NCBI RefSeq assembly: GCF_015555045.1 | Contig: NZ_JADNJQ010000011.1 | Location: 1 to 64,000, forward strand | Direction of reading: 5' to 3' | DNA from: Collinsella aerofaciens | GTDB taxonomy: Bacteria > Actinomycetota > Coriobacteriia > Coriobacteriales > Coriobacteriaceae | DNA: 64,000 nucleotides | Shown: positions 1-64,000 of the stretch, in pieces | How the letters are laid out: every line of letters starts with the position of its first letter | How positions within the stretch are numbered: the first letter of the stretch is position 1 | Notes under the pieces: model-generated | The model's input: only the letters and a program-made list of their open reading frames with translations | Told to the model about the DNA's origin: nothing | The model's database searches: none | Made by a program: the position numbers and the translations under genes

Positions 1-141
1 CATTGTGGCATCCCGAGCCCGCGGAAAGAAGCTGCGCCGCGGGGGAGGCGACCCAAATGGCTTTCTCATATCGTCTTGCGTTTATGGGGCGTAAATGACT
101 CAATTACACCAGACGATCTTATCGTTTTTGGTATTGAGCCT
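1..141. other. Left edge, no gene assigned
   Basis: All three plus-strand frames are open from the left edge for at least 90 bases, so the 3' end of a gene starting outside the window is possible, but no frame can be preferred. A GC-rich stem-loop (CCCGCGG to CCGCGGG) lies around 18-44. It could be a weak terminator for the leftward gene at 142-609. Confidence 0.3.
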
Positions 142-609
142 TTATTTAAAGAAGATAAATCGAATAACAAGGGCAACTGCTATGGCCACAATGATTAAAA
201 GCAGGATTGTCAGTCGATGCTGCTTGCGTCGTTTACTTGACGAAACGAAGATTGATTTTCCCTGTTTTGGCGTTTCGAGATAGCGAGCCGAATTCGTCAA
301 GGTTTGCTTTGGTCGAGGACCTCTTTGTTGATGAGTGGCGGATGCTTTCATCGGCTCATCACTAGCTGCGCTGTTTTTAGATAATGGTGCGTCTTTCAGA
401 TATACGGGGTCTCCCGAGGCGACGCCCATATGTTTACGTCCCGTTTGGGCATCCTCGAGCGTTTGATATCGATTTCTCGTCACATACTCGGGCTCCGGAT
501 CATTAATGGGCTCTTGCGAGATGTGGGGGCGATGGAACCGTGGCGGCTGCGTGGAAGTATCTTCCCCCTGCGTCGGCATAAACATATTGTTCTGGTTTTG
601 GTCGTCCAT
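142..609 (-). CDS. Hypothetical single-pass membrane protein with disordered N-terminus
   Basis: Encodes 155 residues of unrecognised function. Residues 1 to about 125 are polar, rich in Pro, Gln, Ser and Thr and probably disordered. A basic stretch (SKRRKQHR) then precedes one hydrophobic helix ending in RFIFFK at the very C-terminus. This is the layout of a tail-anchored protein with its bulk in the cytoplasm. The ATG at 609 is preceded on the minus strand by AAAGGGC, a fair ribosome binding site. It is divergent from hsp20 across an AT-rich gap. Another basic, disordered, single-helix protein occurs at 27715-28290 but shares no obvious sequence. Confidence 0.6.
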   Translation of the reverse strand: MDDQNQNNMFMPTQGEDTSTQPPRFHRPHISQEPINDPEPEYVTRNRYQTLEDAQTGRKHMGVASGDPVYLKDAPLSKNSAASDEPMKASATHQQRGPRPKQTLTNSARYLETPKQGKSIFVSSSKRRKQHRLTILLLIIVAIAVALVIRFIFFK

Positions 610-886
610 GATGCCCTTTAGCTCGTTACCAACAACGTGTACGCGCTCATTGTAAGCCCCTTGTTATTTGTAGCTGGGGACATACTCGGTATTTAAGCTC
701 TGGTTCAAAGAACCTTAACCTTCCTAAAACCTGAGTCATATGCACTTAGATATGCTTATAGTACTGGACTCAAAAAACTTTATAGTCGATGTATATATGA
801 GCACTGGGTGGGCATATATAAGAGCGTCAAAAGAAGTCCCAGTCACCTGGAAGATGACTCGGCAGTCCTATAAAGGAGTGGTAAAC
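610..886. promoter_or_regulatory. Divergent AT-rich region upstream of hsp20
   Basis: This gap is much more AT-rich than its surroundings and holds several TATAGT or TATATA -10-like hexamers (for example 757-762 and 781-786) without a convincing -35. TGAGTC at 732-737 and GACTCA at 767-772 form a widely spaced inverted pair. No CIRCE or canonical HspR (HAIR) box was recognised. The hsp20 promoter probably lies here, but its position is not resolved. Confidence 0.3.
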
Positions 887-1318
887 ATGGCAAGCATGGT
901 TCCTTATCGTTCGGTTTTTGGCGTTCGTCCTTCTGCTAGCTCGTTGTTCGATCTGTTTGATGATATGACCGACCTTGCAAACAACTCGATTGCTTCCAAG
1001 GCGTTTCCCGTTGACGTTGAGGATAAGGGCGACGGCTATGAGGTCAAGGCCTATCTGACCGGCGTCGCCAAGGACGATATCGATGTCGAGCTCAATGAGG
1101 GTCGTCTGTCCATTAGCGTGAATGTCGAGGAAGACGAGGAGAACGAGGGCAAGAACTTCCTGCAGAAGGAGTTCAGCTCGTACAGCGCGACGCGTGGCGT
1201 GTATCTAAAGGACGCTTCGAGCGAGGGCCTCTCGGCTAAGTACGCTGACGGCATCCTTACCGTTACGGTTCCCAAGATCGTCGAGAAGAAGAACGTTACG
1301 AAGATCTCCATCGACTAA
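887..1318 (+). CDS. Hsp20 family small heat shock protein
   Basis: A 143-residue small heat shock protein, an ATP-independent holdase that binds unfolding proteins in the cytoplasm. The alpha-crystallin domain runs from about residue 38 (FPVDVEDKGDGYEVKAYLTG) to the end, with the conserved A-x-x-x-DGILTV motif near the C-terminus and a short IxI-like tail (ISID). The frame is open further upstream to 740, but ATG 887 follows TAAAGGAGTGG, an ideal ribosome binding site, and gives the normal family length. It is a single-gene unit ended by a strong hairpin. Confidence 0.93.
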   Translation: MASMVPYRSVFGVRPSASSLFDLFDDMTDLANNSIASKAFPVDVEDKGDGYEVKAYLTGVAKDDIDVELNEGRLSISVNVEEDEENEGKNFLQKEFSSYSATRGVYLKDASSEGLSAKYADGILTVTVPKIVEKKNVTKISID

Positions 1319-1344
1319 CTTCGTTGGTGTTCTGCGCTATTAAA

Positions 1345-1392
1345 AGACAGCAAAAGGGGCTGGGAAGCGATTCTCGGCCCCTTTTGCTGTCT
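1345..1392. terminator. Bidirectional terminator between hsp20 and the MBL gene
   Basis: A perfect 16-bp stem (1345-1360 with 1377-1392) around a 16-nt loop. Its arms contain AAAAGGGGC and GCCCCTTTT, so each strand carries a short T run within the stem. It lies between two convergent genes and can serve both. Confidence 0.8.
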
Positions 1393-1400
1393 AGGACTGT

Positions 1401-2210
1401 CTATTGAATGGTTGCCGGTTGATACTGACTCGAAGGGCGTATCGAGAGTTTTCGAGATCCTTGGAGAAGGGTTGCGGAGCTGCCGACCTCGTCATCCAGG
1501 GTTGCGGCCAGAGCTTTGGCATAGCTTTTGACGGTAAGGCTCGGACGATTGTTATCTTGGCTGATATGCATGGCAATGAGCTGTTCGGTGCGATCGGTAA
1601 CAAGTTTGCGCGCGGCTTCGGCGGCTTGGCCATTGGAGAGGTGTCCCCTTGCAGACAGGATGCGCTCCTGAAGAAAGTGGGGATATTCTCCCTCGCGCAG
1701 CATGGTCACATCATGGTTGCTTTCGAGCGCGAGGACTCGACAATCTTTGAGGGTGTTCATGGCTTGGCTCGATAGCTCTCCGGTGTCGGTGGCAAAGCCG
1801 ATGGAATCATCGAGGGTGTCGAATCGATAGCCGACTGGATTGATGACATCGTGTGACGTCGAGTAGGTTTGCACGTGGATGCCGGCAATGGATAGGGTGT
1901 CACCGGGATCGAATTCCTCGACAGGCAGATGCGAAAGATTTTCTTTGCTCGAAAGAGTGCCCCTGCTGGCAAAGAGGGGGCCATGCCAGTGCTTGCACCA
2001 GACATCGAGGCCCTTGATGTGATCGCTATGCTCATGAGTAATGAGAAGAGCCGAGACGTTGTCTGTCGAGAGCCCCAGTTCTGCCATGCGCTTTAATGTC
2101 TCGCGGCGAGACAGTCCGTCATCGACCATAATGAGCCCCTGCGGGCCCTCGATGAGTGCGCAGTTGCCTTTAGAGCCACTGCCGAGGATATGAAGGTGCA
2201 GACGAGACAT
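1401..2210 (-). CDS. MBL-fold metallohydrolase, WalJ/YycJ type
   Basis: A 269-residue metallo-beta-lactamase-fold hydrolase. The dinuclear metal motif THEHSDH is at about residues 58-64, preceded by GSGSKGNC near the N-terminus as in the WalJ/YycJ family, whose members are linked to DNA replication and cell-wall homeostasis and may be exonucleases. The frame extends upstream to 2291, but that would overlap the divergent tilS start. ATG 2210 begins directly with the conserved first strand (MSRLHLHILGSGSKG). Substrate cannot be told from sequence. Confidence 0.85.
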   Translation of the reverse strand: MSRLHLHILGSGSKGNCALIEGPQGLIMVDDGLSRRETLKRMAELGLSTDNVSALLITHEHSDHIKGLDVWCKHWHGPLFASRGTLSSKENLSHLPVEEFDPGDTLSIAGIHVQTYSTSHDVINPVGYRFDTLDDSIGFATDTGELSSQAMNTLKDCRVLALESNHDVTMLREGEYPHFLQERILSARGHLSNGQAAEAARKLVTDRTEQLIAMHISQDNNRPSLTVKSYAKALAATLDDEVGSSATLLQGSRKLSIRPSSQYQPATIQ

Positions 2211-2258
2211 AAGATTCCAAAGGATACAATGGGTGCGGACGAATAGAGGAGGAAGCAA

Positions 2259-3797
2259 ATGCCTACGGTATCTCAGCATTATGGACACCATGCCGTGCCT
2301 GGGGCAGTCGATGAGACCCGGACGAGACAGCAGGCTGCTCCTGTCGTGCTCATGGTATCAGGCGGCGCGGACTCGACGGCACTGCTTCTTATGGCGTGCA
2401 CATCAAAGCTAGATATCCAAGACGGACGCGGTGTTGCCCCCATCGCGCGCGAGCGACTGCACGTGCTGCATGTGAACCATCATCTGCGCGGCAAGGCGTC
2501 CGATGGCGACGAGGCCTTTGTGCGTGAGCTCTGCGCGAAATATGGTTTACCGCTGTGCGTGGAGCACGCTTATTTTGATGGGGAGTCGGGCAATATTGAG
2601 GCCGCAGCCCGCGAGGTGCGCTATGCGGCGGCGCGGAGGTATGTTCGCGAGCTCTGCGCCCAGACGGGGGCACCGCGAACGGCGGCTCGTATCTGCACCG
2701 CGCACACGTCTTCGGATCGCGCGGAAACGTTTTTGATGAACGCGATTAAGGGTTCGGGGCCCGCTGGCCTATCGAGCATTCCTCGCCGGAGGAATATCGT
2801 GGTGCGTCCCTTGCTCGACCTAACTCATGGCGAGCTCGTGGGCTATCTACAGGTACATGGTCAGCCGTGGCGTGAAGACGAGAGCAACGAGGATATCTCG
2901 TATCTGCGAAACTACGTGCGCCATCGAGTGATGCCGGTGGTGGCGCAGCGTAATGCGAGCGTGTGCAAGACGATTGGCGCCGCCTGTGAGATCTTGGGTG
3001 ATGAAGATGCGTTTCTATCCCAGCTGTCGGCACAGGCGTTTCGAAGCTGTTTGCGCAAAGAGGCACCGGGCGCACTGGTGCTCGATGCCAGGCGCCTTGC
3101 TGCGGCCGAGGTGGTAATCGCGCGGCGCATCGTGCGACTGGCGATTAAGCGCATCGATCCGGACGCTCGTCCCGAGATGCGGCATGTTGAGCGAGTCCTT
3201 TCCTGCGTTGCCGAGGGTGCCGGCTCGGTCACGCTTCCGGCGGGAATTGACGCGCGCGTTGAGTTTGGCATGCTGGCGTTTAAGGCCCCGGTGGCTCGCG
3301 AGGGCCTGGTCGCGGACTGGGTTACCGTACCCGGTCGTTTGCCGTTGGGCGGGGGACGTATGCTGGTCACAGAGCCGATGGCCGTTGAGCTGGGATGCGA
3401 TATCGTGCGCCGCGCCCGTGAGCTTGCGGCTGCCGGGGAAGTGACAGCTTTGGTAGACGCGGCTGCCTTGGGTTTTGCCGACAGCGATAGTGAGCGGATC
3501 CTGGCGGGCTCGCGTGGCGAGATCCCTGTCGAGGCGCGATTGGCGCGCCTGTGGGTGGACGGTCCCGCACCGGGAGACGTGATGTGCCCGTTAGGGATGA
3601 GTGGCCGAAGCAAGAAAGTATCCGACTTGCTAGGCGAGGCTCGCATTCCCGTTTCCGAGCGCGCCGGCGTGCCCATGGTGAGGACGGCGCCGGGAGGTGC
3701 CGTGGTGTGGGTCGCCGGAGTTCGCGCGGACGAGCGTTTTAAGTGCACGGCCGCAACGCGCGTGGCATATCTGCTCCGCGTGGTCGATGCGGAATAG
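2259..3797 (+). CDS. tilS: tRNA(Ile)-lysidine synthetase
   Basis: TilS converts C34 of tRNA-Ile(CAU) to lysidine with ATP and lysine, changing codon reading from AUG to AUA. The PP-loop ATP pyrophosphatase motif SGGADST is at residues 34-40. HVNHHLRG, ending about residue 78, and the RNYVRHRVMPV segment are typical of the family. A long C-terminal region (about residues 330-512) contains the tRNA-binding TilS_C portion. At 512 residues it is somewhat longer than many homologues. The ATG follows GAGGAGGAAGCAA. It is the first gene of the widely conserved tilS-hpt-ftsH cluster. Confidence 0.95.
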   Translation: MPTVSQHYGHHAVPGAVDETRTRQQAAPVVLMVSGGADSTALLLMACTSKLDIQDGRGVAPIARERLHVLHVNHHLRGKASDGDEAFVRELCAKYGLPLCVEHAYFDGESGNIEAAAREVRYAAARRYVRELCAQTGAPRTAARICTAHTSSDRAETFLMNAIKGSGPAGLSSIPRRRNIVVRPLLDLTHGELVGYLQVHGQPWREDESNEDISYLRNYVRHRVMPVVAQRNASVCKTIGAACEILGDEDAFLSQLSAQAFRSCLRKEAPGALVLDARRLAAAEVVIARRIVRLAIKRIDPDARPEMRHVERVLSCVAEGAGSVTLPAGIDARVEFGMLAFKAPVAREGLVADWVTVPGRLPLGGGRMLVTEPMAVELGCDIVRRARELAAAGEVTALVDAAALGFADSDSERILAGSRGEIPVEARLARLWVDGPAPGDVMCPLGMSGRSKKVSDLLGEARIPVSERAGVPMVRTAPGGAVVWVAGVRADERFKCTAATRVAYLLRVVDAE

Positions 3798-3944
3798 CGT
3801 CCCACGCCTGCTATTCTGTGCGACGTTGACGGTATTCCCGCGCTGATGGCGCACGGGCTGGTAAATTTACCCCGTGCGCTGCTAGAATGTGAAGTTCGCG
3901 TCCATACGGCGGTGTGTGGGCGATAAGCACAAGAAAGGGTTGTC

Positions 3945-4493
3945 ATGGCTTCTCAACATCCGGATATCGAGAAGGTTCTGTTCACGCAGGAGGATATCGA
4001 CGGTATCGTCTCTCGCCTGGGCGAGGAGATTACGCGCGACTACGCGGGTAAGGATTTGGTGCTGATTGCGGTCCTGCGCGGTGCCGTTGTCTTTATGGGC
4101 GACCTGATGCGCAAGATTGAGCTACCGACCAACATCGATTTCATGGCTGTTTCGAGCTATGGCGACGGTGTGAAGTCTTCGGGCATCGTGCGTATCATTA
4201 AGGATCTGGATATCGACATCCGTGGTCGCGACGTGCTGATCGTCGAGGACATTCTGGACTCGGGCCTGACCCTCAAGTACCTGATGAAGAACCTCGAGAG
4301 CCGCAAGCCCGCTTCGCTGGAGGTCGCTGCCTTCCTGTGGAAGGACGTTGAGGACCGCACCTCGGCCATCACGCCCAAGTATGTTGGAACCCATTGCCCC
4401 GATGCCTTTGTGGTGGGCTACGGCCTCGACTATGCCGAGCGCTATCGTAACCTTCCGTATCTGGGCATTTTGAAACCGGAGGTTTATTCGTAA
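3945..4493 (+). CDS. hpt: Hypoxanthine phosphoribosyltransferase
   Basis: A 182-residue purine salvage enzyme that transfers phosphoribose from PRPP to hypoxanthine or guanine in the cytoplasm. The PRPP-binding motif VLIVEDILDSGLTL is at residues 97-110, the flexible-loop SSYGDG motif lies at about 70-75, and the length is normal for the family. A 147-nt gap separates it from tilS, while ftsH starts one base after its stop, so hpt and ftsH are almost certainly co-transcribed. The ribosome binding site is AAGAAAGGG. Confidence 0.95.
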   Translation: MASQHPDIEKVLFTQEDIDGIVSRLGEEITRDYAGKDLVLIAVLRGAVVFMGDLMRKIELPTNIDFMAVSSYGDGVKSSGIVRIIKDLDIDIRGRDVLIVEDILDSGLTLKYLMKNLESRKPASLEVAAFLWKDVEDRTSAITPKYVGTHCPDAFVVGYGLDYAERYRNLPYLGILKPEVYS

Positions 4494-4494
4494 G

Positions 4495-6630
4495 ATGCCC
4501 GACGACCATAACGATAACAATTCCCAGACTCCCCGGGAGCCTAAGATCCCGGGGATGCCCGGAGGCAAGAAGCCCACGCGTACGGGCTGGCTGTATTTTA
4601 TTTTGGCTTGCGCGCTTCTGGGCTACGCCTTCTTTAACATGGGCTCCGGCTTTGCCAATTCCAGCAATACCGTTAAGCTCGCGACGAGCGAGATGGTGAG
4701 CGCCATCAAGCAGGATCGCGTCGAAGATCTGACCTATACGGTTCAAGACGGAAGCGTGACGGGTCATTACTGGAAGACGAAGAAGGACAAGGGCGATACG
4801 AGCGAGCTCAAGAGCTTCTCCTCGACCTATGTCGGCTCCGATTCGCTTGCCGAGCTCATGGCGGAGCACCCCGATACCAAGTACATCGTCAACACCAACG
4901 ATCCCGATTTTTGGGGCGACTTGGCGATGAGTGTGCTTCCGACGATCGCCCTTATCGCCATCATGTTCTACTTTATGCGCCAGATGATGGGCGCCAACAA
5001 CAGGAACATGCAGTTTGGCAAGACCAACGCCAAGACCAACGAGGCCACACGCCCCAAGGTCAAGTTTGAAGACGTTGCCGGCGTGGACGAGGCAGTCGAG
5101 GAGCTCGAGGAGATCCGTGACTTTTTGAGCGATCCGGATCGCTATCGCAAGCTGGGCGCCAAGATCCCGCGTGGCGTGTTGCTGGTTGGCCCTCCGGGCA
5201 CCGGTAAAACGCTGCTGGCCAAGGCCGTTGCCGGCGAGGCGGGCGTGCCGTTCTTTAGCATCTCGGGTTCCGACTTTGTCGAGATGTTCGTAGGTGTCGG
5301 CGCCAGCCGTGTGCGCGACCTCTTTAAGGAGGCCAAGTCCCAGGCCCCGTCGATCATCTTCATCGATGAGATCGATGCCGTGGGACGTCAGCGCGGAGCT
5401 GGTTTGGGCGGCGGTCACGACGAGCGCGAGCAGACGCTCAACCAGCTGCTGGTCGAGATGGACGGTTTTGAGGAGAGCGAGTCGGTCATCCTGATCGCTG
5501 CGACTAACCGTCCTGACATCCTGGATCCGGCATTGCTGCGTCCCGGTCGTTTTGACCCTCAGGTTACGGTCGACCGTCCGGATGTGAAGGGCCGCGAGCA
5601 GATCTTGCGCGTGCATGCCGAGAACAAGCCGATGGACGAGGACGTGAAGTTTGAGAAGCTCGCCCAGATGACCGTTGGCTTCACCGGCGCCGATCTGGCA
5701 AATCTGCTCAACGAGTCTGCGCTGTTGGCTGCCCGCCGCCATCGTTCCGTGATCTCGATGGACGAGGTCGAGGAATCGATGGAGCGCGTGATTGCCGGAC
5801 CGCAGCGCAAGGGTCGCGTGATGACCGAGGCCGAGCGCACCACGATTGCCTACCACGAGAGCGGTCACGCCCTGGTGGGTCACATCCTGGAGCACTCCGA
5901 TCCGGTCCACAAGATCTCGATCGTCAGCCGCGGCCAGGCTTTGGGTTACACGCTGCAGCTTCCGCAGGAGGACCACTTCCTCAAGACCAAGAACGAGATG
6001 CTCGACGAGCTCGCCGTGTTCTTGGGTGGCCGCGTTGCCGAGGAACTCATGTGCGACGACATCACGTCGGGCGCGAGCAACGATCTGGAGCGCGCGACCA
6101 AGATGGCGCGCGAGATGGTCACGCGCCTGGGCATGAGCGAGGAGCTTGGAACGCAGGTGTTTGGTGAGGCGCAGCATCAGGTATTCCTGGGCCGCGACTA
6201 TGCCGATCATCAGGACTACTCTGAGGAGACGGCGCGTCGCATCGACATTGAGGTCCAGCGCATTATGCGTGAGGCCCATCGTCGTGCGGTCGAGATCCTG
6301 GATGCCCGTCGCGATCAGCTCGACCTGATGGCCAAGGTGCTGCTCGAGCGCGAGACCGTCGAGGGTGACGCCGTGAACGCCCTGCTCGACAACGAGTGGG
6401 ACGCCTACCTTGAGCGCGAGGGCGATATCCTGGCGGCCAAGGAGGAGCGCAATGCCAAGGCGGCCGGCATGCCGACCAAGAAGCGCACGCCCCGTATGAG
6501 CGAGGAAGAGCTGGCGGCTGATGCCGCGGCCTTTGCGCAGGCGGCCATGCAGGAGGATGCCGAAGTCGCATCCGATGATGCTGGCGATGACCATGCCGTC
6601 GTCGATGCCGACGCCGACGCCGACAAATAG
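4495..6630 (+). CDS. ftsH: ATP-dependent zinc metalloprotease FtsH
   Basis: A membrane-bound AAA+ protease that degrades misfolded membrane proteins and regulators. At 711 residues it has two transmembrane segments (about 32-52 and 144-162) flanking an extracytoplasmic domain. The AAA module has Walker A GPPGTGKT (232-239), Walker B IIFIDEID (287-294) and the second region of homology [19 protein letters not shown]. The zinc protease motif HESGH is at 454-458. The C-terminus carries an acidic, Ala/Asp-rich tail of about 50 residues ending in ADADADK that is not part of the catalytic core. The start overlaps the hpt operon context with no intergenic space. Confidence 0.97.
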
Positions 6631-6644
6631 TCTTTGTGGCGAAA

Positions 6645-6678
6645 GCCTCTGCGGGGAAACCTGCGGAGGCTTTTTCTT
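6645..6678 (+). terminator. Rho-independent terminator of hpt-ftsH
   Basis: An 11-bp stem (6645-6655 with 6660-6670, two G-U pairs) capped by a GAAA tetraloop and followed by TTTTTCTTTT. Confidence 0.85.
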
Positions 6679-6698
6679 TTGAGCGATATGGGGCCATC

Positions 6699-6760
6699 TG
6701 TTGATTGGGGACAGACTTAAATGAGCGTTTTCACGCATTTAAGTCTGTCCCCAATCAACA
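6699..6760. repeat. Perfect 25-bp inverted repeat with GGGGACAG motif
   Basis: Arms 6699-6723 and 6736-6760 are exactly complementary around a 12-nt spacer that can itself fold (GCGT to ACGC). The arms contain GGGGACAG and CTGTCCCC, a motif shared by several other intergenic palindromes here. It lies just upstream of the aminotransferase gene, after the ftsH terminator. Confidence 0.8.
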
Positions 6761-6819
6761 TTGCTGCGGCACTTTGCTCGGCTAAAGCGTACAATAGCGC
6801 CTATGCGAAAGGGGAACAG

Positions 6820-8004
6820 ATGATCAACGAAACTATGTATGCTCGCGGTGCGGAAAGCTCCATCATCCGTGAGATTTTTAGCTATGGCCTTGAGCGCAAG
6901 GCGCAGATCGGTGCGGAAAACGTATTCGATTTTTCGCTGGGCAATCCGAGCGTTCCGGCGCCGGCTGCCGTGGCTGAGTCGATTAAGAAGGCCCTGGAGC
7001 TGCCGAGTGATCAGTTGCACGGCTACACCCCCGCTCCGGGCCTGCCGCAATGTCGAGCAGCCGTCGCCGAATCGCTCAACCGCCGCTTTGGAACGAACTA
7101 TGAGGGTAAGGACGTCTTTATGACGGTGGGTGCCGCGGCTTCGCTCACCTGTACGCTCAACGCCGTTACGAACCCGGGCGACGAGGTTATTGTTATCGCC
7201 CCGTACTTTCCGGAGTATCGCGTTTGGATTGAGAAGGCCGGCTGCACGTGTGTTGAGGCGCCTGCTGATGAAGACACGTTCCAGCTGAGCGTGGACAACG
7301 TGCTCAAGGCGATCACCGATAAGACGGCTGCCGTCATTATCGACTCGCCCAACAATCCGACCGGTGCCGTATATACATGCGACACGCTGACGCGACTGGC
7401 CAATGTTCTGCGCGAGGCCAACGCTCAGCGCGATTCCGAGAATCCGATTATGCTCATCTCGGATGAGCCGTACCGCGAGATCGTGTACGGTGCCGAGGTG
7501 CCTTGGGTGCCCTCGATCTACGAGCACACCATCGTGTGCTACTCGTATTCCAAGTCGCTGTCGCTGCCTGGTGAGCGCGTGGGTTGGATCTTGGTTCCCA
7601 ACACCAATCCGCAGGCTGCCCGTCTGATGCCGGCTGTTGCGGGTGCTGCCCGTACGCTGGGCTTCGTGTGCGCGCCGGCGCTCTTTCAGCGCGTAATTAT
7701 CGACTGCATCGATGAGCCGAGTGACGTTGAGGCCTATGCACGTAACCGCACCGCGCTTACCGACGCACTAGCGGAGTATGGCTACACCTATGTTGAGCCG
7801 GATGGCGCGTTCTACCTATGGGTGAAAGCGTTGGAGTCCGATGCGAATGCGTTTTGCGAGTGCGCAAAGAAGTATGAGTTGCTTGCGGTTCCCTCGGACA
7901 GCTTTGGTATGCCGGGTTGGTTCCGCCTGGGCTATTGCGTGAGCTACGAAACGATTGTCAATTCGCTACCCGCTTGGAAACAGTTGGCGGACGAGTATCG
8001 TTAA
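6820..8004 (+). CDS. PLP-dependent class I/II aminotransferase
   Basis: A 394-residue fold-type I aminotransferase. The pocket motif DSPNNPTGAVY lies around residues 178-188, and YSYSKSLSLPGERVGW holds the Schiff-base lysine near residue 243. FSLGNPSVPAP and LHGYTPAPGLPQCR are typical of the aspartate/aromatic aminotransferase-like subgroup. The amino donor cannot be assigned. ATG 6820 follows AAAGGGGAACAG, and the in-frame upstream extension runs through the palindrome at 6699-6760 and is not likely coding. It appears to be a single-gene unit. Confidence 0.88.
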   Translation: MINETMYARGAESSIIREIFSYGLERKAQIGAENVFDFSLGNPSVPAPAAVAESIKKALELPSDQLHGYTPAPGLPQCRAAVAESLNRRFGTNYEGKDVFMTVGAAASLTCTLNAVTNPGDEVIVIAPYFPEYRVWIEKAGCTCVEAPADEDTFQLSVDNVLKAITDKTAAVIIDSPNNPTGAVYTCDTLTRLANVLREANAQRDSENPIMLISDEPYREIVYGAEVPWVPSIYEHTIVCYSYSKSLSLPGERVGWILVPNTNPQAARLMPAVAGAARTLGFVCAPALFQRVIIDCIDEPSDVEAYARNRTALTDALAEYGYTYVEPDGAFYLWVKALESDANAFCECAKKYELLAVPSDSFGMPGWFRLGYCVSYETIVNSLPAWKQLADEYR

Positions 8005-8040
8005 AAGTAAAGCGCTCTGCCTACAATGTTTTACGTGAAA

Positions 8041-8068
8041 CGGGGTTTGGTGTTAAGCCGGACCCCGT
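8041..8068 (+). terminator. Hairpin after the aminotransferase
   Basis: CGGGGTTTGG and CCGGACCCCG form a GC-rich stem-loop about 35 bases past the stop codon. There is no clear T run, so this is only a candidate terminator. Confidence 0.4.
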
Positions 8069-8102
8069 TGTCATGGACGTTGTGTCTTTGGGATGGAGTG
8101 GT

Positions 8103-8132
8103 TTTACGACTATCGAAGGCTATGCGTACAAT
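8103..8132 (+). promoter_or_regulatory. Promoter of the PHP gene
   Basis: A -35-like TTTACG at 8103-8108 and a -10 TACAAT at 8127-8132 are separated by 18 nt (17 if TTACGA is used). They are followed by about 37 nt to the start codon, with AAGGAG as ribosome binding site. Confidence 0.5.
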
Positions 8133-8169
8133 GAATATAAGCGACGGCCGTGCCAGATAAGGAGACCTG

Positions 8170-8991
8170 ATGCCCTACCTGCTTTCTTGTGACATTCATA
8201 CCCATACGATGTTCTCTGCGCATGCATATTCGACCATTGAGGAGAATGTGTACTGGGCGGCAGAGCGTGGTCTGCAGGTGCTCGGATCTGCCGACCATTT
8301 GAGCTCTATGGTTACGGCTTGCCCCAATGACCTGCGCAGTTACCAGTTCTTTATCAACCAGGATATCTGGCCGCGCATTTGGAGCGGCGTGCTGGTGCTG
8401 CGTGGTGCCGAGGCCGATATCGTTTCGCTGGACGGAAGCCTGTTTGGCGAGGACACTCCTGTCACGCTCGATATTGCCGGCGATTCGTACAGCCGTCAGC
8501 ATTCGCTGTTCGATTTGGTTACGCGTAATTTGGATTATTTGGTTGCGAGCGTGCATAATCCGCAGATTGCTGAGCGCGCGACGCTGGCCCAGACGACCGA
8601 GATGTATATCAATGCCCTGGAGCACCCCAAGGTGTTCATGCTGGGTCACACGGGGCGTTCGGGCGTGCCGTTCGATATCGACGAGGTGCTGTTGGCAGCT
8701 AAGGCCAAGCACAAGATTATCGAGATCAACAACCATAGTCTTGAACACGGTGTCGACACTGAGCATTGGGCCGTATGCCGCAAGATTGCCGAGCGCTGCG
8801 CCGAGCTGGGCGTGGGCATTGGCGTGTCGACCGATGCCCACATTGGCATGGCCATTGGCAAGCTCGATCACGCGCGCAAGATGCTCGACGAGATTCACTT
8901 CCCACTGGATTTGATCGTGACGCGCGACCGCGAGACGCTGCTGTGCGAGATGGCGGCAGCCGGCGTGTGCAATCTGCGCAATGGGATGTAG
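8170..8991 (+). CDS. PHP domain phosphatase (YcdX-like)
   Basis: A 273-residue PHP-superfamily metallophosphoesterase. The N-terminal metal ligands D-x-H-x-H lie at residues 8-12 (DIHTHT), with ADHL at about 41-44 and the C-terminal STDAH near residue 221. These match the trinuclear metal site of YcdX-type phosphatases. Some relatives are histidinol phosphatases, but no his genes are nearby. The start is fixed by AAGGAGACCTG immediately before ATG 8170. It has its own predicted promoter and ends in a hairpin shared with the convergent methyltransferase. Confidence 0.85.
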   Translation: MPYLLSCDIHTHTMFSAHAYSTIEENVYWAAERGLQVLGSADHLSSMVTACPNDLRSYQFFINQDIWPRIWSGVLVLRGAEADIVSLDGSLFGEDTPVTLDIAGDSYSRQHSLFDLVTRNLDYLVASVHNPQIAERATLAQTTEMYINALEHPKVFMLGHTGRSGVPFDIDEVLLAAKAKHKIIEINNHSLEHGVDTEHWAVCRKIAERCAELGVGIGVSTDAHIGMAIGKLDHARKMLDEIHFPLDLIVTRDRETLLCEMAAAGVCNLRNGM

Positions 8992-9011
8992 CGGAGTTTA
9001 TAAACCAAGCG

Positions 9012-9046
9012 AAGGGGGCGGCCCAGGCGGGTCGCCCCCTTTCTTG
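9012..9046. terminator. Terminator between the PHP gene and the methyltransferase
   Basis: AAGGGGGCG and CGCCCCCTT form a GC-rich stem followed on the plus strand by TTTCTTG. It lies between convergent genes and may act in both directions. Confidence 0.75.
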
Positions 9047-9069
9047 TCCCAAAAATCTACTGAGGTTGG

Positions 9070-10506
9070 TTAGCGGCGTTCGAGGACCGCTACGGTTTCG
9101 GTGTGGTCGGTGTGAGGGAACATGTCGACTGGCGTGATCTTGAGCAGGCGATAGCCTCCGTCGAGGAGCTGGTGCAGGTCGCGCTCTTGGGTCACGGGGT
9201 TGCAGCTGATATAGGTGATGCGGCGCGGCTTAAGTGCGCAGGCAGCTTCGAGGAACTCGGGCGTGGAGCCGGCGCGCGGCGGGTCGATGGAAAGAACGTC
9301 GACGCGTTCGTTGTTGTCGGCGGCATCCAGGATGTAGTCGGTGGCGTCGTCGGCCATAAACCAAGCGCTGCGGGTGAGGCCGTTGAGCTCGGCATTGCGA
9401 CGTGCGTCGGCAATGCCCGCCGGGTTGCGCTCAACGCCGAGCAGCATAATGCCGATACCCTTGTTCTGGGCATCTTTAGCTGCGCAAAGACCGATGGTAC
9501 CGCTGCCACAGTAGGCATCCATGAGCACATCGCCCTGGTGCAAATCCATGCCGTCGATAGCGAGCTGATAGAGCAGCTCGGTCTGTTGCGGGTTGGTCTG
9601 ATAAAACGCGGTGGGGGAGATGTCGAATTCGCAGCCGAGCAGCTGGTCGCGCATGCATTCGGCGCCATACACGATGCGGGTTTCCTCGCCGAGGATGGCG
9701 TTGCCGGGGCGTCCGTTGATGTTTTGGGCGACGGTGACGATGCGCGGATCGAGTGCGGCGACAGCCTCAAAGAACTCCTGCGCATGCGGCAAGTCGCGCT
9801 GAGCGGTCACGAGCGTGACCATGACCTGGTCGGTACGCCAACCGCAGCGGACGACGGCATAGCGAAGCAAACCAAGATGCTTGTCCTCATTAAAGGCGGG
9901 AATATGCAGCCGCTCAGCTTCGCGTGCGATGCCGTTGAGAATCTGACGGGCGCCCGGTGCCTCGACGGGGCATTCGGGTACGGCAACGATCTTGTGCGTG
10001 CCGCGCTCAAAGAAACCGCAACGGACAGCGCCCTCCTTACCGGGAGCAAAGGGAGTGGCAGCCTTATGACGAAAGCCACGCGGCGCAGGATATTTACCCG
10101 GGTCGCCAAGGGTGACGCCCATACCGCGAATAGGATCGACAGCAATGCTCTCGCGCTCACAAAGCTCGGCAAACAGCTCCTCCATAGCAGCCTGCTTAGC
10201 CGCCAACTGCTTTTTATAAGGACGATTGAGCGCCGTGCACCCACCGCAAGATTTCGTGATCGAACAGGGAGACTTGGGGTCCACAGCCTTACGCGCAGAC
10301 GAAACCTGATCTTTATGCGAGCGCTTGGAGCGAGTCTGAGATGCCTTATCCTCGTTCCGACGAGAGCCGGGACGCTTGCCCTTAGCCGACTTACCCTTCG
10401 CATTCAGAGACGACTTGGATTTCTTAGAAGATTTTCTCTCCCCCGACTCCTCAGCCGCCTCGATCAAAGCACGACGAGCCTTACGCTCCGCACGAGATTC
10501 TGCCAT
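9070..10506 (-). CDS. 23S rRNA (uracil-C5) methyltransferase, RumA/RlmD-like
   Basis: A 478-residue SAM-dependent RNA m5U methyltransferase of the TrmA/RumA family. An iron-sulfur cluster signature C-x5-C-x2-C is at 81-90 (CSITKSCGGC), with a probable fourth Cys in the later ECPVE. The SAM motif DAYCGSGTIGL, DPPRAG and the catalytic-cysteine motif SCNP follow in order. The first 80 residues are Lys/Arg/Ser-rich low-complexity sequence and replace the usual N-terminal TRAM domain. The exact target uridine (U1939, U747 or another) cannot be told. ATG 10506 is the first start of the frame, and no better internal start precedes the Cys cluster. Confidence 0.9.
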   Translation of the reverse strand: MAESRAERKARRALIEAAEESGERKSSKKSKSSLNAKGKSAKGKRPGSRRNEDKASQTRSKRSHKDQVSSARKAVDPKSPCSITKSCGGCTALNRPYKKQLAAKQAAMEELFAELCERESIAVDPIRGMGVTLGDPGKYPAPRGFRHKAATPFAPGKEGAVRCGFFERGTHKIVAVPECPVEAPGARQILNGIAREAERLHIPAFNEDKHLGLLRYAVVRCGWRTDQVMVTLVTAQRDLPHAQEFFEAVAALDPRIVTVAQNINGRPGNAILGEETRIVYGAECMRDQLLGCEFDISPTAFYQTNPQQTELLYQLAIDGMDLHQGDVLMDAYCGSGTIGLCAAKDAQNKGIGIMLLGVERNPAGIADARRNAELNGLTRSAWFMADDATDYILDAADNNERVDVLSIDPPRAGSTPEFLEAACALKPRRITYISCNPVTQERDLHQLLDGGYRLLKITPVDMFPHTDHTETVAVLERR

Positions 10507-10613
10507 GAATTAACCCCACTAATGCATAAATTGAAATCTGAAAGCATTGTACCGTGCCAAGCTAGCGGACGATATGCAGGCGTCCATTTCCTGTCAGTGA
10601 TAAGCCCAACGAC

Positions 10614-10764
10614 GTTTGCCCGGCGTGGGCGGGGAGCGGCGCGTAATTAAGTTTATCGCGAGTTCCGCACGCAAAGGAAAGCACTTAATGTGCTTTCCGT
10701 CTTGCGCAGGACTGTAGAGCAGGAAACTTAATTACGCGCCGCTCCCCGCCCACGCCGGGCAAAC
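10614..10764 (+). ncRNA. Structured element copy 1 (41-bp perfect arms, conserved core)
   Basis: Arms 10614-10654 and 10724-10764 are perfectly complementary over 41 bases. The 69-nt core holds a second hairpin (GGAAAGCAC 10676-10684, loop TTAAT, GTGCTTTCC 10690-10698). Either side of the inner hairpin, the core is nearly identical to the element at 47706-47835, while the outer arms are unrelated in sequence. No reading frame runs through it. It is provisionally typed as an RNA because of stem covariation between the copies. A palindromic DNA repeat is the alternative. It lies between divergent genes, upstream of the amino-acid transporter promoter. Confidence 0.5.
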
Positions 10765-10770
10765 CCTCCC

Positions 10771-10799
10771 TTGTACTTTATCAAGGTAGAGTGTATGAT
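10771..10799 (+). promoter_or_regulatory. Promoter of the amino-acid ABC operon
   Basis: TTGTAC at 10771-10776, a 17-nt spacer and TATGAT at 10794-10799 make a good vegetative promoter, starting 7 bases after the structured element above ends. Confidence 0.7.
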
Positions 10800-10817
10800 T
10801 CTGAACGTTACATGACT

Positions 10818-10837
10818 CACTTTACCTAACTAAAGTG
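10818..10837. promoter_or_regulatory. Palindrome in the 5' leader of the ABC operon
   Basis: CACTTTA and TAAAGTG are exact inverted 7-mers around CCTAAC, about 12 nt past the predicted transcription start and 18 nt before the start codon. It could be an operator or a small hairpin near the ribosome binding site. Confidence 0.4.
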
Positions 10838-10855
10838 CCATCAAGGGGGAATACC

Positions 10856-11716
10856 ATGAATACCGATATGTCTCGTCGTCAATTTGTTGGTCTAGCCGGC
10901 TCGCTCGCCACGGTGCTTGGCCTTGGTCTTGTCGGTTGCGGCGGTGGTGCCGGTAAGGGTTCCGCTGCCGGTTCTGCTGCAGCCAAGGATGTGAAGGGCG
11001 CTGCGGAGTCCAAGAAGCTCGTGGTGGGCTTTGATAAGTCCTATCCTCCGTACGGCTTTGTGGGCGACGATGGTGAGTACACCGGCTTTGATCTCGATCT
11101 GGCCAAGGCTGTTGCCGATAAGCAGGACTGGGAGGTCAAATACGAGGCCATCGACTGGGACGCCAAGGATACGCTGCTTAACTCGGGCGCCATCAACTGC
11201 ATCTGGAACGGCTTTACCATGGAGGGGCGCGAGGATGACTACACGTTCTCTGAGCCGTACATGCTCAACGAGCAAGTGCTCGTGGTCAAGAAGGACGCGG
11301 GCATCAAGAGCTGGGACGATCTTGCCGGCAAGACCGTGATTACCCAGACCGATTCCGCTGCGCAGGATGTGCTCGAGGGTGACCAGAAGGATCTGGCGGC
11401 GACGTTTGCCACGCTCGACACGATCGGCGAGTACAACACGGCCTTTATGCAGCTCGAGAGCGGCGCGGTCGATGCCGTGGCTTGCGACCTTTCGATTGCC
11501 CAGTATCAGCTTGCCGCCAAGCCCGATGCTTATACGCAGCTTGATGAGCCGCTGTCCAGCGAGCACTACGCCGTTGGCTTTAAGAAGGGCGACACCAAGT
11601 CGGCCGATGCTGTAGCCGAGTCGCTCAAGGCGCTCTACGAGGACGGCACGGTCAAGGACCTCTGCGATAAATATTCAAGCTATGGTTTGTCTTTCGATAA
11701 TTGGGTGCTCAAGTAA
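10856..11716 (+). CDS. Amino-acid ABC transporter substrate-binding lipoprotein
   Basis: A 286-residue extracellular solute-binding protein of family 3 (polar amino-acid type). The N-terminus combines SRRQF, resembling a twin-arginine motif, with a hydrophobic stretch and the lipobox LVGC, so the mature protein is likely a lipoprotein starting at the Cys near residue 27. KSYPPYGFVGDDGEYTGFDLDLAKAVA and NGFTMEGREDDYTFSEPY are classic ligand-domain motifs. ATG 10856 follows AAGGGGGA. The permease start overlaps its stop by one base, so the three transporter genes form one operon. The exact amino acid is not predictable. Confidence 0.92.
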   Translation: MNTDMSRRQFVGLAGSLATVLGLGLVGCGGGAGKGSAAGSAAAKDVKGAAESKKLVVGFDKSYPPYGFVGDDGEYTGFDLDLAKAVADKQDWEVKYEAIDWDAKDTLLNSGAINCIWNGFTMEGREDDYTFSEPYMLNEQVLVVKKDAGIKSWDDLAGKTVITQTDSAAQDVLEGDQKDLAATFATLDTIGEYNTAFMQLESGAVDAVACDLSIAQYQLAAKPDAYTQLDEPLSSEHYAVGFKKGDTKSADAVAESLKALYEDGTVKDLCDKYSSYGLSFDNWVLK

Positions 11717-12369
11717 TGTCTATTCAGGTCATGATGCAGATGCTTGGCCAGGGTTTCTTGGTCAGTTTGCAGTTGTTTGAGCTGACGCTGTTGGGGTCGA
11801 TTCCGCTGGGAATTCCCGTGGCGTTTATGCGCATGAGCAAAATCGCGCCGCTTCGCTGGATTGCGCGCATCTACATTTCGGTCATGCGCGGTACGCCGCT
11901 CATGCTGCAGATGTTTGCCATCTACTTTGCCCCGTACTACGTGTTTGGCATTTCGCTCACGCCCGATTCCAAGTGGACGGCGTGCGTCGTGGCGTTCATC
12001 ATCAACTACGCCGGTTACTTTGCCGAGATCTATCGCTCGGGCTTGCAGTCCATTCCGCGCGGTCAATACGAGGCTGCCGAGGTGCTGGGCTATTCGCGCG
12101 TGCAGACGTTTCTGTATATCGTGATGCCTCAGGTCGCCAAGCGTATTCTGCCGGCGATGGGCAACGAGATCATCACGCTGGTCAAGGACACGTCGCTGGC
12201 GTTTGCCATTGGCGTGGGCGAGATGTTCTCGACGGCCAAGGCCCTGGTTGCCTCGCAGGTGAGCATGGTACCGTTTGCGATCGCGGCGCTGATTTACTGG
12301 GTCTTTAACTTTGTGGTCGAGATGCTGCTGGGCGCCGCCGAAAAGAAGCTGGACTATTATCATGACTAA
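11716..12369 (+). CDS. Amino-acid ABC transporter permease
   Basis: A 217-residue HisM/GlnP-type inner-membrane permease. Several hydrophobic segments are present, with the EAA loop EAAEVLGYSRVQTFLYIVMPQ near residues 117-137, which docks onto the ATPase. MRGTPLMLQMFAIYF is a family signature. The start ATG shares one base with the stop of the binding protein (TAATG), which implies translational coupling. The longer frame back to 11701 uses TTG and is less likely. Confidence 0.92.
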   Translation: MSIQVMMQMLGQGFLVSLQLFELTLLGSIPLGIPVAFMRMSKIAPLRWIARIYISVMRGTPLMLQMFAIYFAPYYVFGISLTPDSKWTACVVAFIINYAGYFAEIYRSGLQSIPRGQYEAAEVLGYSRVQTFLYIVMPQVAKRILPAMGNEIITLVKDTSLAFAIGVGEMFSTAKALVASQVSMVPFAIAALIYWVFNFVVEMLLGAAEKKLDYYHD

Positions 12370-13126
12370 CTCAGTGATGAAAATCGAAAACGCTCGCAAG
12401 GCGTTTGGCGGCAATGAGGTGCTCAAGGATATCTCGCTCGAGGTAAAGCGTGGAGAGGTCGTGGCGATTATCGGGCCTTCGGGTGGCGGCAAGTCCACGC
12501 TGCTGCGGTGTGCCACGCTGCTCGAGACGCTCGACGGAGGCTCGCTCTCGTTTGGCGACCTTGCCGTTGCGACGGATGCGGGTTCGGGCGCGGTCTATGC
12601 GAAGGGCGATGTGCCCAGGCAGGCGCGCTCGCGATTTGGCCTGGTGTTTCAGAACTACAATCTGTTCCCGCACTATACCGTGATGAAAAACATCACCGAT
12701 GCGCCGATCCGCGTTCTTAAGCGCCCGCGCGAGCAGGCGGAAGCTCGTGCGCATGAATTGATTGCTCAGATGGGGCTTGTGGGCAACGAGAACAAGGTTC
12801 CGTGTGAGCTTTCGGGCGGTCAGCAACAGCGCGTGAGTATCGCCCGCGCCTTGGCGCTCGACCCGGAAATCTTGTTCTTTGACGAGCCGACCTCGGCGCT
12901 CGATCCCGAGCTAACGGCCGAGGTGCTGCGTGTCATTAAAGACCTTGCCGCGCAGAATATGACGATGGTGATCGTGACCCACGCGATGCAGTTTGCGCGC
13001 GATGTTGCCGATCGCGTGGTCTTTATGGACGGAGGCCGCATTGTCGAGGAGGGTCCGGCCGAGCAGGTTATCGACCATCCGCGCGAGCAGCGCACGCGTG
13101 AGTTTTTGAGCCGTATCGAGGGATAG
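12362..13126 (+). CDS. Amino-acid ABC transporter ATP-binding protein
   Basis: A 254-residue GlnQ-type ATPase that powers the preceding permease. Walker A GPSGGGKST is at residues 38-46, the signature LSGGQQQR and the Walker B segment FFDEPTSALDPE follow, and the switch His is in VTHAM. It overlaps the permease gene by 8 bases. It is the last gene of the operon, closed by a strong terminator. Confidence 0.94.
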   Translation: MTNSVMKIENARKAFGGNEVLKDISLEVKRGEVVAIIGPSGGGKSTLLRCATLLETLDGGSLSFGDLAVATDAGSGAVYAKGDVPRQARSRFGLVFQNYNLFPHYTVMKNITDAPIRVLKRPREQAEARAHELIAQMGLVGNENKVPCELSGGQQQRVSIARALALDPEILFFDEPTSALDPELTAEVLRVIKDLAAQNMTMVIVTHAMQFARDVADRVVFMDGGRIVEEGPAEQVIDHPREQRTREFLSRIEG

Positions 13127-13160
13127 GCTCAGGTATTTGCTCAACTATTAATTGAGGCGA

Positions 13161-13199
13161 AGCCGCCGCAGGTCTTACGGTCTGTGGCGGCTTTTTGTT
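13161..13199 (+). terminator. Terminator of the amino-acid ABC operon
   Basis: An 11-bp stem (AGCCGCCGCAG with CTGTGGCGGCT, one G-U pair) followed by TTTTTGTTT. Confidence 0.85.
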
Positions 13200-13436
13200 T
13201 GCATCGGCGGGGTTCAATAATCGCCTCACAAGCTTATCTCTTCCTCTCGCCGCCTGTATTCATACGTGTGCCGAAAGGTGTGCATGGACGGTCGCCCGTG
13301 AGGGTAGGGTGGTGGCATAGGACATTTGGAGGGTGAGTCGGCTCGGCTGCCGACCATGCTGCTCCCGGGATGGCACCGACCGCGAACTCTCCCCGTTGGC
13401 GTCGCGCATTGCGCGCGGCCCTGCAAGGAGGTCATC
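13200..13436 (+). promoter_or_regulatory. Leader region of the EF-G-like gene
   Basis: About 240 noncoding bases with small hairpins (for example TCGGCTCGGCTGCCGA near 13338). The perfect AAGGAGGT ribosome binding site is at its end. No recognised riboswitch or clear promoter was found. Confidence 0.3.
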
Positions 13437-15512
13437 ATGGGTGCTCCCAAGACCGGTAACGTAAGGAACGTGGTGCTCGTAGGCCAAGGCGGGGTGGGCA
13501 AGACTTCACTCGCCGAGGCCATGCTCCACCTTTCCGGCAAGACCGCCCGCCTGGGCGCCCGCGACGGCACCAAGCCCACGCTCGACTATGACCCCGAAGA
13601 GGTCAAGCGTGCATTTTCCATCTCGACGACCATCGCGCCGATCGACTGGAAGGGCGCGCGCATCAATGTGCTCGATGCCCCGTGCTACCCCGATTTTATC
13701 GGCGACGCCTTTGCCGCGATGAGCGTCTGCGAGACGGCTCTGTTTGTGGTCGACGCCGAGGCCGGCCCACAGCCTACGACGGTTAAGCTCTGGTATGCCG
13801 CCGAGGACCTGCGTCTGGCGCGTGCGGTGTTCGTAAACCGCCTGTCGCGCTCCGAGGCCAGCTTTGCGACCACGATGGCCCTGCTGCAAGAGCGCTTTGG
13901 CACGCGCCTGGGCGCCGTGACCCTTCCCTGGGGCGAGGGCGAGGACTTTGACGGCATCATCGACCTGGTGCGCATGAAGGCGCGCCATTGCAACGGCACC
14001 GAAGCCGTTGAGTCGGAGATTCCCGAGGAGTATCGTGCCCAGGCCGAGGAGGCCCATGACCATCTGTGCGAGTTGGTGGCCGAGGCCGACGATGAGCTGA
14101 TGATGAAGTACCTGGAAGGCGAGGAGACGCTGACGCAGGAGGAGCTTGAGGGCCTGCTGTCGAAGGCGATCGCCGAGCGCATCTTTGTGCCGGTCTTTGC
14201 GGGCGATTGCATTAAGGAGCAGGGCGTCAACTCGCTGATGGACGACATCGCGACGTACTTCCCGGCGCCGACCGACTACGGCGAGATGCCGCTCATCGAC
14301 GGTGATTCGCTCAAAATCTCGAGCGACGATGACCGTCCGGTGGCGTTTGTGTTTAAGACCCTGGCCGATCCGCAGCAGGGTCGCATCAGCTTTATCAAGG
14401 TGCTGACGGGTACGCTTGAGCCGGGTCTTGAGCTGATCAACGCGCGTACCCGCAAGGGCGACCGTCTGGCTCACCTGTATGTGATGTGCGGCCGCGATAT
14501 GACCGAGGTCGGTCACGCCTATGCCGGCGACATCATCGTGGCGCCCAAGCTGGCTGCCGAGACGGGCGACACGCTCTCGATTACCGGTAAGGTCGAGGCC
14601 GCGGCGTTTAAGTTCCCCAACTCGCAGTACCGCATTGCCATCGAGGCCGAGAATCGCGGCGACGAAGAGAAGCTCTACACGTTTATCGAGAAGGCCTGCA
14701 AGGCCGATCCGACCATGAGCATCGACCGCGACGAGGAGACCGGCCAGACCATTATCTCCGCCGTTGGTGAGGCGCAGGTTTCGGTGCTGCTCAACCGTTT
14801 GGAGGATCGCACCAAAGTCGTGGCCAAGAGCGTGCCGATCCGCATTCCGTATCGCGAGACCATTCGCCGTACGGCAAGTGCCCAGGGCCGCCATAAGAAG
14901 CAGACCGGCGGCGCCGGTCAGTACGGCGACTGCTGGCTGCGCGTGGAGCCGCTCATTGGGCCCGACGGCACGAGCGATGGCTATGAGTTTGTGGACGAGG
15001 TCGTGGGCGGCCGTATTCCGCGCTCGCTGATCCCCGCCGTGGACAAGGGTGTCCAGGAGACCATGAAGGACGGCATCATTGCCGGCTACCCGCTCACGGG
15101 CATTCGCGTGGCTGTGTACGACGGCTCGTATCACAGCGTCGACTCCAACGAGATGGCGTTCCGCGCGGCAGCTCGCATCGGCCTGCGCAAGGCATGTGCC
15201 GATGCCGACCCGGTGGTGCTGGAGCCCATTGAGGAAATTACGGTGACCATCCCCGAGAGCTACGCCGGCGCTGTGATGGGCGACATCTCGGCATCGCGCG
15301 GTCGCGTGACGGGCATGGAGACCGATGAGCGCGGCGATACCGTGGTTATTGCCCAGGCGCCGCTGGCAGAGCTGACGGATTATTCGACGCGCCTGCGCTC
15401 TATCACGCGCGGCACGGGTGACTTTACCATGAAGCCCGCAGGCTATGAGCAGGTGCCTTATGACGTTCAGGCCAAGCTGGTCGAGCGCTATGAGGAGGGC
15501 CGCGCCAAGTAG
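13437..15512 (+). CDS. EF-G-like translational GTPase
   Basis: A 691-residue protein with the five-domain layout of elongation factor G. It matches the EF-G-like second copy (often called FusA2 in actinobacteria) rather than housekeeping FusA. The P-loop GQGGVGKT is at residues 16-23. The G3 region reads DAPCYPDF instead of DTPGH and G4 reads NRLSR instead of NKxD, so the catalytic His is replaced by Tyr and guanine recognition is altered. Domain IV (around RRTASAQGRHKKQTGGAGQ) and the C-terminal domain V are complete. ATG 13437 follows an ideal AAGGAGGTCATC. Its cellular role is unknown. Confidence 0.85.
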   Translation: MGAPKTGNVRNVVLVGQGGVGKTSLAEAMLHLSGKTARLGARDGTKPTLDYDPEEVKRAFSISTTIAPIDWKGARINVLDAPCYPDFIGDAFAAMSVCETALFVVDAEAGPQPTTVKLWYAAEDLRLARAVFVNRLSRSEASFATTMALLQERFGTRLGAVTLPWGEGEDFDGIIDLVRMKARHCNGTEAVESEIPEEYRAQAEEAHDHLCELVAEADDELMMKYLEGEETLTQEELEGLLSKAIAERIFVPVFAGDCIKEQGVNSLMDDIATYFPAPTDYGEMPLIDGDSLKISSDDDRPVAFVFKTLADPQQGRISFIKVLTGTLEPGLELINARTRKGDRLAHLYVMCGRDMTEVGHAYAGDIIVAPKLAAETGDTLSITGKVEAAAFKFPNSQYRIAIEAENRGDEEKLYTFIEKACKADPTMSIDRDEETGQTIISAVGEAQVSVLLNRLEDRTKVVAKSVPIRIPYRETIRRTASAQGRHKKQTGGAGQYGDCWLRVEPLIGPDGTSDGYEFVDEVVGGRIPRSLIPAVDKGVQETMKDGIIAGYPLTGIRVAVYDGSYHSVDSNEMAFRAAARIGLRKACADADPVVLEPIEEITVTIPESYAGAVMGDISASRGRVTGMETDERGDTVVIAQAPLAELTDYSTRLRSITRGTGDFTMKPAGYEQVPYDVQAKLVERYEEGRAK

Positions 15513-15546
15513 CGCGTGATTTTGTCTGCAATGTAGGTGCTGACGA

Positions 15547-15582
15547 AAGGGCCGCCCTGGGTAACCGGGGCGGCTCTTTTTG
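15547..15582 (+). terminator. Terminator of the EF-G-like gene
   Basis: GGGCCGCCCTGG and CCGGGGCGGCTC pair around GTAA, followed by TTTTTGA. Confidence 0.8.
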
Positions 15583-15639
15583 ATTCCTTGGGGACGGAGG
15601 AAAACGGATCATTTAGGCTTTGGGGCAGCTTGGTCGGTC

Positions 15640-16623
15640 CTAGTCTCCCGAGGCCTGATTGCGGCCGGTGGTGTAGTCGATCTGCACGTGCGGCTGCAGG
15701 TTGTAGCAATATACGTGGAAGCAGAGGGTCTTGCCGTGGTCCTCGACCGATTGCGCCTCAAGGCGCATGCCACGGCAGACAAGTTCCTCTTCGTTATACA
15801 TAGGCGTGACGCGGTAGAGCACATGGTTGCCCGTATCGCGAATATAGTTGAGAATCTGCTCTTCAAACGGCAGCATGCCCGTCTCGTTGAGATAGCGCGT
15901 GCCGGTGAGGAGATTCTTGCGGTTGGCGTTTTCGCCGCAGAGCGACCAGGCGATAAGGTGGCAGCGGTTGTAGAGGCTCTGGCCCGGAATAAAGTCGTAG
16001 CGCTGCTGGTGCCAACCGGCAGGATGGATGCGCGAGATATCGCCGCGCTTTCCCTGTCCGAGCGACTCGGGGCCTACACAGGCGAGCGCCTTGCGAGTGC
16101 GACCCAGGCTGTCGAGCTTGGAGAATTTCTTAAAGCAGCCCTCTTCGGTGGCGCGATCGTATTCATCGAGTGTGAATGACGGCGTGCCGAGCGGGTGCGT
16201 GCTGTCGGCGCGAAGGGCAACGTAGGGGTTGCCGGCGTAGTCGGGAATGCTGCTGAGATAAACACCGCGGGCGCGGTTGAGGTCGGGGTTTTCGACCTCG
16301 TCGATGGGGGTGGCGGCACTGCCCGCGGAAACGTCGTCATCGGTGTCGGTCGCGGCGGAATCGGAGCCATCGCCAGAGTCCTGGCTGTTTTGAGGGTCCG
16401 CCGCGCTCGCCGTTCCCGATTCGAGCCGAGCGACCAGGTCTGCCTCGTCGTCGGTGCGGCTGGGACTCTCGTTTTGTTTTTCGGCCAGAGCCGCCGCCTG
16501 CTCATCGCCTTGCGGCGACAGCAACTTGGGCGCTCCGTCGAGCGATCCCGTAAACAGCGCAAACCCCAGCACCACGGCGGTGCCGATGGAAAGTACTTGC
16601 TTGTAGGCGGACTTGCGCGACAT
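15640..16623 (-). CDS. Secreted or membrane-anchored DNA/RNA non-specific endonuclease
   Basis: A 327-residue protein whose C-terminal half resembles the EndA/NucA beta-beta-alpha-metal nucleases. NRCHLIA at 219-225 corresponds to the catalytic DRGH-type motif with His222, and ENANRKN at 231-237 supplies the metal-binding Asn. The N-terminus has a hydrophobic segment (about residues 9-27), a signal peptide or anchor, followed by an acidic, Ser/Asp-rich linker to about residue 115. It probably degrades extracellular nucleic acid for nutrition, defence or DNA uptake. No competence genes lie nearby. The start is ATG 16623. Confidence 0.85.
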   Translation of the reverse strand: MSRKSAYKQVLSIGTAVVLGFALFTGSLDGAPKLLSPQGDEQAAALAEKQNESPSRTDDEADLVARLESGTASAADPQNSQDSGDGSDSAATDTDDDVSAGSAATPIDEVENPDLNRARGVYLSSIPDYAGNPYVALRADSTHPLGTPSFTLDEYDRATEEGCFKKFSKLDSLGRTRKALACVGPESLGQGKRGDISRIHPAGWHQQRYDFIPGQSLYNRCHLIAWSLCGENANRKNLLTGTRYLNETGMLPFEEQILNYIRDTGNHVLYRVTPMYNEEELVCRGMRLEAQSVEDHGKTLCFHVYCYNLQPHVQIDYTTGRNQASGD

Positions 16624-16781
16624 TGCGGCTCCTGGATGGACGGTTGGGAATCTACCAGTCTAGCAGGAGCCGGCAGGGGCCGTTCTGTCGAACAAATACT
16701 CAAGATTTGGGATAGACGCTACTGATTCATTTGCCTCATATGGAGCTGCGGTGGTTGTGTATGTGGGGCTATTTTGCGTTT

Positions 16782-16836
16782 CCCCAGATAAAACCCGCCA
16801 AAATAAACCTGTCCCTTTTTGGCAGGTTAATCGGGG
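16782..16836. repeat. GGGACAG-family palindrome, family A copy 1
   Basis: A sequence starting CCCCAGATAAAACC that folds as GCCAAAA to TTTTTGGC, with CCTGTCCC in the loop and CCCC/GGGG at the ends. Near-identical copies are at 18870-18920 and 24172-24219. Confidence 0.75.
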
Positions 16837-16900
16837 GACTATTTCACCGCAACTTAGGACACGGTTAGGGAGTGTGCACCTTAAAGAGTGGTGCCCTTGA
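16837..16900. repeat. Half copy of the GCGGTGAAAT palindrome
   Basis: TTTCACCGCAACTT near 16844-16860 matches one arm of the palindromes at 40753-40821 and 56179-56244, but the partner arm is missing. No gene is seen in this stretch. Confidence 0.35.
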
Positions 16901-17090
16901 TTAGAGAGGTCGCGCTCGTCTCTCTAATTGTCTCTCTAAAGAGAAAGCCAGTTAAAGAGATAACATTGGGCTATCTAACAGTGAATTCGATACATCTCTC
17001 TAAATGTCTCTCTAAAATAAGGTGCTTATCTCTCTAAAGTTAGAGAGATATACTATACTTTAGAGAGATAAATCTATCGTTTTAGAGAGA
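16901..17090. promoter_or_regulatory. Operator array of TCTCTCTAAA boxes
   Basis: About ten full or near matches to TCTCTCTAAA or its complement precede the Schlafen-like regulator. They are at 16901-16908, 16919-16927, 16931-16940, 16952-16960, 16995-17004, 17007-17016, 17029-17038, 17040-17048, 17059-17068 and 17081-17090. The 17029-17048 pair forms a 20-bp palindrome. Spacings of the last six are about 12, 22, 11, 19 and 22, close to whole turns of DNA. The array covers the predicted promoter and reaches to five bases before the start codon, as expected for autoregulation. Confidence 0.7.
17026..17054 (+). promoter_or_regulatory. Promoter inside the TCTCTCTAAA array
   Basis: TTATCT at 17026-17031, a 17-nt spacer and TATACT at 17049-17054, with a second overlapping TATACT at 17054-17059. 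The palindromic box pair occupies the spacer, so a bound repressor would block polymerase. Confidence 0.5.
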
Positions 17091-17094
17091 CGGA

Positions 17095-18795
17095 ATGCCA
17101 ATGCTGCTGGATGAACCTCTTGGCCTTATCGTTGAGCGCCTTCGCAGGCGGGGGACTGATGACGCATCGGTAGAAGTTAAAGCCTGCACGAATAAATTGA
17201 GCGCAGACGTATGGGAGACAGTGAGCGCTTTTGCGAACACTGCGGGTGGGCTCATTATTTTGGGCCTAAACGAAGCCGAAGGATTTGTTCCTTCGGCTAA
17301 CTTTGCTATCGATAGGGTGCGCGATCAGTTTGTTTCGGGTATCGGAGACGGAGGCTCAGCGGCAGTGGTGACCCATGCGCCGCGGTACGAGCTTGATCGA
17401 GGCGAGGTCGACGGGCTCCAGGTGCTTCTGGTGCGCATCTTTGAACTTGAGCTTAAAGCGAAGCCTTGCTATATCGGCGCGCGCGGCGTGCAGAACGGTA
17501 GCTACAAGCGCGTGGATGATAAAGATATCAAGATGTCACCCGCTGAGCTATATGAGCTGCAGAGTGCGTTGCTTCCGAGCGATGCAGACGGCACGGTGGT
17601 TTCGGAGGCAACGGTCGAGGATTTGGATCCAGATGTCGTGCGGTCTATTATCGCAAATCGCCGGCTGCAGACCCCCCGCGTTTTGCGCGGGGCCGATACG
17701 CTGGAAAAGCAGCTGGTCAGACTCAATATCACTACAAAGGATGGTGCCGTGAAGCTCGCGGGGCTTCTGTCGGCGGGAATTTACCCCCAGCAGTTCTATC
17801 CCAAACTGATGATCGATGTCGCCGTTCATTCCGATGTGGAAAAATCTGCACCCGGGCAACCCCGGTTTATTGACCGCCAGTTGTGCGATGGCCCGATTCC
17901 GGCTTGCATCGAAGATGCCCTTGCCGCGATTGGACGAAACTTGCGCAAAGCGACGATAGTGCAAGGCGCTGGCAGAAGGGAGGATTGGGAAGTTCCCCAG
18001 GAGGTTTTGCGCGAGGCCTTGGCAAATGCCTGCATCCATCGAGAATATTCGCCCATGTTTGTGGGGCAGGCCGTGAGTGTCGATATCTATCCAGACAGAA
18101 TAGAGATCAAAAACCCTGGCGGCCTTTGGGGCGGAAAGACGGTGGACAATCTTGCAGACGGGGAATCGCGCTGCCGAAACCCAAAGCTCATGAGCCTAAT
18201 GGGGGCGACGCCGTTAGAGCATGCCGAGGGGGCCGTTGCGGAAAGCCAGGGATCTGGTATCCCGGCTATGATTCGCGAGATGGAGTCTCGTTCGCTTGGC
18301 AGGCCGAAATTTATCGTTAAGGCCGATTCGTTTACGGTGCTGCTTTCCCGGCACGGGGCGGAGCTTGCTGAAAACCGCACGTGGATTCAGAGCCATGTGG
18401 GCACCGAGCTGACGGATCGCGAAGAAACATTGCTCATGTTTATGCGGGAGCATGGGTGCGTATGCGATGTTCAAAAAATACGAGAGGCCCTGAAGTGGGA
18501 TTCGGATGACATTCGCCTGATCTGCGGGGACCTTGTAGATAAACATGCCCTGTCAAAATGCGGCAAAGACACGTTCGAAATTATCGATAGGAACAGAGAA
18601 CCGTCAGCTTCGACGGCGGATAGGATCCTGGAGGCTCTCAGCGCCGAAGTGGATATGACGGCGCGAGAAATAGCGGTTGCATCGGGGGTCAGAATTTCGT
18701 CTGTCCGTTACCATCTGCCAAAAATGGCGGATAAAGGGCTCATCGAAGTAATGGGTTCATCGACGAGTCGTAACCGCCGATATCGGAAGAAGTAG
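17095..18795 (+). CDS. Schlafen/AlbA_2 domain regulator with ATPase-like domain and C-terminal wHTH
   Basis: A 566-residue protein. The N-terminal AlbA_2 (Schlafen, divergent AAA-4) domain has VEVKA at about 27-31 and SAFANTAGG at 44-52. A GHKL-like HATPase_c_4 region contains REALANACIHREYSP near residue 304 and IEIKNPGGLWGG just after. The last 130 residues look like winged helices (TAREIAVASGVRISSVRYHLPKM). Such proteins are usually putative transcriptional regulators, some linked to defence. No strong ribosome binding site is visible, as GAGAGACGGA is the only candidate. It stands alone behind the box array, and base composition is slightly less GC-rich than neighbours, which may indicate transfer. 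Confidence 0.8.
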   Translation: MPMLLDEPLGLIVERLRRRGTDDASVEVKACTNKLSADVWETVSAFANTAGGLIILGLNEAEGFVPSANFAIDRVRDQFVSGIGDGGSAAVVTHAPRYELDRGEVDGLQVLLVRIFELELKAKPCYIGARGVQNGSYKRVDDKDIKMSPAELYELQSALLPSDADGTVVSEATVEDLDPDVVRSIIANRRLQTPRVLRGADTLEKQLVRLNITTKDGAVKLAGLLSAGIYPQQFYPKLMIDVAVHSDVEKSAPGQPRFIDRQLCDGPIPACIEDALAAIGRNLRKATIVQGAGRREDWEVPQEVLREALANACIHREYSPMFVGQAVSVDIYPDRIEIKNPGGLWGGKTVDNLADGESRCRNPKLMSLMGATPLEHAEGAVAESQGSGIPAMIREMESRSLGRPKFIVKADSFTVLLSRHGAELAENRTWIQSHVGTELTDREETLLMFMREHGCVCDVQKIREALKWDSDDIRLICGDLVDKHALSKCGKDTFEIIDRNREPSASTADRILEALSAEVDMTAREIAVASGVRISSVRYHLPKMADKGLIEVMGSSTSRNRRYRKK

Positions 18796-18869
18796 ATGCA
18801 GCCGGGTCGCCTCTCTAGTGTCTCTCGAGGCCAGATGGGTGCTGGAGGGGCGATTGTCTCGCGATATTT

Positions 18870-18920
18870 CCCCAGATAAAACCTGCCAAAATAAACCTGT
18901 CCCTTTTTGGTAGGTCAGTT
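18870..18920. repeat. GGGACAG-family palindrome, family A copy 2
   Basis: The same sequence as 16782-16836 with a few changes (CCTGCC on one arm, GGTAGG on the other, so pairing is weaker). It lies downstream of the Schlafen-like gene. Confidence 0.75.
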
Positions 18921-18952
18921 AACGCAGTCCAGGTTGAGCATATGCGAGCGAG

Positions 18953-19050
18953 CGGGCTCCGGGAGCGGTAAGGTGACGTGAAACAAGCGGGCGCTGACCT
19001 TTTGGTCGCGCCCGTGAAGTTGAACGTCAGATTGCCGTGCCCGGAGCCCG
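18953..19050. repeat. Compound inverted repeat with nested hairpin
   Basis: Arms 18953-18979 and 19024-19050 pair over about 27 bases with two short mismatched positions. Inside, CGGGCGC and GCGCCCG form a second stem with GACC/GGTC at its tip. A further perfect hairpin, GTTGCGCCGTTT with AAACGGCGCAAC, follows at 19065-19091 and abuts the end of larE, where it may act as its terminator though no T run is present. Confidence 0.6.
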
Positions 19051-19091
19051 TGCAGCGCCGAGCAGTTGCGCCGTTTGTAAAACGGCGCAAC

Positions 19092-19970
19092 CTACTGGTT
19101 CATGTTGCCGTGGATGTAGGGGGTGACCTCAGGGGAGATATGGTCGCAGCCCAGTTCGCGCAGCGCGGACTCGATAACGGCGGGCAGCGGGGTTTTGCCC
19201 TCGGCATCGACGGCGTTGCCACCGAGGGCAGCAATCTTGGCGACATCTGCGGGTGCGGCCTCGATATGCATGCAGCCGCCGATCAAGCGCGCGCGTACCT
19301 GTGCCAGATCAAGATCGTGCAGGTAATCCTCGCAGGCGCGGATTAAATCGACCTTCTCGCGCGTAAGCTCCTCGCCCGTGGGGACGCGGGTGGCAAGACA
19401 TGCTCCCGCCGGCAGGTTCCAAACGGGATAGCCCCATGCGCGCAGCAGCTCGCGCTCTTCGTCCTTGGTAAAGCCGACCTCCATAAGGGGTGAGCGTACG
19501 CCGAGCTCTTCTGCCGCACGCATGCCGGGGCGGTAGTCACCGCGATCGCTTGCATTACTGCCATCGATGACGGTGGGAAAGCCGAGCGACTTGGCGTGGT
19601 TGACGATGGCGGTAAAGCCGGCGTGCTTGCAGTGGTAGCAGCGATTAGCATCGTTGCAGGCTACTTGGGGGAGCTGCAGCTGATCGACCGAAAGATTGAG
19701 CACGGGGAGCTTAAAATGTGCCCCTTCATTGGCTTGTCCATCAACGGACCGCTCAAACGAGGCCTGCTCGGGCGTGCCGATGAGCGGCGTGGTGAGATGG
19801 ACGAGGAGGGTATTGGTAGGCATGATGCGGGCGCATACGGCGGCCAAAAAGCTGCTGTCAACGCCGCCGGAAAACCCGATAGCCACGCGCCCGTATGCCA
19901 AAAGCAGCTGTTCGAGCGCCGATAGCTTGTCTTGAAGCTCCTCTGCGGGTGCCGTGGTGTCTAAAATCAT
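19092..19970 (-). CDS. larE: ATP-dependent sacrificial sulfur transferase LarE
   Basis: A 292-residue PP-loop enzyme that adenylates the nicotinate-derived precursor and donates sulfur in synthesis of the nickel-pincer cofactor of lactate racemase. The ATP motif SGGVDSS is at 34-40 and DGSNASDRGDYRPG follows near 136. The conserved PAGACLATR places a Cys at residue 191, equivalent to the sacrificial Cys of known LarE. CYHCKH near 111 is typical of the family. No larA, larB or larC is in the window, so cofactor synthesis must be completed elsewhere or the substrate differs. ATG 19970 is the first start. Confidence 0.85.
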   Translation of the reverse strand: MILDTTAPAEELQDKLSALEQLLLAYGRVAIGFSGGVDSSFLAAVCARIMPTNTLLVHLTTPLIGTPEQASFERSVDGQANEGAHFKLPVLNLSVDQLQLPQVACNDANRCYHCKHAGFTAIVNHAKSLGFPTVIDGSNASDRGDYRPGMRAAEELGVRSPLMEVGFTKDEERELLRAWGYPVWNLPAGACLATRVPTGEELTREKVDLIRACEDYLHDLDLAQVRARLIGGCMHIEAAPADVAKIAALGGNAVDAEGKTPLPAVIESALRELGCDHISPEVTPYIHGNMNQ

Positions 19971-20143
19971 GAAACGATCCTTATCGTTGAGTACTCGATC
20001 GAAAACTATAATCCTAATGCGTTACTTGCCATAAGACTTCTATCTGTGTAACGAAAGTGCAATATGGCATATACGTTATATACAAGTTGCCAAATGCGGT
20101 AGAGTTGCAGCAACGCGACAGCGAGAGTCGATGGGGGACCGAT

Positions 20144-20794
20144 ATGATCAAGGCTGTTATTTTTGACATGGATGGAACGCTGGTCGATACCGAGCGTTTG
20201 GGGATTAAGGCCTGGAAGGCAGGCGCCGCTGAGCTTGGGCTCGCGATTGATGATGCGCTGATCCATCAGTTTATCGGTCGCACGCTGCCCGATGTCATGG
20301 ACATCCTTGATGAGCATTACGGCAGCCACGAAACCACCGAGGCGGTCTATGTCCGCCACAAGGAGATTCGCGACGAGATGGTCAAGACCGAACTGGAACT
20401 TAAGGCCGGCGCCGCCGAGTGCCTAGACGAGCTGCTAGCTGCGGGCTATCACGTGGGCCTAGCGACGTCGTCGCGCCTCGTTACGGCCGAGCGCAACCTT
20501 AAGATGGTCGGTCTTTTTGACAAGTTTGAAACGGTAACGTGTGGCGAGGACGTCGTGCACGGCAAGCCCGACCCCGAGATGTATCTGCTCGCCTGCGAGC
20601 GCGCGGGCTTTGCCCCCGAGGAGTGCGCCGTGGTCGAGGATTCGCGCAACGGCTGCGTCTCGGGTATCACGGCCGGCTGCCATGTCTTTGCTGTGCCCGA
20701 TATCGTGCCGCTGCCGCAGGACGTGGTGGATGGCTGCGAGGTCGTGCTCGACACGTTGTTCGATCTGGCGGCGGCGGTCAAGGCCGCACGCTAG
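20144..20794 (+). CDS. HAD family hydrolase, beta-phosphoglucomutase-like
   Basis: A 216-residue HAD phosphatase or mutase with the nucleophile motif DMDGTLVDTE near residues 9-18, a helical cap, ATSSR (motif II) and GKPDPEMYLLACE with VVEDSRNG (motifs III and IV). It belongs to the HAD-IA group, where substrates such as sugar phosphates are common. The family alone does not fix the substrate. ATG 20144 follows GGGGGACCGAT. The in-frame extension upstream has no ribosome binding site. It converges with the LacI-type regulator. Confidence 0.85.
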   Translation: MIKAVIFDMDGTLVDTERLGIKAWKAGAAELGLAIDDALIHQFIGRTLPDVMDILDEHYGSHETTEAVYVRHKEIRDEMVKTELELKAGAAECLDELLAAGYHVGLATSSRLVTAERNLKMVGLFDKFETVTCGEDVVHGKPDPEMYLLACERAGFAPEECAVVEDSRNGCVSGITAGCHVFAVPDIVPLPQDVVDGCEVVLDTLFDLAAAVKAAR

Positions 20795-20865
20795 ACAATT
20801 GCGGCGTTGAAGCGAGTAATTGGCCGTCTTTGCGTAAGCGGCGTTTTGGCATACTGGCCGACGTG

Positions 20866-21978
20866 CTATAGATACGCGCCTAGGTTGATGGCCGTGGCGT
20901 CGGTCTGGGTGTTTGCCTGGGTGCTGGCGCGCTCCAGTAGGAACGGACGTACCAATTCTTGGCGGTTGATATCCTCGGCGGCGGTGGCTGCGGTGACGGT
21001 GCGTGCTGCAGAGCCGACGTGGATATGCTTGGTCTTTGTCGGGACCTTGTTCTCGATTTGCTCCATGAGCAGTTGGACACCCTTGCGGCCAATCTCGTAG
21101 CCCGGGGGCGCTACCGTAGTGAGCGGGACCGATCCGCTCCAAGCGAGTGGGTTGCCGTCGCATCCGGCCACGCGAACCTGCTCGGGGACGGAGATGCCTT
21201 TGTCGACCAATGCCGAGATAACGCCCGAGGCCAACACGTCGGTCAGACCGACGACAAAATCGGGGCGTTCGTTGGCAGGGCGCCCGGCAATCTGAGCGCC
21301 AATGCTGTAGCCGTCGGCTGCGGTATTCCACTCTCCGGCGTCAATGACCTCAATTTTGATATCGGGATGCAGGGCGAGGGCCTTGTGAATGCCAAGGACG
21401 CGCAGGGTGAGCTGCATGAATGCCGCTCTGCCCACAACGGTGATATGGTGTGCGCCGCGGGCGATGGCGAGCTCGGCGATAATGCGCCCCTGTGCCTCGT
21501 TGTCGGCCGCTACGTAGTAGCCGGGCTCGGAGCAATGGATGTCCAGGTGGACAATCGGCACGGGCATCTTGGTCATAGCGGGGTGCCAGTCGGGGGATGC
21601 CATGGGCTGAACCATGACGCCGGACATCTGGGTGCCCATAAAGTAGCGCAGGTAATGGTCCTGGAGAATATCGTCGTTATCGGCGTTGGCGATGAGCAGG
21701 TCGTAACCGTGCTTTCGGGCCTCGTTATGGGCACCGCTGGCAATTTGGAGCGAAAAGCCGTGATCGAGACGGGGGAGCACCAGGCCAAAGGACTTGGTGG
21801 CGCCGCCCGCGAGCTGACGAGCGCTTTGGTTGGGCAGGTAGCCCAGTCGATTGATGGTTTCATTTATGAGCTTGAGGGTCTCGGGGCGCAGCTTTTCGGG
21901 ATGGTTGAGTGCGTTGGAAACCGTGCCCAACGAAACCCCGGCTTCGCGCGCGACGTCGCTGATTTTAACCTTTGCCAT
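20866..21978 (-). CDS. LacI family transcriptional regulator
   Basis: A 370-residue sugar-responsive repressor. The N-terminal HTH is KISDVAREAGVSLGTVSNAL at residues 4-23, followed by the hinge helix NQSARQLAGG and a periplasmic-binding-like sensor domain. The C-terminal tail of about 35 residues beyond the usual end is Thr/Ala-rich. The open frame runs far upstream through glmS in antisense, but the start must be ATG 21978, which follows AAAGGGGCCGCT. It is divergent from glmS, so control of glmS or of amino-sugar genes elsewhere is possible but unproven. Confidence 0.9.
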   Translation of the reverse strand: MAKVKISDVAREAGVSLGTVSNALNHPEKLRPETLKLINETINRLGYLPNQSARQLAGGATKSFGLVLPRLDHGFSLQIASGAHNEARKHGYDLLIANADNDDILQDHYLRYFMGTQMSGVMVQPMASPDWHPAMTKMPVPIVHLDIHCSEPGYYVAADNEAQGRIIAELAIARGAHHITVVGRAAFMQLTLRVLGIHKALALHPDIKIEVIDAGEWNTAADGYSIGAQIAGRPANERPDFVVGLTDVLASGVISALVDKGISVPEQVRVAGCDGNPLAWSGSVPLTTVAPPGYEIGRKGVQLLMEQIENKVPTKTKHIHVGSAARTVTAATAAEDINRQELVRPFLLERASTQANTQTDATAINLGAYL

Positions 21979-22059
21979 AGCGGCCCCTTTGATGCGTTTC
22001 AAGTACAAGCCAGATTGTAGCATCGCCCGCCCCTGGGGTGTCAAAGCCCACCATGTTGA

Positions 22060-22097
22060 AAACCACCACAAAGGTGCCTGTCCCATTGTGGTGGTTT
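22060..22097. repeat. GGGACAG-family palindrome, family B copy 1
   Basis: AAACCACCACAA at 22060-22071 pairs with TTGTGGTGGTTT at 22086-22097. The loop contains GTGCCTGTCCC. A close copy is at 53744-53783. It lies in the LacI-glmS divergent gap. Confidence 0.75.
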
Positions 22098-22257
22098 GGA
22101 CCGGCTGGACGTGTGTGCATCGGGTGGTATCTAAGTTGAGGTACCACTTCTGGTATATCAGCTTGCGTTTGCGTGAGTACAATACTCGAACGTTATACGT
22201 CTCAGCGCCCCCTGTGCGTGGACGTCTTGCAGTCACGCGAACGAAGGGATTTATCCT

Positions 22258-24105
22258 ATGTGCGGAATCGTCGGCTACACCGGCTCTGATATTGCAAAGA
22301 ACATCCTGGTCACGGGCCTCAAGCGTATGGAGTATCGCGGCTATGATTCCTCGGGCGTCGCGCTCGAGGTGGGCGAGGGCGCCGCGGCGCACCTCGACGT
22401 CATCCGCCGCGTGGGCAAGGTCGCGGGCCTGGAGAGCGAGCTTTCCAACATCGACAGCGACGCTACCTGCGGTATCGGCCACACCCGTTGGGCCACCCAC
22501 GGCAAGCCTTCGGTCGTTAACGCTCACCCCCACACTAGCTGCGACGGTCGTATCGCCATCGTCCACAACGGCATCATCGAGAACTTCGCCGAGCTGCGCG
22601 AAGAGCTGGAGGGTCGCGGCCACCACTTTAAGAGCGAGACCGATACCGAGGTCTTCGCGCATCTGATCGAAGAGGCTTATGCCGAGACGCACGACCTGAT
22701 GGCCTCCGTGCGCGAGGCTTGCGCCCACGTGGTCGGCGCCTATGGTCTGGCCGCCGTGTGCGCTGACGAGCCCGGCGTGATCGCCGTGGCCCGCAAGGAT
22801 TCCCCGATCGTGGTCGGCGCGGGCGAGACCGGCGCTTATGTCGCCTCCGATGTCATCGCGCTCATCGACGCCACCCGCGATGTCGTGGTGCTCGAGGACG
22901 GTCAGTTTGCCAGGCTCACGCCCGCAGGCGTCGAGTACACCGACGAGGCCGGCAACGTTATCGAGCCCAAGGTCACCCACATCGACTGGGACCTGGACAT
23001 GGCAGAAAAGGGCGGTTATCCCGACTTTATGCTCAAGGAAATCCACGAGCAGCCGCGCGTCGTGCGCGACACGCTGGTCGGTCGTATGACGCCGGCCGGC
23101 GAGCTCGACATCGACGAGCTGGGCCTTTCGCTCGAGGAGCTCAACGACATCGATCGCGTCTACGTGATCGCTTGCGGCACCAGCTATCACGCTGGCCTCA
23201 TTGCCAAGAATCTCATTGAGGGCTGGGCTCGCATCCCCACCGAGGTGGAGGCGGCCAGCGAGTTCCGTTACCGCAATCCCATCATTACGCCGACGACGCT
23301 TGTCGTTGCCGTGTCCCAGTCGGGCGAGACGGCCGATACCCTTGCCGCCATTCGCGACGCGCGCATCAAGGGTGCCAAGGTCTTCGGCATCACCAACGTG
23401 GTGGGCAGCCCCGTAGCGCGTGAGAGCGACGGTGTTATCTACACCAAGGCCAACAAGGAGATCGCGGTCGCCTCGACCAAGAGCTTCATCGGCCAGGTTG
23501 TGAGCCTTACGCTTTTGGCCCTGCTGCTGGCGCAGGTCAAGTACCGCTTGACCACCAAGCAGGCGCGCATGCTGTTCCGCGAGCTTTCCGATACGGCCGA
23601 GCAGATCCAGTGGATTTTGGATACCCAAACCGAGGCCGTGCATGAGGCCGCCCTGCTGTGCAAGGACGCGCAGTCCGCACTGTTCGTGGGTCGCGGCATG
23701 GGCGCCGCTATTTCCTACGAGGGTGCACTCAAGCTCAAGGAGGTCAGCTACCTGCACGCCGAGGCCTACGCCGCCGGTGAGATGAAGCACGGCCCCATTG
23801 CCCTGATCGACCCGGGCTTCCCTGTCATCGCTGTGGCCACCAAGAGTGCCACCTACGACAAGACCGTGTCGAACCTCATGGAGTGCAAGGCGCGCGGCGC
23901 CAAGGTCATCGTCGTTGCCACCGAGGGCGACGAGGAGATCAACAAGATCGCCGACTGCATCATCCGCGTGCCAGCAGTCCGCGACGTGTTCAGCCCCATC
24001 ACGGCGAGCGTCCCGCTGCAGCTGCTCGCCCGCGAGGTCGCCATCCTGCGCGGCTGCGATGTCGATCAGCCCCGAAACCTCGCTAAGAGCGTGACCGTGG
24101 AATAG
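22258..24105 (+). CDS. glmS: Glutamine--fructose-6-phosphate aminotransferase
   Basis: GlmS makes glucosamine-6-phosphate from fructose-6-phosphate and glutamine, the first step to UDP-GlcNAc for the cell wall. It has 615 residues. The N-terminal glutaminase starts MCGIVGY with Cys2 as nucleophile, and two SIS domains follow (CGTSYHAG and SQSGETADT in the first, GRGMGAA in the second). The C-terminus ends DQPRNLAKSVTVE as usual. The ATG follows GAAGGGATTTATCCT. No glmS ribozyme was recognised upstream. Confidence 0.97.
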   Translation: MCGIVGYTGSDIAKNILVTGLKRMEYRGYDSSGVALEVGEGAAAHLDVIRRVGKVAGLESELSNIDSDATCGIGHTRWATHGKPSVVNAHPHTSCDGRIAIVHNGIIENFAELREELEGRGHHFKSETDTEVFAHLIEEAYAETHDLMASVREACAHVVGAYGLAAVCADEPGVIAVARKDSPIVVGAGETGAYVASDVIALIDATRDVVVLEDGQFARLTPAGVEYTDEAGNVIEPKVTHIDWDLDMAEKGGYPDFMLKEIHEQPRVVRDTLVGRMTPAGELDIDELGLSLEELNDIDRVYVIACGTSYHAGLIAKNLIEGWARIPTEVEAASEFRYRNPIITPTTLVVAVSQSGETADTLAAIRDARIKGAKVFGITNVVGSPVARESDGVIYTKANKEIAVASTKSFIGQVVSLTLLALLLAQVKYRLTTKQARMLFRELSDTAEQIQWILDTQTEAVHEAALLCKDAQSALFVGRGMGAAISYEGALKLKEVSYLHAEAYAAGEMKHGPIALIDPGFPVIAVATKSATYDKTVSNLMECKARGAKVIVVATEGDEEINKIADCIIRVPAVRDVFSPITASVPLQLLAREVAILRGCDVDQPRNLAKSVTVE

Positions 24106-24128
24106 TTGGTTCCGCCGTCCTAGCGACC

Positions 24129-24166
24129 AAGGCCCGGCTCCGTTGCAGCGGAGCCGGGCCTTGTTG
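24129..24166 (+). terminator. Terminator of glmS
   Basis: A perfect 14-bp stem, AAGGCCCGGCTCCG with CGGAGCCGGGCCTT, around TTGCAG, followed by GTTG. The A/T ends of the stem supply only a short T run. Confidence 0.75.
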
Positions 24167-24171
24167 CATTT

Positions 24172-24219
24172 GCCCAGATAAAACCTGCCAAAATAAACCT
24201 GTCCCTTTTTGGCAGGTTA
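24172..24219 (-). terminator. Family A palindrome copy 3, acting as GntR terminator
   Basis: The third copy of the CCCAGATAAAACC repeat. Read on the minus strand, AACCTGCCAAAA and TTTTGGCAGGTT form a 12-bp stem followed by TTATC, a plausible terminator. The stop codon of the GntR gene lies inside its arm, so the gene end and repeat overlap. Confidence 0.65.
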
Positions 24220-24948
24220 GCGGAGCTTGCTGGTCTCGAAGTACTCGGGGAACTGGTCCAGAACCTCGGTTTGGTTGCGGAACATCATGTGCAGGTGCTT
24301 GCTGACCAAAAAGCTCGCTTCGATGGGGTCGCGACCGGCGATAGCGCGGCGAATCTGCTTGTGCTCGTTCACGATGTCCTGATTGTCGAGAACCTGCGTG
24401 GCGGCGCGCAGCCAGCGGAAGCGCTCAAGGTCGGCATTGGTCTCTTCGAGCCACGACCACACGGTGCTGCGACATGCGATGCTAAAAATCATGTGATGCA
24501 TGAGGTTGTCGCTCAAAAAGAAGCCGATGCGATCCTCCTCGGCCATGGCCTTTTCCTGCAGCACGATGGCGCGGTCGAGCTGCTCGATGCCGGCCGACGT
24601 GGCGCGCGCACAGCACTCCACAATCACCTGCTTTTCCAGATGCTCGCGGATGTAACAGGCACTCTCGGCAAGGGTGAGGTTGATGGGCGAGACGTAGGTG
24701 CCGCTCTGGGGCACGGTGCGCACCAGGCCTTCCTGCGCCAAGCGAACCAAAGCCTCGCGCACGGGCGTGCGACCCATGTCCAGGTCATCGCAAAGCTGCT
24801 TGACGCCCAGCTTTTCGCCCGGCTTGTAGTCCAGGTAGACGATTTTGCGTCGAATGGTGTGGTAGGACTGGTCCTGTAGGCTCGTTTCCTGCTCGCCGAC
24901 GTGCATCGATTCTTCCATAGCGCCTCGCAACTGTTCTATCAAACTCAT
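24217..24948 (-). CDS. GntR family transcriptional regulator with FCD domain
   Basis: A 243-residue regulator of the FadR subfamily. The winged helix around residues 25-90 includes MGRTPVREALVRLAQEGLV, and an all-helical FCD ligand domain (FLSDNLMHHMIFSIACRST) follows, usually binding a metal and an organic acid. ATG 24948 has no ribosome binding site. ATG 24918, ten codons later, follows GCGAGGCGCT and may be the true start. It is divergent from the YeiH-type transporter, which it may regulate. Confidence 0.88.
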   Translation of the reverse strand: MSLIEQLRGAMEESMHVGEQETSLQDQSYHTIRRKIVYLDYKPGEKLGVKQLCDDLDMGRTPVREALVRLAQEGLVRTVPQSGTYVSPINLTLAESACYIREHLEKQVIVECCARATSAGIEQLDRAIVLQEKAMAEEDRIGFFLSDNLMHHMIFSIACRSTVWSWLEETNADLERFRWLRAATQVLDNQDIVNEHKQIRRAIAGRDPIEASFLVSKHLHMMFRNQTEVLDQFPEYFETSKLR

Positions 24949-25111
24949 ATGTCAGTTGTTAATTATGCCGCGAATCAGCTCTCCGCGGTGGGTAATTCGG
25001 CTGTTGCCTGAGAACTATCGCGGCATCTTAGTCTGTGTTTGCGCAAGGCTGTGCTCAATGTTGCCGTATCATAAGCCGTCGCAAACGTGAAATAGAAAGA
25101 AGGAATCCCAT

Positions 25112-26146
25112 ATGCAACTGGCAAATATCGTACGCGAGCGCTGGAAAGGCGTCTTGTTCTGCCTGACCATCGCCATTCCCGCGACGTTGCTCGGCAAACA
25201 GGTTGAGGTGGTCGGCGGTCCGGTATTCGCCATCCTCTTTGGCATGGTCCTGGCGCTCGTCTTTCCCAAGAATCGTCGCGAACAGCTCGCCGCCGGCGTC
25301 ACCTATACGTCCAAAAAAGTCTTGCAGTACGCGGTTATCCTGCTTGGCTTTGGCATGAACCTCTCCCAGATTCTGTCCAAGGGCGCCCAGTCGCTGCCGA
25401 TTATCGTGGCGACAATCTCGACCTCGCTTGTCATCGCCTTTGTGCTCTGCCGCGTTATGAACGTGCCGGGCAAGATCGCGACGCTTGTGGGTGTGGGTTC
25501 GTCGATTTGCGGCGGTTCTGCCATCGCTGCGACCGCACCCGTCATCGATGCCGACGATCGCGAGATTGCCCAGGCTATTTCGGTCATCTTCCTGTTTAAC
25601 GTTATCGCGGCGCTCGTGTTTCCGACGCTCGGCGGCATGCTCGGGCTGACCAACGAGGGCTTTGGCCTGTTTGCCGGTACCGCCATCAACGACACCTCGT
25701 CCGTAACGGCTGCGGCGAGCGCCTGGGACAGCATGCACCCCGGCGCCAATGTGCTCGAGGGCGCCACAGTGGTCAAGCTCACCAGGACGCTGGCCATTAT
25801 TCCCATCACGTTGGTTCTCGCATGCTGGCAGATGCATCTGGCGCGCAAGGCCGGCGGTGACGCCAAAAGCACGTTCTCGCTTAAACGCGCGTTTCCCATG
25901 TTCGTGCTGTTCTTTGTGCTGGCGAGCGTGATCACCACGGTGCTTCAGCTTCCCGCGTCCTTTACGGCGCCCATCAAGGAGCTGTCGAAATTCTTTATTG
26001 TGATGGCCATGGCGGCTATTGGCTTTAATACCGATATCGTCGAGCTGGTCAAAAAGGGCGGCAAGCCCATCGCATTGGGCTTTTGCTGCTGGATTGGCAT
26101 TGCGTGCATGAGTTTGGGAATGCAACACGTACTGGGAATCTGGTAG
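25112..26146 (+). CDS. YeiH family putative sulfate exporter
   Basis: A 344-residue integral membrane protein of the UPF0324/YeiH family. It has about ten hydrophobic segments and the motifs ILLGFGMNL, VGSSICGGSAIAATAPVI and GTAINDTSSVTAA characteristic of the group. Family members are annotated as sulfate or small-acid exporters on limited evidence. ATG 25112 follows GAAAGAAGGAATC. It has its own transcription unit opposite the GntR/FCD gene. Confidence 0.88.
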   Translation: MQLANIVRERWKGVLFCLTIAIPATLLGKQVEVVGGPVFAILFGMVLALVFPKNRREQLAAGVTYTSKKVLQYAVILLGFGMNLSQILSKGAQSLPIIVATISTSLVIAFVLCRVMNVPGKIATLVGVGSSICGGSAIAATAPVIDADDREIAQAISVIFLFNVIAALVFPTLGGMLGLTNEGFGLFAGTAINDTSSVTAAASAWDSMHPGANVLEGATVVKLTRTLAIIPITLVLACWQMHLARKAGGDAKSTFSLKRAFPMFVLFFVLASVITTVLQLPASFTAPIKELSKFFIVMAMAAIGFNTDIVELVKKGGKPIALGFCCWIGIACMSLGMQHVLGIW

Positions 26147-26412
26147 AGAAGTAGCTTGTTTGCGTGCTGGTTGCTGGTGAGCGCATTCTCACGGTGGAGC
26201 GATAGGAGCTCTTGCGGGTATGGCTTGTCCGCAGGTTTATAAGTCCCGAAGAGCTCTTATCGCCCCGCCAGGATGGCGATGCGGGGCAACACCTATACTC
26301 GCAGGACGGCGCTTTCTGCCCTATAGTGTTTGGTGAGCAATATCGTTCAATTTTGAAACACTCGGTCGTGCGACCGTCGGCGGCTGCATGTCGCCGCGGA
26401 CAGGGGCAAATC
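26147..26412 (+). promoter_or_regulatory. Leader region with hairpins upstream of the Fis-type regulator
   Basis: GAGCTCTT near 26207 and AAGAGCTC near 26249 form an inverted repeat, and GCCCCGC near 26262 pairs with GCGGGGC. TATAGT at 26322-26327 and TATACT at 26294-26299 are -10-like without a clear -35. No known riboswitch class was recognised. Confidence 0.35.
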
Positions 26413-27630
26413 ATGGATAGCGATGCCAAGCTGAACATCTTGACCGAGGCCCTGGCTGCTGCCGGGGCCTCGGCATTGGCAATCGATGTGCGTGGGGACG
26501 TCGCGATCTCGACCATGAATGACGCGGCGCTCGAGCGGGATGTGGCGGCTTTTGTCGCTGAGCGCCTCGACCGTATAGGAGACGGCGCGCGTCTGGTTAT
26601 GGGGCGTGCGGGTACGCGCCTGAGCCTGACCGTTCGCCCCACCGACAAAGAGGGCGGGGGCCTTTGGGTCGTCGTGGTCCGCGAGGTGCGCGGCGCCGCG
26701 GCGCACGCGGGCATCGAGTGGCTCAACGCCGACGAAGTCGGGGTCCGCTACGAATCGAGCGCGTACGGCATCGTTGAGGGGGCGGCCTCGGTGGCTGCAC
26801 CGGTTGCCGAGAGCTATGCGCGCGGCGTGCCCCTTATGTTCGAGGGCGAGCTGGGAGCGGGTCAGGTCGAGATTGCCATGCGCCTCTACCTGGATGGCCC
26901 TTTTGCCGATCAACCCTTTGTTTCCGTCGCGCTCGATGAACTCACCGATCGCGGTTGGCGCCATGTGCTCAAAAGCTCCGAATCGCCGCTGTTCCAAACG
27001 GGGCTGACACTTTGCATTGAGGGCTGGAATGCGGTTGGCCCCCAGCGCCTCCGCGAGCTCGTTTCCGCGATGGCCGACACCGCGTTGGCGACGCGCTGCC
27101 ATGTGGTGCTGACGGCGAATGACATGCCGGGCGGCGGCGAAAGTGATCAAGCCGCCTTTGTGACCGAGCGCTTCGCCTGTGCGGTGAGCGTGGCGCCGGC
27201 AATCGCCGAGCAGGGAGCCGCGTCGACGAAGGTCGCGCGCTATTTGGAATATCTCGCTGATGCATTTGGGACGGCAGCGCCCACGCTGTCTGCCGCGGCG
27301 ACGAAGACGCTCGATGCTTACCGCTGGCCGCGCAATTATCTGCAGCTCCGCGAGGTCTCGGAACGACTGTATATATTGGTGGGGGCGGGCACGGTGGACC
27401 GCGCTGTGGCGGAGGAAGTGCTCGCCCAAGAGGACGTGATTAAGACCGCAACCTTTGGCGCCCCGACGCTCGAAAGTGACCTGTATATCCTGCGACCGCT
27501 GGCAGATACCGAGCGAGATATCGCGCATCTGGTTGTAGATCATCTCCACGGCAACCGGACTCGTGCGGCAGAGGTGCTGGGTATAAGCCGTACAACGCTG
27601 TGGCGCTTGCTGAAGGACGATGACCGTTGA
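26413..27630 (+). CDS. Fis-type HTH regulator with degenerate AAA+ domain
   Basis: A 405-residue protein laid out like an NtrC-type enhancer-binding regulator. It has an N-terminal sensor-like region (1-130), an AAA+-like region (about 135-340) and a C-terminal Fis-family HTH (NRTRAAEVLGISRTTLWRLL). The Walker A position reads EGELGAGQVEIAM near 144-156, lacking GKT/GKE. The GAFTGA sigma-54 loop is not found and Walker B is weak (CIEGWNAV). It is therefore probably neither an ATPase nor a sigma-54 activator. ATG 26413 follows AGGGGCAAATC. It could instead act as a simple DNA-binding repressor or activator. Confidence 0.7.
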   Translation: MDSDAKLNILTEALAAAGASALAIDVRGDVAISTMNDAALERDVAAFVAERLDRIGDGARLVMGRAGTRLSLTVRPTDKEGGGLWVVVVREVRGAAAHAGIEWLNADEVGVRYESSAYGIVEGAASVAAPVAESYARGVPLMFEGELGAGQVEIAMRLYLDGPFADQPFVSVALDELTDRGWRHVLKSSESPLFQTGLTLCIEGWNAVGPQRLRELVSAMADTALATRCHVVLTANDMPGGGESDQAAFVTERFACAVSVAPAIAEQGAASTKVARYLEYLADAFGTAAPTLSAAATKTLDAYRWPRNYLQLREVSERLYILVGAGTVDRAVAEEVLAQEDVIKTATFGAPTLESDLYILRPLADTERDIAHLVVDHLHGNRTRAAEVLGISRTTLWRLLKDDDR

Positions 27631-27714
27631 GCGAGGCGCCCGTGACCGCGCGCGACGCGTGTGCTACAGTCCAAAGCGTTATTGTTTCGATTTGGTTACG
27701 GCGTGCGAGGGCAT

Positions 27715-28290
27715 ATGGCTGAGACTTCAAAACCGAGCCGCAGAAGGCGGAGCGCCGCGCCGGTCAACCGACGCACGACATCGGTGACGTGGGGCAAACA
27801 CGCCTCGGGGTTTGATGGCTCGTTCAAGCGCACTAAATATGGCTATCCTTCGGCAAGCGCCCGCTTGGCAATGCAGGCAGAGTCCTCACTGTGGGGCCGC
27901 AAACGCGTGGTGGGCTCAAAGCTCAAGCACGACGGAACGCTCGGTTACATCAGCCGCGGGGCGGCTCGCCGCAGTGGGCTCAATCCGGCTGGTTGGCACC
28001 GTTATGTTCCGATCGCGGTCGTCGTTGCAGTGATCGTCATCGCACTCGCCGCGCTCGGCTACGCCGGCGGTGGCGCCAACTTGGACGCAGTGTTTAAATC
28101 GCCCGAGCTCGCGCATGCAGGCACAGAAGTTGTCGAGGGCGCTCAGACCCAGACGGGCGTCGCACCCCAGCGCGGTATCGTCGCGGCGGCCTCCACCATC
28201 GCCGACGCGCAAAAGGACGAAGATAAGCAAGGCGACGACGCCGAAACGGCCCAGACGAACGAAACGACGACTACTCAAATATCAACATAG
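27715..28290 (+). CDS. Hypothetical membrane protein with basic disordered N-terminus
   Basis: Encodes 191 residues of unrecognised function. Residues 1 to about 95 are basic and Ser/Gly-rich (KPSRRRRSAAPVNRR near the start). One transmembrane helix (about 99-120, VVVAVIVIALAALGYAGG) follows. The remaining 70 residues are polar, rich in Asp, Gln and Thr, and probably extracellular. The ATG at 27715 lacks a strong ribosome binding site (GAGGGCAT). It is 84 nt downstream of the Fis-type regulator and may share its transcript. Confidence 0.6.
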   Translation: MAETSKPSRRRRSAAPVNRRTTSVTWGKHASGFDGSFKRTKYGYPSASARLAMQAESSLWGRKRVVGSKLKHDGTLGYISRGAARRSGLNPAGWHRYVPIAVVVAVIVIALAALGYAGGGANLDAVFKSPELAHAGTEVVEGAQTQTGVAPQRGIVAAASTIADAQKDEDKQGDDAETAQTNETTTTQIST

Positions 28291-28292
28291 CT

Positions 28293-28327
28293 TGCCGGCA
28301 GAAGGGGACGTTCCTTTTCTGCCGGCA
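28293..28327. terminator. Bidirectional terminator-like palindrome
   Basis: TGCCGGCAGAA (28293-28303) pairs perfectly with TTCTGCCGGCA (28317-28327). The loop holds GGGGAC, as in the other GGGACAG-type palindromes. It lies between two convergent genes. Confidence 0.7.
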
Positions 28328-28345
28328 GTTTGGGACACTCCTGCG

Positions 28346-28867
28346 CTACTTGACGTATACCACGTTGTCGCGGCGGGGTTTGGGCTCGGGTAGCGTGTCC
28401 TCGGCGTAGCCAAGAATGCAGTTACCGACACCGCGCAGGCTGCCGTCGGCGGGCAGTCCCCAGCTGGCCAGCAGCTCCAGGCCCTCGGGCGAGTCAAAGA
28501 CCTCATGCGCGCGGTGAATCCAGCACGAATCGACACCCAGTGCATAGGCGGCGTTGAGCAAGTTGCCCATAGCGAGCGAGCCGTCTTCCAGATGTGTGGG
28601 CACGCTGCGGTCAACCAGCACCACCACAACGGTCTTGGCGCCATAGAAGGGGTCGCTGTTGCTGCCCATGACCTGGGCGTTGAACTGTGAAAGACGCTCG
28701 ACGGTCGCGGGGTCGGTGACGGCGACAAACGTCACCGGTTGGCGGCCCATGCCGCTCGGTGCATATTGGCCGGCTTCGATAATACGTGCAAGCTTTTCGG
28801 CCTCGACGGGACGATCGCTGTAGTTGCGGCAGCTGCGACGGTGAATGAGTGCTTCGATAGTCTCCAT
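28346..28867 (-). CDS. Nitroreductase family protein
   Basis: A 173-residue FMN-dependent oxidoreductase. RRSCRNYSDRPV at the N-terminus is the FMN phosphate-binding segment, AGQYAPSGMGRQP follows, and GVGNCILGYAEDTLPEPKPRR forms the usual C-terminus. It is short for the family but complete. Physiological substrates (quinones, nitro compounds, flavins) are not predictable. ATG 28867 follows GCAAGGAGACACC on the minus strand, and the longer upstream frame lacks such a site. Confidence 0.88.
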   Translation of the reverse strand: METIEALIHRRSCRNYSDRPVEAEKLARIIEAGQYAPSGMGRQPVTFVAVTDPATVERLSQFNAQVMGSNSDPFYGAKTVVVVLVDRSVPTHLEDGSLAMGNLLNAAYALGVDSCWIHRAHEVFDSPEGLELLASWGLPADGSLRGVGNCILGYAEDTLPEPKPRRDNVVYVK

Positions 28868-29161
28868 GGTGTCTCCTTGCGGTGGCGTTGCAGATGCCCC
28901 GTTCATACCCGTCGGGCTTAAACGATAGACGGTCAATTACCCAGCCAAAAGGATAGATTCCAATTGGGAAAGTAGGTTTGCATAAAAGTACCTTCAGAAT
29001 GTGACAAACAAATGGGATGGTTAAACGTTTTATCCCGTCTACCCTGCGGTTTTTTACCACTTGCCTAAATGACGAACGCATAACCTTTGATAAAGGTTTT
29101 ACTAAAGGAGTACCAACGTTTATCAATGCGCCGTGGTGGCGCCGGGCCAGGAGGTAACATC
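28868..29161. promoter_or_regulatory. Divergent intergenic region
   Basis: This gap separates the nitroreductase (leftward) from the 96-residue protein (rightward). It holds AACCTTTGATAAAGGTT, a perfect small palindrome near 29083-29099, and a loose GGGAT to ATCCC inverted pair around AAACGTTTT near 29013-29036. No clear promoter hexamers were found. Confidence 0.3.
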
Positions 29162-29452
29162 ATGTTCCAGGCTGGAGATGTCGTCGAGACCGACTTCGAA
29201 GGATTTCTGAAGCTGCTGCGTTCCAAGACGCGCGCTTTCGTGTCGATCAACGATCACGAGTACTACATCACGCACACCGATGGCTATTGGCGTGTTCAGG
29301 ATTGCGAGGCCCTCAACGACAAGGGCCACTTTACTGACTGCTCCGAGCTGGTCAACACGGTCTGCGAGGTCGTCGAGCTGCCGTGGATTGCCGGCAAGAG
29401 CCTGCATGACAGCTTCTCGGGCGCTACGGTCTATGAGGCCGTCGCCGCTTAA
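29162..29452 (+). CDS. Conserved-looking 96-residue hypothetical protein
   Basis: A small acidic soluble protein of unknown function beginning MFQAGDVVETDFEGFLKLL. It contains several aromatic and Cys residues (DCEALNDKGHFTDCSELVNTVCEVVELPW) but no signal peptide, membrane segment or recognised domain. Strong coding signals support it: an excellent AGGAGGTAACATC ribosome binding site, GC-rich third positions and a dedicated terminator. The in-frame upstream extension is unlikely. It is a single-gene unit. Confidence 0.75.
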   Translation: MFQAGDVVETDFEGFLKLLRSKTRAFVSINDHEYYITHTDGYWRVQDCEALNDKGHFTDCSELVNTVCEVVELPWIAGKSLHDSFSGATVYEAVAA

Positions 29453-29479
29453 CAGGCAATAAAACTCGATTTTCACGTG

Positions 29480-29516
29480 ACCGCTGGCGCCGCCCCCGCG
29501 CCGGCGGTCTTTTTCT
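29480..29516 (+). terminator. Terminator of the 96-residue protein gene
   Basis: ACCGCTGGCGC (29480-29490) pairs with GCGCCGGCGGT (29498-29508), one G-U pair, followed by CTTTTTC. Confidence 0.85.
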
Positions 29517-29557
29517 GCCGATAGGCCATAAAAGTGCACGCATTTGCGGAGAGCCTG

Positions 29558-29586
29558 TTGACGATAGTCAAAACTCGGACTAATCT
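29558..29586 (+). promoter_or_regulatory. Promoter of the MarR-ABC operon
   Basis: TTGACG at 29558-29563, a 17-nt spacer and TAATCT at 29581-29586, an excellent match to the vegetative consensus. Confidence 0.75.
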
Positions 29587-29615
29587 AGAGACACAAAATT
29601 GGTCAAAACTCGGAC
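29567..29615 (+). promoter_or_regulatory. Direct-repeat operator of the MarR regulator
   Basis: GTCAAAACTCGGAC occurs twice exactly, at 29567-29580 and 29602-29615, 35 bases apart. The first copy fills the -35/-10 spacer and the second lies just past the expected start of transcription. Both would block initiation if bound, which fits autorepression by the MarR protein encoded next. Confidence 0.7.
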
Positions 29616-29633
29616 AATCGAATGGTGGGATAG

Positions 29634-30134
29634 ATGAATAGTGCGGTTACACTGGTCGACTTCGACCGGTTGCTCAATGGACTCGACCATATCTATTCGG
29701 AGTTCTCGCGCGCCTGCGGCCTTTCGGACTGCGCTTACTGGATGCTCGTTGATACCAGCACGGCGGGCGGCAGTATTGCCGTAAGCCGTCTGACAAGCGA
29801 ATGGTTCTACAGCAAGCAGACCATCAACTCGGCAATTAAAACCTTGACGGCGCGGGGCTTCGCAACGTTGGAGTTTGCCGAAGGCAGTCGTAAGAACAAG
29901 GTTGTGAGCCTGACCGAAGAGGGCAGGCGATTTGCCGAGCGTTATGCGCTGCCGGCACTCAAGGCCGAGCAGCGAGCCTTTGGCGCGCTTGAGCCGTGTG
30001 AGCAGCGCGAGATTATGCGCTTGATCGGCAAATTCTCTCAGGTGCTCGGCGAGGAGTGCGAGACATTTAAGCGGCATATCGCTGCCGAGAGCCAAGCCGA
30101 GAATCAAGGTGAGGGGGAGTCGTGCGAGTGCTAA
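29634..30134 (+). CDS. MarR family transcriptional regulator
   Basis: A 166-residue winged-helix regulator. The recognition region SRLTSEWFYSKQTINSAIKTL and wing segment EFAEGSRKNKVVSLTEEG are clear, flanked by dimerisation helices. The stop overlaps the start of the first ABC exporter gene by 13 bases, so it is the first gene of a three-gene operon. By the logic of the family it probably represses the exporter until an effector is present. ATG 29634 follows GGTGGGATAG. Confidence 0.9.
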   Translation: MNSAVTLVDFDRLLNGLDHIYSEFSRACGLSDCAYWMLVDTSTAGGSIAVSRLTSEWFYSKQTINSAIKTLTARGFATLEFAEGSRKNKVVSLTEEGRRFAERYALPALKAEQRAFGALEPCEQREIMRLIGKFSQVLGEECETFKRHIAAESQAENQGEGESCEC

Positions 30135-31858
30135 TGAGGTTTTTGAAGCCCTATCGAGGGCTTGTCGCAGTGACGCTGCTGGTGCTGCTGGTGGATAACG
30201 TCGGTACGTTGCTGGTTCCCACGATGCTGGCGAACATGGTCAACACCGGTATTACCACGGGCGATGTCGACTACATTTTACGCAACGGCCTATACATGTT
30301 TATCGCGACCAGCATGGCTAGCGGCGGCACGGTGCTGGGCTGCTATCTTTCGGCGCGCCTGGCCGCCAACGTGGCTTGCGATATCCGCAATGCCGTGTAC
30401 GACAAATCGCTCGAGCTCGCGGCCAGCGATTTTGAGCGCTTTGGCACCGGATCGATGATCACGCGCTCGCTCAACGACATCAACGTGATTCAGCAGGCGA
30501 TTCTGCAGACGATTCAGCTGGTGCTGCCCGTGCCGTTTTTGGCTGTGGCGGGCATCATCTTCGCCTGGTTTATCGATCCCGCCATGGGCACGCTTCTGGG
30601 CGTAGTCGTTGCTATTGTGCTGGTGGCGGCGGTCTTTACGGTTGCCAACGCGGCGCCGATTTTTATGCGCCTACAGGGCTTTATCGACCGCATGAACGTG
30701 GTGCTGCGCGAGAATATTGTGGGCGCGCGCGTCATCCGTGCGTTTAACAAGGAGCGCCACGAGGAACGGCGTCTGGACGAGGTGTTTAGCGACTACGCCG
30801 CCAACGCCATCAAAGTCAACCACCTGTTTGTGGGCCTCGACAGTTCAAGCTTCTTTTTGATGAACATCGCCGAGGTGGCGGTGTTGTGGGTGGGCGGCAA
30901 CCGCGTAGGCGCCCACGCCATGCAGATTGCGAGTATCTCGGCGGTGCTGGAGTATGCAATTCTGATCCTGTTCTTTGTGATGATGGCCCAGATGGTGGTG
31001 CTGACGCTTCCGCGTGCTGCCGCGTGCCTGAACCGTGCGCAGCAGGTGTTGGAGATTGAGCCGAGCATCGTCGATGGCGAGCGCACGCTGGATGACGGGG
31101 CGCGCGAGCCCCAAGACGAAGCCGATGCGGTGGCCGTGTTCGACCACATGTCGTTTCGCTTTGACGATGCCGACGAGGACACCCTGTGCGACCTGAGCTT
31201 TGCCTGCCGTCGCGGTCAGACGACTGCAATCGTTGGCTCGACAGGCTCGGGCAAATCGACGGTGGCAAAGCTTCTGCTGCGCTTCCACGATGCCACCAAG
31301 GGCTCCATTCGCCTGAATGGTGTGGACCTGCGCGAGCTTTCGCAAGGTGAGATTCGCGGGCACATCGCCTATGTGCCGCAGAAGGCGTGGCTGTTCTCGG
31401 GCACCGTGGCAAGCAATCTGCGCTTTGGCAACGAGGACGCGACCGAGGCGGACATGCTTCATGCGCTGCGGGTTGCCCAGAGCACCTTTGTGCTCGATCA
31501 GCCGCAGGGGCTCGATACCCCGGTTGCCCAAGGCGGTACGAACTTCTCGGGTGGTCAGCGCCAGCGCCTAGCCATTGCTCGCGCGCTCATGAAGCATGCC
31601 GATCTATATATCTTCGACGACAGTTTCTCGGCCCTGGACTTTAAGACCGATGCCGCCCTGCGTCATGCGTTGCAAGATGAGACGCGTGACGCTGCGGTGC
31701 TCATCATCGCGCAGCGCATCTCTACGATCTTGCACGCCGACCAGATTGTCGTGCTCAAGGACGGCGAGATTGTGGGCTTGGGCACGCATAGCGAGCTTAT
31801 GGAAACCTGCGAGGTGTACCGCGCCATCGCGGAATCGCAAATGAAGGGAGGTGAGTAG
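30122..31858 (+). CDS. Heterodimeric ABC exporter subunit 1 (degenerate ATP site)
   Basis: A 578-residue half-transporter with six transmembrane helices (about 1-310) and an ATPase domain. Walker A is STGSGKST, the signature is FSGGQRQR, and the Walker B end reads YIFDDSFSALD with Asp where catalytic Glu normally stands. This is typical of the non-hydrolysing member of heterodimeric type IV exporters. GTG 30122 follows GAGGGGGAGTC, and ATG 30134 is an alternative start. The partner gene follows two bases after its stop. The substrate is unknown, with drugs, peptides or lipids all possible. Confidence 0.88.
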   Translation: MRVLMRFLKPYRGLVAVTLLVLLVDNVGTLLVPTMLANMVNTGITTGDVDYILRNGLYMFIATSMASGGTVLGCYLSARLAANVACDIRNAVYDKSLELAASDFERFGTGSMITRSLNDINVIQQAILQTIQLVLPVPFLAVAGIIFAWFIDPAMGTLLGVVVAIVLVAAVFTVANAAPIFMRLQGFIDRMNVVLRENIVGARVIRAFNKERHEERRLDEVFSDYAANAIKVNHLFVGLDSSSFFLMNIAEVAVLWVGGNRVGAHAMQIASISAVLEYAILILFFVMMAQMVVLTLPRAAACLNRAQQVLEIEPSIVDGERTLDDGAREPQDEADAVAVFDHMSFRFDDADEDTLCDLSFACRRGQTTAIVGSTGSGKSTVAKLLLRFHDATKGSIRLNGVDLRELSQGEIRGHIAYVPQKAWLFSGTVASNLRFGNEDATEADMLHALRVAQSTFVLDQPQGLDTPVAQGGTNFSGGQRQRLAIARALMKHADLYIFDDSFSALDFKTDAALRHALQDETRDAAVLIIAQRISTILHADQIVVLKDGEIVGLGTHSELMETCEVYRAIAESQMKGGE

Positions 31859-31859
31859 C

Positions 31860-33875
31860 ATGACCGAGGAGCTCAAGAAGCAGGGCGGCCTTGTCGATGC
31901 CGCCGCTGCGGACGCTGCCGATAAAACGGTCGACCAGGCTGCCGCGTCGACCGAGCTGGATGACGCCGCCAAGGCTGCAGCCGAGCGCGAGGCTCGCCGC
32001 CAAGCGCTCTACGAGGAAAATGAGCGCGCCGAGGACGAGCGCGCCCGCGCTGAGGCGGAGCGCATGCGCGATGTGGACGACGAGGACGAGGACGAGAAAC
32101 CCCGCGACACCTGGGCGACGGTGCGCCGCCTGTGGAGCGAGGCTGCCGGCGACCATTGGCGCTTCTATATCGTGTTCGCGAGCATTGTGTTCTATGCCAT
32201 CTTTAACACCGCTGCGCCGGCATATAGCGCCCGTGTGATCGATGAGCTGTGGGGCCACATTCAGGTGGCGTTTGCCAACAACGCCACCTTCAACATCACC
32301 TGGGAGAACTGCGGCAGGACCATCTTCATCTACTTTATGATTTGGACGGCCGCCGCCTCGTTCTACGCGCTCCAGAGCTTTTTGATGTCGAGCGTTGCCG
32401 AACGCCTCAACCTGTGCCTACGCAACCGCATCGCACAAAAGCTCAACCGTCTGCCGCTTGCCTTTTTTGACGCGCATCGTCCCGGTGAGGTCGTCAGCCG
32501 TGCGACCAACGACTTGGACAAGATGTCCGAGAGCATGCAGCGCGGCTTGCTGCAGCTGCTGGTGTCGATTGGCACCGTGGTGGGCGCCGTGAGCGTGATG
32601 TTCGTGTTTAGCGTGCCACTTACGCTGGTCTTTTTGTTCTTTACGGCGTTGTCGCTGCTGGTGACCAAGGTGGTCTCGCGCCGCACGCATGACGTAACCG
32701 GTGAGCGCCAAGAGTGGGTGTCCAAGATTACGAGCGCGGTCGAGGAAGGCTACTCGGGCCGTCTGGTGATTCGCGCGTTTAACCGCGAGCGCCAGAGCTC
32801 TGCCGAGGTGCACGAGGCCTCGGGCGAGCTGGCACGTGTGAGTGCCAAGGCCGACTTCATGATTAACGCCGTCGGCCCCGCGGTGCGCTTTATCGGCCGC
32901 TTGGCACAGATCGTGATTGCGATTGTGGGCTGCAGCATGCTGGTTGCCGGCCACATGACTGTCGGCGTGTTCCAGGCGTTCTTCCAGTTTATCTACGAGG
33001 CATCTGAGCCCATGACGCAGCTGTCGTTTACCTTCAACTCGCTGCAGAGCGCGCTGGCGAGTGCGGAGCGCGTGTTCGACCTGCTCGATGAGCCCGAGAT
33101 GGAGGTGGATCCGCAGCCGGGCGAGGCTGCCAGGCTACCGGGTCGCGTGGAGGGCCGCGTCGCCTTTGAGCACGTGCGCTTTGGCTACACGCCCGAAAAG
33201 CCGCTTATGCGCGACGTGTCGTTTACCGCCGAGCCGGGCCAGAAGATTGCCGTGGTGGGAACCACGGGCGCAGGCAAGACGACGCTCATCAACTTGCTCA
33301 TGCGCTTTTACGAGATCGACGGTGGCCGCATTACGCTCGACGGTGTGGATACGCGCCTTATGAACCGCGGCGAGCTACGTCAGCAGTTTGGCATGGTGCT
33401 GCAGGACGCCTGGCTGTTCGACGGCACGATTGCCGAGAACATCGCCTACGGCTGTCCCGAGGCAACGCGCGAGGAGATTGTTGCGGCTGCGCGCGCCGCC
33501 CAGGTCGATTTCTTTGTGCGCACCATGCCGCAGGGCTACGACACGCGCGTGGTCAACGATGCCGAAAGCATCAGCCAGGGCCAGCGTCAGCTGCTGACCA
33601 TCGCACGCGTGCTGCTCAACAACCCGGCGATTCTCATTCTGGACGAGGCGACCTCAAGCGTGGACACGCGCACCGAGCTTGCTATCGGCCGCGCCATGGA
33701 CGCGCTCATGCGCGGGCGCACCAGCTTTGTGATCGCGCATCGCCTGTCGACGATCGTGGATGCCGACCTGATCTTGGTCATGGACCACGGCAACATTATC
33801 GAGCAGGGCACGCATAAGGAGCTGCTGGCTGCCGAGGGTGCCTACGCCGACCTCTACTTGAGTCAGTTCGCTTAA
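31860..33875 (+). CDS. Heterodimeric ABC exporter subunit 2 (catalytic ATP site)
   Basis: A 671-residue half-transporter. An N-terminal charged extension of about 95 residues, rich in Ala, Glu and Asp, precedes the six-helix membrane domain and is unlike typical family members. The ATPase has Walker A TTGAGKTT, a variant signature ISQGQRQ and a full catalytic Walker B ILDEATSSVD. The canonical Glu here and Asp in subunit 1 make a standard asymmetric pair. ATG 31860 follows GGGAGGTGAGTAGC, which overlaps the end of subunit 1. Confidence 0.9.
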   Translation: MTEELKKQGGLVDAAAADAADKTVDQAAASTELDDAAKAAAEREARRQALYEENERAEDERARAEAERMRDVDDEDEDEKPRDTWATVRRLWSEAAGDHWRFYIVFASIVFYAIFNTAAPAYSARVIDELWGHIQVAFANNATFNITWENCGRTIFIYFMIWTAAASFYALQSFLMSSVAERLNLCLRNRIAQKLNRLPLAFFDAHRPGEVVSRATNDLDKMSESMQRGLLQLLVSIGTVVGAVSVMFVFSVPLTLVFLFFTALSLLVTKVVSRRTHDVTGERQEWVSKITSAVEEGYSGRLVIRAFNRERQSSAEVHEASGELARVSAKADFMINAVGPAVRFIGRLAQIVIAIVGCSMLVAGHMTVGVFQAFFQFIYEASEPMTQLSFTFNSLQSALASAERVFDLLDEPEMEVDPQPGEAARLPGRVEGRVAFEHVRFGYTPEKPLMRDVSFTAEPGQKIAVVGTTGAGKTTLINLLMRFYEIDGGRITLDGVDTRLMNRGELRQQFGMVLQDAWLFDGTIAENIAYGCPEATREEIVAAARAAQVDFFVRTMPQGYDTRVVNDAESISQGQRQLLTIARVLLNNPAILILDEATSSVDTRTELAIGRAMDALMRGRTSFVIAHRLSTIVDADLILVMDHGNIIEQGTHKELLAAEGAYADLYLSQFA

Positions 33876-33907
33876 TGTGACAAAGGGACAGCCCCACATG
33901 TCACATC
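33874..33907. repeat. GGGACAG-family palindrome, family C copy 1
   Basis: AATGTGACAAAGGGACAG followed by a complementary ATGTCACAT. It overlaps the stop codon region of ABC subunit 2. A more perfect copy is at 51248-51282. Confidence 0.65.
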
Positions 33908-33913
33908 AAAAAG

Positions 33914-33950
33914 AAAGGCGCGCCGGGGATGAATTTCCTGGCGCGCCTTT
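33914..33950. terminator. Bidirectional terminator between the ABC operon and cysE
   Basis: AAAGGCGCGCC (33914-33924) pairs perfectly with GGCGCGCCTTT (33940-33950), so either strand ends in a short T run. Confidence 0.8.
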
Positions 33951-33985
33951 GCGTTGACGTCAATGTTGTCGGTAGCCGTCCGCCT

Positions 33986-34690
33986 CTAGCGCTCGTCCAC
34001 GAGCTTGGCGACGAGGGCTTTGAGCTCGGCCACCTCTCGCTCGAGTTCCTTGACGTGGCGGGCGTTCTCGGTGATGCCCTGGCGGTTGAGGGCACTCTGC
34101 TCGGCGGCGTCATCGGGCATGTACTCGCGATGCTGCTTGGCGTCGAAACTCTCTTCAAACACACGGCAGCCGTTGCGCTTGATGATGCGTCCCGGCACGC
34201 CCACGACGGTGCAGTTATCGGGCACGTCCTTGACGACAACTGAGTTGCCGCCGATCTTGACGTTGTTGCCGATGCGAATGTTGCCGAGTACCTTGGCGCC
34301 CGTGCCCACGGTGACGTTGTTGCCCAGGGTGGGGTGGCGTTTGCCGGTCTCGTTGCCGGTACCGCCGAGCGTGACGCCCTGGTAGAGTACACAGTTGTCG
34401 CCCACGATGGTAGTCTCGCCAATAACGACGCCCATGGCGTGGTCGATAAAGAAATGCTTGCCGATCTGTGCGGCGGGATGAATCTCGACGCCGGTGATGT
34501 GGCGGGTGATTTGCGAGAGCACACGGGCAAGTGAGCGATGACCGTGCTCCCAGAGCCAGTGCTCGGGCACGTGGTTCCACTTGGCGTGCAGGCCGGGGTA
34601 CGAAAGGAAAATGACCAGGCCGTTTTGCGCGGCGGGGTCCTGAGCTTGGACGGTCTTGATGTCCTCGCGAATGGTATTGATAAAGCTCAC
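33986..34690 (-). CDS. cysE: Serine O-acetyltransferase
   Basis: CysE acetylates serine with acetyl-CoA, the first step of cysteine synthesis. At 234 residues it has the left-handed beta-helix hexapeptide repeats after about residue 60. [29 protein letters not shown] and the KRHPTLG loop are the CysE active-site and substrate motifs. The C-terminal 50 residues form a charged, possibly coiled-coil tail. GTG 34690 follows AGGGAGGGCGGAC, better placed than the upstream ATG codons. No cysK is adjacent. Confidence 0.92.
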
Positions 34691-34861
34691 CGTCCGCCCT
34701 CCCTTAGCGCCATGGCAATGCGATTCAATAAAGTATAGCGATTCGCTAGGGATTAGGAAGGACATTCTTGGCGGCATTGCACGACAGGTGTCAGTTATGC
34801 AAACTTGCTGGTAATGGAGTCATGCTTTTGTGGGGTTGCGCACGAGGGGGCGCCGCAACCG

Positions 34862-34867
34862 TATACT
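34862..34867 (+). promoter_or_regulatory. -10 element upstream of the DedA gene
   Basis: TATACT at 34862-34867. The nearest -35-like TTGCGC (34836-34841) is 20 nt away, longer than ideal, and lies inside a GGTTGCG to CGCAACC hairpin. Confidence 0.35.
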
Positions 34868-34913
34868 GGTCAACTTGGACGTATCCGCGCCCACAACTGA
34901 GAGGTTTTACTTC

Positions 34914-35561
34914 ATGGGTTTCATTAATTTTATCGCCGAGCTGCTCAAAGACCCGCGCACCGCGATCGCCAGCTGGATCGCCGCCGGCCCGCTTATGGCC
35001 TACGGCTGCGTGTTCCTGATCATCTTTATCGAGACGGGCGTGGTGTTCTTCCCGTTCCTTCCCGGTGATTCGCTGCTGTTCGCCTCGGGTTTCTTTGCCC
35101 ACAATGGCGGCTTTAACATTGTGGCGCTTCTGGCCACCGCATGGGCCGCTGCTATTTTGGGCGATCAGTGCAACTTTATGATCGGTCACTTCTTTGGCAA
35201 AAAGATCATCGCTTCGGGCAAGGTCAAGGCTATGACGCCCGAGCGCATCAAAAAGTCCGAGGATTTCTTGGACAAGTGGGGTCACCTGGCCATCTTCCTG
35301 GGTCGCTTCTTCCCGTTTATCCGCACCTTTGTGCCCTTTATCGCCGGCATGGGCGGCATGCACTGGCGCAACTTTGTCATCTTTAACGTGCTGGGCGGCA
35401 TTACCTGGTCAACGCTCTTTACACTGCTGGGCTACTTCTTTGGTGGCATTCCCTTTGTGCAGGAGCACTTTGAGCTGCTAATCGTTGGCATCGTTGCCGT
35501 GTCGATCATCCCGACCGTGGTCGGTCTGGTTAAGGCTAAGCTGGGCAAAAAGAACGCGTAG
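34914..35561 (+). CDS. DedA family membrane protein
   Basis: A 215-residue integral membrane protein of the DedA (SNARE-associated/VTT) family, thought to flip or transport lipids such as undecaprenyl phosphate or phosphatidylethanolamine. The motifs FIETGVVFFPFLPGDSLLF and FLGRFFPFIRTFVPFIAGMG correspond to the conserved E-x-x-x-P-x-x-P-G-D/E and F-x-x-R-x-x-P-x-x-R segments. ATG 34914 is preceded by GAGAGGTTTTACTTC, a rather distant ribosome binding site. It ends in a strong terminator. Confidence 0.9.
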   Translation: MGFINFIAELLKDPRTAIASWIAAGPLMAYGCVFLIIFIETGVVFFPFLPGDSLLFASGFFAHNGGFNIVALLATAWAAAILGDQCNFMIGHFFGKKIIASGKVKAMTPERIKKSEDFLDKWGHLAIFLGRFFPFIRTFVPFIAGMGGMHWRNFVIFNVLGGITWSTLFTLLGYFFGGIPFVQEHFELLIVGIVAVSIIPTVVGLVKAKLGKKNA

Positions 35562-35589
35562 CTCGAGCCAGCGCGCAAACCGTGCAGTT

Positions 35590-35624
35590 GAGGCCCGTCA
35601 CCGTTTACGGTGGCGGGCCTCTTC
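35590..35624 (+). terminator. Terminator of the DedA gene
   Basis: GAGGCCCGTCACCG pairs with CGGTGGCGGGCCTC around TTTA, with one G-U pair, then TTC. Confidence 0.75.
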
Positions 35625-35668
35625 AGCTTCGGTCAAATGAAAATACTTTAGTTAGTTAAAGAAAAGCG

Positions 35669-35697
35669 TTTTATCAGACGCGCGAGCGGAGTACAAT
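35669..35697 (+). promoter_or_regulatory. Promoter upstream of ilvE
   Basis: A -10 TACAAT at 35692-35697, with a weak TTTTAT -35 at 35669-35674 and a 17-nt spacer. The expected start, about seven bases later, coincides with ATG 35705 of a short open frame, so a leaderless transcript is possible. Confidence 0.45.
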
Positions 35698-35704
35698 CTC
35701 GTGC

Positions 35705-35854
35705 ATGCGAATCGACGTGCCATCGGCTTTGATGCTGCTCGCGTGTCCCGTCCGGCTCTACGCTCCGGGCGTGCGACGTTGCGACGCGGTCGGCCTCGGT
35801 CCTTGCGTGCGGGTTCGCGAGTATGCAACTGTGTATGTAAGGAGCGACATATGA
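35705..35854 (+). CDS. Possible 49-residue upstream ORF coupled to ilvE
   Basis: An open frame beginning MRIDVPSALMLLACPVRL and ending with TGA overlapping the ilvE start as ATGA (35851-35854). It has 8 Val and 5 Leu in 49 residues. No internal ribosome binding site is clear, but the start lies where transcription is predicted to begin. It could be a leader that couples translation to ilvE, or simply a chance frame. No attenuator hairpin series is visible, so this call is tentative. Confidence 0.3.
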   Translation: MRIDVPSALMLLACPVRLYAPGVRRCDAVGLGPCVRVREYATVYVRSDI

Positions 35855-36903
35855 CTGTCGAGAAGAAGGATATCGATTGGGGTAGCCTCGGCTTTGGCTA
35901 CGTGAAGACCGATTACAGCTACGAGGCCCATTGGAAGGACGGCGAGTGGGACGAGGGTGGCCTGACCACCGACCACACCCTGCATGTCTCCGAGTGCGGC
36001 GGCATCTTCCATTACTGCCAGGAGGTCTTTGAGGGCCTGAAGGCTTACACCGCCGAGGACGGCAGCATCGTCTGCTTCCGTCCCGACATGAACGCCGAGC
36101 GCATGTATAACTCTGCCCAGCGCCTCGAGATGCCCCCGTTCCCCAAGGACAAGTTCGTTGAGGCCGTCAAGCAGGTCGTTTCTGCCAACGCCGCCTGGGT
36201 TCCGCCCTTCGGTTCCGGCGCGACCCTGTACGTGCGTCCGTTTATGATCGGCTCCGGTGACGTGATCGGCGTGGCTCCCGCTCCTGAGTACACGTTCCGC
36301 ATTCTCGTGACCCCGGTCGGTCCGTACTTTAAGGGCGGCCTCAAGCCCGTCAAGCTGCGCGTTTCCGAGTATGACCGTGCCGCACCGCACGGCACCGGCA
36401 ACATCAAGGCCGGCCTGAACTACGCCATGTCCCTTAAGCCCACGATGGAGGCCCATCGCGAGGGCTATGCCGAGAACCTGTATCTCGACTCCGAGTCCCG
36501 CACCTATGTCGAGGAGACCGGTGGCGCCAATGTCCTGTTCGTGAAGGAGAACGGCACGCTCGTCGTTCCGCAGTCGCACACCGACTCCATCCTGCCCTCT
36601 ATCACCCGTCGTTCGCTCGTTCAGGTTGCTCAGGACCTGGGCATGACCGTCGATCAGCGCCCCGTCGAGTGGGCCGAGGTCAAGGCCGGTACCTTTGTCG
36701 AGTGCGGCCTGTGCGGCACCGCTGCCGTCATCTCCCCGGTCGGCGAGATCGACAACAAGGTTTACGGCGCCGACGAGACCGTGACCTTCCCGGCTGGCTA
36801 CACCGAGATCGGCCCTGTGATGAAGAAGCTTCGCGAGACCCTGACTGGCATCCAGTCCGGTGCTGTCGAGGATAAGCACAACTGGGTTTACACCGTCGCG
36901 TAA
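35851..36903 (+). CDS. ilvE: Branched-chain amino acid aminotransferase
   Basis: IlvE interconverts Leu, Ile or Val with their 2-oxo acids using PLP. It is a class IV (fold-type III) aminotransferase of 350 residues. The Schiff-base Lys is near residue 186 in the GNIKAGLNYA motif, and YVEETGGANVLFV and SITRRSLVQVA are family signatures. ATG 35851 follows TAAGGAGCGACAT. It is a single-gene unit closed by the long inverted repeat at 36920-37044. Confidence 0.95.
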   Translation: MTVEKKDIDWGSLGFGYVKTDYSYEAHWKDGEWDEGGLTTDHTLHVSECGGIFHYCQEVFEGLKAYTAEDGSIVCFRPDMNAERMYNSAQRLEMPPFPKDKFVEAVKQVVSANAAWVPPFGSGATLYVRPFMIGSGDVIGVAPAPEYTFRILVTPVGPYFKGGLKPVKLRVSEYDRAAPHGTGNIKAGLNYAMSLKPTMEAHREGYAENLYLDSESRTYVEETGGANVLFVKENGTLVVPQSHTDSILPSITRRSLVQVAQDLGMTVDQRPVEWAEVKAGTFVECGLCGTAAVISPVGEIDNKVYGADETVTFPAGYTEIGPVMKKLRETLTGIQSGAVEDKHNWVYTVA

Positions 36904-36919
36904 TTTGTCTTACCTATCC

Positions 36920-37044
36920 GGGCAGAGAACAAGTTCCCTCCCGGCGCGTCCTCGGACATGCAACAAGCCCTCGCTGCGCACTTCGTGCGGCGAGGGCTTC
37001 TTGCGTCCTGCGGAGTGCGCCGGGAGGGAACTTGTTCTCTGCCC
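36920..37044 (+). ncRNA. Long inverted repeat after ilvE, possible third member of the structured family
   Basis: Perfect 28-bp arms (36920-36947 with 37017-37044) surround a core with a strong inner hairpin (AGCCCTCGC to GCGAGGGCT, tip GCACTTCGTGC). The sequence is unrelated to the elements at 10614 and 47706 apart from short pieces (CACTT/GTG at the tip, CTTGCG after it), but the layout is the same. It could also be the ilvE terminator, although no T run follows. Confidence 0.4.
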
Positions 37045-37387
37045 TGCGGGTTCGGCGATGTCACAACGGGCAATGATTAATCTGAATAAAGATGGTGCGC
37101 GGCCTTTTAGACTGCGCTTTTGCTTTGCTTCGCGCCATGTGGGGGCGGTGGCGACGTGCATTTTTGCGAGTATTCTGCAGTCGAAGGTCCCTGCATACCG
37201 ACCTCGGGCAAAAAATCGGGAGTTCTCGATGTTTTCTACGAATGATGGGCGGGGTTATGGGCTGACAGCGGTTGATTTGCAGGGATATTCGCGGTCTTTG
37301 GCATTTATCGTGGCGCCCGAAGCTCTTGGTTATGTTGAATACTCCTAAAAATGCACGGCGCTTAGAGGGGGACCTTCGCGAAAAAGG
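37045..37387. other. Intergenic stretch without a supported gene
   Basis: About 340 bases between the palindrome and the lemA terminator. A plus-strand frame runs to 37348 but has atypical codon use, no ribosome binding site and no recognisable protein. CCCTGCAT near 37189 and TTTGCAGGG near 37277 are loosely inverted. Function unknown. Confidence 0.4.
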
Positions 37388-37426
37388 AAACCGCCCCGTC
37401 GAAGTATGCATTCGACGGGGCGGTTT
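37388..37426 (-). terminator. Terminator of lemA
   Basis: A 16-bp stem (AAACCGCCCCGTCGAA with TTCGACGGGGCGGTTT) followed on the minus strand by CCTTTTTCG. Confidence 0.8.
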
Positions 37427-37462
37427 ATGCATTTGGCCGATTAAGGATACGCTGCCAAACTA

Positions 37463-38014
37463 CTAGAACTTGACGGTCGGGGCCTGACGGGCTGCTTCGG
37501 CGGCCTCGAAGCCCTGGCGCTCCTTAAACTGGAAGATGCCGGCAAAGATGACAGCCGGGAACGTCTGAATGGCGTTGTTGTAGCTGAGCACGCAGTCGTT
37601 GTAGCTCTGGCGTGCATAGCTAATCTTGTTCTCGGTATCCTCGAGCGATGCCTGCAGCTGCGTAAAGTTGGTGTTTGCCTTAAGATCGGGATAGGCCTCG
37701 GCTACGGCGAAGAGCTGGCGCAGTGCGCCGGTCAGCACGTTGTCGGCTTCCATCTTGGCCTCGGGCGTGGTGGCCTTGACGGCGGTGTTACGCGCGCTGA
37801 TCACGGCGGAGAGCGTCTCCTGCTCGTGCTTGGCGTAGCCCTTGACGGTCTCGACCAGGTTGGGGATCAGGTCGTTACGGCGCTGCAGCTGCGTATCGAT
37901 GTTCTGCCAGGCGTTATCGATGCGGTTGCGCTTGGTGACCATGTTGTTGTAGATGCCGGCGATGGCGCAGACAATCACAATGACAACAACGATGCCGATG
38001 ATGACGGGAAGCAT
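37463..38014 (-). CDS. lemA: LemA family protein
   Basis: A 183-residue protein with one N-terminal transmembrane helix (about residues 3-23) and a four-helix-bundle domain. The conserved NMVTKRNRIDNAWQNIDTQL, QRRNDLIPNLVETVKGYA and AYPDLKANTNF motifs define LemA. The biochemical role of LemA is poorly known. It is often found with TPM-domain membrane proteins, but none is adjacent here. ATG 38014 follows GGAGACATC. The long upstream frame would overlap the divergent TetR gene and is rejected. Confidence 0.92.
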   Translation of the reverse strand: MLPVIIGIVVVIVIVCAIAGIYNNMVTKRNRIDNAWQNIDTQLQRRNDLIPNLVETVKGYAKHEQETLSAVISARNTAVKATTPEAKMEADNVLTGALRQLFAVAEAYPDLKANTNFTQLQASLEDTENKISYARQSYNDCVLSYNNAIQTFPAVIFAGIFQFKERQGFEAAEAARQAPTVKF

Positions 38015-38213
38015 GATGTCTCCGTTTCGAATGGCCGCGGCGGCATGCGCCAGCTGCCGTTGGTATAACGCTACTAGTATACCCGCAACGTTTTGCCGTG
38101 CCGAACTTTCCGGTAAGCGTTGTGTTTTCGGCGGGGCCGGCACCGGGGCAAAGCGCGCGAGGTACAGGTGTAAGATATGCGACAGATTGACGAGTGTTGT
38201 CTTTGCCCTGAGG

Positions 38214-38810
38214 ATGGCGATACCAGTGGACCTTCGCATCAAGAAAACCTACCGCGCCCTGTTCGATGCCTTTACTGAGCTTCTCGAGGAGCATCGTTTT
38301 GAGGACCTGACGGTTGCCATGCTGTGCGACCGCGCCATGATTCGCCGCACGACGTTCTACAAGCACTTTCGCGACAAGAACGATTACTTTGCCTTTTATA
38401 TCGATGAGCTCATGTCGGGCTTGCCGCAAAAACAGCCCGATGAGGCCGGCGCAGTGTCTGCCGAGGACGTGCGCGCGCTTCGACACGCGATTTTGGACGA
38501 TGCCATGGATTTGATTCTGGCGCACGAGCAGCTCATGGATAACATTTTGGCAAGCAGCATGTCTGGCATGTTGACCAACGTTATTTGCGACCGTATTGCC
38601 CGCTCCATCCGCGAGCGTGTGATGAACGTGCTTGCCGAGGATGCCCTGGCCCCCGTGTCACTCGAGACGACGTCCGAGTTTGTCGCCGGCGGTATTATTC
38701 GACTTTTCACGATATGGTGGGAATCGGGCCACGATCTTGAGCGTCGACCCGAGATGGCCGACGTGGTCGATGCACTGTTCGAGCGAACCATGACGCCGGT
38801 GCATCACTAG
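38214..38810 (+). CDS. TetR/AcrR family transcriptional regulator
   Basis: A 198-residue regulator. The HTH lies near residues 12-58: RIKKTYRALFDAFTELLEEH, then FEDLTVAMLCDRAMIRRTTF and YKHFRDKNDYF. The C-terminal domain includes a TetR_C_7-like region with GGIIRLFTIWWESG. Targets are unknown, but the neighbour on the other strand is lemA and the gene is followed at once by tRNA-Ser. ATG 38214 is preceded by CTGAGG; GTG 38226 is an alternative start. Confidence 0.88.
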   Translation: MAIPVDLRIKKTYRALFDAFTELLEEHRFEDLTVAMLCDRAMIRRTTFYKHFRDKNDYFAFYIDELMSGLPQKQPDEAGAVSAEDVRALRHAILDDAMDLILAHEQLMDNILASSMSGMLTNVICDRIARSIRERVMNVLAEDALAPVSLETTSEFVAGGIIRLFTIWWESGHDLERRPEMADVVDALFERTMTPVHH

Positions 38811-38813
38811 AAG

Positions 38814-38903
38814 TGGCGGAGAGAGGGGGATTCGAACCCCCGGAACGCTCTCGCGCTCAACGGTTTTCAAGACCGCCGCATTCAACCGCTCTGCCATCTC
38901 TCC
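38814..38903 (-). tRNA. tRNA-Ser (anticodon UGA)
   Basis: A 90-nt class II tRNA with long variable arm. The acceptor stem GGAGAGA (38897-38903 complement) pairs with TCTCTCC, the anticodon loop CTTGAAA contains TGA, and the T-arm has GGTTCGAATCC. CCA is encoded at the 3' end. It reads UCA and UCG codons. It lies antiparallel between the TetR gene and tadA. Confidence 0.96.
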
Positions 38904-38954
38904 GTGAGTCGTAATGATAGCATCGTTTTGAATTTGCAACAGGGAAGGCGAACG

Positions 38955-40736
38955 ATGACGATCATCGAAATCGACGAGAAGTTCATGCGCGAGGCGCTGG
39001 CGGAGGCGCGAGTCGCCACGGCGGTGGGCGAGGTGCCCATCGGAGCCGTAGTGGTGCGCGACGGTGAGATCGTCGCGAGGGCGCACAATCGGCGCGAACT
39101 CGACCAGGACCCTTCGGCTCATGCCGAGTTTGCGGCCGTGTGCGCCGCTGCCCAGGCGCTTGGCCGCTGGCGCCTTTTCGACTGTACGGTTTATGTAACG
39201 CTGGAGCCTTGCTGCATGTGCGCGGGCCTTATGGTCAACGCGCGCGTGGGACGCTGCGTGTATGGCGCGACCGATGCCAAGGCGGGCGCGCTGGGATCCC
39301 TATACGATTTGAATGCCGACTCGCGCCTGAATCATCGGTTTAACGTGACGGCTGGGGTCCTGGCGGATGAATGCCGCGAGCTGCTGAGTAGCTATTTTGG
39401 CGGTCTGCGCGGATCGGGTGGCAGCGGCTGTGGCTGCGGTCCGAACCTTGAGGCGCATGCCGCCCACGCCGCGGCGCTTGCTGGTGCCGGTGAGGATGCT
39501 GGCATGGCGGTTGACTTTGGTCCTGCGTGCCGCCGACCCCGCCGTGTGCTGTTGGCGATCGACTCCTTTAAGGGCAGCGTTTCGAGCGCGCAGGCGGAGG
39601 CGGCGGTTGCCGAGGGCATGCGCCGTGTGTGGCCCGATGCCGAGCTGAACGCTTTGCCGCTGGCAGATGGCGGTGAGGGGACGCTCGATGCCGTTGCCGC
39701 GTGCGGCGGTGAGATTGTGACCTGCGAGGTTGCAGGCCCCTTTGGCGAGCGTGTGCCTGCCCGGATGCTGGTGGACGACGAGCGCGACTCGGCTGTAATT
39801 GAGATGGCCGAGGCGGCCGGCATTGGGTATTCACCCTGCACGGAATCGGCGGCGCTCGCGGCTTCGACCTATGGCGTGGGCGAGCTCATGCTTCGCGCGG
39901 TTCGCACGGGCGCAAAGACTATCTATATTGGTCTGGGCGGTAGCGCCACCAACGACGGTGGCGCCGGCATGCTGCAGGTGCTGGGCGCGCGTGTGGCCGA
40001 TGACCAGGGCTGCGATGTCGCCCCCGGTCTTGCCGGACTTGAGCGGGTGGCGAGCGTTGATTTGGCGCCGGCGCTGCAGGCTTTGGATGGCGCTCGCATC
40101 GTTGTGCTCTCCGATGTCGAGAATCCGCTCGTAGGGCGTCGCGGCGCGCTTGCGGTGTTCGGCGGACAGAAGGGTCTGCCGGCGGATGATGCCGAGGCGC
40201 TGGGCAAGTACGACAACTGGATGGTCGGCTACGGTCGCCTGCTCGATGCGGCAATTTTCGAGGTGCGAGCTCAGGGGTTGTTGCGCACACCCGAGGGCAC
40301 ACGGACGTTTGGCTCGGTGCTCGGCGTGCCCGGCGCGGGCGCTGCCGGTGGCTTGGGCGCGGCGTTACTGGCGCTCGGTGCGGAGCTACGCTCGGGCGTG
40401 GAGACGGTGCTCGATCTGATTGGGTTTGACGAACGCATGCGTGATGTCGACCTGGTCATAACGGGCGAGGGCAATATGGACGAGCAGTCCGCCGCCGGTA
40501 AGGCACCGGTGGGTGTGGCTCGCCGCGCCAAGCGATATGGCAAGCCGGTGGTCGCCGTCGTGGGCGGTCGCGCCGTCAACCTGGACGCGGTATATGGGCA
40601 GGGTATTGACTTGGTTTTGCCGATCTGCCGCAAGCCCATGCCTCTCGACCAGGCGCTCAATCCTCAGGAAGCCACAACCAACCTCATCTTCGCCGGTGAG
40701 TCAGCCGCCCAAGCCTACGACCTCGCTCGCCTCTAA
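38955..40736 (+). CDS. tadA: TadA tRNA adenosine deaminase fused to glycerate kinase
   Basis: A 593-residue two-domain protein. Residues 1-150 are a complete TadA, which converts A34 to inosine in tRNA-Arg(ACG). The zinc and proton-shuttle motif HAE is at 56-58 and PCCMC at 85-89. Residues 151-195 form a Gly/Ala-rich linker (GGSGCGCGP). Residues 196-593 are a full-length type I glycerate 2-kinase (GlxK/GarK-like), with AIDSFKGSVSS, LPLADGGEGTLDA, GLGGSATNDGGAGMLQ and ITGEGNMDEQS. No stop, start or frameshift separates them. ATG 38955 follows AGGGAAGGCGAACG. The SRP RNA gene follows, a common neighbour of tadA. Whether the chain is processed is unknown. Confidence 0.93.
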   Translation: MTIIEIDEKFMREALAEARVATAVGEVPIGAVVVRDGEIVARAHNRRELDQDPSAHAEFAAVCAAAQALGRWRLFDCTVYVTLEPCCMCAGLMVNARVGRCVYGATDAKAGALGSLYDLNADSRLNHRFNVTAGVLADECRELLSSYFGGLRGSGGSGCGCGPNLEAHAAHAAALAGAGEDAGMAVDFGPACRRPRRVLLAIDSFKGSVSSAQAEAAVAEGMRRVWPDAELNALPLADGGEGTLDAVAACGGEIVTCEVAGPFGERVPARMLVDDERDSAVIEMAEAAGIGYSPCTESAALAASTYGVGELMLRAVRTGAKTIYIGLGGSATNDGGAGMLQVLGARVADDQGCDVAPGLAGLERVASVDLAPALQALDGARIVVLSDVENPLVGRRGALAVFGGQKGLPADDAEALGKYDNWMVGYGRLLDAAIFEVRAQGLLRTPEGTRTFGSVLGVPGAGAAGGLGAALLALGAELRSGVETVLDLIGFDERMRDVDLVITGEGNMDEQSAAGKAPVGVARRAKRYGKPVVAVVGGRAVNLDAVYGQGIDLVLPICRKPMPLDQALNPQEATTNLIFAGESAAQAYDLARL

Positions 40737-40752
40737 AACCCATCCCCTCGAT

Positions 40753-40821
40753 AAGTTGCGGTGAAATACGGAGTGTTATTGCCTTTAAGGTGCCAATTCA
40801 GTCCGTATTCCACCGCAGCTT
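40753..40821 (-). repeat. GCGGTGAAAT palindrome, copy 1
   Basis: AAGTTGCGGTGAAATACGGA (40753-40772) pairs with TCCGTATTCCACCGCAGCTT (40802-40821) apart from an A-C opposition that becomes G-U on the minus-strand RNA. A second copy lies at 56179-56244 with the same opposition. Confidence 0.7.
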
Positions 40822-40872
40822 CGAGAATGGCCATTCGAGGTTGGCTGCCTTGGGCCTTGGATCGGACCGTTT

Positions 40873-41032
40873 GCCACGAAACGTGGCCATCTACTACGTT
40901 AAACCGGCCACCCTCGACCATCCCGGAATTTGCAAAAACAAAACCGCAGGTAGAAAGCTTGCCGATTTTCGAAAAAGCCGGCTATGGTCGACCCCTGTGA
41001 CCAAAATGTAGTAGATAGGCCCTTTTCGTGGC
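40873..41032. repeat. 160-nt palindromic element, copy 1
   Basis: Begins GCCACGAAA and ends TTTCGTGGC. The outer arms share CTACTACGTT and its complement, an inner GACCAT/ATGGTC stem follows, and the centre includes ACCGCAGGTAG and CCGATTTTCG. The same-length element at 63077-63236 matches it in reverse orientation. There is no reading frame or transposase. Confidence 0.75.
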
Positions 41033-41050
41033 ACAGCACCAGATCAGTCT

Positions 41051-41134
41051 ATTTAGGACGGGGCTTCCTTGACTACGCTCGCCACCCTGATGCCCCACCA
41101 GTCAAAAAGTAGTCAAAAAAGCTCCGTCCCAAAT
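41051..41134. repeat. Inverted repeat upstream of the SRP RNA
   Basis: ATTTAGGACGGGGCTTCC then TTGACTAC (41051-41076) is complementary, with four differences, to 41109-41134 (GTAGTCAAAAAAGCTCCGTC and on). It ends nine bases before the -35 of the SRP RNA promoter. Confidence 0.55.
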
Positions 41135-41142
41135 TAGCTAGC

Positions 41143-41171
41143 TTGCTCTGGCGGGCGGGAGCAGGTAAGAT
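41143..41171 (+). promoter_or_regulatory. Promoter of the SRP RNA gene
   Basis: TTGCTC at 41143-41148, a 17-nt spacer and TAAGAT at 41166-41171, seven bases before the predicted 5' end of the RNA. Confidence 0.7.
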
Positions 41172-41177
41172 ATACCG

Positions 41178-41302
41178 AGCGCCTAGCGCGTTCGATGGGT
41201 TCGGATGACGACATGTTCCGAATCTGGTCAGGTCCGGAAGGAAGCAGCCATAAGGAGCCTCTGTCGGGCATCCGAATCCATCGAGCGCACGGGCGTTTTT
41301 TG
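41178..41302 (+). ncRNA. ffs: Small bacterial SRP RNA (4.5S)
   Basis: Contains the universally conserved domain IV: GGTCAGGTCCGGAAGGAAGC near 41226-41245 with the GGAA-type tetraloop and the asymmetric internal loop. Flanking sequences form a long stem: TCGATGGGTTCGGATG (41192-41207) pairs with CATCCGAATCCATCGA (41269-41284), and the ends CGCC and GGGCG close it. The run TTTTTT after 41295 terminates transcription. The RNA binds Ffh to target nascent membrane proteins. Its place next to tadA is common in bacteria. Confidence 0.95.
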
Positions 41303-41635
41303 GTGCCGCGACATGGCCCGGCCGGCGGCGAGGTGTTTGGTGTCTCGCTGGTCCTCGGCTTTGCCTGCGGGATCGCTCGACTACCAAGCGCCCTACCGTC
41401 ACTCGCGGGTAGCCGACCGAAACCGCCTGAAGGGTCACATTTATCTGAATAACTAAATCCCGTGCCTTTTGCTGCTCGCTGGTGTTGTCTGGAGCGCGGT
41501 GGCTATGTGGTTCAGGAGGCGGCGGCACTGTTGCTTGAATTATTGCAGTTAACGAGGTCCGTTTCCCTAGGTGGGGAAACGGACCTCCTTTTGTCTCTGG
41601 GCTTGTGGATTGGCGAAGACAATAACCGCTGGCAG
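41303..41635. other. Intergenic stretch after the SRP RNA
   Basis: No gene or RNA family was recognised here. The only clear structure is the terminator-like hairpin at 41554-41587. Short open frames overlap the SRP RNA and are not credible. Confidence 0.4.
41554..41594. terminator. Strong hairpin downstream of the surface-protein gene
   Basis: GAGGTCCGTTTCC (41554-41566) pairs perfectly with GGAAACGGACCTC (41575-41587). CTTTTG follows on the plus strand only. It lies where the leftward surface-protein transcript would end, though the T run favours the other direction. Confidence 0.6.
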
Positions 41636-42646
41636 CTATTTTGAGTTCTTGATGCGGCGTGTGGCAGTGGCGGTTATTCCGAGGCCTGCGGCGGCGATTG
41701 CTGCGAGTGCGATTGCGCTCGGCGCTGTGTCGCCTGTGTTTGCGAGCTTGTCGGCGGTCGTATTTGTTTGCTTGCCGTTGCTCGAGTTCGCTTGCTTGGT
41801 GGAGCTTAGCGAGGTGTCTTTACCGGTCGCGGACGAGCCGGCGGGCGGTGTCGTCTCGGCGGGTTGCGTTGAGCCGGAGGGAGGCACTGTCTCGGTCGGT
41901 TTCGTTATCTCGGGCGAGGTGGCCTTGTCTGCCGCGGCCTTTGCCTCTTCGTATGCTTTGCAGGCGTCGTCATAGGCCGCTTGCGCCTTTTCCAAATCGT
42001 CGAGGAGCGCGTTTTGCTTGGTTATGTCCTCGTCGATGTGGGCTTTAGCTTCCTCCGCCTCACTTTCGAAACGCTGAACCTGTCTTTCCTGGATTTCGAG
42101 CTGGCGTTGGTAGGAGTGAAGATCATCTTCACAAGATTTTTCTCGCCTTTCTGCCGACATGATCTCACTTCGCAACTGCTTAATAGTTTCGTTAGAAGCT
42201 CCGTCGCCGATTGTCTTATTTAATTCTGCCTGAAGGCCGCTTGTCCGGTTGTGGGCCTCATCGTATTTGGCTTGGGCTGCATCGACGTTCGCTTGCATGG
42301 CGGGAAGGGGTTTCCTCCATTTGGCGGCTTCCGCCACCACCATGTCGTAGAGTTCTTGAAATGCGGCAATGTCATCATCGATTTCCGCAAGTTTCTCGGG
42401 ACTTGCGGCGTCTTTTGCGGCCTCGAGGTTTTTGAGCGCTTCCTGCATGGCCGCGTACGCTTTTTCTTTTTCGGTGGCCGCGGTTTCGCTCGAGTTCGCG
42501 GCCGCTGTCTGCAAGGCGACTGCATCGGTGGGGGAGCTGATTTCTGCCGCGATCGCCGTTGCGGGGGCGATTCCCGCGACAAGTGCCGCGGAAAGGGCGA
42601 TACCCATAGTTGCTCGTCTTGCTCTTCTTGCGAGAATGTCGTTCAT
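41636..42646 (-). CDS. Sortase-anchored coiled-coil surface protein
   Basis: A 336-residue exported protein. A signal peptide ends near residue 34 (IAPATAIAAE). Residues about 55-235 form long Ala/Glu/Lys-rich coiled coils. A Pro/Thr/Ser-rich wall-spanning segment follows, then the sorting signal LANTGD, a hydrophobic helix and the basic tail RRIKNSK. LANTG is a variant of LPXTG, so a sortase should attach it to peptidoglycan. Binding partner unknown. The upstream ribosome binding site is CCTTGAAATGAGGTGCCGAG. Codon use is less GC-rich than neighbours. Confidence 0.85.
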   Translation of the reverse strand: MNDILARRARRATMGIALSAALVAGIAPATAIAAEISSPTDAVALQTAAANSSETAATEKEKAYAAMQEALKNLEAAKDAASPEKLAEIDDDIAAFQELYDMVVAEAAKWRKPLPAMQANVDAAQAKYDEAHNRTSGLQAELNKTIGDGASNETIKQLRSEIMSAERREKSCEDDLHSYQRQLEIQERQVQRFESEAEEAKAHIDEDITKQNALLDDLEKAQAAYDDACKAYEEAKAAADKATSPEITKPTETVPPSGSTQPAETTPPAGSSATGKDTSLSSTKQANSSNGKQTNTTADKLANTGDTAPSAIALAAIAAAGLGITATATRRIKNSK

Positions 42647-42822
42647 CTCGGCACCTCATTTCAAGGGTTGGCGACTCACTTGGTAGCACTAAGGTAAGTA
42701 TATCAGGCGGTTTACCTGCTCTTGAATCTCGCCAGAAATAACGAGCTGTTTACTCGTCTTTTGGGGCGGCAGTACTATCATGATTCGAATTGAGTGTGAA
42801 TGATGATAGGGAGCGCCTATAC

Positions 42823-44694
42823 ATGATTGAGCTGCTCAGGCGTTTTGGTGGCAAGTTTCGCCGCTATATGGTGATTGGCCCTGCGTGCAAGCTGATCGAA
42901 GTGATCTTTGACCTGCTTACACCGCTCGTGATTGCCCAGATGATCGATAAGGGTATTGGCGCACACGATGTCAGCGCCGTTATCCACTACGGCATGGTAC
43001 TTGGCGCCATGGCTGTGATTGGCATCTCGTTTACGCTTGTCTGCCAAAAGATGGCGGCGCTGACATCGCAGGGCATGGGCACCGACATTCGCGGCGCGCT
43101 CTACAAGCACATCAACAAGCTGAGCTATGCCGAGCTCGACCGCTTTGGCACGCCGTCGCTCATCACGCGCATTACCAACGACGTTAACCAGGTCCAGCTC
43201 GCTGTGGCGCTGGGCGTGCGCATGCTCATCCGCTGGCCCTTCCTGGCGGTGGGCTCCATGTGCGCGGCCCTTGCCATCGACCTTAAGCTCGGCATCATCT
43301 TTTTGATCTGCACGCCCGCCATTGGCCTGGTGTTCTGGGTTGTCATGGCGCGCTGCATTCCGTACTACAAGCAGCTGCAGGCAAAGCTCGACCGCATCGC
43401 GCTTATCTGCCGCGAGGGCCTTTCGGGCGCCCGCGTGGTTCGCGCCTTCGTGCGCGAAGATCACGAGCGCGAGCGCTTTGCGCAGGCCGCCGACGACCAG
43501 GCCAATACTGCCATCGCGGTGGGCAAGCTCTCGTCGATTCTCAACCCCGTCACGTTTTTGGTGATGAACCTGGGCGTGTGCGCCATCCTGTGGGTGGGCG
43601 GCATCCAGGTCAGCGTGGGCGAGCTTACGCAGGGCCAGGTCATGGCGTTTGTGAACTACATGACGCAGACCCTCACCTCCATCGTGTACGTCGCCAATCT
43701 GGTCGTGGTCTTTACCAAGGCGAGCGCCAGTGCGTCGCGTATCAACGAGGTGCTCAACTGCGAGCCGAGCATCACCGACGAGGATAACGAGCCGGTCGCA
43801 CTGCCCCAGGCACCCGCGACGGACGTCGACGCCCCGGTCTCCGCGCTGAGCTTGAGCCATACGAGCTTCTCCTTTGGCGCGGGCGCCGCCAACGCCGTCA
43901 ATGACGTGACCCTGGAGCTGCCGCTGGGCAAAACGCTCGGCATTATCGGCGGCACGGGCAGCGGCAAGTCCACGCTCGTCTCGCTCATCCCGCGCCTGTA
44001 CGATGCGAGCACCGGCAGCGTGAGCGTGATGGGCGCCGACGTGCGCACCTGGCCGCTCGATCAGCTGCGCCATGTGGTCGCGACCGTTCCGCAGCGCGCA
44101 TCGCTGGTGAGCGGCACAATCCGCAGCAACCTGACCTGGCGTGACGAGTCGGCGACCGACGAGGAGCTCTGGGCAGCGCTCGATATGGCGCAAGCGAGCG
44201 AGTTCGTGCGCAACAAGCCGCAGGGGCTCGATGCCCCGGTCGAGGCGGGCGGTAAGAACTTTAGTGGTGGCCAGCGCCAGCGCCTGACTATCGCGCGTGC
44301 CTTGGTGGGTTCGCCTCAGATATTGATTATGGACGACTCCGCCTCGGCGCTCGACTTTAAGACCGATGCGGCGCTTCGCCATGCCATTCGCGAACGAAGC
44401 ATGCGCGGTGCCGCCGAGGGCGAGCTGCCGCTGACCACGGTGATTGTGAGCCAGCGCGTCTCGACCGTGCGCGACGCCGACATGATCTGCGTACTCGACC
44501 ACGGCTCGGTTGCGGGCCTGGGCACGCATGACGAGCTGTACGCGACCTGCCAGCTCTATCGCGAGATTTGCCAGTCGCAGCTGCGCCGCGAGGAGCTCGA
44601 GGGCCAGCAGGGGAGTGCGGCGCCCGCGTCCGTCCCAAGTCCCGCGTCCGCCCCGGCTGCCCCGGCATCCACTTGCGCAAAGGAGGGCTGCTAA
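42823..44694 (+). CDS. Heterodimeric ABC exporter subunit 1, second pair
   Basis: A 623-residue half-transporter, with six membrane helices then an ATPase with Walker A GTGSGKST, signature FSGGQRQR and a degenerate Walker B end LIMDDSASALD (Asp for catalytic Glu). The C-terminus ends in a Pro/Ala/Ser-rich tail of about 35 residues. It parallels the gene at 30122 in both sequence and position. ATG 42823 follows AGGGAGCGCCTATAC; the frame opens 11 codons earlier at a TTG. No dedicated regulator is adjacent. Confidence 0.88.
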   Translation: MIELLRRFGGKFRRYMVIGPACKLIEVIFDLLTPLVIAQMIDKGIGAHDVSAVIHYGMVLGAMAVIGISFTLVCQKMAALTSQGMGTDIRGALYKHINKLSYAELDRFGTPSLITRITNDVNQVQLAVALGVRMLIRWPFLAVGSMCAALAIDLKLGIIFLICTPAIGLVFWVVMARCIPYYKQLQAKLDRIALICREGLSGARVVRAFVREDHERERFAQAADDQANTAIAVGKLSSILNPVTFLVMNLGVCAILWVGGIQVSVGELTQGQVMAFVNYMTQTLTSIVYVANLVVVFTKASASASRINEVLNCEPSITDEDNEPVALPQAPATDVDAPVSALSLSHTSFSFGAGAANAVNDVTLELPLGKTLGIIGGTGSGKSTLVSLIPRLYDASTGSVSVMGADVRTWPLDQLRHVVATVPQRASLVSGTIRSNLTWRDESATDEELWAALDMAQASEFVRNKPQGLDAPVEAGGKNFSGGQRQRLTIARALVGSPQILIMDDSASALDFKTDAALRHAIRERSMRGAAEGELPLTTVIVSQRVSTVRDADMICVLDHGSVAGLGTHDELYATCQLYREICQSQLRREELEGQQGSAAPASVPSPASAPAAPASTCAKEGC

Positions 44695-46554
44695 ATGAAT
44701 CCGTACACTTCCTCCGGTTCGGTCGCCACGATGACGGCCAACGTGTCCGGTAACGATAGCCTCAACGACCTGGGCGACGGTCCGCGCCAGCCCGGCGATC
44801 CCGAGCGCTATCCCGTGGGTGCGGTGACCCGCCGCTTGCTGGGCTACGTTCGTCCGCACCGTTTTTCGTTTACGGCGTCGTTTGTGAGTGCCGCCGTTTC
44901 GGTAATCTTGCAGCTCTATACGCCCATCCTTATTGGCGAAGGCATCGACCTTATCGTCGCCGCCGGGCAGGTGGACTTCGATGCGCTGCTGCCGCTCGTT
45001 ACCAAACTCGCGCTCGTCGTGGTGGGAGCAGCGGCCTTCCAGTGGCTGCAGGGCTATTGCGTCAACCGCTTGTCCTACGAGACGGTGCGCGACATGCGCG
45101 TGGAGGCGAGCGACAAGCTCAGTCGCATGCCGCTCAGCTTTATCGACAGCCACGCCCACGGCGACCTTATGAGCCGCGTGGTCAACGACGTCGACCAGGT
45201 GGGCGACGGTCTGCTCCAGGGCTTTACCCAGCTATTCACCGGCGTTATCACCATCGTTGGCACGCTCGCGTTTATGCTCTCCATTAACCTGACCATGACG
45301 CTCGTGGTGGTACTCGTCACGCCGCTTTCCATTTTTGCAGCCGGCGCCATCGCCAAGCTCTCCAACAAAAGCTTTACGGCGCAGCAGCGCATTCAGGGTC
45401 AGCTCGGTGGTCATATCGAAGAGTACGTAGGCGAGCAGAAGCTTGTCGACGCCTTTGCCTATGGCCCCAATGCGCAGCTGCGCTTTGATGCCCTTAACGC
45501 CGAGCTCTATACGGCAGGCGAGTGCGCGCAGTTTATGGGCTCGCTTTCCAATCCCGGTACGCGCTTTATCAATAACATCATCTATGCCGTGGTCGCTGTG
45601 ATCGGCTGCGTGGGCGTGATCACGGGCGTGCCCGCGGCGCTTACGGTGGGCGGCGTGCAGATCTTCCTGTCCTATGCCAACCAGTACACCAAGCCGTTCA
45701 ACGAGGTCACCAACGTCATTACGCAGGTCCAGACCGCGTACGCCTCGGCGCGCCGCATGTTTGCGCTGCTCGATGCGCGCGAGCAGGAGCCCGACGCGTC
45801 GGACGCTGTAGAGCTTACCGCCCCGCAGGGTGAGGTGACTTTTGAACACGTGGACTTTAGCTACGTGCCCGACCGCAAACTGCTGCAGGATATCTGCATC
45901 GAGGCTAAGCCCGGCATGCGCTTTGCCCTGGTCGGCCCCACGGGCTGCGGCAAGACGACGCTCATCAACCTGCTGCTGCGCTTTTACGACATCGATGCCG
46001 GACGCATCATGGTCGATGGCAGGTCTTCGCGTGACTACACGCGCGCAAGCCTGCGCCGCGCCTTTGGCATGGTGCTGCAGGATACGTGGCTGTTCGAGGG
46101 CACGGTGGCGGAAAACATCGCTTACGGTTGCCCCGATGTCACGCGCGAGCAGGTTATCGAGGCCGCCAAGCGCGCGCATGCACACAAGTTTATCGTGCAG
46201 CTGCCAGGCGGCTACGATACGGTCATCGGCGAGGACGGCGGCACGTTTAGCCAGGGTCAAAAACAGCTGCTGTGCATCGCGCGCGTCATGCTCACCGACC
46301 CGGCGATTCTGCTGCTGGACGAGGCGACCTCGAGCATCGATACCCGCACCGAGCTGCAGGTGCAGGCGGCATTCGACGAGCTTATGGCCGGCCGCACAAG
46401 CTTTGTGGTGGCGCACCGCCTGTCGACGATCCGCAACGCCGACTGCATTCTGGTCATGCGCGACGGCCAGATTATCGAGCGCGGCACGCACGACGAGCTG
46501 CTAGCGGCAGGCGGCTTCTACGCCGAACTCTACCGCAGCCAGTTTGCCCAGTGA
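44695..46554 (+). CDS. Heterodimeric ABC exporter subunit 2, second pair
   Basis: A 619-residue half-transporter starting directly after the stop of subunit 1. The membrane domain is preceded by about 45 hydrophilic residues. The ATPase has Walker A PTGCGKTT, a variant signature FSQGQKQ and a catalytic LLLDEATSSID. Together with the previous protein it forms an asymmetric exporter like the pair at 30122-33875. The closeness of the two pairs suggests an old duplication. The substrate is unknown. Confidence 0.9.
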   Translation: MNPYTSSGSVATMTANVSGNDSLNDLGDGPRQPGDPERYPVGAVTRRLLGYVRPHRFSFTASFVSAAVSVILQLYTPILIGEGIDLIVAAGQVDFDALLPLVTKLALVVVGAAAFQWLQGYCVNRLSYETVRDMRVEASDKLSRMPLSFIDSHAHGDLMSRVVNDVDQVGDGLLQGFTQLFTGVITIVGTLAFMLSINLTMTLVVVLVTPLSIFAAGAIAKLSNKSFTAQQRIQGQLGGHIEEYVGEQKLVDAFAYGPNAQLRFDALNAELYTAGECAQFMGSLSNPGTRFINNIIYAVVAVIGCVGVITGVPAALTVGGVQIFLSYANQYTKPFNEVTNVITQVQTAYASARRMFALLDAREQEPDASDAVELTAPQGEVTFEHVDFSYVPDRKLLQDICIEAKPGMRFALVGPTGCGKTTLINLLLRFYDIDAGRIMVDGRSSRDYTRASLRRAFGMVLQDTWLFEGTVAENIAYGCPDVTREQVIEAAKRAHAHKFIVQLPGGYDTVIGEDGGTFSQGQKQLLCIARVMLTDPAILLLDEATSSIDTRTELQVQAAFDELMAGRTSFVVAHRLSTIRNADCILVMRDGQIIERGTHDELLAAGGFYAELYRSQFAQ

Positions 46555-46594
46555 GCAAGCCCGTGGGGCAAATTAATCAATCGACAGACGGTGG

Positions 46595-46622
46595 TTTACA
46601 TCTGTCACGTAAGTACTAAGAT
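46595..46622 (+). promoter_or_regulatory. Promoter of the flavodoxin gene
   Basis: TTTACA at 46595-46600, a 16-nt spacer and TAAGAT at 46617-46622. Confidence 0.5.
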
Positions 46623-46681
46623 ATTCATCTAATAAATTGCATTAGTGGCTTTAGTTTTTGGGGAAACGAGGCAACGTGACT

Positions 46682-47233
46682 ATGACGTGCTCTTTGGTGG
46701 TTAACAGCAAGAGCGGTAATACCAGGATGGTTTCGGGCGCGATCAAGCGCGCTCTGCAGGCTGCGGGTGTTGATTTTGTCCATGCCGCGGCGTTGAGCGA
46801 CGATGCGGATGCAGATCAGGTTGCGCTCGAGGCGCAGGGCGCCTGCGCGGCCGACACGGTGCTCGTCGGTTTTTGGTGCGACAAGGGCGCGTGCACGCCT
46901 TCGGTCGCGGCGTTGCTCTCCGCTTTGCACGGCAAGCGCGTCTTCCTGTTTGGCACCTGCGGCTTTGGGGCCGATCAGAGCTATTACCAGCAGATTATCG
47001 ACCGCGTGACCTCCAATTTGGCTGGAGATGCCGAGCTTGCGGGCTGGGCGATGTGTCAGGGCAAGATGGGCCCTGCGGTCAAGCAGCGCTACGAGGCCAT
47101 GCTCGAGCAAGATCCCGACAACGCCCGATTTAAGATGCTGCTCGACAACTGGGTTGCCGCAAAGGACCATCCTACCAAGGAGGACCTGGACAACATGGCC
47201 GCAGCCGCCAAGAAGGCCGTGCTGGGCGAGTAG
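46682..47233 (+). CDS. Flavodoxin family protein
   Basis: A 183-residue FMN-binding flavodoxin-fold protein. SLVVNSKSGNTRMVSGAI at residues 4-21 is the phosphate-binding loop, and VGFWCDKGACTPSV and FGTCGFGADQSYYQ supply the isoalloxazine loops. It likely transfers electrons to an unidentified partner. ATG 46682 lies 10 nt after GAGG; GTG 46676, two codons earlier, is a close alternative. It forms a single-gene unit. Confidence 0.87.
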   Translation: MTCSLVVNSKSGNTRMVSGAIKRALQAAGVDFVHAAALSDDADADQVALEAQGACAADTVLVGFWCDKGACTPSVAALLSALHGKRVFLFGTCGFGADQSYYQQIIDRVTSNLAGDAELAGWAMCQGKMGPAVKQRYEAMLEQDPDNARFKMLLDNWVAAKDHPTKEDLDNMAAAAKKAVLGE

Positions 47234-47275
47234 CTTCGCCGTCCGCGATCCTTCGTGCAAAACAATACAAATGTG

Positions 47276-47304
47276 AAAGCCTCGAAGTTCTCGAGGCTTT
47301 TTTC
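47276..47304 (+). terminator. Terminator of the flavodoxin gene
   Basis: AAAGCCTCGA pairs with TCGAGGCTTT around AGTTC, followed by TTTC. Confidence 0.85.
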
Positions 47305-47456
47305 TTGACACTTGTAGGCGCAACCGTGGCAGGCGTTTGGGGTGACATTTTCCATTACCCCGATGACGAGACCGTCCTGGACGACACACTCGCATGCGTT
47401 CGCTGGATGTATTCAGAGTGGGACGGGCTTTCCGGATGGATGGGGTTTCGGAAAGT

Positions 47457-47608
47457 GTGTCCCGGAATTTGCCTTTGGAATGGGATGCGGTTTCCGGTTG
47501 AGGGCTCTGGTGGAAAATGCGACCCGGAATTTGCAATCGGAGTGGGATGCAGTTTCCCAACGGGGCCGTAAGCGGAAACTGCATCCCACTCCGGACGTGA
47601 ATTCTGGG
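47457..47608. repeat. Tandem units plus perfect palindrome
   Basis: CCCGGAATTTGC recurs at 47461-47472 and 47523-47534, 62 bases apart, each followed by a TGGGATGC(A/G)GTTTCC segment. The second unit extends into a perfect 20-bp stem (47538-47557 with 47574-47593). An outer CCCGGAATT to AATTCTGGG pairing encloses it. No open frame uses this region convincingly. Confidence 0.65.
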
Positions 47609-47705
47609 ACACGGTTTCCGGATGCAAAAAAGGCCACAAGACGTGGCCTTCAACTTATATATGTTCGGCGATACACCCAAGACAAGCCACGCTCCAACAA
47701 CAGGG

Positions 47706-47835
47706 CGTCTGTCCGGGCGGAGGTATGTAAGGTTCATCGCGAGTTCCGCACGCAAAGGGGGCCACTTAATGTGGCCCCCGTCTTGCGTAGGACTGTCCGA
47801 GCAGGGAACCTTATATGCCTCCGTCCGGACAGACG
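47706..47835 (+). ncRNA. Structured element copy 2 (30-bp arms, conserved core)
   Basis: Arms 47706-47735 and 47806-47835 pair over 30 bases, where the only three deviations are G-U pairs if the plus strand is transcribed. The 70-nt core matches copy 1 at 10655-10723 (ATCGCGAGTTCCGCACGC before, CTTGCG and AGGACTGT after the inner hairpin). The inner stem here is GGGGGCCAC/GTGGCCCCC in place of GGAAAGCAC/GTGCTTTCC, with the same TTAAT loop. It lies between convergent flavodoxin and LTA-synthase genes. Confidence 0.55.
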
Positions 47836-47855
47836 TTTCAGTTATGAGTGACCCG

Positions 47856-50156
47856 CTACTTGATCTTGGTCGTACCCGGTGCCAGGTTGGGGTCGGTCTC
47901 GTTGGCCTCGGTCTGGAAGTGCTCCGTATAGACGTTCTTGCCGTCGCGGAACATCTCGTAGTATTGCATCTTGGCGTAATCCTCGCGCGCCTTGGTGGCG
48001 GCTGCTGCGGCGGCGTCGTCACCGGTGACGTTGGAGGAGAGTGCCCAGCGCAGGCTGGCGTCCTCGTAGCCCACGGAGTTGATAGCAGGCAGCGACTCGC
48101 GCAGCGTCATGTGCGCCTTCTGGTAGTCGGTCAGCGGGGCGCCGATCAGCTGCATGAGTTGCGTGGACAGGTAGTTGGTGGACAGGTTGTCGACCTCACT
48201 CGTCTGGTCGCAGCCGGCAACGTCGTAGTTGGCCCAGATGATGTAGTCAGTCTGCCACAGGCGCTCTTGATGCGTGGCGTCGTCCTCGCCGGTAAACCAC
48301 TTGTCGTTGAACTTGGACGGGAAGAACGGCTGGTGATCGCCCCAGAACACCACGACCACCTTGCGGTCGAGTTTGCTCAAGGCGTTGAGGAAGTAGCGAA
48401 GCGCCTGGTCGGACTGCTCGATGCACGAGACATACTCGTCGACATCGGAGAGCGTGCCGTCCTCGACGGTCTTGGTGTCCAGGTCGGTCGTGTCGATGTT
48501 CAGGTGCATCTGCTTGTCGACCGGCAGCAGGCCCGTGTCGTAGCCCGAGTGGTTCTGCATGGTCACGTCGAAGATAAACTGCGGATCGGCGTTCTGGTCG
48601 AGCAGCTCAAGAATCTTGTCGTAGGTAGCCTGGTCGGTCACCATGCCGCGTAGGGTGTCGGCTCCCTGGAAGTCGTTGATGGACAGGAACCGGTCAAAGC
48701 CAAAGTCCTTGTACACGTTCTCGCGGTTCCAGTTGGTTGCGTGGTTGGGGTGCATGGCCGTGGTGGAATATCCGAGCGACTTGAACTGCTCTGCCAGGTT
48801 CCCGGTCGTTTCCATGTTGTAGATGGTGTAGGGGTACACGCCCGAGCCCAGGTTGGCCATGGAGTTGCCGGTCATAAACTCAAACTCGGTATTGGCGGTG
48901 CCGCCGCCGTAGGCGCTCACGTAGAGCTTACCGCGGCTGAGGCAGTTGGACAGGTTCTTAAAGTACTGCGGGCCCTCGTAGCCGGCGCGCATGTTCTGGT
49001 AGATCGAAAGATCCGAGAAGGTCTCGTTCATGATGGCGATGACCGTGGGCTTCTCGCTATCGAACTGCTCCTTTGCGGCGGCGCGCTCGTCGCTCTTGGC
49101 TGCGTCGGACTTGTCGTAGGCCTTGGCGTACTTTTTGAGCGTGGCCTTGGCATCGTCGACGGAGTAGTCGGCGGGTTTGGGCGGCTTGATGGACTGCGCT
49201 GCGCTAATGAAAGCGGGCAGGTAGCCCTCGCGCCAGTAGCTCTCGAGCGGGCGCCAGGTGTAGACGGTGATGCCGAGGGTGTTGTAGTAGTCGATGAGCG
49301 TGACGTGTGCGGTCACGCCGCCCAGGCACAGCACCGCCACGAGCAGGTTGGTGAGCAGCATGCGCTTGGCGTTGGCGGCGCCCTTCTGACGGTGCGGTGC
49401 CACCAGGCCGGCGTACTCGCACAGCAGCATGGCGATGGAGGTAAGGCCCATGGACAGCACGCAGAACAGTGAGATCGAGAAGGTGTAGCCGGTGCCGGCG
49501 ACCGCGGCGGCGGTGGAGATGGCCGAAAGGTCGCCCGGCTGGATGGGCATGGATTTAAACGTGATGACGAAGAACTCGGCAATGCCCAGGACAAAGAGGG
49601 CAAAGGCCAGGACCGCGGGAGCTGCGCCGTGGCGCTGGAACAGGAAGAACAGGCCGACCATGAGCGTGGTGATGATGGCCCACTCGAGCAGGATGCACAG
49701 GGGGTAGACCCAGGTAAAGTCGTGGTTGGACGAAACCTCCATGCCCAGCAGCGCAAAAACGCCGGCGAGCAGCAGGCACAGGACGGCGGCGACGAGCGGT
49801 TTGCCCACAAAGGCGCCGCGCAGGCGGGCGAGCTTGCCGGTGGGGGCGGGGGCGTCGGGCTTGGCGAACGCAAAGACGCGCGGGGCGATGCGGTCGCGGG
49901 CGATGCTGGCCCAAGCGCAGCCGGTGAGGATGGCGTTGGTCAGGATGAGCATCACGAAGGCGAGCGGCTCGTTCTGCGCGACGAGGCCAATAGCGCCCCA
50001 AATGGTCAAAAAGAGCTGGAACAGGCCGAAGGCGACGCTCCACCCAAGAGCGCTTTTGGCAACGGTGCCCGACTGAGCGCGAATGGCCTTGGCCTCGCGC
50101 AAAACAAGGTAGACGGTCGCCGCAAGACCGACGAGCGAGATGGCGGCAGCGAACAT
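47856..50156 (-). CDS. LTA synthase family sulfatase-fold membrane enzyme
   Basis: A 766-residue protein with a multi-helix membrane domain (about 1-280) and an extracellular sulfatase-fold domain, as in lipoteichoic-acid synthases and related phosphoglycerol transferases. NETFSDLS provides the metal-binding Glu, GGGTANTEFEFMTG the nucleophilic Thr, and VFWGDHQPF the Asp-His metal ligands. It likely transfers phosphoglycerol from phosphatidylglycerol to a glycolipid or glycan. ATG 50156 follows GAGGAGTCTCAGC; the GTG five codons upstream is less likely. Confidence 0.9.
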   Translation of the reverse strand: MFAAAISLVGLAATVYLVLREAKAIRAQSGTVAKSALGWSVAFGLFQLFLTIWGAIGLVAQNEPLAFVMLILTNAILTGCAWASIARDRIAPRVFAFAKPDAPAPTGKLARLRGAFVGKPLVAAVLCLLLAGVFALLGMEVSSNHDFTWVYPLCILLEWAIITTLMVGLFFLFQRHGAAPAVLAFALFVLGIAEFFVITFKSMPIQPGDLSAISTAAAVAGTGYTFSISLFCVLSMGLTSIAMLLCEYAGLVAPHRQKGAANAKRMLLTNLLVAVLCLGGVTAHVTLIDYYNTLGITVYTWRPLESYWREGYLPAFISAAQSIKPPKPADYSVDDAKATLKKYAKAYDKSDAAKSDERAAAKEQFDSEKPTVIAIMNETFSDLSIYQNMRAGYEGPQYFKNLSNCLSRGKLYVSAYGGGTANTEFEFMTGNSMANLGSGVYPYTIYNMETTGNLAEQFKSLGYSTTAMHPNHATNWNRENVYKDFGFDRFLSINDFQGADTLRGMVTDQATYDKILELLDQNADPQFIFDVTMQNHSGYDTGLLPVDKQMHLNIDTTDLDTKTVEDGTLSDVDEYVSCIEQSDQALRYFLNALSKLDRKVVVVFWGDHQPFFPSKFNDKWFTGEDDATHQERLWQTDYIIWANYDVAGCDQTSEVDNLSTNYLSTQLMQLIGAPLTDYQKAHMTLRESLPAINSVGYEDASLRWALSSNVTGDDAAAAAATKAREDYAKMQYYEMFRDGKNVYTEHFQTEANETDPNLAPGTTKIK

Positions 50157-50370
50157 GCTGAGACTCCTCACAAACTTAAAACCTACGAAAGCGGGGGTTT
50201 ACCCGATTGTTACCTAAATATGCGCTGCATTTGCGGGCTGCGCACAACAACCAGCCATATTAACGCGCATGTGCGGCGGTGTGGCGCAATGTAGTGGCGA
50301 CCTGCGCGATAATGGACGGGAATTACACGGAAACGTAAAGGCTTCTTAAAGAATTGGCGAGGATAGAGCT

Positions 50371-51246
50371 ATGGGCGAGCAGGTTTGTATGACGGGCGCC
50401 GAGTACTGCGACGGAGCTGCGGGCGTGGATACGTTCGGCTATCCAGTCGAGACTACGGGCAACGCGGTGCTGGACACGTTGGAGCGCCGTTCCTCCACGC
50501 GTGCCTTCGCGCGTGATGACGACGACCGACCCGTGGCGGTGACCGACGAGCAGCGCGCAGCGATTTTGCATGCGGCGAGTCGCGCGCCGTCGGCGGGCGC
50601 CATGATGATGTATTCCATCGTGAGCATCCGCGAGCAAGCTACGCTCGACCGCCTGGCCGACCTGTGCGACCATCAGCCCATGGTTGCCAAGGCGCCCTGG
50701 GCACTCATATTTGTGGTCGATTATGCAAAGTGGATCGATCTGTTTGAGCACGTGGGCTGCTTTGAGCCCGAGTTTGTCGAGCGCACGGGCAAGGCGCCCC
50801 GCCGCGCGCCGGGTTTGGGCGACTTTGCCATCGCGGCCCAGGACGCCGTGATCGCCGCGCAAAACGCCGTGGTTGCCGCCGAGGCCCTGGGGCTGGGAAG
50901 CTGCTACATTGGCGACATCGTGGAGAACGCCGAGGAAGTTGCCGAGCTGCTCGATCTGCCGCCCTATACCATGCCGCTGTCGATGCTCATCATCGGCACG
51001 CCCCGTAAGGAGCGTCCGGCCATTGCGCACCCCGTGGTGAACCTGGTGCACGAGGAGCGCTACTGCCGCGCGGATGCCGCGACCATGGACGCGCAGGTGG
51101 CCGAGATGGACGCAATGTTCCGTCCGCATGCCCGCGAGGTGGGGGAGCGCGTCGTGGACATCTATACCCGCAAGCACACGAGTCCCTTTATGGCCGAGAT
51201 GAGCCGATCCATGGAATGGTGGTTCAAAAACTGGCTTGGAAAATGA
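50371..51246 (+). CDS. Nitroreductase family protein (long form)
   Basis: A 291-residue FMN-dependent oxidoreductase. ERRSSTRAFARDDDDRP is the N-terminal FMN-binding region, AASRAPSAGAMMMYSIV follows, and GLGSCYIGDIVENAEEVAELL and MLIIGTPRKERP match NfsA-type members. An extended C-terminus of about 70 residues ends in MEWWFKNWLGK. The substrate is unknown. ATG 50371 follows GAGGATAGAGCT. It is a single gene, separated from the LTA-synthase-like gene by a divergent gap and from kup by a palindrome. Confidence 0.87.
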   Translation: MGEQVCMTGAEYCDGAAGVDTFGYPVETTGNAVLDTLERRSSTRAFARDDDDRPVAVTDEQRAAILHAASRAPSAGAMMMYSIVSIREQATLDRLADLCDHQPMVAKAPWALIFVVDYAKWIDLFEHVGCFEPEFVERTGKAPRRAPGLGDFAIAAQDAVIAAQNAVVAAEALGLGSCYIGDIVENAEEVAELLDLPPYTMPLSMLIIGTPRKERPAIAHPVVNLVHEERYCRADAATMDAQVAEMDAMFRPHAREVGERVVDIYTRKHTSPFMAEMSRSMEWWFKNWLGK

Positions 51247-51247
51247 C

Positions 51248-51282
51248 GAATGTGACAAAGGGGCAGTCCCTTTGTCACATTC
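51248..51282. repeat. GGGACAG-family palindrome, family C copy 2
   Basis: GAATGTGACAAAGGG pairs with CCCTTTGTCACATTC around GCAGT. It may end the nitroreductase transcript. Confidence 0.75.
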
Positions 51283-51343
51283 CATATCGCCGCGGTGGCC
51301 TAAAGGCCGTATAAATGTTTATTTAGCTGGGAAAACAGTGCCA

Positions 51344-51370
51344 TTCAAACATGGGCCGATTACCTATAAT
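51344..51370 (+). promoter_or_regulatory. Promoter of kup
   Basis: A consensus -10 TATAAT at 51365-51370. The -35 is weak (TTCAAA 51344-51349, spacer 15). No ydaO-type c-di-AMP riboswitch was recognised between here and kup. Confidence 0.5.
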
Positions 51371-51405
51371 TCCTTCGAACATTAAAGTTGGGAGGAAACC
51401 GGCTT

Positions 51406-53433
51406 ATGGAACAAAAGGCCAAGGAGGCAGCCTCGCACGCTGCGATTCCTGTGAGCATCTCGGCGATGCTCGTCACGCTGGGCGTGGTGTACGGCGATAT
51501 CGGCACCAGCCCTATGTATGTAACCAAGGCGCTCGTTGCCGGCAACGGCGGCATCGGAAGCGTGACGGAGGAGTTCGTGCTTGGCGCGCTCTCCCTTGTC
51601 GTGTGGACGGTCACGCTGCTGACCACCATCAAGTATGTGCTCATCTCGCTGCGCGCCGATAACCATGGTGAGGGCGGCATCTTTGCCCTGTACAGCCTGG
51701 TCAAGCGTTGCGGCAAGTGGCTCATCATCCCCGCCATGCTGGGCGGCGCCGCATTGCTCGCTGACGGCATCCTGACACCTGCCGTTACCGTTACCACGGC
51801 CATCGAGGGCCTGCGCACCATCCCGGCAGTCCATGCCGTGCTGGGCGACGATCAGGGCCGCGTCGTGGCCATCACGCTTGCCATCATCATTGTGCTCTTC
51901 TTGGTGCAGCGCATCGGCACGGCCAAGATCGGCCGTGCCTTTGGCCCCATCATGACGCTGTGGTTTCTGTTCCTGGGCGGTACGGGTCTGTTCTTTGTCT
52001 TCCAGCACCCCGCGGTGCTGCTGTGCCTCAACCCGCTGCGCGGCATCGGCTTTTTGTTGAGTCCCAACAACCATGCGGGCATCATGATCTTGGGCAGCTG
52101 CTTCCTTGCCACCACCGGTGCCGAGGCGCTCTACTCCGACATGGGCCATGTGGGTCGCGGCAATATCTACGCCACCTGGCCGTTCGTTAAGTGCTGCCTG
52201 CTGCTTTCCTATATGGGCCAGGGCGCTTGGCTTATGAACAACGCTGCCAACCCCGAGCTCATGGGCATTGCCGACCTCAACCCGTTCTACCAGATGCTCA
52301 CCCCGGGCCTGCGTCCCTTTGCCGTCGGCCTTTCCACCGTCGCGGCCATCATTGCCTCGCAGGCGCTCATCACCGGCGCATTCTCGCTGGTGTCCGAGGC
52401 CAGTCGCCTGGACCTCATGCCGCACATGCAGGTCTTCTATCCTGCCGAGACCAAGGGCCAGCTCTATATTCCCATGGTCAACAACGTCATGCTTGTGGGC
52501 TGCGTCATCGTGGTGCTGCTGTTCCAGAGCTCGGCGCACATGGAGGCCGCCTACGGCTTGGCGATTACCCTGACCATGATGTGCACGACGCTGCTGCTCT
52601 TCTTCTACTTGCATGTCGATCGCGGCCTTAAGGTCGTCCCGTATATCTTTGTTGCGTTCTTCCTCATGCTCGAGGGCTTCTTCTTTGTGAGCTCGCTTAC
52701 CAAGTTCTTCCACGGTGGCTATTTCACCATTTTGATGGCCATGCTCATCATGGGCATTATGGTGTGCTGGTACAACGGCACGGCGGTCGAGCAGCGCCAG
52801 TTTACGCTGCTGCCGCTGCGCAGCTACCTGCCGCAGCTCAAGCGCCTGCGCGACGACGACCGTTACGAGCGCATGAGCGACAACGTCGTGTACCTGACCA
52901 AGGACACCCATACCGACTACATCGACCGCGATATCGTCTATTCGATCTTGGACAAGCATCCCAAGCGCGCCCGCGCCTGGTGGTTTGTGAATGTCGAGAC
53001 CATGGACGAACCGCACACCTTTGCCTATTCGGTCGAGACGTTCGGCACCGACTACGTGTTCCGCGTGCATCTGTACCTGGGCTACAAGATCAACCAGCGC
53101 GTCAATGCCTACCTGCGTCAGGTTGTTCAGGACCTGGCTGCCACCGGCGAGTTGCCGCCGCAGACGCATGACTACTCGGTCTACAAGGATCCGGGTAACA
53201 TCGGTACGTTCAAGTTCGTCCTGATCCGTAAGCTTCTGGCGCCCGAAAGCGATGTGGAGCCCAGCGAGCGTACGGCCATCACGCTCAAGTACATCATCCG
53301 TCGCGCCGCCGGCACGCCTGCGCGTTGGTACGGCCTGGAGAACTCCAACGTGAGCTTTGAGTACGTGCCGCTGTTCACCAAGTTCAAAGCCGTGAACAAG
53401 ATGCAGCGCCTGGCCCCCAACGAGCGCCCGTAG
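51406..53433 (+). CDS. kup: KUP family potassium uptake transporter
   Basis: A 675-residue proton-coupled potassium importer. About twelve membrane helices occupy residues 15-460, starting with the signature LGVVYGDIGTSPMYV, and later segments include LADGILTPAVTVTTAIEGL and TTGAEALYSDMGHVG. A cytoplasmic C-terminal domain of about 200 residues follows. ATG 51406 is preceded by TTGGGAGGAAACCGGCTT. The small membrane protein and KdpDE-like genes follow in the same orientation, suggesting that the three are functionally linked. Confidence 0.95.
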   Translation: MEQKAKEAASHAAIPVSISAMLVTLGVVYGDIGTSPMYVTKALVAGNGGIGSVTEEFVLGALSLVVWTVTLLTTIKYVLISLRADNHGEGGIFALYSLVKRCGKWLIIPAMLGGAALLADGILTPAVTVTTAIEGLRTIPAVHAVLGDDQGRVVAITLAIIIVLFLVQRIGTAKIGRAFGPIMTLWFLFLGGTGLFFVFQHPAVLLCLNPLRGIGFLLSPNNHAGIMILGSCFLATTGAEALYSDMGHVGRGNIYATWPFVKCCLLLSYMGQGAWLMNNAANPELMGIADLNPFYQMLTPGLRPFAVGLSTVAAIIASQALITGAFSLVSEASRLDLMPHMQVFYPAETKGQLYIPMVNNVMLVGCVIVVLLFQSSAHMEAAYGLAITLTMMCTTLLLFFYLHVDRGLKVVPYIFVAFFLMLEGFFFVSSLTKFFHGGYFTILMAMLIMGIMVCWYNGTAVEQRQFTLLPLRSYLPQLKRLRDDDRYERMSDNVVYLTKDTHTDYIDRDIVYSILDKHPKRARAWWFVNVETMDEPHTFAYSVETFGTDYVFRVHLYLGYKINQRVNAYLRQVVQDLAATGELPPQTHDYSVYKDPGNIGTFKFVLIRKLLAPESDVEPSERTAITLKYIIRRAAGTPARWYGLENSNVSFEYVPLFTKFKAVNKMQRLAPNERP

Positions 53434-53502
53434 TCGACGCTCGAGGTTTGTCTGCGAACGGGCGGGCTTGTATTGATGGGGATTGAGTCCTGGGAGGAAA
53501 CC

Positions 53503-53697
53503 ATGGATGCAAAGGTGCTTGACGGTTGCGATCTTGCTGCCGAGATGGTGCGTGAGGCACGCGCCGATGCCGCCGAAGATCGGTTCTTTACGAATCGTGC
53601 CAACATGGACATGGCCGATCGCGTGATTTCGATCGTGGTGACGGTGCTTGTCGCGGCGTGCGTGTGCGCACTGCTCGCGCACGTGCTGTTTGTCTAA
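53503..53697 (+). CDS. Small single-pass membrane protein downstream of kup
   Basis: A 64-residue protein with a hydrophilic, acidic N-terminal half (AAEMVREARADAAEDRFF) and one C-terminal hydrophobic helix (about 40-62, VISIVVTVLVAACVCALLAH). ATG 53503 follows TGGGAGGAAACC, almost the same translation signal as kup. It lies 69 bases after kup and before a terminator-like palindrome, so it is probably co-transcribed with kup and may be an accessory subunit. No family was recognised. Confidence 0.65.
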   Translation: MDAKVLDGCDLAAEMVREARADAAEDRFFTNRANMDMADRVISIVVTVLVAACVCALLAHVLFV

Positions 53698-53743
53698 CGA
53701 CCGCAGGTTGCAAAGGCTTTACACTTGGAACCACCACAAGGGG

Positions 53744-53783
53744 AAACCACCACAAGGGTGCCTGTCCCCTTTGTGGTGGTTTT
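53744..53783 (+). terminator. Family B palindrome copy 2, likely terminator
   Basis: AAACCACCACAAG (53744-53756) pairs with CTTTGTGGTGGTTT (53770-53783) around a loop with CCTGTCCCC, and TTGTTTTTG follows. An additional half arm, GGAACCACCACAAGGGG, precedes it. It would end kup transcripts before the sensor kinase. Confidence 0.7.
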
Positions 53784-53810
53784 TGTTTTTGAGAGAGGGG
53801 CGGGACGCTG

Positions 53811-55436
53811 ATGGACGTTCGTACGGACGGCGATATTGCCGATAGTTTTTGGTGGCGGCGCACAACGCTGACGCGCCGCACTCCTCTGTATGACGCCTGC
53901 GTATCGGTGGGGCTGCTGGTCGCGGCGACGATTGTGGGCGCGCTGCTCGACCATCCGGGTCTCGCGCCGAGCATCATGATCGTCTATGTGTTCGCCGTTC
54001 AGCTGTGCGCATTCTTTACCTGGAGTCGCCTGTATTGCTTGCTGAGCTCGGCTGCCGCCGTGGCGCTCTACAACTTTTTGTTTGTCGACCCGCGCTACTC
54101 GCTGTCGCTTATCGACCGCGGCTATCCCGGCATGTTCTTCATCATGTTCGTGGTTTCGCTTGTGTCGAGCTCGATTGCGTTGGCCCTGCGCCGCGCCTTG
54201 GCACAGGCTGCCGCCAGCGACCGCCGCACGCATATGGTGCTCGAGACCAACCGCATGCTGCAGCGGTGCGCCGATCAGCATCAGATCGTTCACGCCATGG
54301 CCACGCAGCTGGCGCGTCTTTCGGGCTGTCCGGTTGTGTGGTACAGCGCCGACGCCGAGGGCGATGACCTGCTGCCGCGTGCGACGTGCACGGCCGTGGG
54401 CGATGCCGCCCCGGTGCACGAGCTGGCGCCGCAGATGCCGCCGAGGCTCTCGGCGTCCGCCTACGTGGGAACGCCGCTCGACGCCACGTTTGGCGGTTCG
54501 GCGTTTTATGGCATCTACCTGACGGTTCGCACGGGCGACGGCTTCGTGCGCTCGGGCGACCCCGCCTCGGTGGTGGGCGTGCTGGCTATCGTTGCCGAGC
54601 CCGACGTGCTGACGCACGAGGAGCGGACACTTGCCGATGCCATCGTGAGCGAAGGCGAGCTGGCACTCGATCGCGCCCGCGCCATGGAGGCCCGCGAGGC
54701 GGCGGCGGTGCTCGCCAAAAACGAGCAGCTGCGCGCCAACCTGCTGCGTTCCATCTCGCACGACCTGCGTACGCCGCTTACCAGTATTTCGGGTAATGCC
54801 GACGTGCTGCTCGACCAGGGCTCGACCGGCACCGCCGTGCTCGACGCCCAGACGCGCCGCGGCCTGCTCCTGTCCATTCGCTCGGATGCGCAATGGCTCA
54901 ACGCCACTGTCGAGAATCTGCTCGCTATCACCAAGCTCGAGGGTGGCGGCATGCGCCTGTCGACCACGCTCGAGCTCATGGACGATATCGTCGAGGAGGC
55001 GCTGCGCCACGTAAATCCGGCTGTGCGCGAGCACGACCTTAAGGTGGTGGCGTGCGATGAGCCGGCGCTCGTCAATGTCGATGCGCGCCTGATGGTGCAG
55101 CTGGTGGTCAATCTGGTGAACAACGCCATCTCCTATACGCCCGCAGGCTCGCATATCGTGATTTCGATTGGCGTCGACGATGGACGCGTAGCGTGCTCGG
55201 TGGCCGATGACGGCCCGGGCATTGCGCCCGAGGACCGCGAGCGGATCTTTGAGTCGTTCTACACCGCCAACCACGGTCTTGCCGACAGCCATCGCAGCGT
55301 GGGTCTGGGTCTTTCGCTCTGCCGCTCCATTGCGTTAGCGCATGGCGGTAGCATAGAGGTTGCCGCGGCGGATCCGCACGGCTCGGTCTTTACGATTGAG
55401 CTTCCCGTCGCTGACGTTTCGTTTGATAAGGAGTAA
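53811..55436 (+). CDS. KdpD-like sensor histidine kinase lacking the N-terminal KdpD/Usp module
   Basis: A 541-residue kinase. Four membrane helices form a DUF4118-type domain (about 26-120, including NFLFVDPRYSLSLID). A GAF-like region (150-270), HisKA with the phospho-acceptor SISHDLRTPLTS and an HATPase with VNNAISYTP, ADDGPGIA and GLGLSLCRS follow. It corresponds to the C-terminal half of KdpD. The N-terminal ATP-binding and universal-stress portion is absent. It is co-directional with kup and overlaps no gene. The regulator starts four bases after its stop. Confidence 0.9.
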   Translation: MDVRTDGDIADSFWWRRTTLTRRTPLYDACVSVGLLVAATIVGALLDHPGLAPSIMIVYVFAVQLCAFFTWSRLYCLLSSAAAVALYNFLFVDPRYSLSLIDRGYPGMFFIMFVVSLVSSSIALALRRALAQAAASDRRTHMVLETNRMLQRCADQHQIVHAMATQLARLSGCPVVWYSADAEGDDLLPRATCTAVGDAAPVHELAPQMPPRLSASAYVGTPLDATFGGSAFYGIYLTVRTGDGFVRSGDPASVVGVLAIVAEPDVLTHEERTLADAIVSEGELALDRARAMEAREAAAVLAKNEQLRANLLRSISHDLRTPLTSISGNADVLLDQGSTGTAVLDAQTRRGLLLSIRSDAQWLNATVENLLAITKLEGGGMRLSTTLELMDDIVEEALRHVNPAVREHDLKVVACDEPALVNVDARLMVQLVVNLVNNAISYTPAGSHIVISIGVDDGRVACSVADDGPGIAPEDRERIFESFYTANHGLADSHRSVGLGLSLCRSIALAHGGSIEVAAADPHGSVFTIELPVADVSFDKE

Positions 55437-55440
55437 CGCT

Positions 55441-56154
55441 GTGCCGAACTCTGCCGTAAAACCGCTCATCTTGGTTGTCGAGGACGACCCCGCCGTTCGC
55501 AACTTAATCGTTGCCGCGCTCGAGGCGCACGGCTTGCGTCATATGGCTGTGGAGACCGCCCATGCCGCCATCGCCGCTGCCTCATCGCAGGCACCGAGCA
55601 TTGTGCTGCTCGATCTGGGCCTGCCCGATATGGACGGCGTTAAGGTGGTGGAGTCGGTGCGCGCATGGTCGGGCATGCCGATCATCGTGGTCTCGGCGCG
55701 CAGCGAGGATGCGGACAAGATTCGCGCGCTCGATGCCGGCGCCGACGACTACCTGACCAAGCCGTTTTCGGTCGAGGAGCTGCTCGCGCGCATTCGCACG
55801 ACGCTCAGGCGCCTTTCGTATGCGCAAACGGGCGGCGTTGCTTCCGAGGGCTCGTTCGATACCGGTGAGCTGCATATCGATTTTGATGCCGGCATCGCCA
55901 CGATGGATGGCGAGGAGCTGCATCTGACGCCGATCGAGTACAAGCTCCTGTGCCTGCTGGCGCATAACGCCGACAAGGTGCTGACGCACCAGTTTATCCT
56001 GCACGAGATTTGGGGCACGGCGACCAAGAGCGACCTGGCAAGCCTGCGTGTCTTTATGGGCACGCTGCGCAAGAAGATCGAATCCGACCCCGCGCATCCG
56101 CGCTATATCCAGACGCATGTGGGTATCGGTTACCGATTGGTCACCCAAGGCTAG
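55441..56154 (+). CDS. KdpE-like response regulator, OmpR family
   Basis: A 237-residue DNA-binding regulator. The receiver domain has VVEDDPAVR at residues 13-21, the phospho-acceptor Asp in LLDLGLPDMDG and Lys in LTKPF. The C-terminal winged helix includes LTPIEYKLLCLLAHN and HEIWGTATKSDLASLRVFMG. It resembles KdpE. GTG 55441 follows AAGGAGTAACGCT. It is the output of the kinase encoded just upstream, with kup as the obvious candidate target. Confidence 0.92.
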   Translation: MPNSAVKPLILVVEDDPAVRNLIVAALEAHGLRHMAVETAHAAIAAASSQAPSIVLLDLGLPDMDGVKVVESVRAWSGMPIIVVSARSEDADKIRALDAGADDYLTKPFSVEELLARIRTTLRRLSYAQTGGVASEGSFDTGELHIDFDAGIATMDGEELHLTPIEYKLLCLLAHNADKVLTHQFILHEIWGTATKSDLASLRVFMGTLRKKIESDPAHPRYIQTHVGIGYRLVTQG

Positions 56155-56178
56155 ATTGCCAACCACCATCCCACTATG

Positions 56179-56244
56179 AGTTGCGGTGAAATACGGTCTA
56201 AATTTGCCTAATTCCAGGCAAAGCAGTCCGTATTCCACCGCAAC
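56179..56244 (-). repeat. GCGGTGAAAT palindrome, copy 2
   Basis: AGTTGCGGTGAAATACGG pairs with CCGTATTCCACCGCAACT and has an inner TTTGCCT/AGGCAAA hairpin. On the minus strand the only odd position is G-U. It lies five bases after the rlmKL stop and may be its terminator. Confidence 0.7.
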
Positions 56245-56248
56245 TTTG

Positions 56249-58780
56249 TTATTTGCCCTTGGGCTTGCTGGCGTAGAACTTCTTCTTTTTGGACTTGCCG
56301 TTGTCTGCCTGCGCGTGCGCGGGTACTGCCGTGCGAGGCTTGCGGGCCTCGGGGTTGCGCAGCTCCTCGACACGCTCGGCAATCTCCTCGGCGCTAAAGC
56401 CGACCTCTGCCATGGCGTCCTCGATGGGCAGGCGGCACACGATATAGCAGTGGTGCACCTTCTGGTTGCGCGCGAAATCCTCGGGGATGGTCTGCGCCGT
56501 AATGTCCTCCAGCACGACGCCCGCGCGTGCGAGCTTGCGCGTCTCGGGGCGGAAGCCACGCAGGTTGCAGCTAAAGATGGCGTGGCCGCCCTGTGCGAGC
56601 AGGCGCGATACGCCGGCCAAAAGCTCAACATGGTCGCGCTGGACATCCCAGGTGCGGCGGCCCATCTTGGACGAGTTCGAGAACGTGGGCGGGTCGACAA
56701 AGATCAGGTCCCAGCGGTTGCGCGTCTGGCGCTGGTCGCGAATCCAGGCGAGCACGTCGTCGCGCACAAAATGATGCTGCGGACCAACAAAGCCGTTCTG
56801 GCGCATATTGCGCTCGGCCCAGTCCAGGTAGGTGTTGGAAAGGTCGACCGTCACGGTCTCCTCGACGCCGCCATCGGCCGCATAGCAGGTGGCGGTGCCG
56901 GTATAGGCGAACAGGTTGAGGAAGCGGCGCGCCTGTTTGGCGTGCTCGCGCACCAGGTTGCGGGTGACGCGGTGATCCAGGAAGATGCCGACGTCCAGGT
57001 AGTCGTCAAAGTTGACGGCAAAGGTGAGCCCGCCCTCTTCGATGAGCGGCAGACGACGGCGCGCGATGTTGGCGCGCTCGCCCGATCCGCCCTTGCCGGC
57101 GCCCTGCTTGCCGTACTGCGAGCCGCCGCGCGAACGCATGCGGGCCTTGGCGTGCACATGCTCGGCCGGAACATCTAGGATGCGTGGCGCGATGGCCAAG
57201 ATGTCGAGCATGCGGGCCTGGGCTAGTGCGGGGTCGATGGTCTTGGGCGCAGCGTATTCGGCGATGACGAGCCAGCGGCCCGGCGTTTGCGGACAGCCCT
57301 CATACAGGTCGATGGCGGCGGAGTAGTCGGGCAGGTCGGCATCGTAGACGCGGTAGCAGCTCACGCCCTCGCGCTTTGCCCACTTGCGACGCAGGCGGGC
57401 GTTCTTGCGCAGGCGGTTGGCGAACTGCTCGGACTCCGGGATGAGCACGGGCAGCGGCTTGCCGTCGCCCAAGTCGAGCGTGGCGGCAGGTTCGGACATG
57501 GGGGTGTCGGCGGCTTCGTCGTTGGCTTCGTTGGCATCCGCGACCTCGGCCTCGGCATCTGCGCTGGTCGCAGCTTCGAATGCCGCGGCGGCGTGGTCGA
57601 GCGAGGGCCAAACCTCAAGAGCCGCCTCCTCGTTATTGGGCATGACGGCGATGGAGCGCGCGGGCTCGGCGTGGAGCGCGCGGGCCAGCAATTCGTCGCG
57701 GGTGAGCGCGGCGACCGGTGCCGAAGCGAGTTCGGGCGCGCGGCGCAGCTCGCCGACCAGCGTCATGGCGTCGTGCATGAGCGAAAGCGGGGTCTCGGTG
57801 GTGTCTGCGACCACGGCGGCACCGGCGACGGCACCCGCATGGTCCAGCACGGTGGCGGGCTTGGCGGCGCAAAAGTCGACAAAACGCTTGTAGCCAGCGC
57901 TCTTGACCATGTGCTCGGCGGTCTTGCGGGCGGCGGGGTCGATGTCTACGGCCACGATGCGCGCCTGGCGCTCGCGCGCTGCCGCCTCGCGCTCGCGCGC
58001 CTCGGCAAGCAGCTGCTCCCACAGGACAGCGTCGTGCAGCTGCCAGCCCTCAAAGCCCCAGCGCTCGCGTGCGGCGCCCGGGGCGCGGTCGGTCAGAATG
58101 TTCACGGCCTCCAGCAGCAGACCGCCGCCGGCGCACGAGGCATCGATCAGCGTGGGAAGGGCTTCGTTTTCGTAATCGTCGGCCGTCAGCTCGCGCTCGC
58201 ATAGTGCGGTCCAGCCGACCTGCGCCAGCACCAGGGCGGCGTAGTCGGGGCGCAACACGTGTGCGCCCTCGCCGGCACGAGTCGCAGCGGGCGGCAGACG
58301 CTTGAACAGCGGGTCGCCCGAAAGGTCCAGGCTGATGCTCGCGCGACGCTGACGCAGCGAAAGCAGTAGGTGAACATCGGGGTCGGCGGCATCGACGTCG
58401 GCACGACGTCCCGTGGTCTCGGCCAGGCGGTCGCACAGCGCGTCTTTGGCGCGCAGGGCCGAGAAGCGCGTGTTGCGCAGCTGCTCGGTCACGCCGCGGG
58501 CGGTGATGGCGATGGTGGCGCCGGGGCGGACGATGCTCTCCCAGGCGATGTCGTAAACGCTATCGTACAGTTCATCGGCATCCTGCGCCTCAAAGCGCCC
58601 GAGTACCACGAACACACGGCTCGCCAGGCGCGACCACAGACAGGCGCGGTAGCCTTCTTCGAGCTCGCCCTCAAATGTAGCGCGGCCCTTCAGCCGGCGA
58701 ACATGCGAAAGCCCGAGGCGTTTAAGCTCATCGGCGAGTGCGGACTCAAAGCCCTCGGGGCAGCTTGCGTAAAATTCCAT
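56249..58780 (-). CDS. rlmL: 23S rRNA methyltransferase RlmKL with degenerate RlmL half
   Basis: An 843-residue fusion related to the bifunctional enzyme that makes m2G2445 (RlmL half) and m7G2069 (RlmK half). Residues 1-165 match the ferredoxin-like/THUMP region. In the RlmL methyltransferase domain the SAM motif reads DASCAGGG (213-220), not PMCGSGT, and no N/D-PPY motif is present; the equivalent area reads DTTETP near 326. An acidic Ala-rich insert spans about 390-435. The RlmK half (from about 450) is intact, with LNLFAYTGTAT and DLIFVDPPTFSNSSKM. ATG 58780 follows AGAGAGGTCACCC. Confidence 0.88.
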   Translation of the reverse strand: MEFYASCPEGFESALADELKRLGLSHVRRLKGRATFEGELEEGYRACLWSRLASRVFVVLGRFEAQDADELYDSVYDIAWESIVRPGATIAITARGVTEQLRNTRFSALRAKDALCDRLAETTGRRADVDAADPDVHLLLSLRQRRASISLDLSGDPLFKRLPPAATRAGEGAHVLRPDYAALVLAQVGWTALCERELTADDYENEALPTLIDASCAGGGLLLEAVNILTDRAPGAARERWGFEGWQLHDAVLWEQLLAEAREREAAARERQARIVAVDIDPAARKTAEHMVKSAGYKRFVDFCAAKPATVLDHAGAVAGAAVVADTTETPLSLMHDAMTLVGELRRAPELASAPVAALTRDELLARALHAEPARSIAVMPNNEEAALEVWPSLDHAAAAFEAATSADAEAEVADANEANDEAADTPMSEPAATLDLGDGKPLPVLIPESEQFANRLRKNARLRRKWAKREGVSCYRVYDADLPDYSAAIDLYEGCPQTPGRWLVIAEYAAPKTIDPALAQARMLDILAIAPRILDVPAEHVHAKARMRSRGGSQYGKQGAGKGGSGERANIARRRLPLIEEGGLTFAVNFDDYLDVGIFLDHRVTRNLVREHAKQARRFLNLFAYTGTATCYAADGGVEETVTVDLSNTYLDWAERNMRQNGFVGPQHHFVRDDVLAWIRDQRQTRNRWDLIFVDPPTFSNSSKMGRRTWDVQRDHVELLAGVSRLLAQGGHAIFSCNLRGFRPETRKLARAGVVLEDITAQTIPEDFARNQKVHHCYIVCRLPIEDAMAEVGFSAEEIAERVEELRNPEARKPRTAVPAHAQADNGKSKKKKFYASKPKGK

Positions 58781-58855
58781 GGGTGACCTCTCTGGTTGCG
58801 TCGCTCCATTATATGATGGATGCTTCGTTTGCCCTTATCCTCGAAAGGAACCCAT

Positions 58856-59683
58856 ATGATTGATGCGTGTCCCGAACCCGCTGTGCTCTTTTTTGACGTG
58901 GACGGCACGCTGACGTCGTTCGATCCCGACAGCATGACCGACAAGGACTTTTCGGCGGTTCGCCCCTCGCAGGCGGTCGTCGAGGCGTTTCATCGCCTGC
59001 GCAATGCGGGTCACCAGGCATTTATCTGCACGGGTCGTCCCTTGTGGCTGATCGCCGATGGCCTGCGCGCGCTCGACCCCGCGGGCGTCGTTGCCATGGC
59101 GGGAGCGACGCTCGAGGTCGAGGGCCGCGTGGTGCATGAGGATTGCTTTGACGAGCACGTTATCGAGGAGCTTGCACGCCGTATGGCCGCGGCAGGGATT
59201 GAGGCCTTTTTCGAGACCAACGTGGCTACTTTTGCCTTGGAACCTGCGGGTGTTGAGCAGTCGTCTCTGATCGGCACTTCTGTGGTGCACAGCGCCGAGG
59301 AGATGCGCGTCGACGGCAGTCTGCGCGTGGGCAAGGTATGCCTCAATGTGCCCAGTTTGGCTCGCGTAGCCAATGATGACGGCTTTATCGATCGCGAGTT
59401 TGAGCTGTGCAACACCGGTGGCCAGAATCGCGAGCTGAGCCCCAAGGGCATCAACAAGGGCGTGGGCGTGGCGCGAGCGCTGACGTATCTGGGCCGCGAG
59501 GGAAATGCGCGCACCTTTGGCTTTGGCGATTCGGGCAACGACCTGGGCATGCTCGCCGCCGTCGAGACGGCCGTGGCCATGGGTAATGCCATGCCCGAGG
59601 TCAAGGCGGTCGCCGACTACGTGACCGACGATGTCGCACACGACGGTACCGTCACAGCGATGCAGCATTTCGGCCTCATCTAA
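58856..59683 (+). CDS. Cof-type HAD phosphatase
   Basis: A 275-residue HAD-IIB phosphatase. FFDVDGTLTSFD near residues 13-24 is motif I, ICTGRPLWLI motif II, and FGFGDSGNDLGMLAAV with VAMGNAMPEVK the C-terminal Cof signature. A C2-type cap occupies about 85-185. Typical substrates are sugar phosphates or nucleotides. ATG 58856 follows GAAAGGAACCCAT. It is divergent from rlmKL. Confidence 0.88.
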   Translation: MIDACPEPAVLFFDVDGTLTSFDPDSMTDKDFSAVRPSQAVVEAFHRLRNAGHQAFICTGRPLWLIADGLRALDPAGVVAMAGATLEVEGRVVHEDCFDEHVIEELARRMAAAGIEAFFETNVATFALEPAGVEQSSLIGTSVVHSAEEMRVDGSLRVGKVCLNVPSLARVANDDGFIDREFELCNTGGQNRELSPKGINKGVGVARALTYLGREGNARTFGFGDSGNDLGMLAAVETAVAMGNAMPEVKAVADYVTDDVAHDGTVTAMQHFGLI

Positions 59684-59876
59684 TGAATCCCGCGTTCTGA
59701 CGTTTGCTCAAACTGCGACTCTTTGCTTTTGCATGCTCAATCGATTTATCAATCCAAACACTGAGGTGTTTATACCGTTCGCCGAGAAGATAAAAAACCG
59801 CAGCTCACGCCTTGATAAACGTAGGTAAAGTGTTTAGCAGTTTAACGCCCGTGTGCAAGCGAAAGGAATCAGGCAG
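59684..59876 (+). promoter_or_regulatory. Leader region of the transaldolase gene
   Basis: AAACACTGAGGTGTTT near 59756-59771 is a small perfect hairpin, perhaps the end of the HAD transcript. TTGATA at 59812-59817 could be a -35, but no well-placed -10 was found. Confidence 0.3.
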
Positions 59877-60581
59877 ATGGCAATCAAGGTGTTCGCTGAC
59901 GGTGCAAACCTCGAGGGCATGCTCGACATGTACGAGAACGGCAACGTTCAGGGTTTCACGACCAACCCGTCCCTTATGAAGAAGGGCGGCGTGACGGATT
60001 ACCGTGCGTTTGCCAAAGAGGTCTTGACCCACATCACCGATGTGTCCGTCTCGTTTGAGGTCTTTGCCGACGACGTCGAGACCATGGAGGTCGAGGCGCG
60101 CGAGATCGCTACCTGGGCCGAGAACGTCTACGTCAAGATTCCGTGCGTGACCACCAAGGGCGAGTCCACCGCCGAGCTGGTGCGCAAGCTTTCGGCCGAC
60201 GGCATCAAGGTCAACGTCACCACCATCTTTACGCCTAAGCAGGTTGACGAGATGGTCGAGGCCGTTGACACCGAGACGCCGTCCATCATCTCGCTCTTTG
60301 CCGGCCGCATCGCCGACACCGGCGTCGACCCCATTCCGTTTATGACGGAGTCGGTCAAGAAGGCCGCCGCAAAGCCCAACTGTGAGGTCCTGTGGGCGTC
60401 CACGCGCGAGCTCATCAACATTTACCAGGCAGAAGCCTGCGGTTGCCAGATCATTACGGTGCCCAACAGCATCCTGGCCAAGCGCAAGAACATCGGTCGC
60501 GACCCGTACGAGGTCTCGCTCGACACCGTCCGCGGCTTTGCCAAGGATATCGCGGCGCTCGGTTTCCATATCCTGCCGTAG
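59877..60581 (+). CDS. Short transaldolase / fructose-6-phosphate aldolase-like protein
   Basis: A 234-residue class I aldolase of the short transaldolase group. GFTTNPSLMKKGG near 34-46, the Schiff-base Lys in VYVKIPC near residue 84 and ISLFAGRIADTG are characteristic. It acts in the pentose phosphate pathway or on fructose-6-phosphate, which sequence alone does not decide. ATG 59877 follows AAAGGAATCAGGCAG. It is a single gene with two downstream inverted repeats. Confidence 0.88.
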   Translation: MAIKVFADGANLEGMLDMYENGNVQGFTTNPSLMKKGGVTDYRAFAKEVLTHITDVSVSFEVFADDVETMEVEAREIATWAENVYVKIPCVTTKGESTAELVRKLSADGIKVNVTTIFTPKQVDEMVEAVDTETPSIISLFAGRIADTGVDPIPFMTESVKKAAAKPNCEVLWASTRELINIYQAEACGCQIITVPNSILAKRKNIGRDPYEVSLDTVRGFAKDIAALGFHILP

Positions 60582-60615
60582 CGCGAACACCGACTGTACC
60601 GTGGGCTGTTCGCTC

Positions 60616-60680
60616 CGGCCTTTCCTTTCCCTATCGCTCACGCGCTCCGCGAGGGTCGCGCTAGGCAAAGGAAAGGCCGG
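60616..60680. repeat. Inverted repeat after the transaldolase gene
   Basis: CCGGCCTTTCCTTT and AAAGGAAAGGCCGG are perfect inverted arms around an AGCGC-rich centre with CGCGCTCCGCGAG. It may be a processed 3' end. Confidence 0.55.
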
Positions 60681-60730
60681 GGCTGCCGGCACGAGCTTGC
60701 CAGTAGGTTCTGAGCTGAATAAGACTTAGC

Positions 60731-60765
60731 TGGTGCTGCCTCTTTGATGGGCGGCACCATTTTTG
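60731..60765 (+). terminator. Terminator of the transaldolase transcript
   Basis: GGTGCTGCC pairs with GGCGGCACC, with one G-U pair, followed by ATTTTTG. A further TGCAAGTTTT to AAAACTTGCA hairpin at 60776-60809 may serve the leftward tex gene. Confidence 0.7.
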
Positions 60766-60846
60766 TTGCGGTATCTGCAAGTTTTCCCATTGGGTGAGAA
60801 AAACTTGCAAGTTCGACGATGGACAGCGGTGGTTCGTCCTTTGCTG

Positions 60847-62994
60847 TTACTTGCCCTGTACCATGGTGAGCGAGATCTTCTTGCGGTCGCGATCGACCTT
60901 TTCGACCCACACCTTGACCGTGTCACCGACGCGCACCACGTCGCTGGGGTGCTTGACAAAGCGGTTGGCCAGTTTGGAGATGTGCACGAGGCCGTCCTGG
61001 TGCACGCCCACGTCGACGAAGGCGCCAAAGTCGACGACGTTGCGCACCGTGCCCTTGAGCTCCATGCCGGGTTCCAGGTCGTCGATGGAAAGCGCCGAGC
61101 GGCTAAAGACCACCTCGGGTGCGTCGTCGCGCGGGTCGCGGCCGGGCTTCTTGAGCTCGTTGACGATGTCGATGAGCGTGAGGGTGCCGCAGTTCAGGTC
61201 GCTTGCCAGCGCCGAGATACTGCCCAGACGGCGCTCGATGTCGGGCACGCCGCCGCGGCTGAGCTCGCTGGCTTTAACGCCGGCGCGTTCCAGGACGGAC
61301 GTGGCCACCTCGTAGCTCTCGGGGTGGACGCTCGTCGCGTCGAGTGGGTTCTTGCCGCCGCTAATGCGCAGGAAACCCGCGGCGTTGAGATATGCCTTGG
61401 GCCCCAGCTTGGGGACCTTCTTGAGCTGGCGGCGATCGGTAAAGGCGCCGTTTTCCTCGCGGTAGGCCACGATGTTTTTGGCCACGCTCGGCGTGATGCC
61501 CGATACGTATCCCAGCAGACTTGCGCTCGCGGTGTTTACGTCGACACCCACGCGGTTAACGACGTCCTCCACCACGTGGCCCAGAGTGCGCGAGAGCTCG
61601 GCCTGGTCAAGGTCATGCTGGTACTGGCCCACACCGATGGACTGGGGCGGAATCTTGACGAGCTCTGCCAGCGGGTCCTGCAGGCGGCGGCCCAGGCTCA
61701 TGGCGCCACGCACGGTGACGTCCAGGTCGGGGTATTCCTGGCTGGCGAGCTCGGAAGCGGAGTACACCGACGCGCCGGCTTCGTTAACGATGGTGTAGCG
61801 AAGGCTGGGCGCCTGCTCGGCGATGAACTCCGAGACGACTTCCTCGGTCTCGCGGCTGGCGGTGCCGTTGCCGATGACGATGGTGTTGACGCTGTCCTTT
61901 TTGACGAGGCGGGCGAGCTCGCGCTTGGTGCCGGCGACGTCGTGGCGCGGCTTGGTGGGATAGACCACGCCGTGGTCGAGCAGCTTGCCGGTCTCGTCCA
62001 TGACGGCGACCTTGCAGCCGGTGCGGTAGCCCGGATCGAGCGCGAGCACGCGGGCGCCGCGCACGGGGCGTGCCGAGAGCAGGCCCTCGAGATTCTTGGC
62101 AAAGACATTGATGGCCTCGGTCTGCGCACGGACGGTGAGCTTGGCGCGGGCCTCGCGCTCCAGCGAGGGGGCCATGAGGCGCTTGTAGCCGTCAGCGATG
62201 GCGGCGTCAAAGACGGGCGCGAAGACGCCCTGGCGTCGGGGCCAACGGCTGCCGAGGCGCGCCGTGGCGGCAGCGCCGTCGACGTTCACGCGCACGCAGA
62301 GTTTGCCCTCGCGCTCACCGCGGTCGATAGCCAGCACGCGGTGGTTGGGAATACGGCGCAGCGGCTCATCATAGCTGTAGTACGGCTCGTAGGGGGTCTT
62401 CTCGGCGGGGTCGGTGGCCTCGACGATGATGTCGGCGGTGTTTTGCGTAAAGGCGCGCAGGTCGGCGACGTTCTCGGGGTCTTCGGCCACCGTCTCGGCC
62501 ACGATGTCCGCCGCGCCGGCGAGCGCCTTCTCGGGCGTGTCGAAGCCGGCTTCCTCGTTGACGTAGGCCGCGGCGGTGTCGAGCGCGCTGCCCTTGGCCG
62601 AGGCCTGCATGATGATCATGTTGGCAAGCGGCTCCAGGCCTGCCTCGCGGGCCTTCTGTGCGCGGGTCATGCGCTTTTTGCGGTAGGGCTTGTAGAGGTC
62701 CTCGACACGCTGGAGCTGCGCGGCCTCGCGAATTTGCTGTTCGAGCTCGGGCGTAAGTTTGCCCTGGGCGTCGATGAGCAGAAGGACGTCCTCTTTGCGC
62801 TGTTCAAGATTGCGCAGGTAGGACAGGCGCTCGTCGAGTGCGCGCAGGGCGACGTCGTCCATTCCGCCTGTGGCTTCCTTGCGGTAGCGCGAGATAAAGG
62901 GGATGGTGTTGCCCTCGTCGATGAGCTTGACGGCTGCCTCGATGTTGGCGGCCTTAAGGTTGAGCTCGCGGGCAAGCTGGGCGATAAGATCCAT
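60847..62994 (-). CDS. tex: Tex family RNA-binding transcription accessory protein
   Basis: A 715-residue cytoplasmic protein. It has an N-terminal helical region, a YqgF/RNase H-like domain (LALDPGYRTGCKVAVMD), helix-hairpin-helix repeats (GVDVNTASASLLGYVSG) and a C-terminal S1 RNA-binding domain (VRNVVDFGAFVDVGVHQDGL). Tex affects transcription and stress tolerance, but its mechanism is not settled. ATG 62994 follows CAAGGAGTCCC, and the upstream extension runs into the 160-nt element. Confidence 0.94.
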   Translation of the reverse strand: MDLIAQLARELNLKAANIEAAVKLIDEGNTIPFISRYRKEATGGMDDVALRALDERLSYLRNLEQRKEDVLLLIDAQGKLTPELEQQIREAAQLQRVEDLYKPYRKKRMTRAQKAREAGLEPLANMIIMQASAKGSALDTAAAYVNEEAGFDTPEKALAGAADIVAETVAEDPENVADLRAFTQNTADIIVEATDPAEKTPYEPYYSYDEPLRRIPNHRVLAIDRGEREGKLCVRVNVDGAAATARLGSRWPRRQGVFAPVFDAAIADGYKRLMAPSLEREARAKLTVRAQTEAINVFAKNLEGLLSARPVRGARVLALDPGYRTGCKVAVMDETGKLLDHGVVYPTKPRHDVAGTKRELARLVKKDSVNTIVIGNGTASRETEEVVSEFIAEQAPSLRYTIVNEAGASVYSASELASQEYPDLDVTVRGAMSLGRRLQDPLAELVKIPPQSIGVGQYQHDLDQAELSRTLGHVVEDVVNRVGVDVNTASASLLGYVSGITPSVAKNIVAYREENGAFTDRRQLKKVPKLGPKAYLNAAGFLRISGGKNPLDATSVHPESYEVATSVLERAGVKASELSRGGVPDIERRLGSISALASDLNCGTLTLIDIVNELKKPGRDPRDDAPEVVFSRSALSIDDLEPGMELKGTVRNVVDFGAFVDVGVHQDGLVHISKLANRFVKHPSDVVRVGDTVKVWVEKVDRDRKKISLTMVQGK

Positions 62995-63076
62995 GGGACT
63001 CCTTGCGTTTAAGGTGCGTTTGCAGCACAGGGCTACCAAGGATACCACCCGTCCCAAAAGGCTGTTTTGGGGCCGC

Positions 63077-63236
63077 GCCACGAAAACGGCCTATCTACTA
63101 CGTTTTACCCGTAGGGGCTGACCATGCCTGGTTTTTCCGAAAATCGGCAAGTCGTCTACCTGCGGTTTTTATTTCGCGAAATTTGGCATGGTTAAGGGCG
63201 ATCGGTTAAACGTAGTAGATAGGCCCATTTCGTGGC
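63077..63236. repeat. 160-nt palindromic element, copy 2
   Basis: Begins GCCACGAAAACGGCC and ends TTTCGTGGC, exactly the same length as 40873-41032 but in opposite orientation. Both share the CTACTACGTT arm, an inner ACCAT stem, and central CCGAAAATCGGCAAG and CTACCTGCGG. Confidence 0.75.
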
Positions 63237-63292
63237 GAACGAATCAGACTGAGGTGCAAAATAGCCCCCGCTCCAGAAAAATCGTCGGCAAG

Positions 63293-63332
63293 GTAGCAAA
63301 AGGCCCCGCGGGCAGGAGGCTGCTCGCGGGGC
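63293..63332 (-). terminator. Terminator of the oxidoreductase gene
   Basis: GCCCCGCGAGCAG and CTGCCCGCGGGGC pair on the minus strand and are followed by CTTTTGC. Confidence 0.75.
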
Positions 63333-63404
63333 AAAGAAGAGGGGCTTGTTGGCGGCGGGCCAAGGCGCTCGGCGGGGAGTTTGCCGCGACCCGCTCTTAA
63401 GGCA

Positions 63405-64000
63405 TTACAGCTCGACGAGCTGGCCGGTCTCGGAGGCCTCCTTGATGGCGTTGAGAAGCGTGAGCGTCTTGACGTTATCGGCGGGGGTCACGACGGGCTC
63501 GACCTCGCGGCGGACGACCTTCACAAAGTGCTTGAGCTGCATCTTGTGCGGCAGCGCCGGGTCCACAGCCGGGATCTCCATCTGCAGCGGCTTGTGCCAG
63601 TTAGAGGCGCCGTCGTAGGAGAACTGGTGCAGGCGGGGCAGCGACAGGGCGCCCTTAGTGCCGCCGATAAAGTAGGCGTCGGCGTCGAAGGGGCGGTACT
63701 GCGGATCCTCGCGAGCGGTTGCCTCCCAGTTCCAGGGGCTGGCGGTGGCGTCGGAGATGGTCATGCTCGCAAGTGCGCCATCGGCAAAACGGACGTTGAC
63801 CACGGCGGAGTCCTCGGTCTCAAAACCGCGGGCGGCGCTGGACTGCATACCCTGGACGGCAACGGGCTCGCCCAGCAGATAGCGGAGTAGATCGACGTCG
63901 TGAACCAGGTTGACCAGGATCGGGCCGGCGCCCTTCTTGCGGCGCCACTCGACATCGAAATACTCGTCGTTCTTATAGATCATGTAGTGGAAGCTCGAAA
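63405..64000 (-). CDS. Gfo/Idh/MocA family oxidoreductase, C-terminal part
   Basis: At least 198 residues are visible. The start lies beyond the right edge, because the frame stays open to base 64000. The sequence matches the C-terminal alpha/beta domain of NAD(P)-dependent sugar-type dehydrogenases. LVNLVHDVDLLRYLLGEPV contains the conserved G-x-x-x-D-H-x-D equivalent region, and PADNVKTLTLLNAIKEASETGQLVEL is a typical C-terminus. The N-terminal Rossmann domain and substrate cannot be seen. Confidence 0.85.
   Translation of the reverse strand, partial: SSFHYMIYKNDEYFDVEWRRKKGAGPILVNLVHDVDLLRYLLGEPVAVQGMQSSAARGFETEDSAVVNVRFADGALASMTISDATASPWNWEATAREDPQYRPFDADAYFIGGTKGALSLPRLHQFSYDGASNWHKPLQMEIPAVDPALPHKMQLKHFVKVVRREVEPVVTPADNVKTLTLLNAIKEASETGQLVEL

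Follow-up and report, generated by a model that had tools for sequence, protein, structure and literature searches.

Integron attC sites are folded hairpins with extrahelical bases and a variable stem sequence, in which the outer boxes are conserved and the inside varies. MITEs such as ERIC and the Correia elements are short, non-coding palindromic repeats that occupy intergenic regions across a lineage. REP, BIME and REPIN sequences are GC-rich interspersed hairpins that occur many times per genome, mostly just past stop codons and in recurring inverted pairs, and one account of REP sequences gives GTAG or CGTC as the tag at the hairpin foot (PMC3733652). A survey of candidate structured RNAs in human microbiomes reported palindromic candidates on both strands, some of them suspected REPs, without naming a palindrome from Coriobacteria in its main text (Fremin and Bhatt 2021; PMC8040213).

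Here we describe a family of hairpin-forming repeats, apparently large and undescribed, in Collinsella-related gut bacteria. Two of its copies lie in the window, the whole 64,000-nucleotide stretch of Collinsella DNA that was analyzed. The family shares the above properties of REP, BIME and REPIN sequences, but its arms are much longer, near-perfect and different between copies, a conserved asymmetric core sits in mid-element whereas those sequences have a conserved foot tag, and it is not tied to Y1 transposases as REP and REPIN sequences are. It resembles MITEs as a short non-coding palindrome of intergenic regions, yet its outer inverted repeats are not common to the copies, there is no target-site duplication signal and no parent transposon was found. 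With attC sites it has in common a hairpin with extrahelical bases beside gene ends and a variable stem, although the Coriobacteriales family conserves the inside and varies the outside, and its neighbors are ordinary chromosomal genes.

The two copies in the window

Site 1 (10614-10764) and site 2 (47706-47835) each form a long hairpin in which the outer arms enclose a conserved asymmetric core that in turn carries an inner hairpin. This layout had been proposed in a preliminary description of the window, and the sequence of both sites bears it out (Table 1). Aside from the inner stem, the two cores differ by a single base (GCGCAGG in site 1, GCGTAGG in site 2) and by TAGAG in place of TCCGAG. 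The inner stem itself is changed on both sides of the TTAAT loop, as had been noticed, and the two sites turn out to be two of about 24 copies in the genome. All three mismatches between the 30-bp arms of site 2 are G.T in the + orientation. The predicted folding z-scores of the window copies range from -12 to -15 on both strands; together with the 24 places in the genome and the persistence of the pattern in further copies, they put the arrangement far beyond chance.

Table 1. Parts of the two window copies and neighboring features
Feature	Coordinates	Strand	Basis
Site 1 left arm, perfect inverted repeat, 41 bp	10614..10654	+	sequence
Site 1 conserved core, ATCGCGAGTTCCGCACG...GCAGGACTGTAGAGCAGG	10655..10723	+	
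Site 1 inner hairpin, GGAAAGCAC-TTAAT-GTGCTTTCC	10676..10698	+	
Site 1 right arm (41-bp perfect match to left arm)	10724..10764	+	
Site 2 left arm, 30 bp	47706..47735	+	
Site 2 conserved core, right side GCGTAGGACTGTCCGAGCAGG	47736..47805	+	
Site 2 inner hairpin, GGGGGCCAC-TTAAT-GTGGCCCCC	47757..47779	+	
Site 2 right arm	47806..47835	+	
23S rRNA uracil methyltransferase (RlmD/RumA-like), running away from site 1	9073..10506	-	
Promoter-like TTGTAC-N17-TATGAT immediately to the right of the site 1 arm; would serve the solute-binding-protein gene at 10856	10771..10799	+	read from sequence
Promoter-like site left of site 1	10597-10569	-	promoter scan
Sulfatase-domain protein (weak match to lipoteichoic acid synthase), gene end next to site 2	47856..50171	-	

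Site 1 sits between divergent genes and upstream of the promoter-like motif of each, an arrangement which suggests that neither mRNA includes the element. The motif on its right is conserved in relatives, but the promoter scan did not flag it. The stop codon of the sulfatase-domain gene starts 20 nt right of the right arm of site 2, and neither window copy has a T-tract or a terminator-like site. Just left of site 2, at 47405-47625, lies a second dispersed repeat made of GGAAACTGCATCCCACTCCGG-type units, which has 72-77% matches at other loci in several relatives.

Spread of the family and its position relative to genes

In the 61-contig Collinsella assembly from which the window comes, BLAST (E below 1e-4) located the element at 24 places, one of them listed on both strands; most close relatives carry at least 20 copies each. 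When coriobacterial genomes were searched with a covariance model, as the preliminary description had suggested, 124 of the 249 Coriobacteriales genomes proved to carry the hairpin family, which thereby covers 34 of 99 genera, and a closer search of 25 carrier genomes yielded 10-38 copies in most of them. Collinsella, Enorma, Slackia and Tractidigestivibacter are among the matches listed in a pattern scan of genome contigs. The exact core pattern occurs in 14 of 396 Actinomycetota genomes, all 14 of them Coriobacteriales. Outside the order, the covariance model identified clear core relatives in only two genomes, of which one (G370) belongs to a different family of the class and the other (G268) is farther removed; their copies have the core GCGAGTTCCGCAG...GCGAGGACTG within inverted arms; strict order-specificity was dropped on these grounds.

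The internal-loop nucleotides are invariant across the Coriobacteriales. Variants without most of the inner hairpin also occur, so what stays constant in the element is the internal-loop motif, flanked by two helices whose sequence is free. At L296, L377, L378, L390 and L446 there is little or no inner hairpin, with the same internal-loop core and long arms. At L328, L319, L351 and L352, partial extra right halves (for example GGGACTGCTCGAGCATGG) lie in tandem beside full copies. Many copies from genomes of family f2 have a CAGGTYGA motif just outside the right arm (L304, L303, L282, L310 and others); CAGGT is found in 21 of about 99 right flanks of these copies, and the motif is not found in Collinsella copies. 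The matches listed also include a typical copy in a record titled as a Corynebacterium MAG (L083), probably a mislabelled or contaminated bin.

No Rfam family matched the window, the selected loci or the short variants, for which only sub-threshold chance hits, miRNA-like and similar, were returned, and the same database gave no T-box or other known leader near the cysS, thrB, serA and leuS copies. The family is not named in the accessible main texts on REP sequences or gut-microbiome structured RNAs, and a literature search with the core letters returned unrelated primers only. These results agree with the initial suggestion that the element might be undescribed. A BLAST search for phage or viral carriage was negative, and two stricter patterns gave no match. 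Ten pattern matches in viral contigs were rejected because they lack arms and have no model match, as was a further exact match (L447), which lies inside open reading frames and is armless. The plasmid search had a 900-kb Collinsella replicon as its sole match; short-query BLAST matches in archaeal plasmids and viruses look like chance similarity to the GCGAGCGAAGCGAGC part of the query.

The family prefers gene edges. Genes near distant copies were called by a rough gene finder, with the window as its training sequence. Of the 72 contacts within 45 nt, 62 are with gene 3' ends and 10 with 5' ends; the gene lies on the right side of the core in 61 of them and on the left side in 11. An annotated record concurs, placing an element 24 nt after the stop codon of tsaD. 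In Tractidigestivibacter (L116 and L269) and at Collinsella locus 6, and hence in two families, a copy follows the stop codon of the same gene, which suggests that the gene and its element moved together. Other copies lie 12-37 nt upstream of the start codons of cysS, thrB, leuS, serA, ffh and gatB (all but gatB named by eye from protein sequences, not by family search), and some positions, those in front of cysS, thrB, leuS and serA, recur from species to species. Where a Collinsella species has few copies, several of the remaining ones stand 12-23 nt before the thrB, cysS and leuS starts, and the serA and ffh start-codon copies belong to other genera of the same family. Relative to the core, copies are transcribed in either direction, opposite for gene-end and gene-start copies, so one RNA strand cannot serve all of them.

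Covariation and block-wise rewriting of the arms

Compensatory changes are real and order-wide. In the MAFFT alignment, 22 of 34 pairs have changes on both sides, amounting to 126 cells versus 39.6 in shuffles, and the paired fraction drops from 95.2% to 44% or less once the partners are slid. Another, gapless set comprises 24 cores drawn from several genera; it contains 62 both-side cells versus 18.6 and is 99.1% paired. The covariation score was reached by 0 of 500 shuffles. Further copies keep the pattern first noticed between the two window sites: 150 distinct cores contain 64 different inner-stem sequences, which are 98.5% Watson-Crick. Nearly every copy has the AGTTCC/GGACT pairing, which is almost invariant, so covariation says nothing about it. 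The suggestion that CGCAA and TTGCG extend the pairing held for one core subtype and for that subtype only; two pairs in this position (34-64 and 35-63 by the column numbers of alignment A2) do vary on both sides from one subtype to another.

RNA helices tolerate G.U on one strand, and selection on the RNA strand would be expected to tolerate G.U and avoid A.C. The 1,350 inner-stem pairs include 8 G.U versus 9 A.C; MFE folds from the same window have 3 G.U among the 33 pairs of the SRP RNA and 4 among the 27 of one tRNA. In the arms, mismatches number 41 G.T versus 33 A.C more than 10 nt from the core and 69 versus 25 within 10 nt of it, the latter excess being partly a recurrent inherited wobble; these events were made distinct by local context and their independence is incomplete. 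Because the G.T excess is limited to the first 10 nt, strand asymmetry exists only beside the core.

Orthologous sites behave in two modes: either the arms and core are nearly unchanged, or both arms differ with flanks that are only 4-10% divergent. Both arms are different, around the same core, between L015 and L072 at locus 6 (flank divergence 4.9%) and, with a different core subtype as well, between L052 and L133 at locus 7 (3.9%). The swap at locus 9 is confined to the middle of both arms, and the L010 site provides another wholesale both-arm swap. Matched, block-wise rewriting at fixed sites is carried by such wholesale-swap pairs, mean arm divergence over all ortholog pairs being not above flank divergence. 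Relatives have three arm types at site 1, with the outer TTGCCCG common to all, and two at site 2, with the outer CGTCTG common to both and with mixed left/right alleles (for example L165, L166 and L174). In one strain (G032, L206), the core at site 1 has been inverted and the arms around it left intact.

The outer arms had been called unrelated. They do differ from copy to copy, but their inner part is common within a genome and fades away from the core: in three many-copy genomes, arm similarity among copies is 0.43-0.64 beside the core and reaches background by 25-30 nt. Two loci of G206 have 23 nt of arm in common, as expected of recent copying. We dropped the idea that the outer arms are target-site copies, since they have a common G-rich pattern as well as this common inner part. 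At the L010 site, a different structured repeat of about 200 nt (GCGAAAACGCCTCTGATGAGCC...CATCAGAGGCGTTTGCAGCGTCGAG) stands in place of the left half of the element in G005, G022 and G036 (L438, L439 and L440); in G005 it contains a gene for an IS110-like transposase that a stop codon interrupts.

Origin and maintenance of the element

Template switching between inverted repeats is reported to homogenize arms, to produce a number of matched changes in one go on occasion and sometimes to invert the spacer (PMC8794818, PMC8604942). We infer that it accounts best for the matched changes seen here, not every one of which is traceable to a template-switch event with the present data. Joint rewriting of the arms, often along with the core subtype, and inversion of the core are outcomes expected of inverted-repeat template switching; the matched changes look like upkeep of a DNA palindrome and not like proof of a working RNA. 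Taken with the lack of G.U excess in the inner stem, with transcription in both senses, with the place of site 1 between divergent genes and with the inner arm part common within a genome, they speak against the reading of the compensatory changes as the mark of a selected RNA, which the preliminary description had advanced.

We consider it likely that the element is a copy of a Coriobacteriales interspersed hairpin-forming DNA repeat, REP/BIME- or MITE-like, with a core that is recognized, arms that are kept matched by template switching and a trans-acting enzyme. In this repeat, GCGAGTTCCGCACG facing GCGAG(C)AGGACTGTCCGAGC constitutes a short asymmetric motif, the conserved internal loop between the inner hairpin and the outer arms, and this motif would be the recognized part, probably as a folded single strand. 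The enrichment of arm G.T wobbles near the core points to the core strand in that role. Arms and inner stem would be kept complementary mainly by copying one arm from the other in replication (quasi-palindrome template switching); alternatively, arms may be renewed by recombination with other copies, and either process would explain the inverted core too. Copies would spread by means of a trans-acting enzyme that need not be a Y1/RAYT transposase. Several results fit this explanation less well: the invariance of the core over very distant genera implies selection or a conserved partner, the upstream positions kept across species at cysS, thrB, leuS and serA suit a cis-acting role, and an RNA on the core strand could likewise account for the excess of G.T in the first 10 nt.

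The main rival is a structured RNA family, whose core would be a protein-bound RNA motif in untranslated regions (leader or 3' UTR) and whose stems would covary under selection for the fold. Strong covariation on independent alignments, internal-loop nucleotides invariant across the order, the one-strand G.T excess near the core and the copies shortly before six start codons, several conserved between species, all favor it. We nevertheless regard it as rather unlikely, since inner-stem G.U is no commoner than A.C (compare the G.U counts of the SRP RNA and tRNA folds), transcriptional senses are opposite at gene ends and gene starts, neither likely transcript includes site 1, arms are replaced block by block beside little-changed flanks, and there is no Rfam relative. 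The preponderance of gene 3' ends among close contacts, stems that are very stable on both strands and the annotated case after tsaD would instead suit a terminator, insulator or mRNA 3'-end stabilizer, with a hairpin formed by either strand and a dependence on factors contributed by the core. A simple terminator was rejected for want of a T-tract at the window copies, which also lack any terminator-like site, and even the broader version seems improbable given an invariant asymmetric core that a terminator does not need and a minority of copies in 5' leaders just before start codons.

It is more doubtful still, to the point of being very improbable, that the element is a REPIN moved by a Y1 (RAYT) transposase. 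RAYT-like Y1 proteins do occur in most close genomes, and element and Y1 presence are correlated over the order outside Collinsella (both in 53 genomes, element only in 29, Y1 only in 54, neither in 68; p=0.006). However, Y1 went undetected in 12 of the 25 closely searched carriers, one of them with 29 copies, and no copy adjoins the RAYT genes in the twelve loci read; RAYT linkage was rejected as a requirement on both counts. Nor does the hairpin foot have a conserved GTAG/CGTC tag, the arm feet differing from copy to copy.

For the favored DNA repeat with a recognized core, a target-site duplication of at least 3 nt was present at 6 of 201 junctions versus 4.7 expected, which is no signal, and the three sites compared were filled, truncated or rewritten in close relatives, with no clean empty site among them. 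The search for a mobilizing enzyme was negative as well, and movement of the copies is thus inferred. Tentatively, the family could be an order-wide single-strand hairpin element with its own non-Y1 recognition enzyme, whose arms would be continually rewritten arm-from-arm so that one-step matched changes mimic RNA covariation; we see this as a possibility rather than an expectation.

In summary, our best reading is a REP/MITE-like DNA hairpin whose core is recognized and whose arms are kept up by template switching; it accounts for more of the data than does a structured RNA, itself a possible reading. New structured RNAs are usually argued for from covariation. In the present family it is very strong, yet the lack of G.U excess, the matched rewriting in blocks and the inversion of a core point to maintenance at the DNA level, and the family offers a natural test case for RNA selection versus template switching, with hundreds of replicate sites. 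The element is a common and apparently unannotated part of Coriobacteriales genomes that breaks short-read assemblies, with several copies at contig ends, and it adjoins essential genes in gut bacteria.
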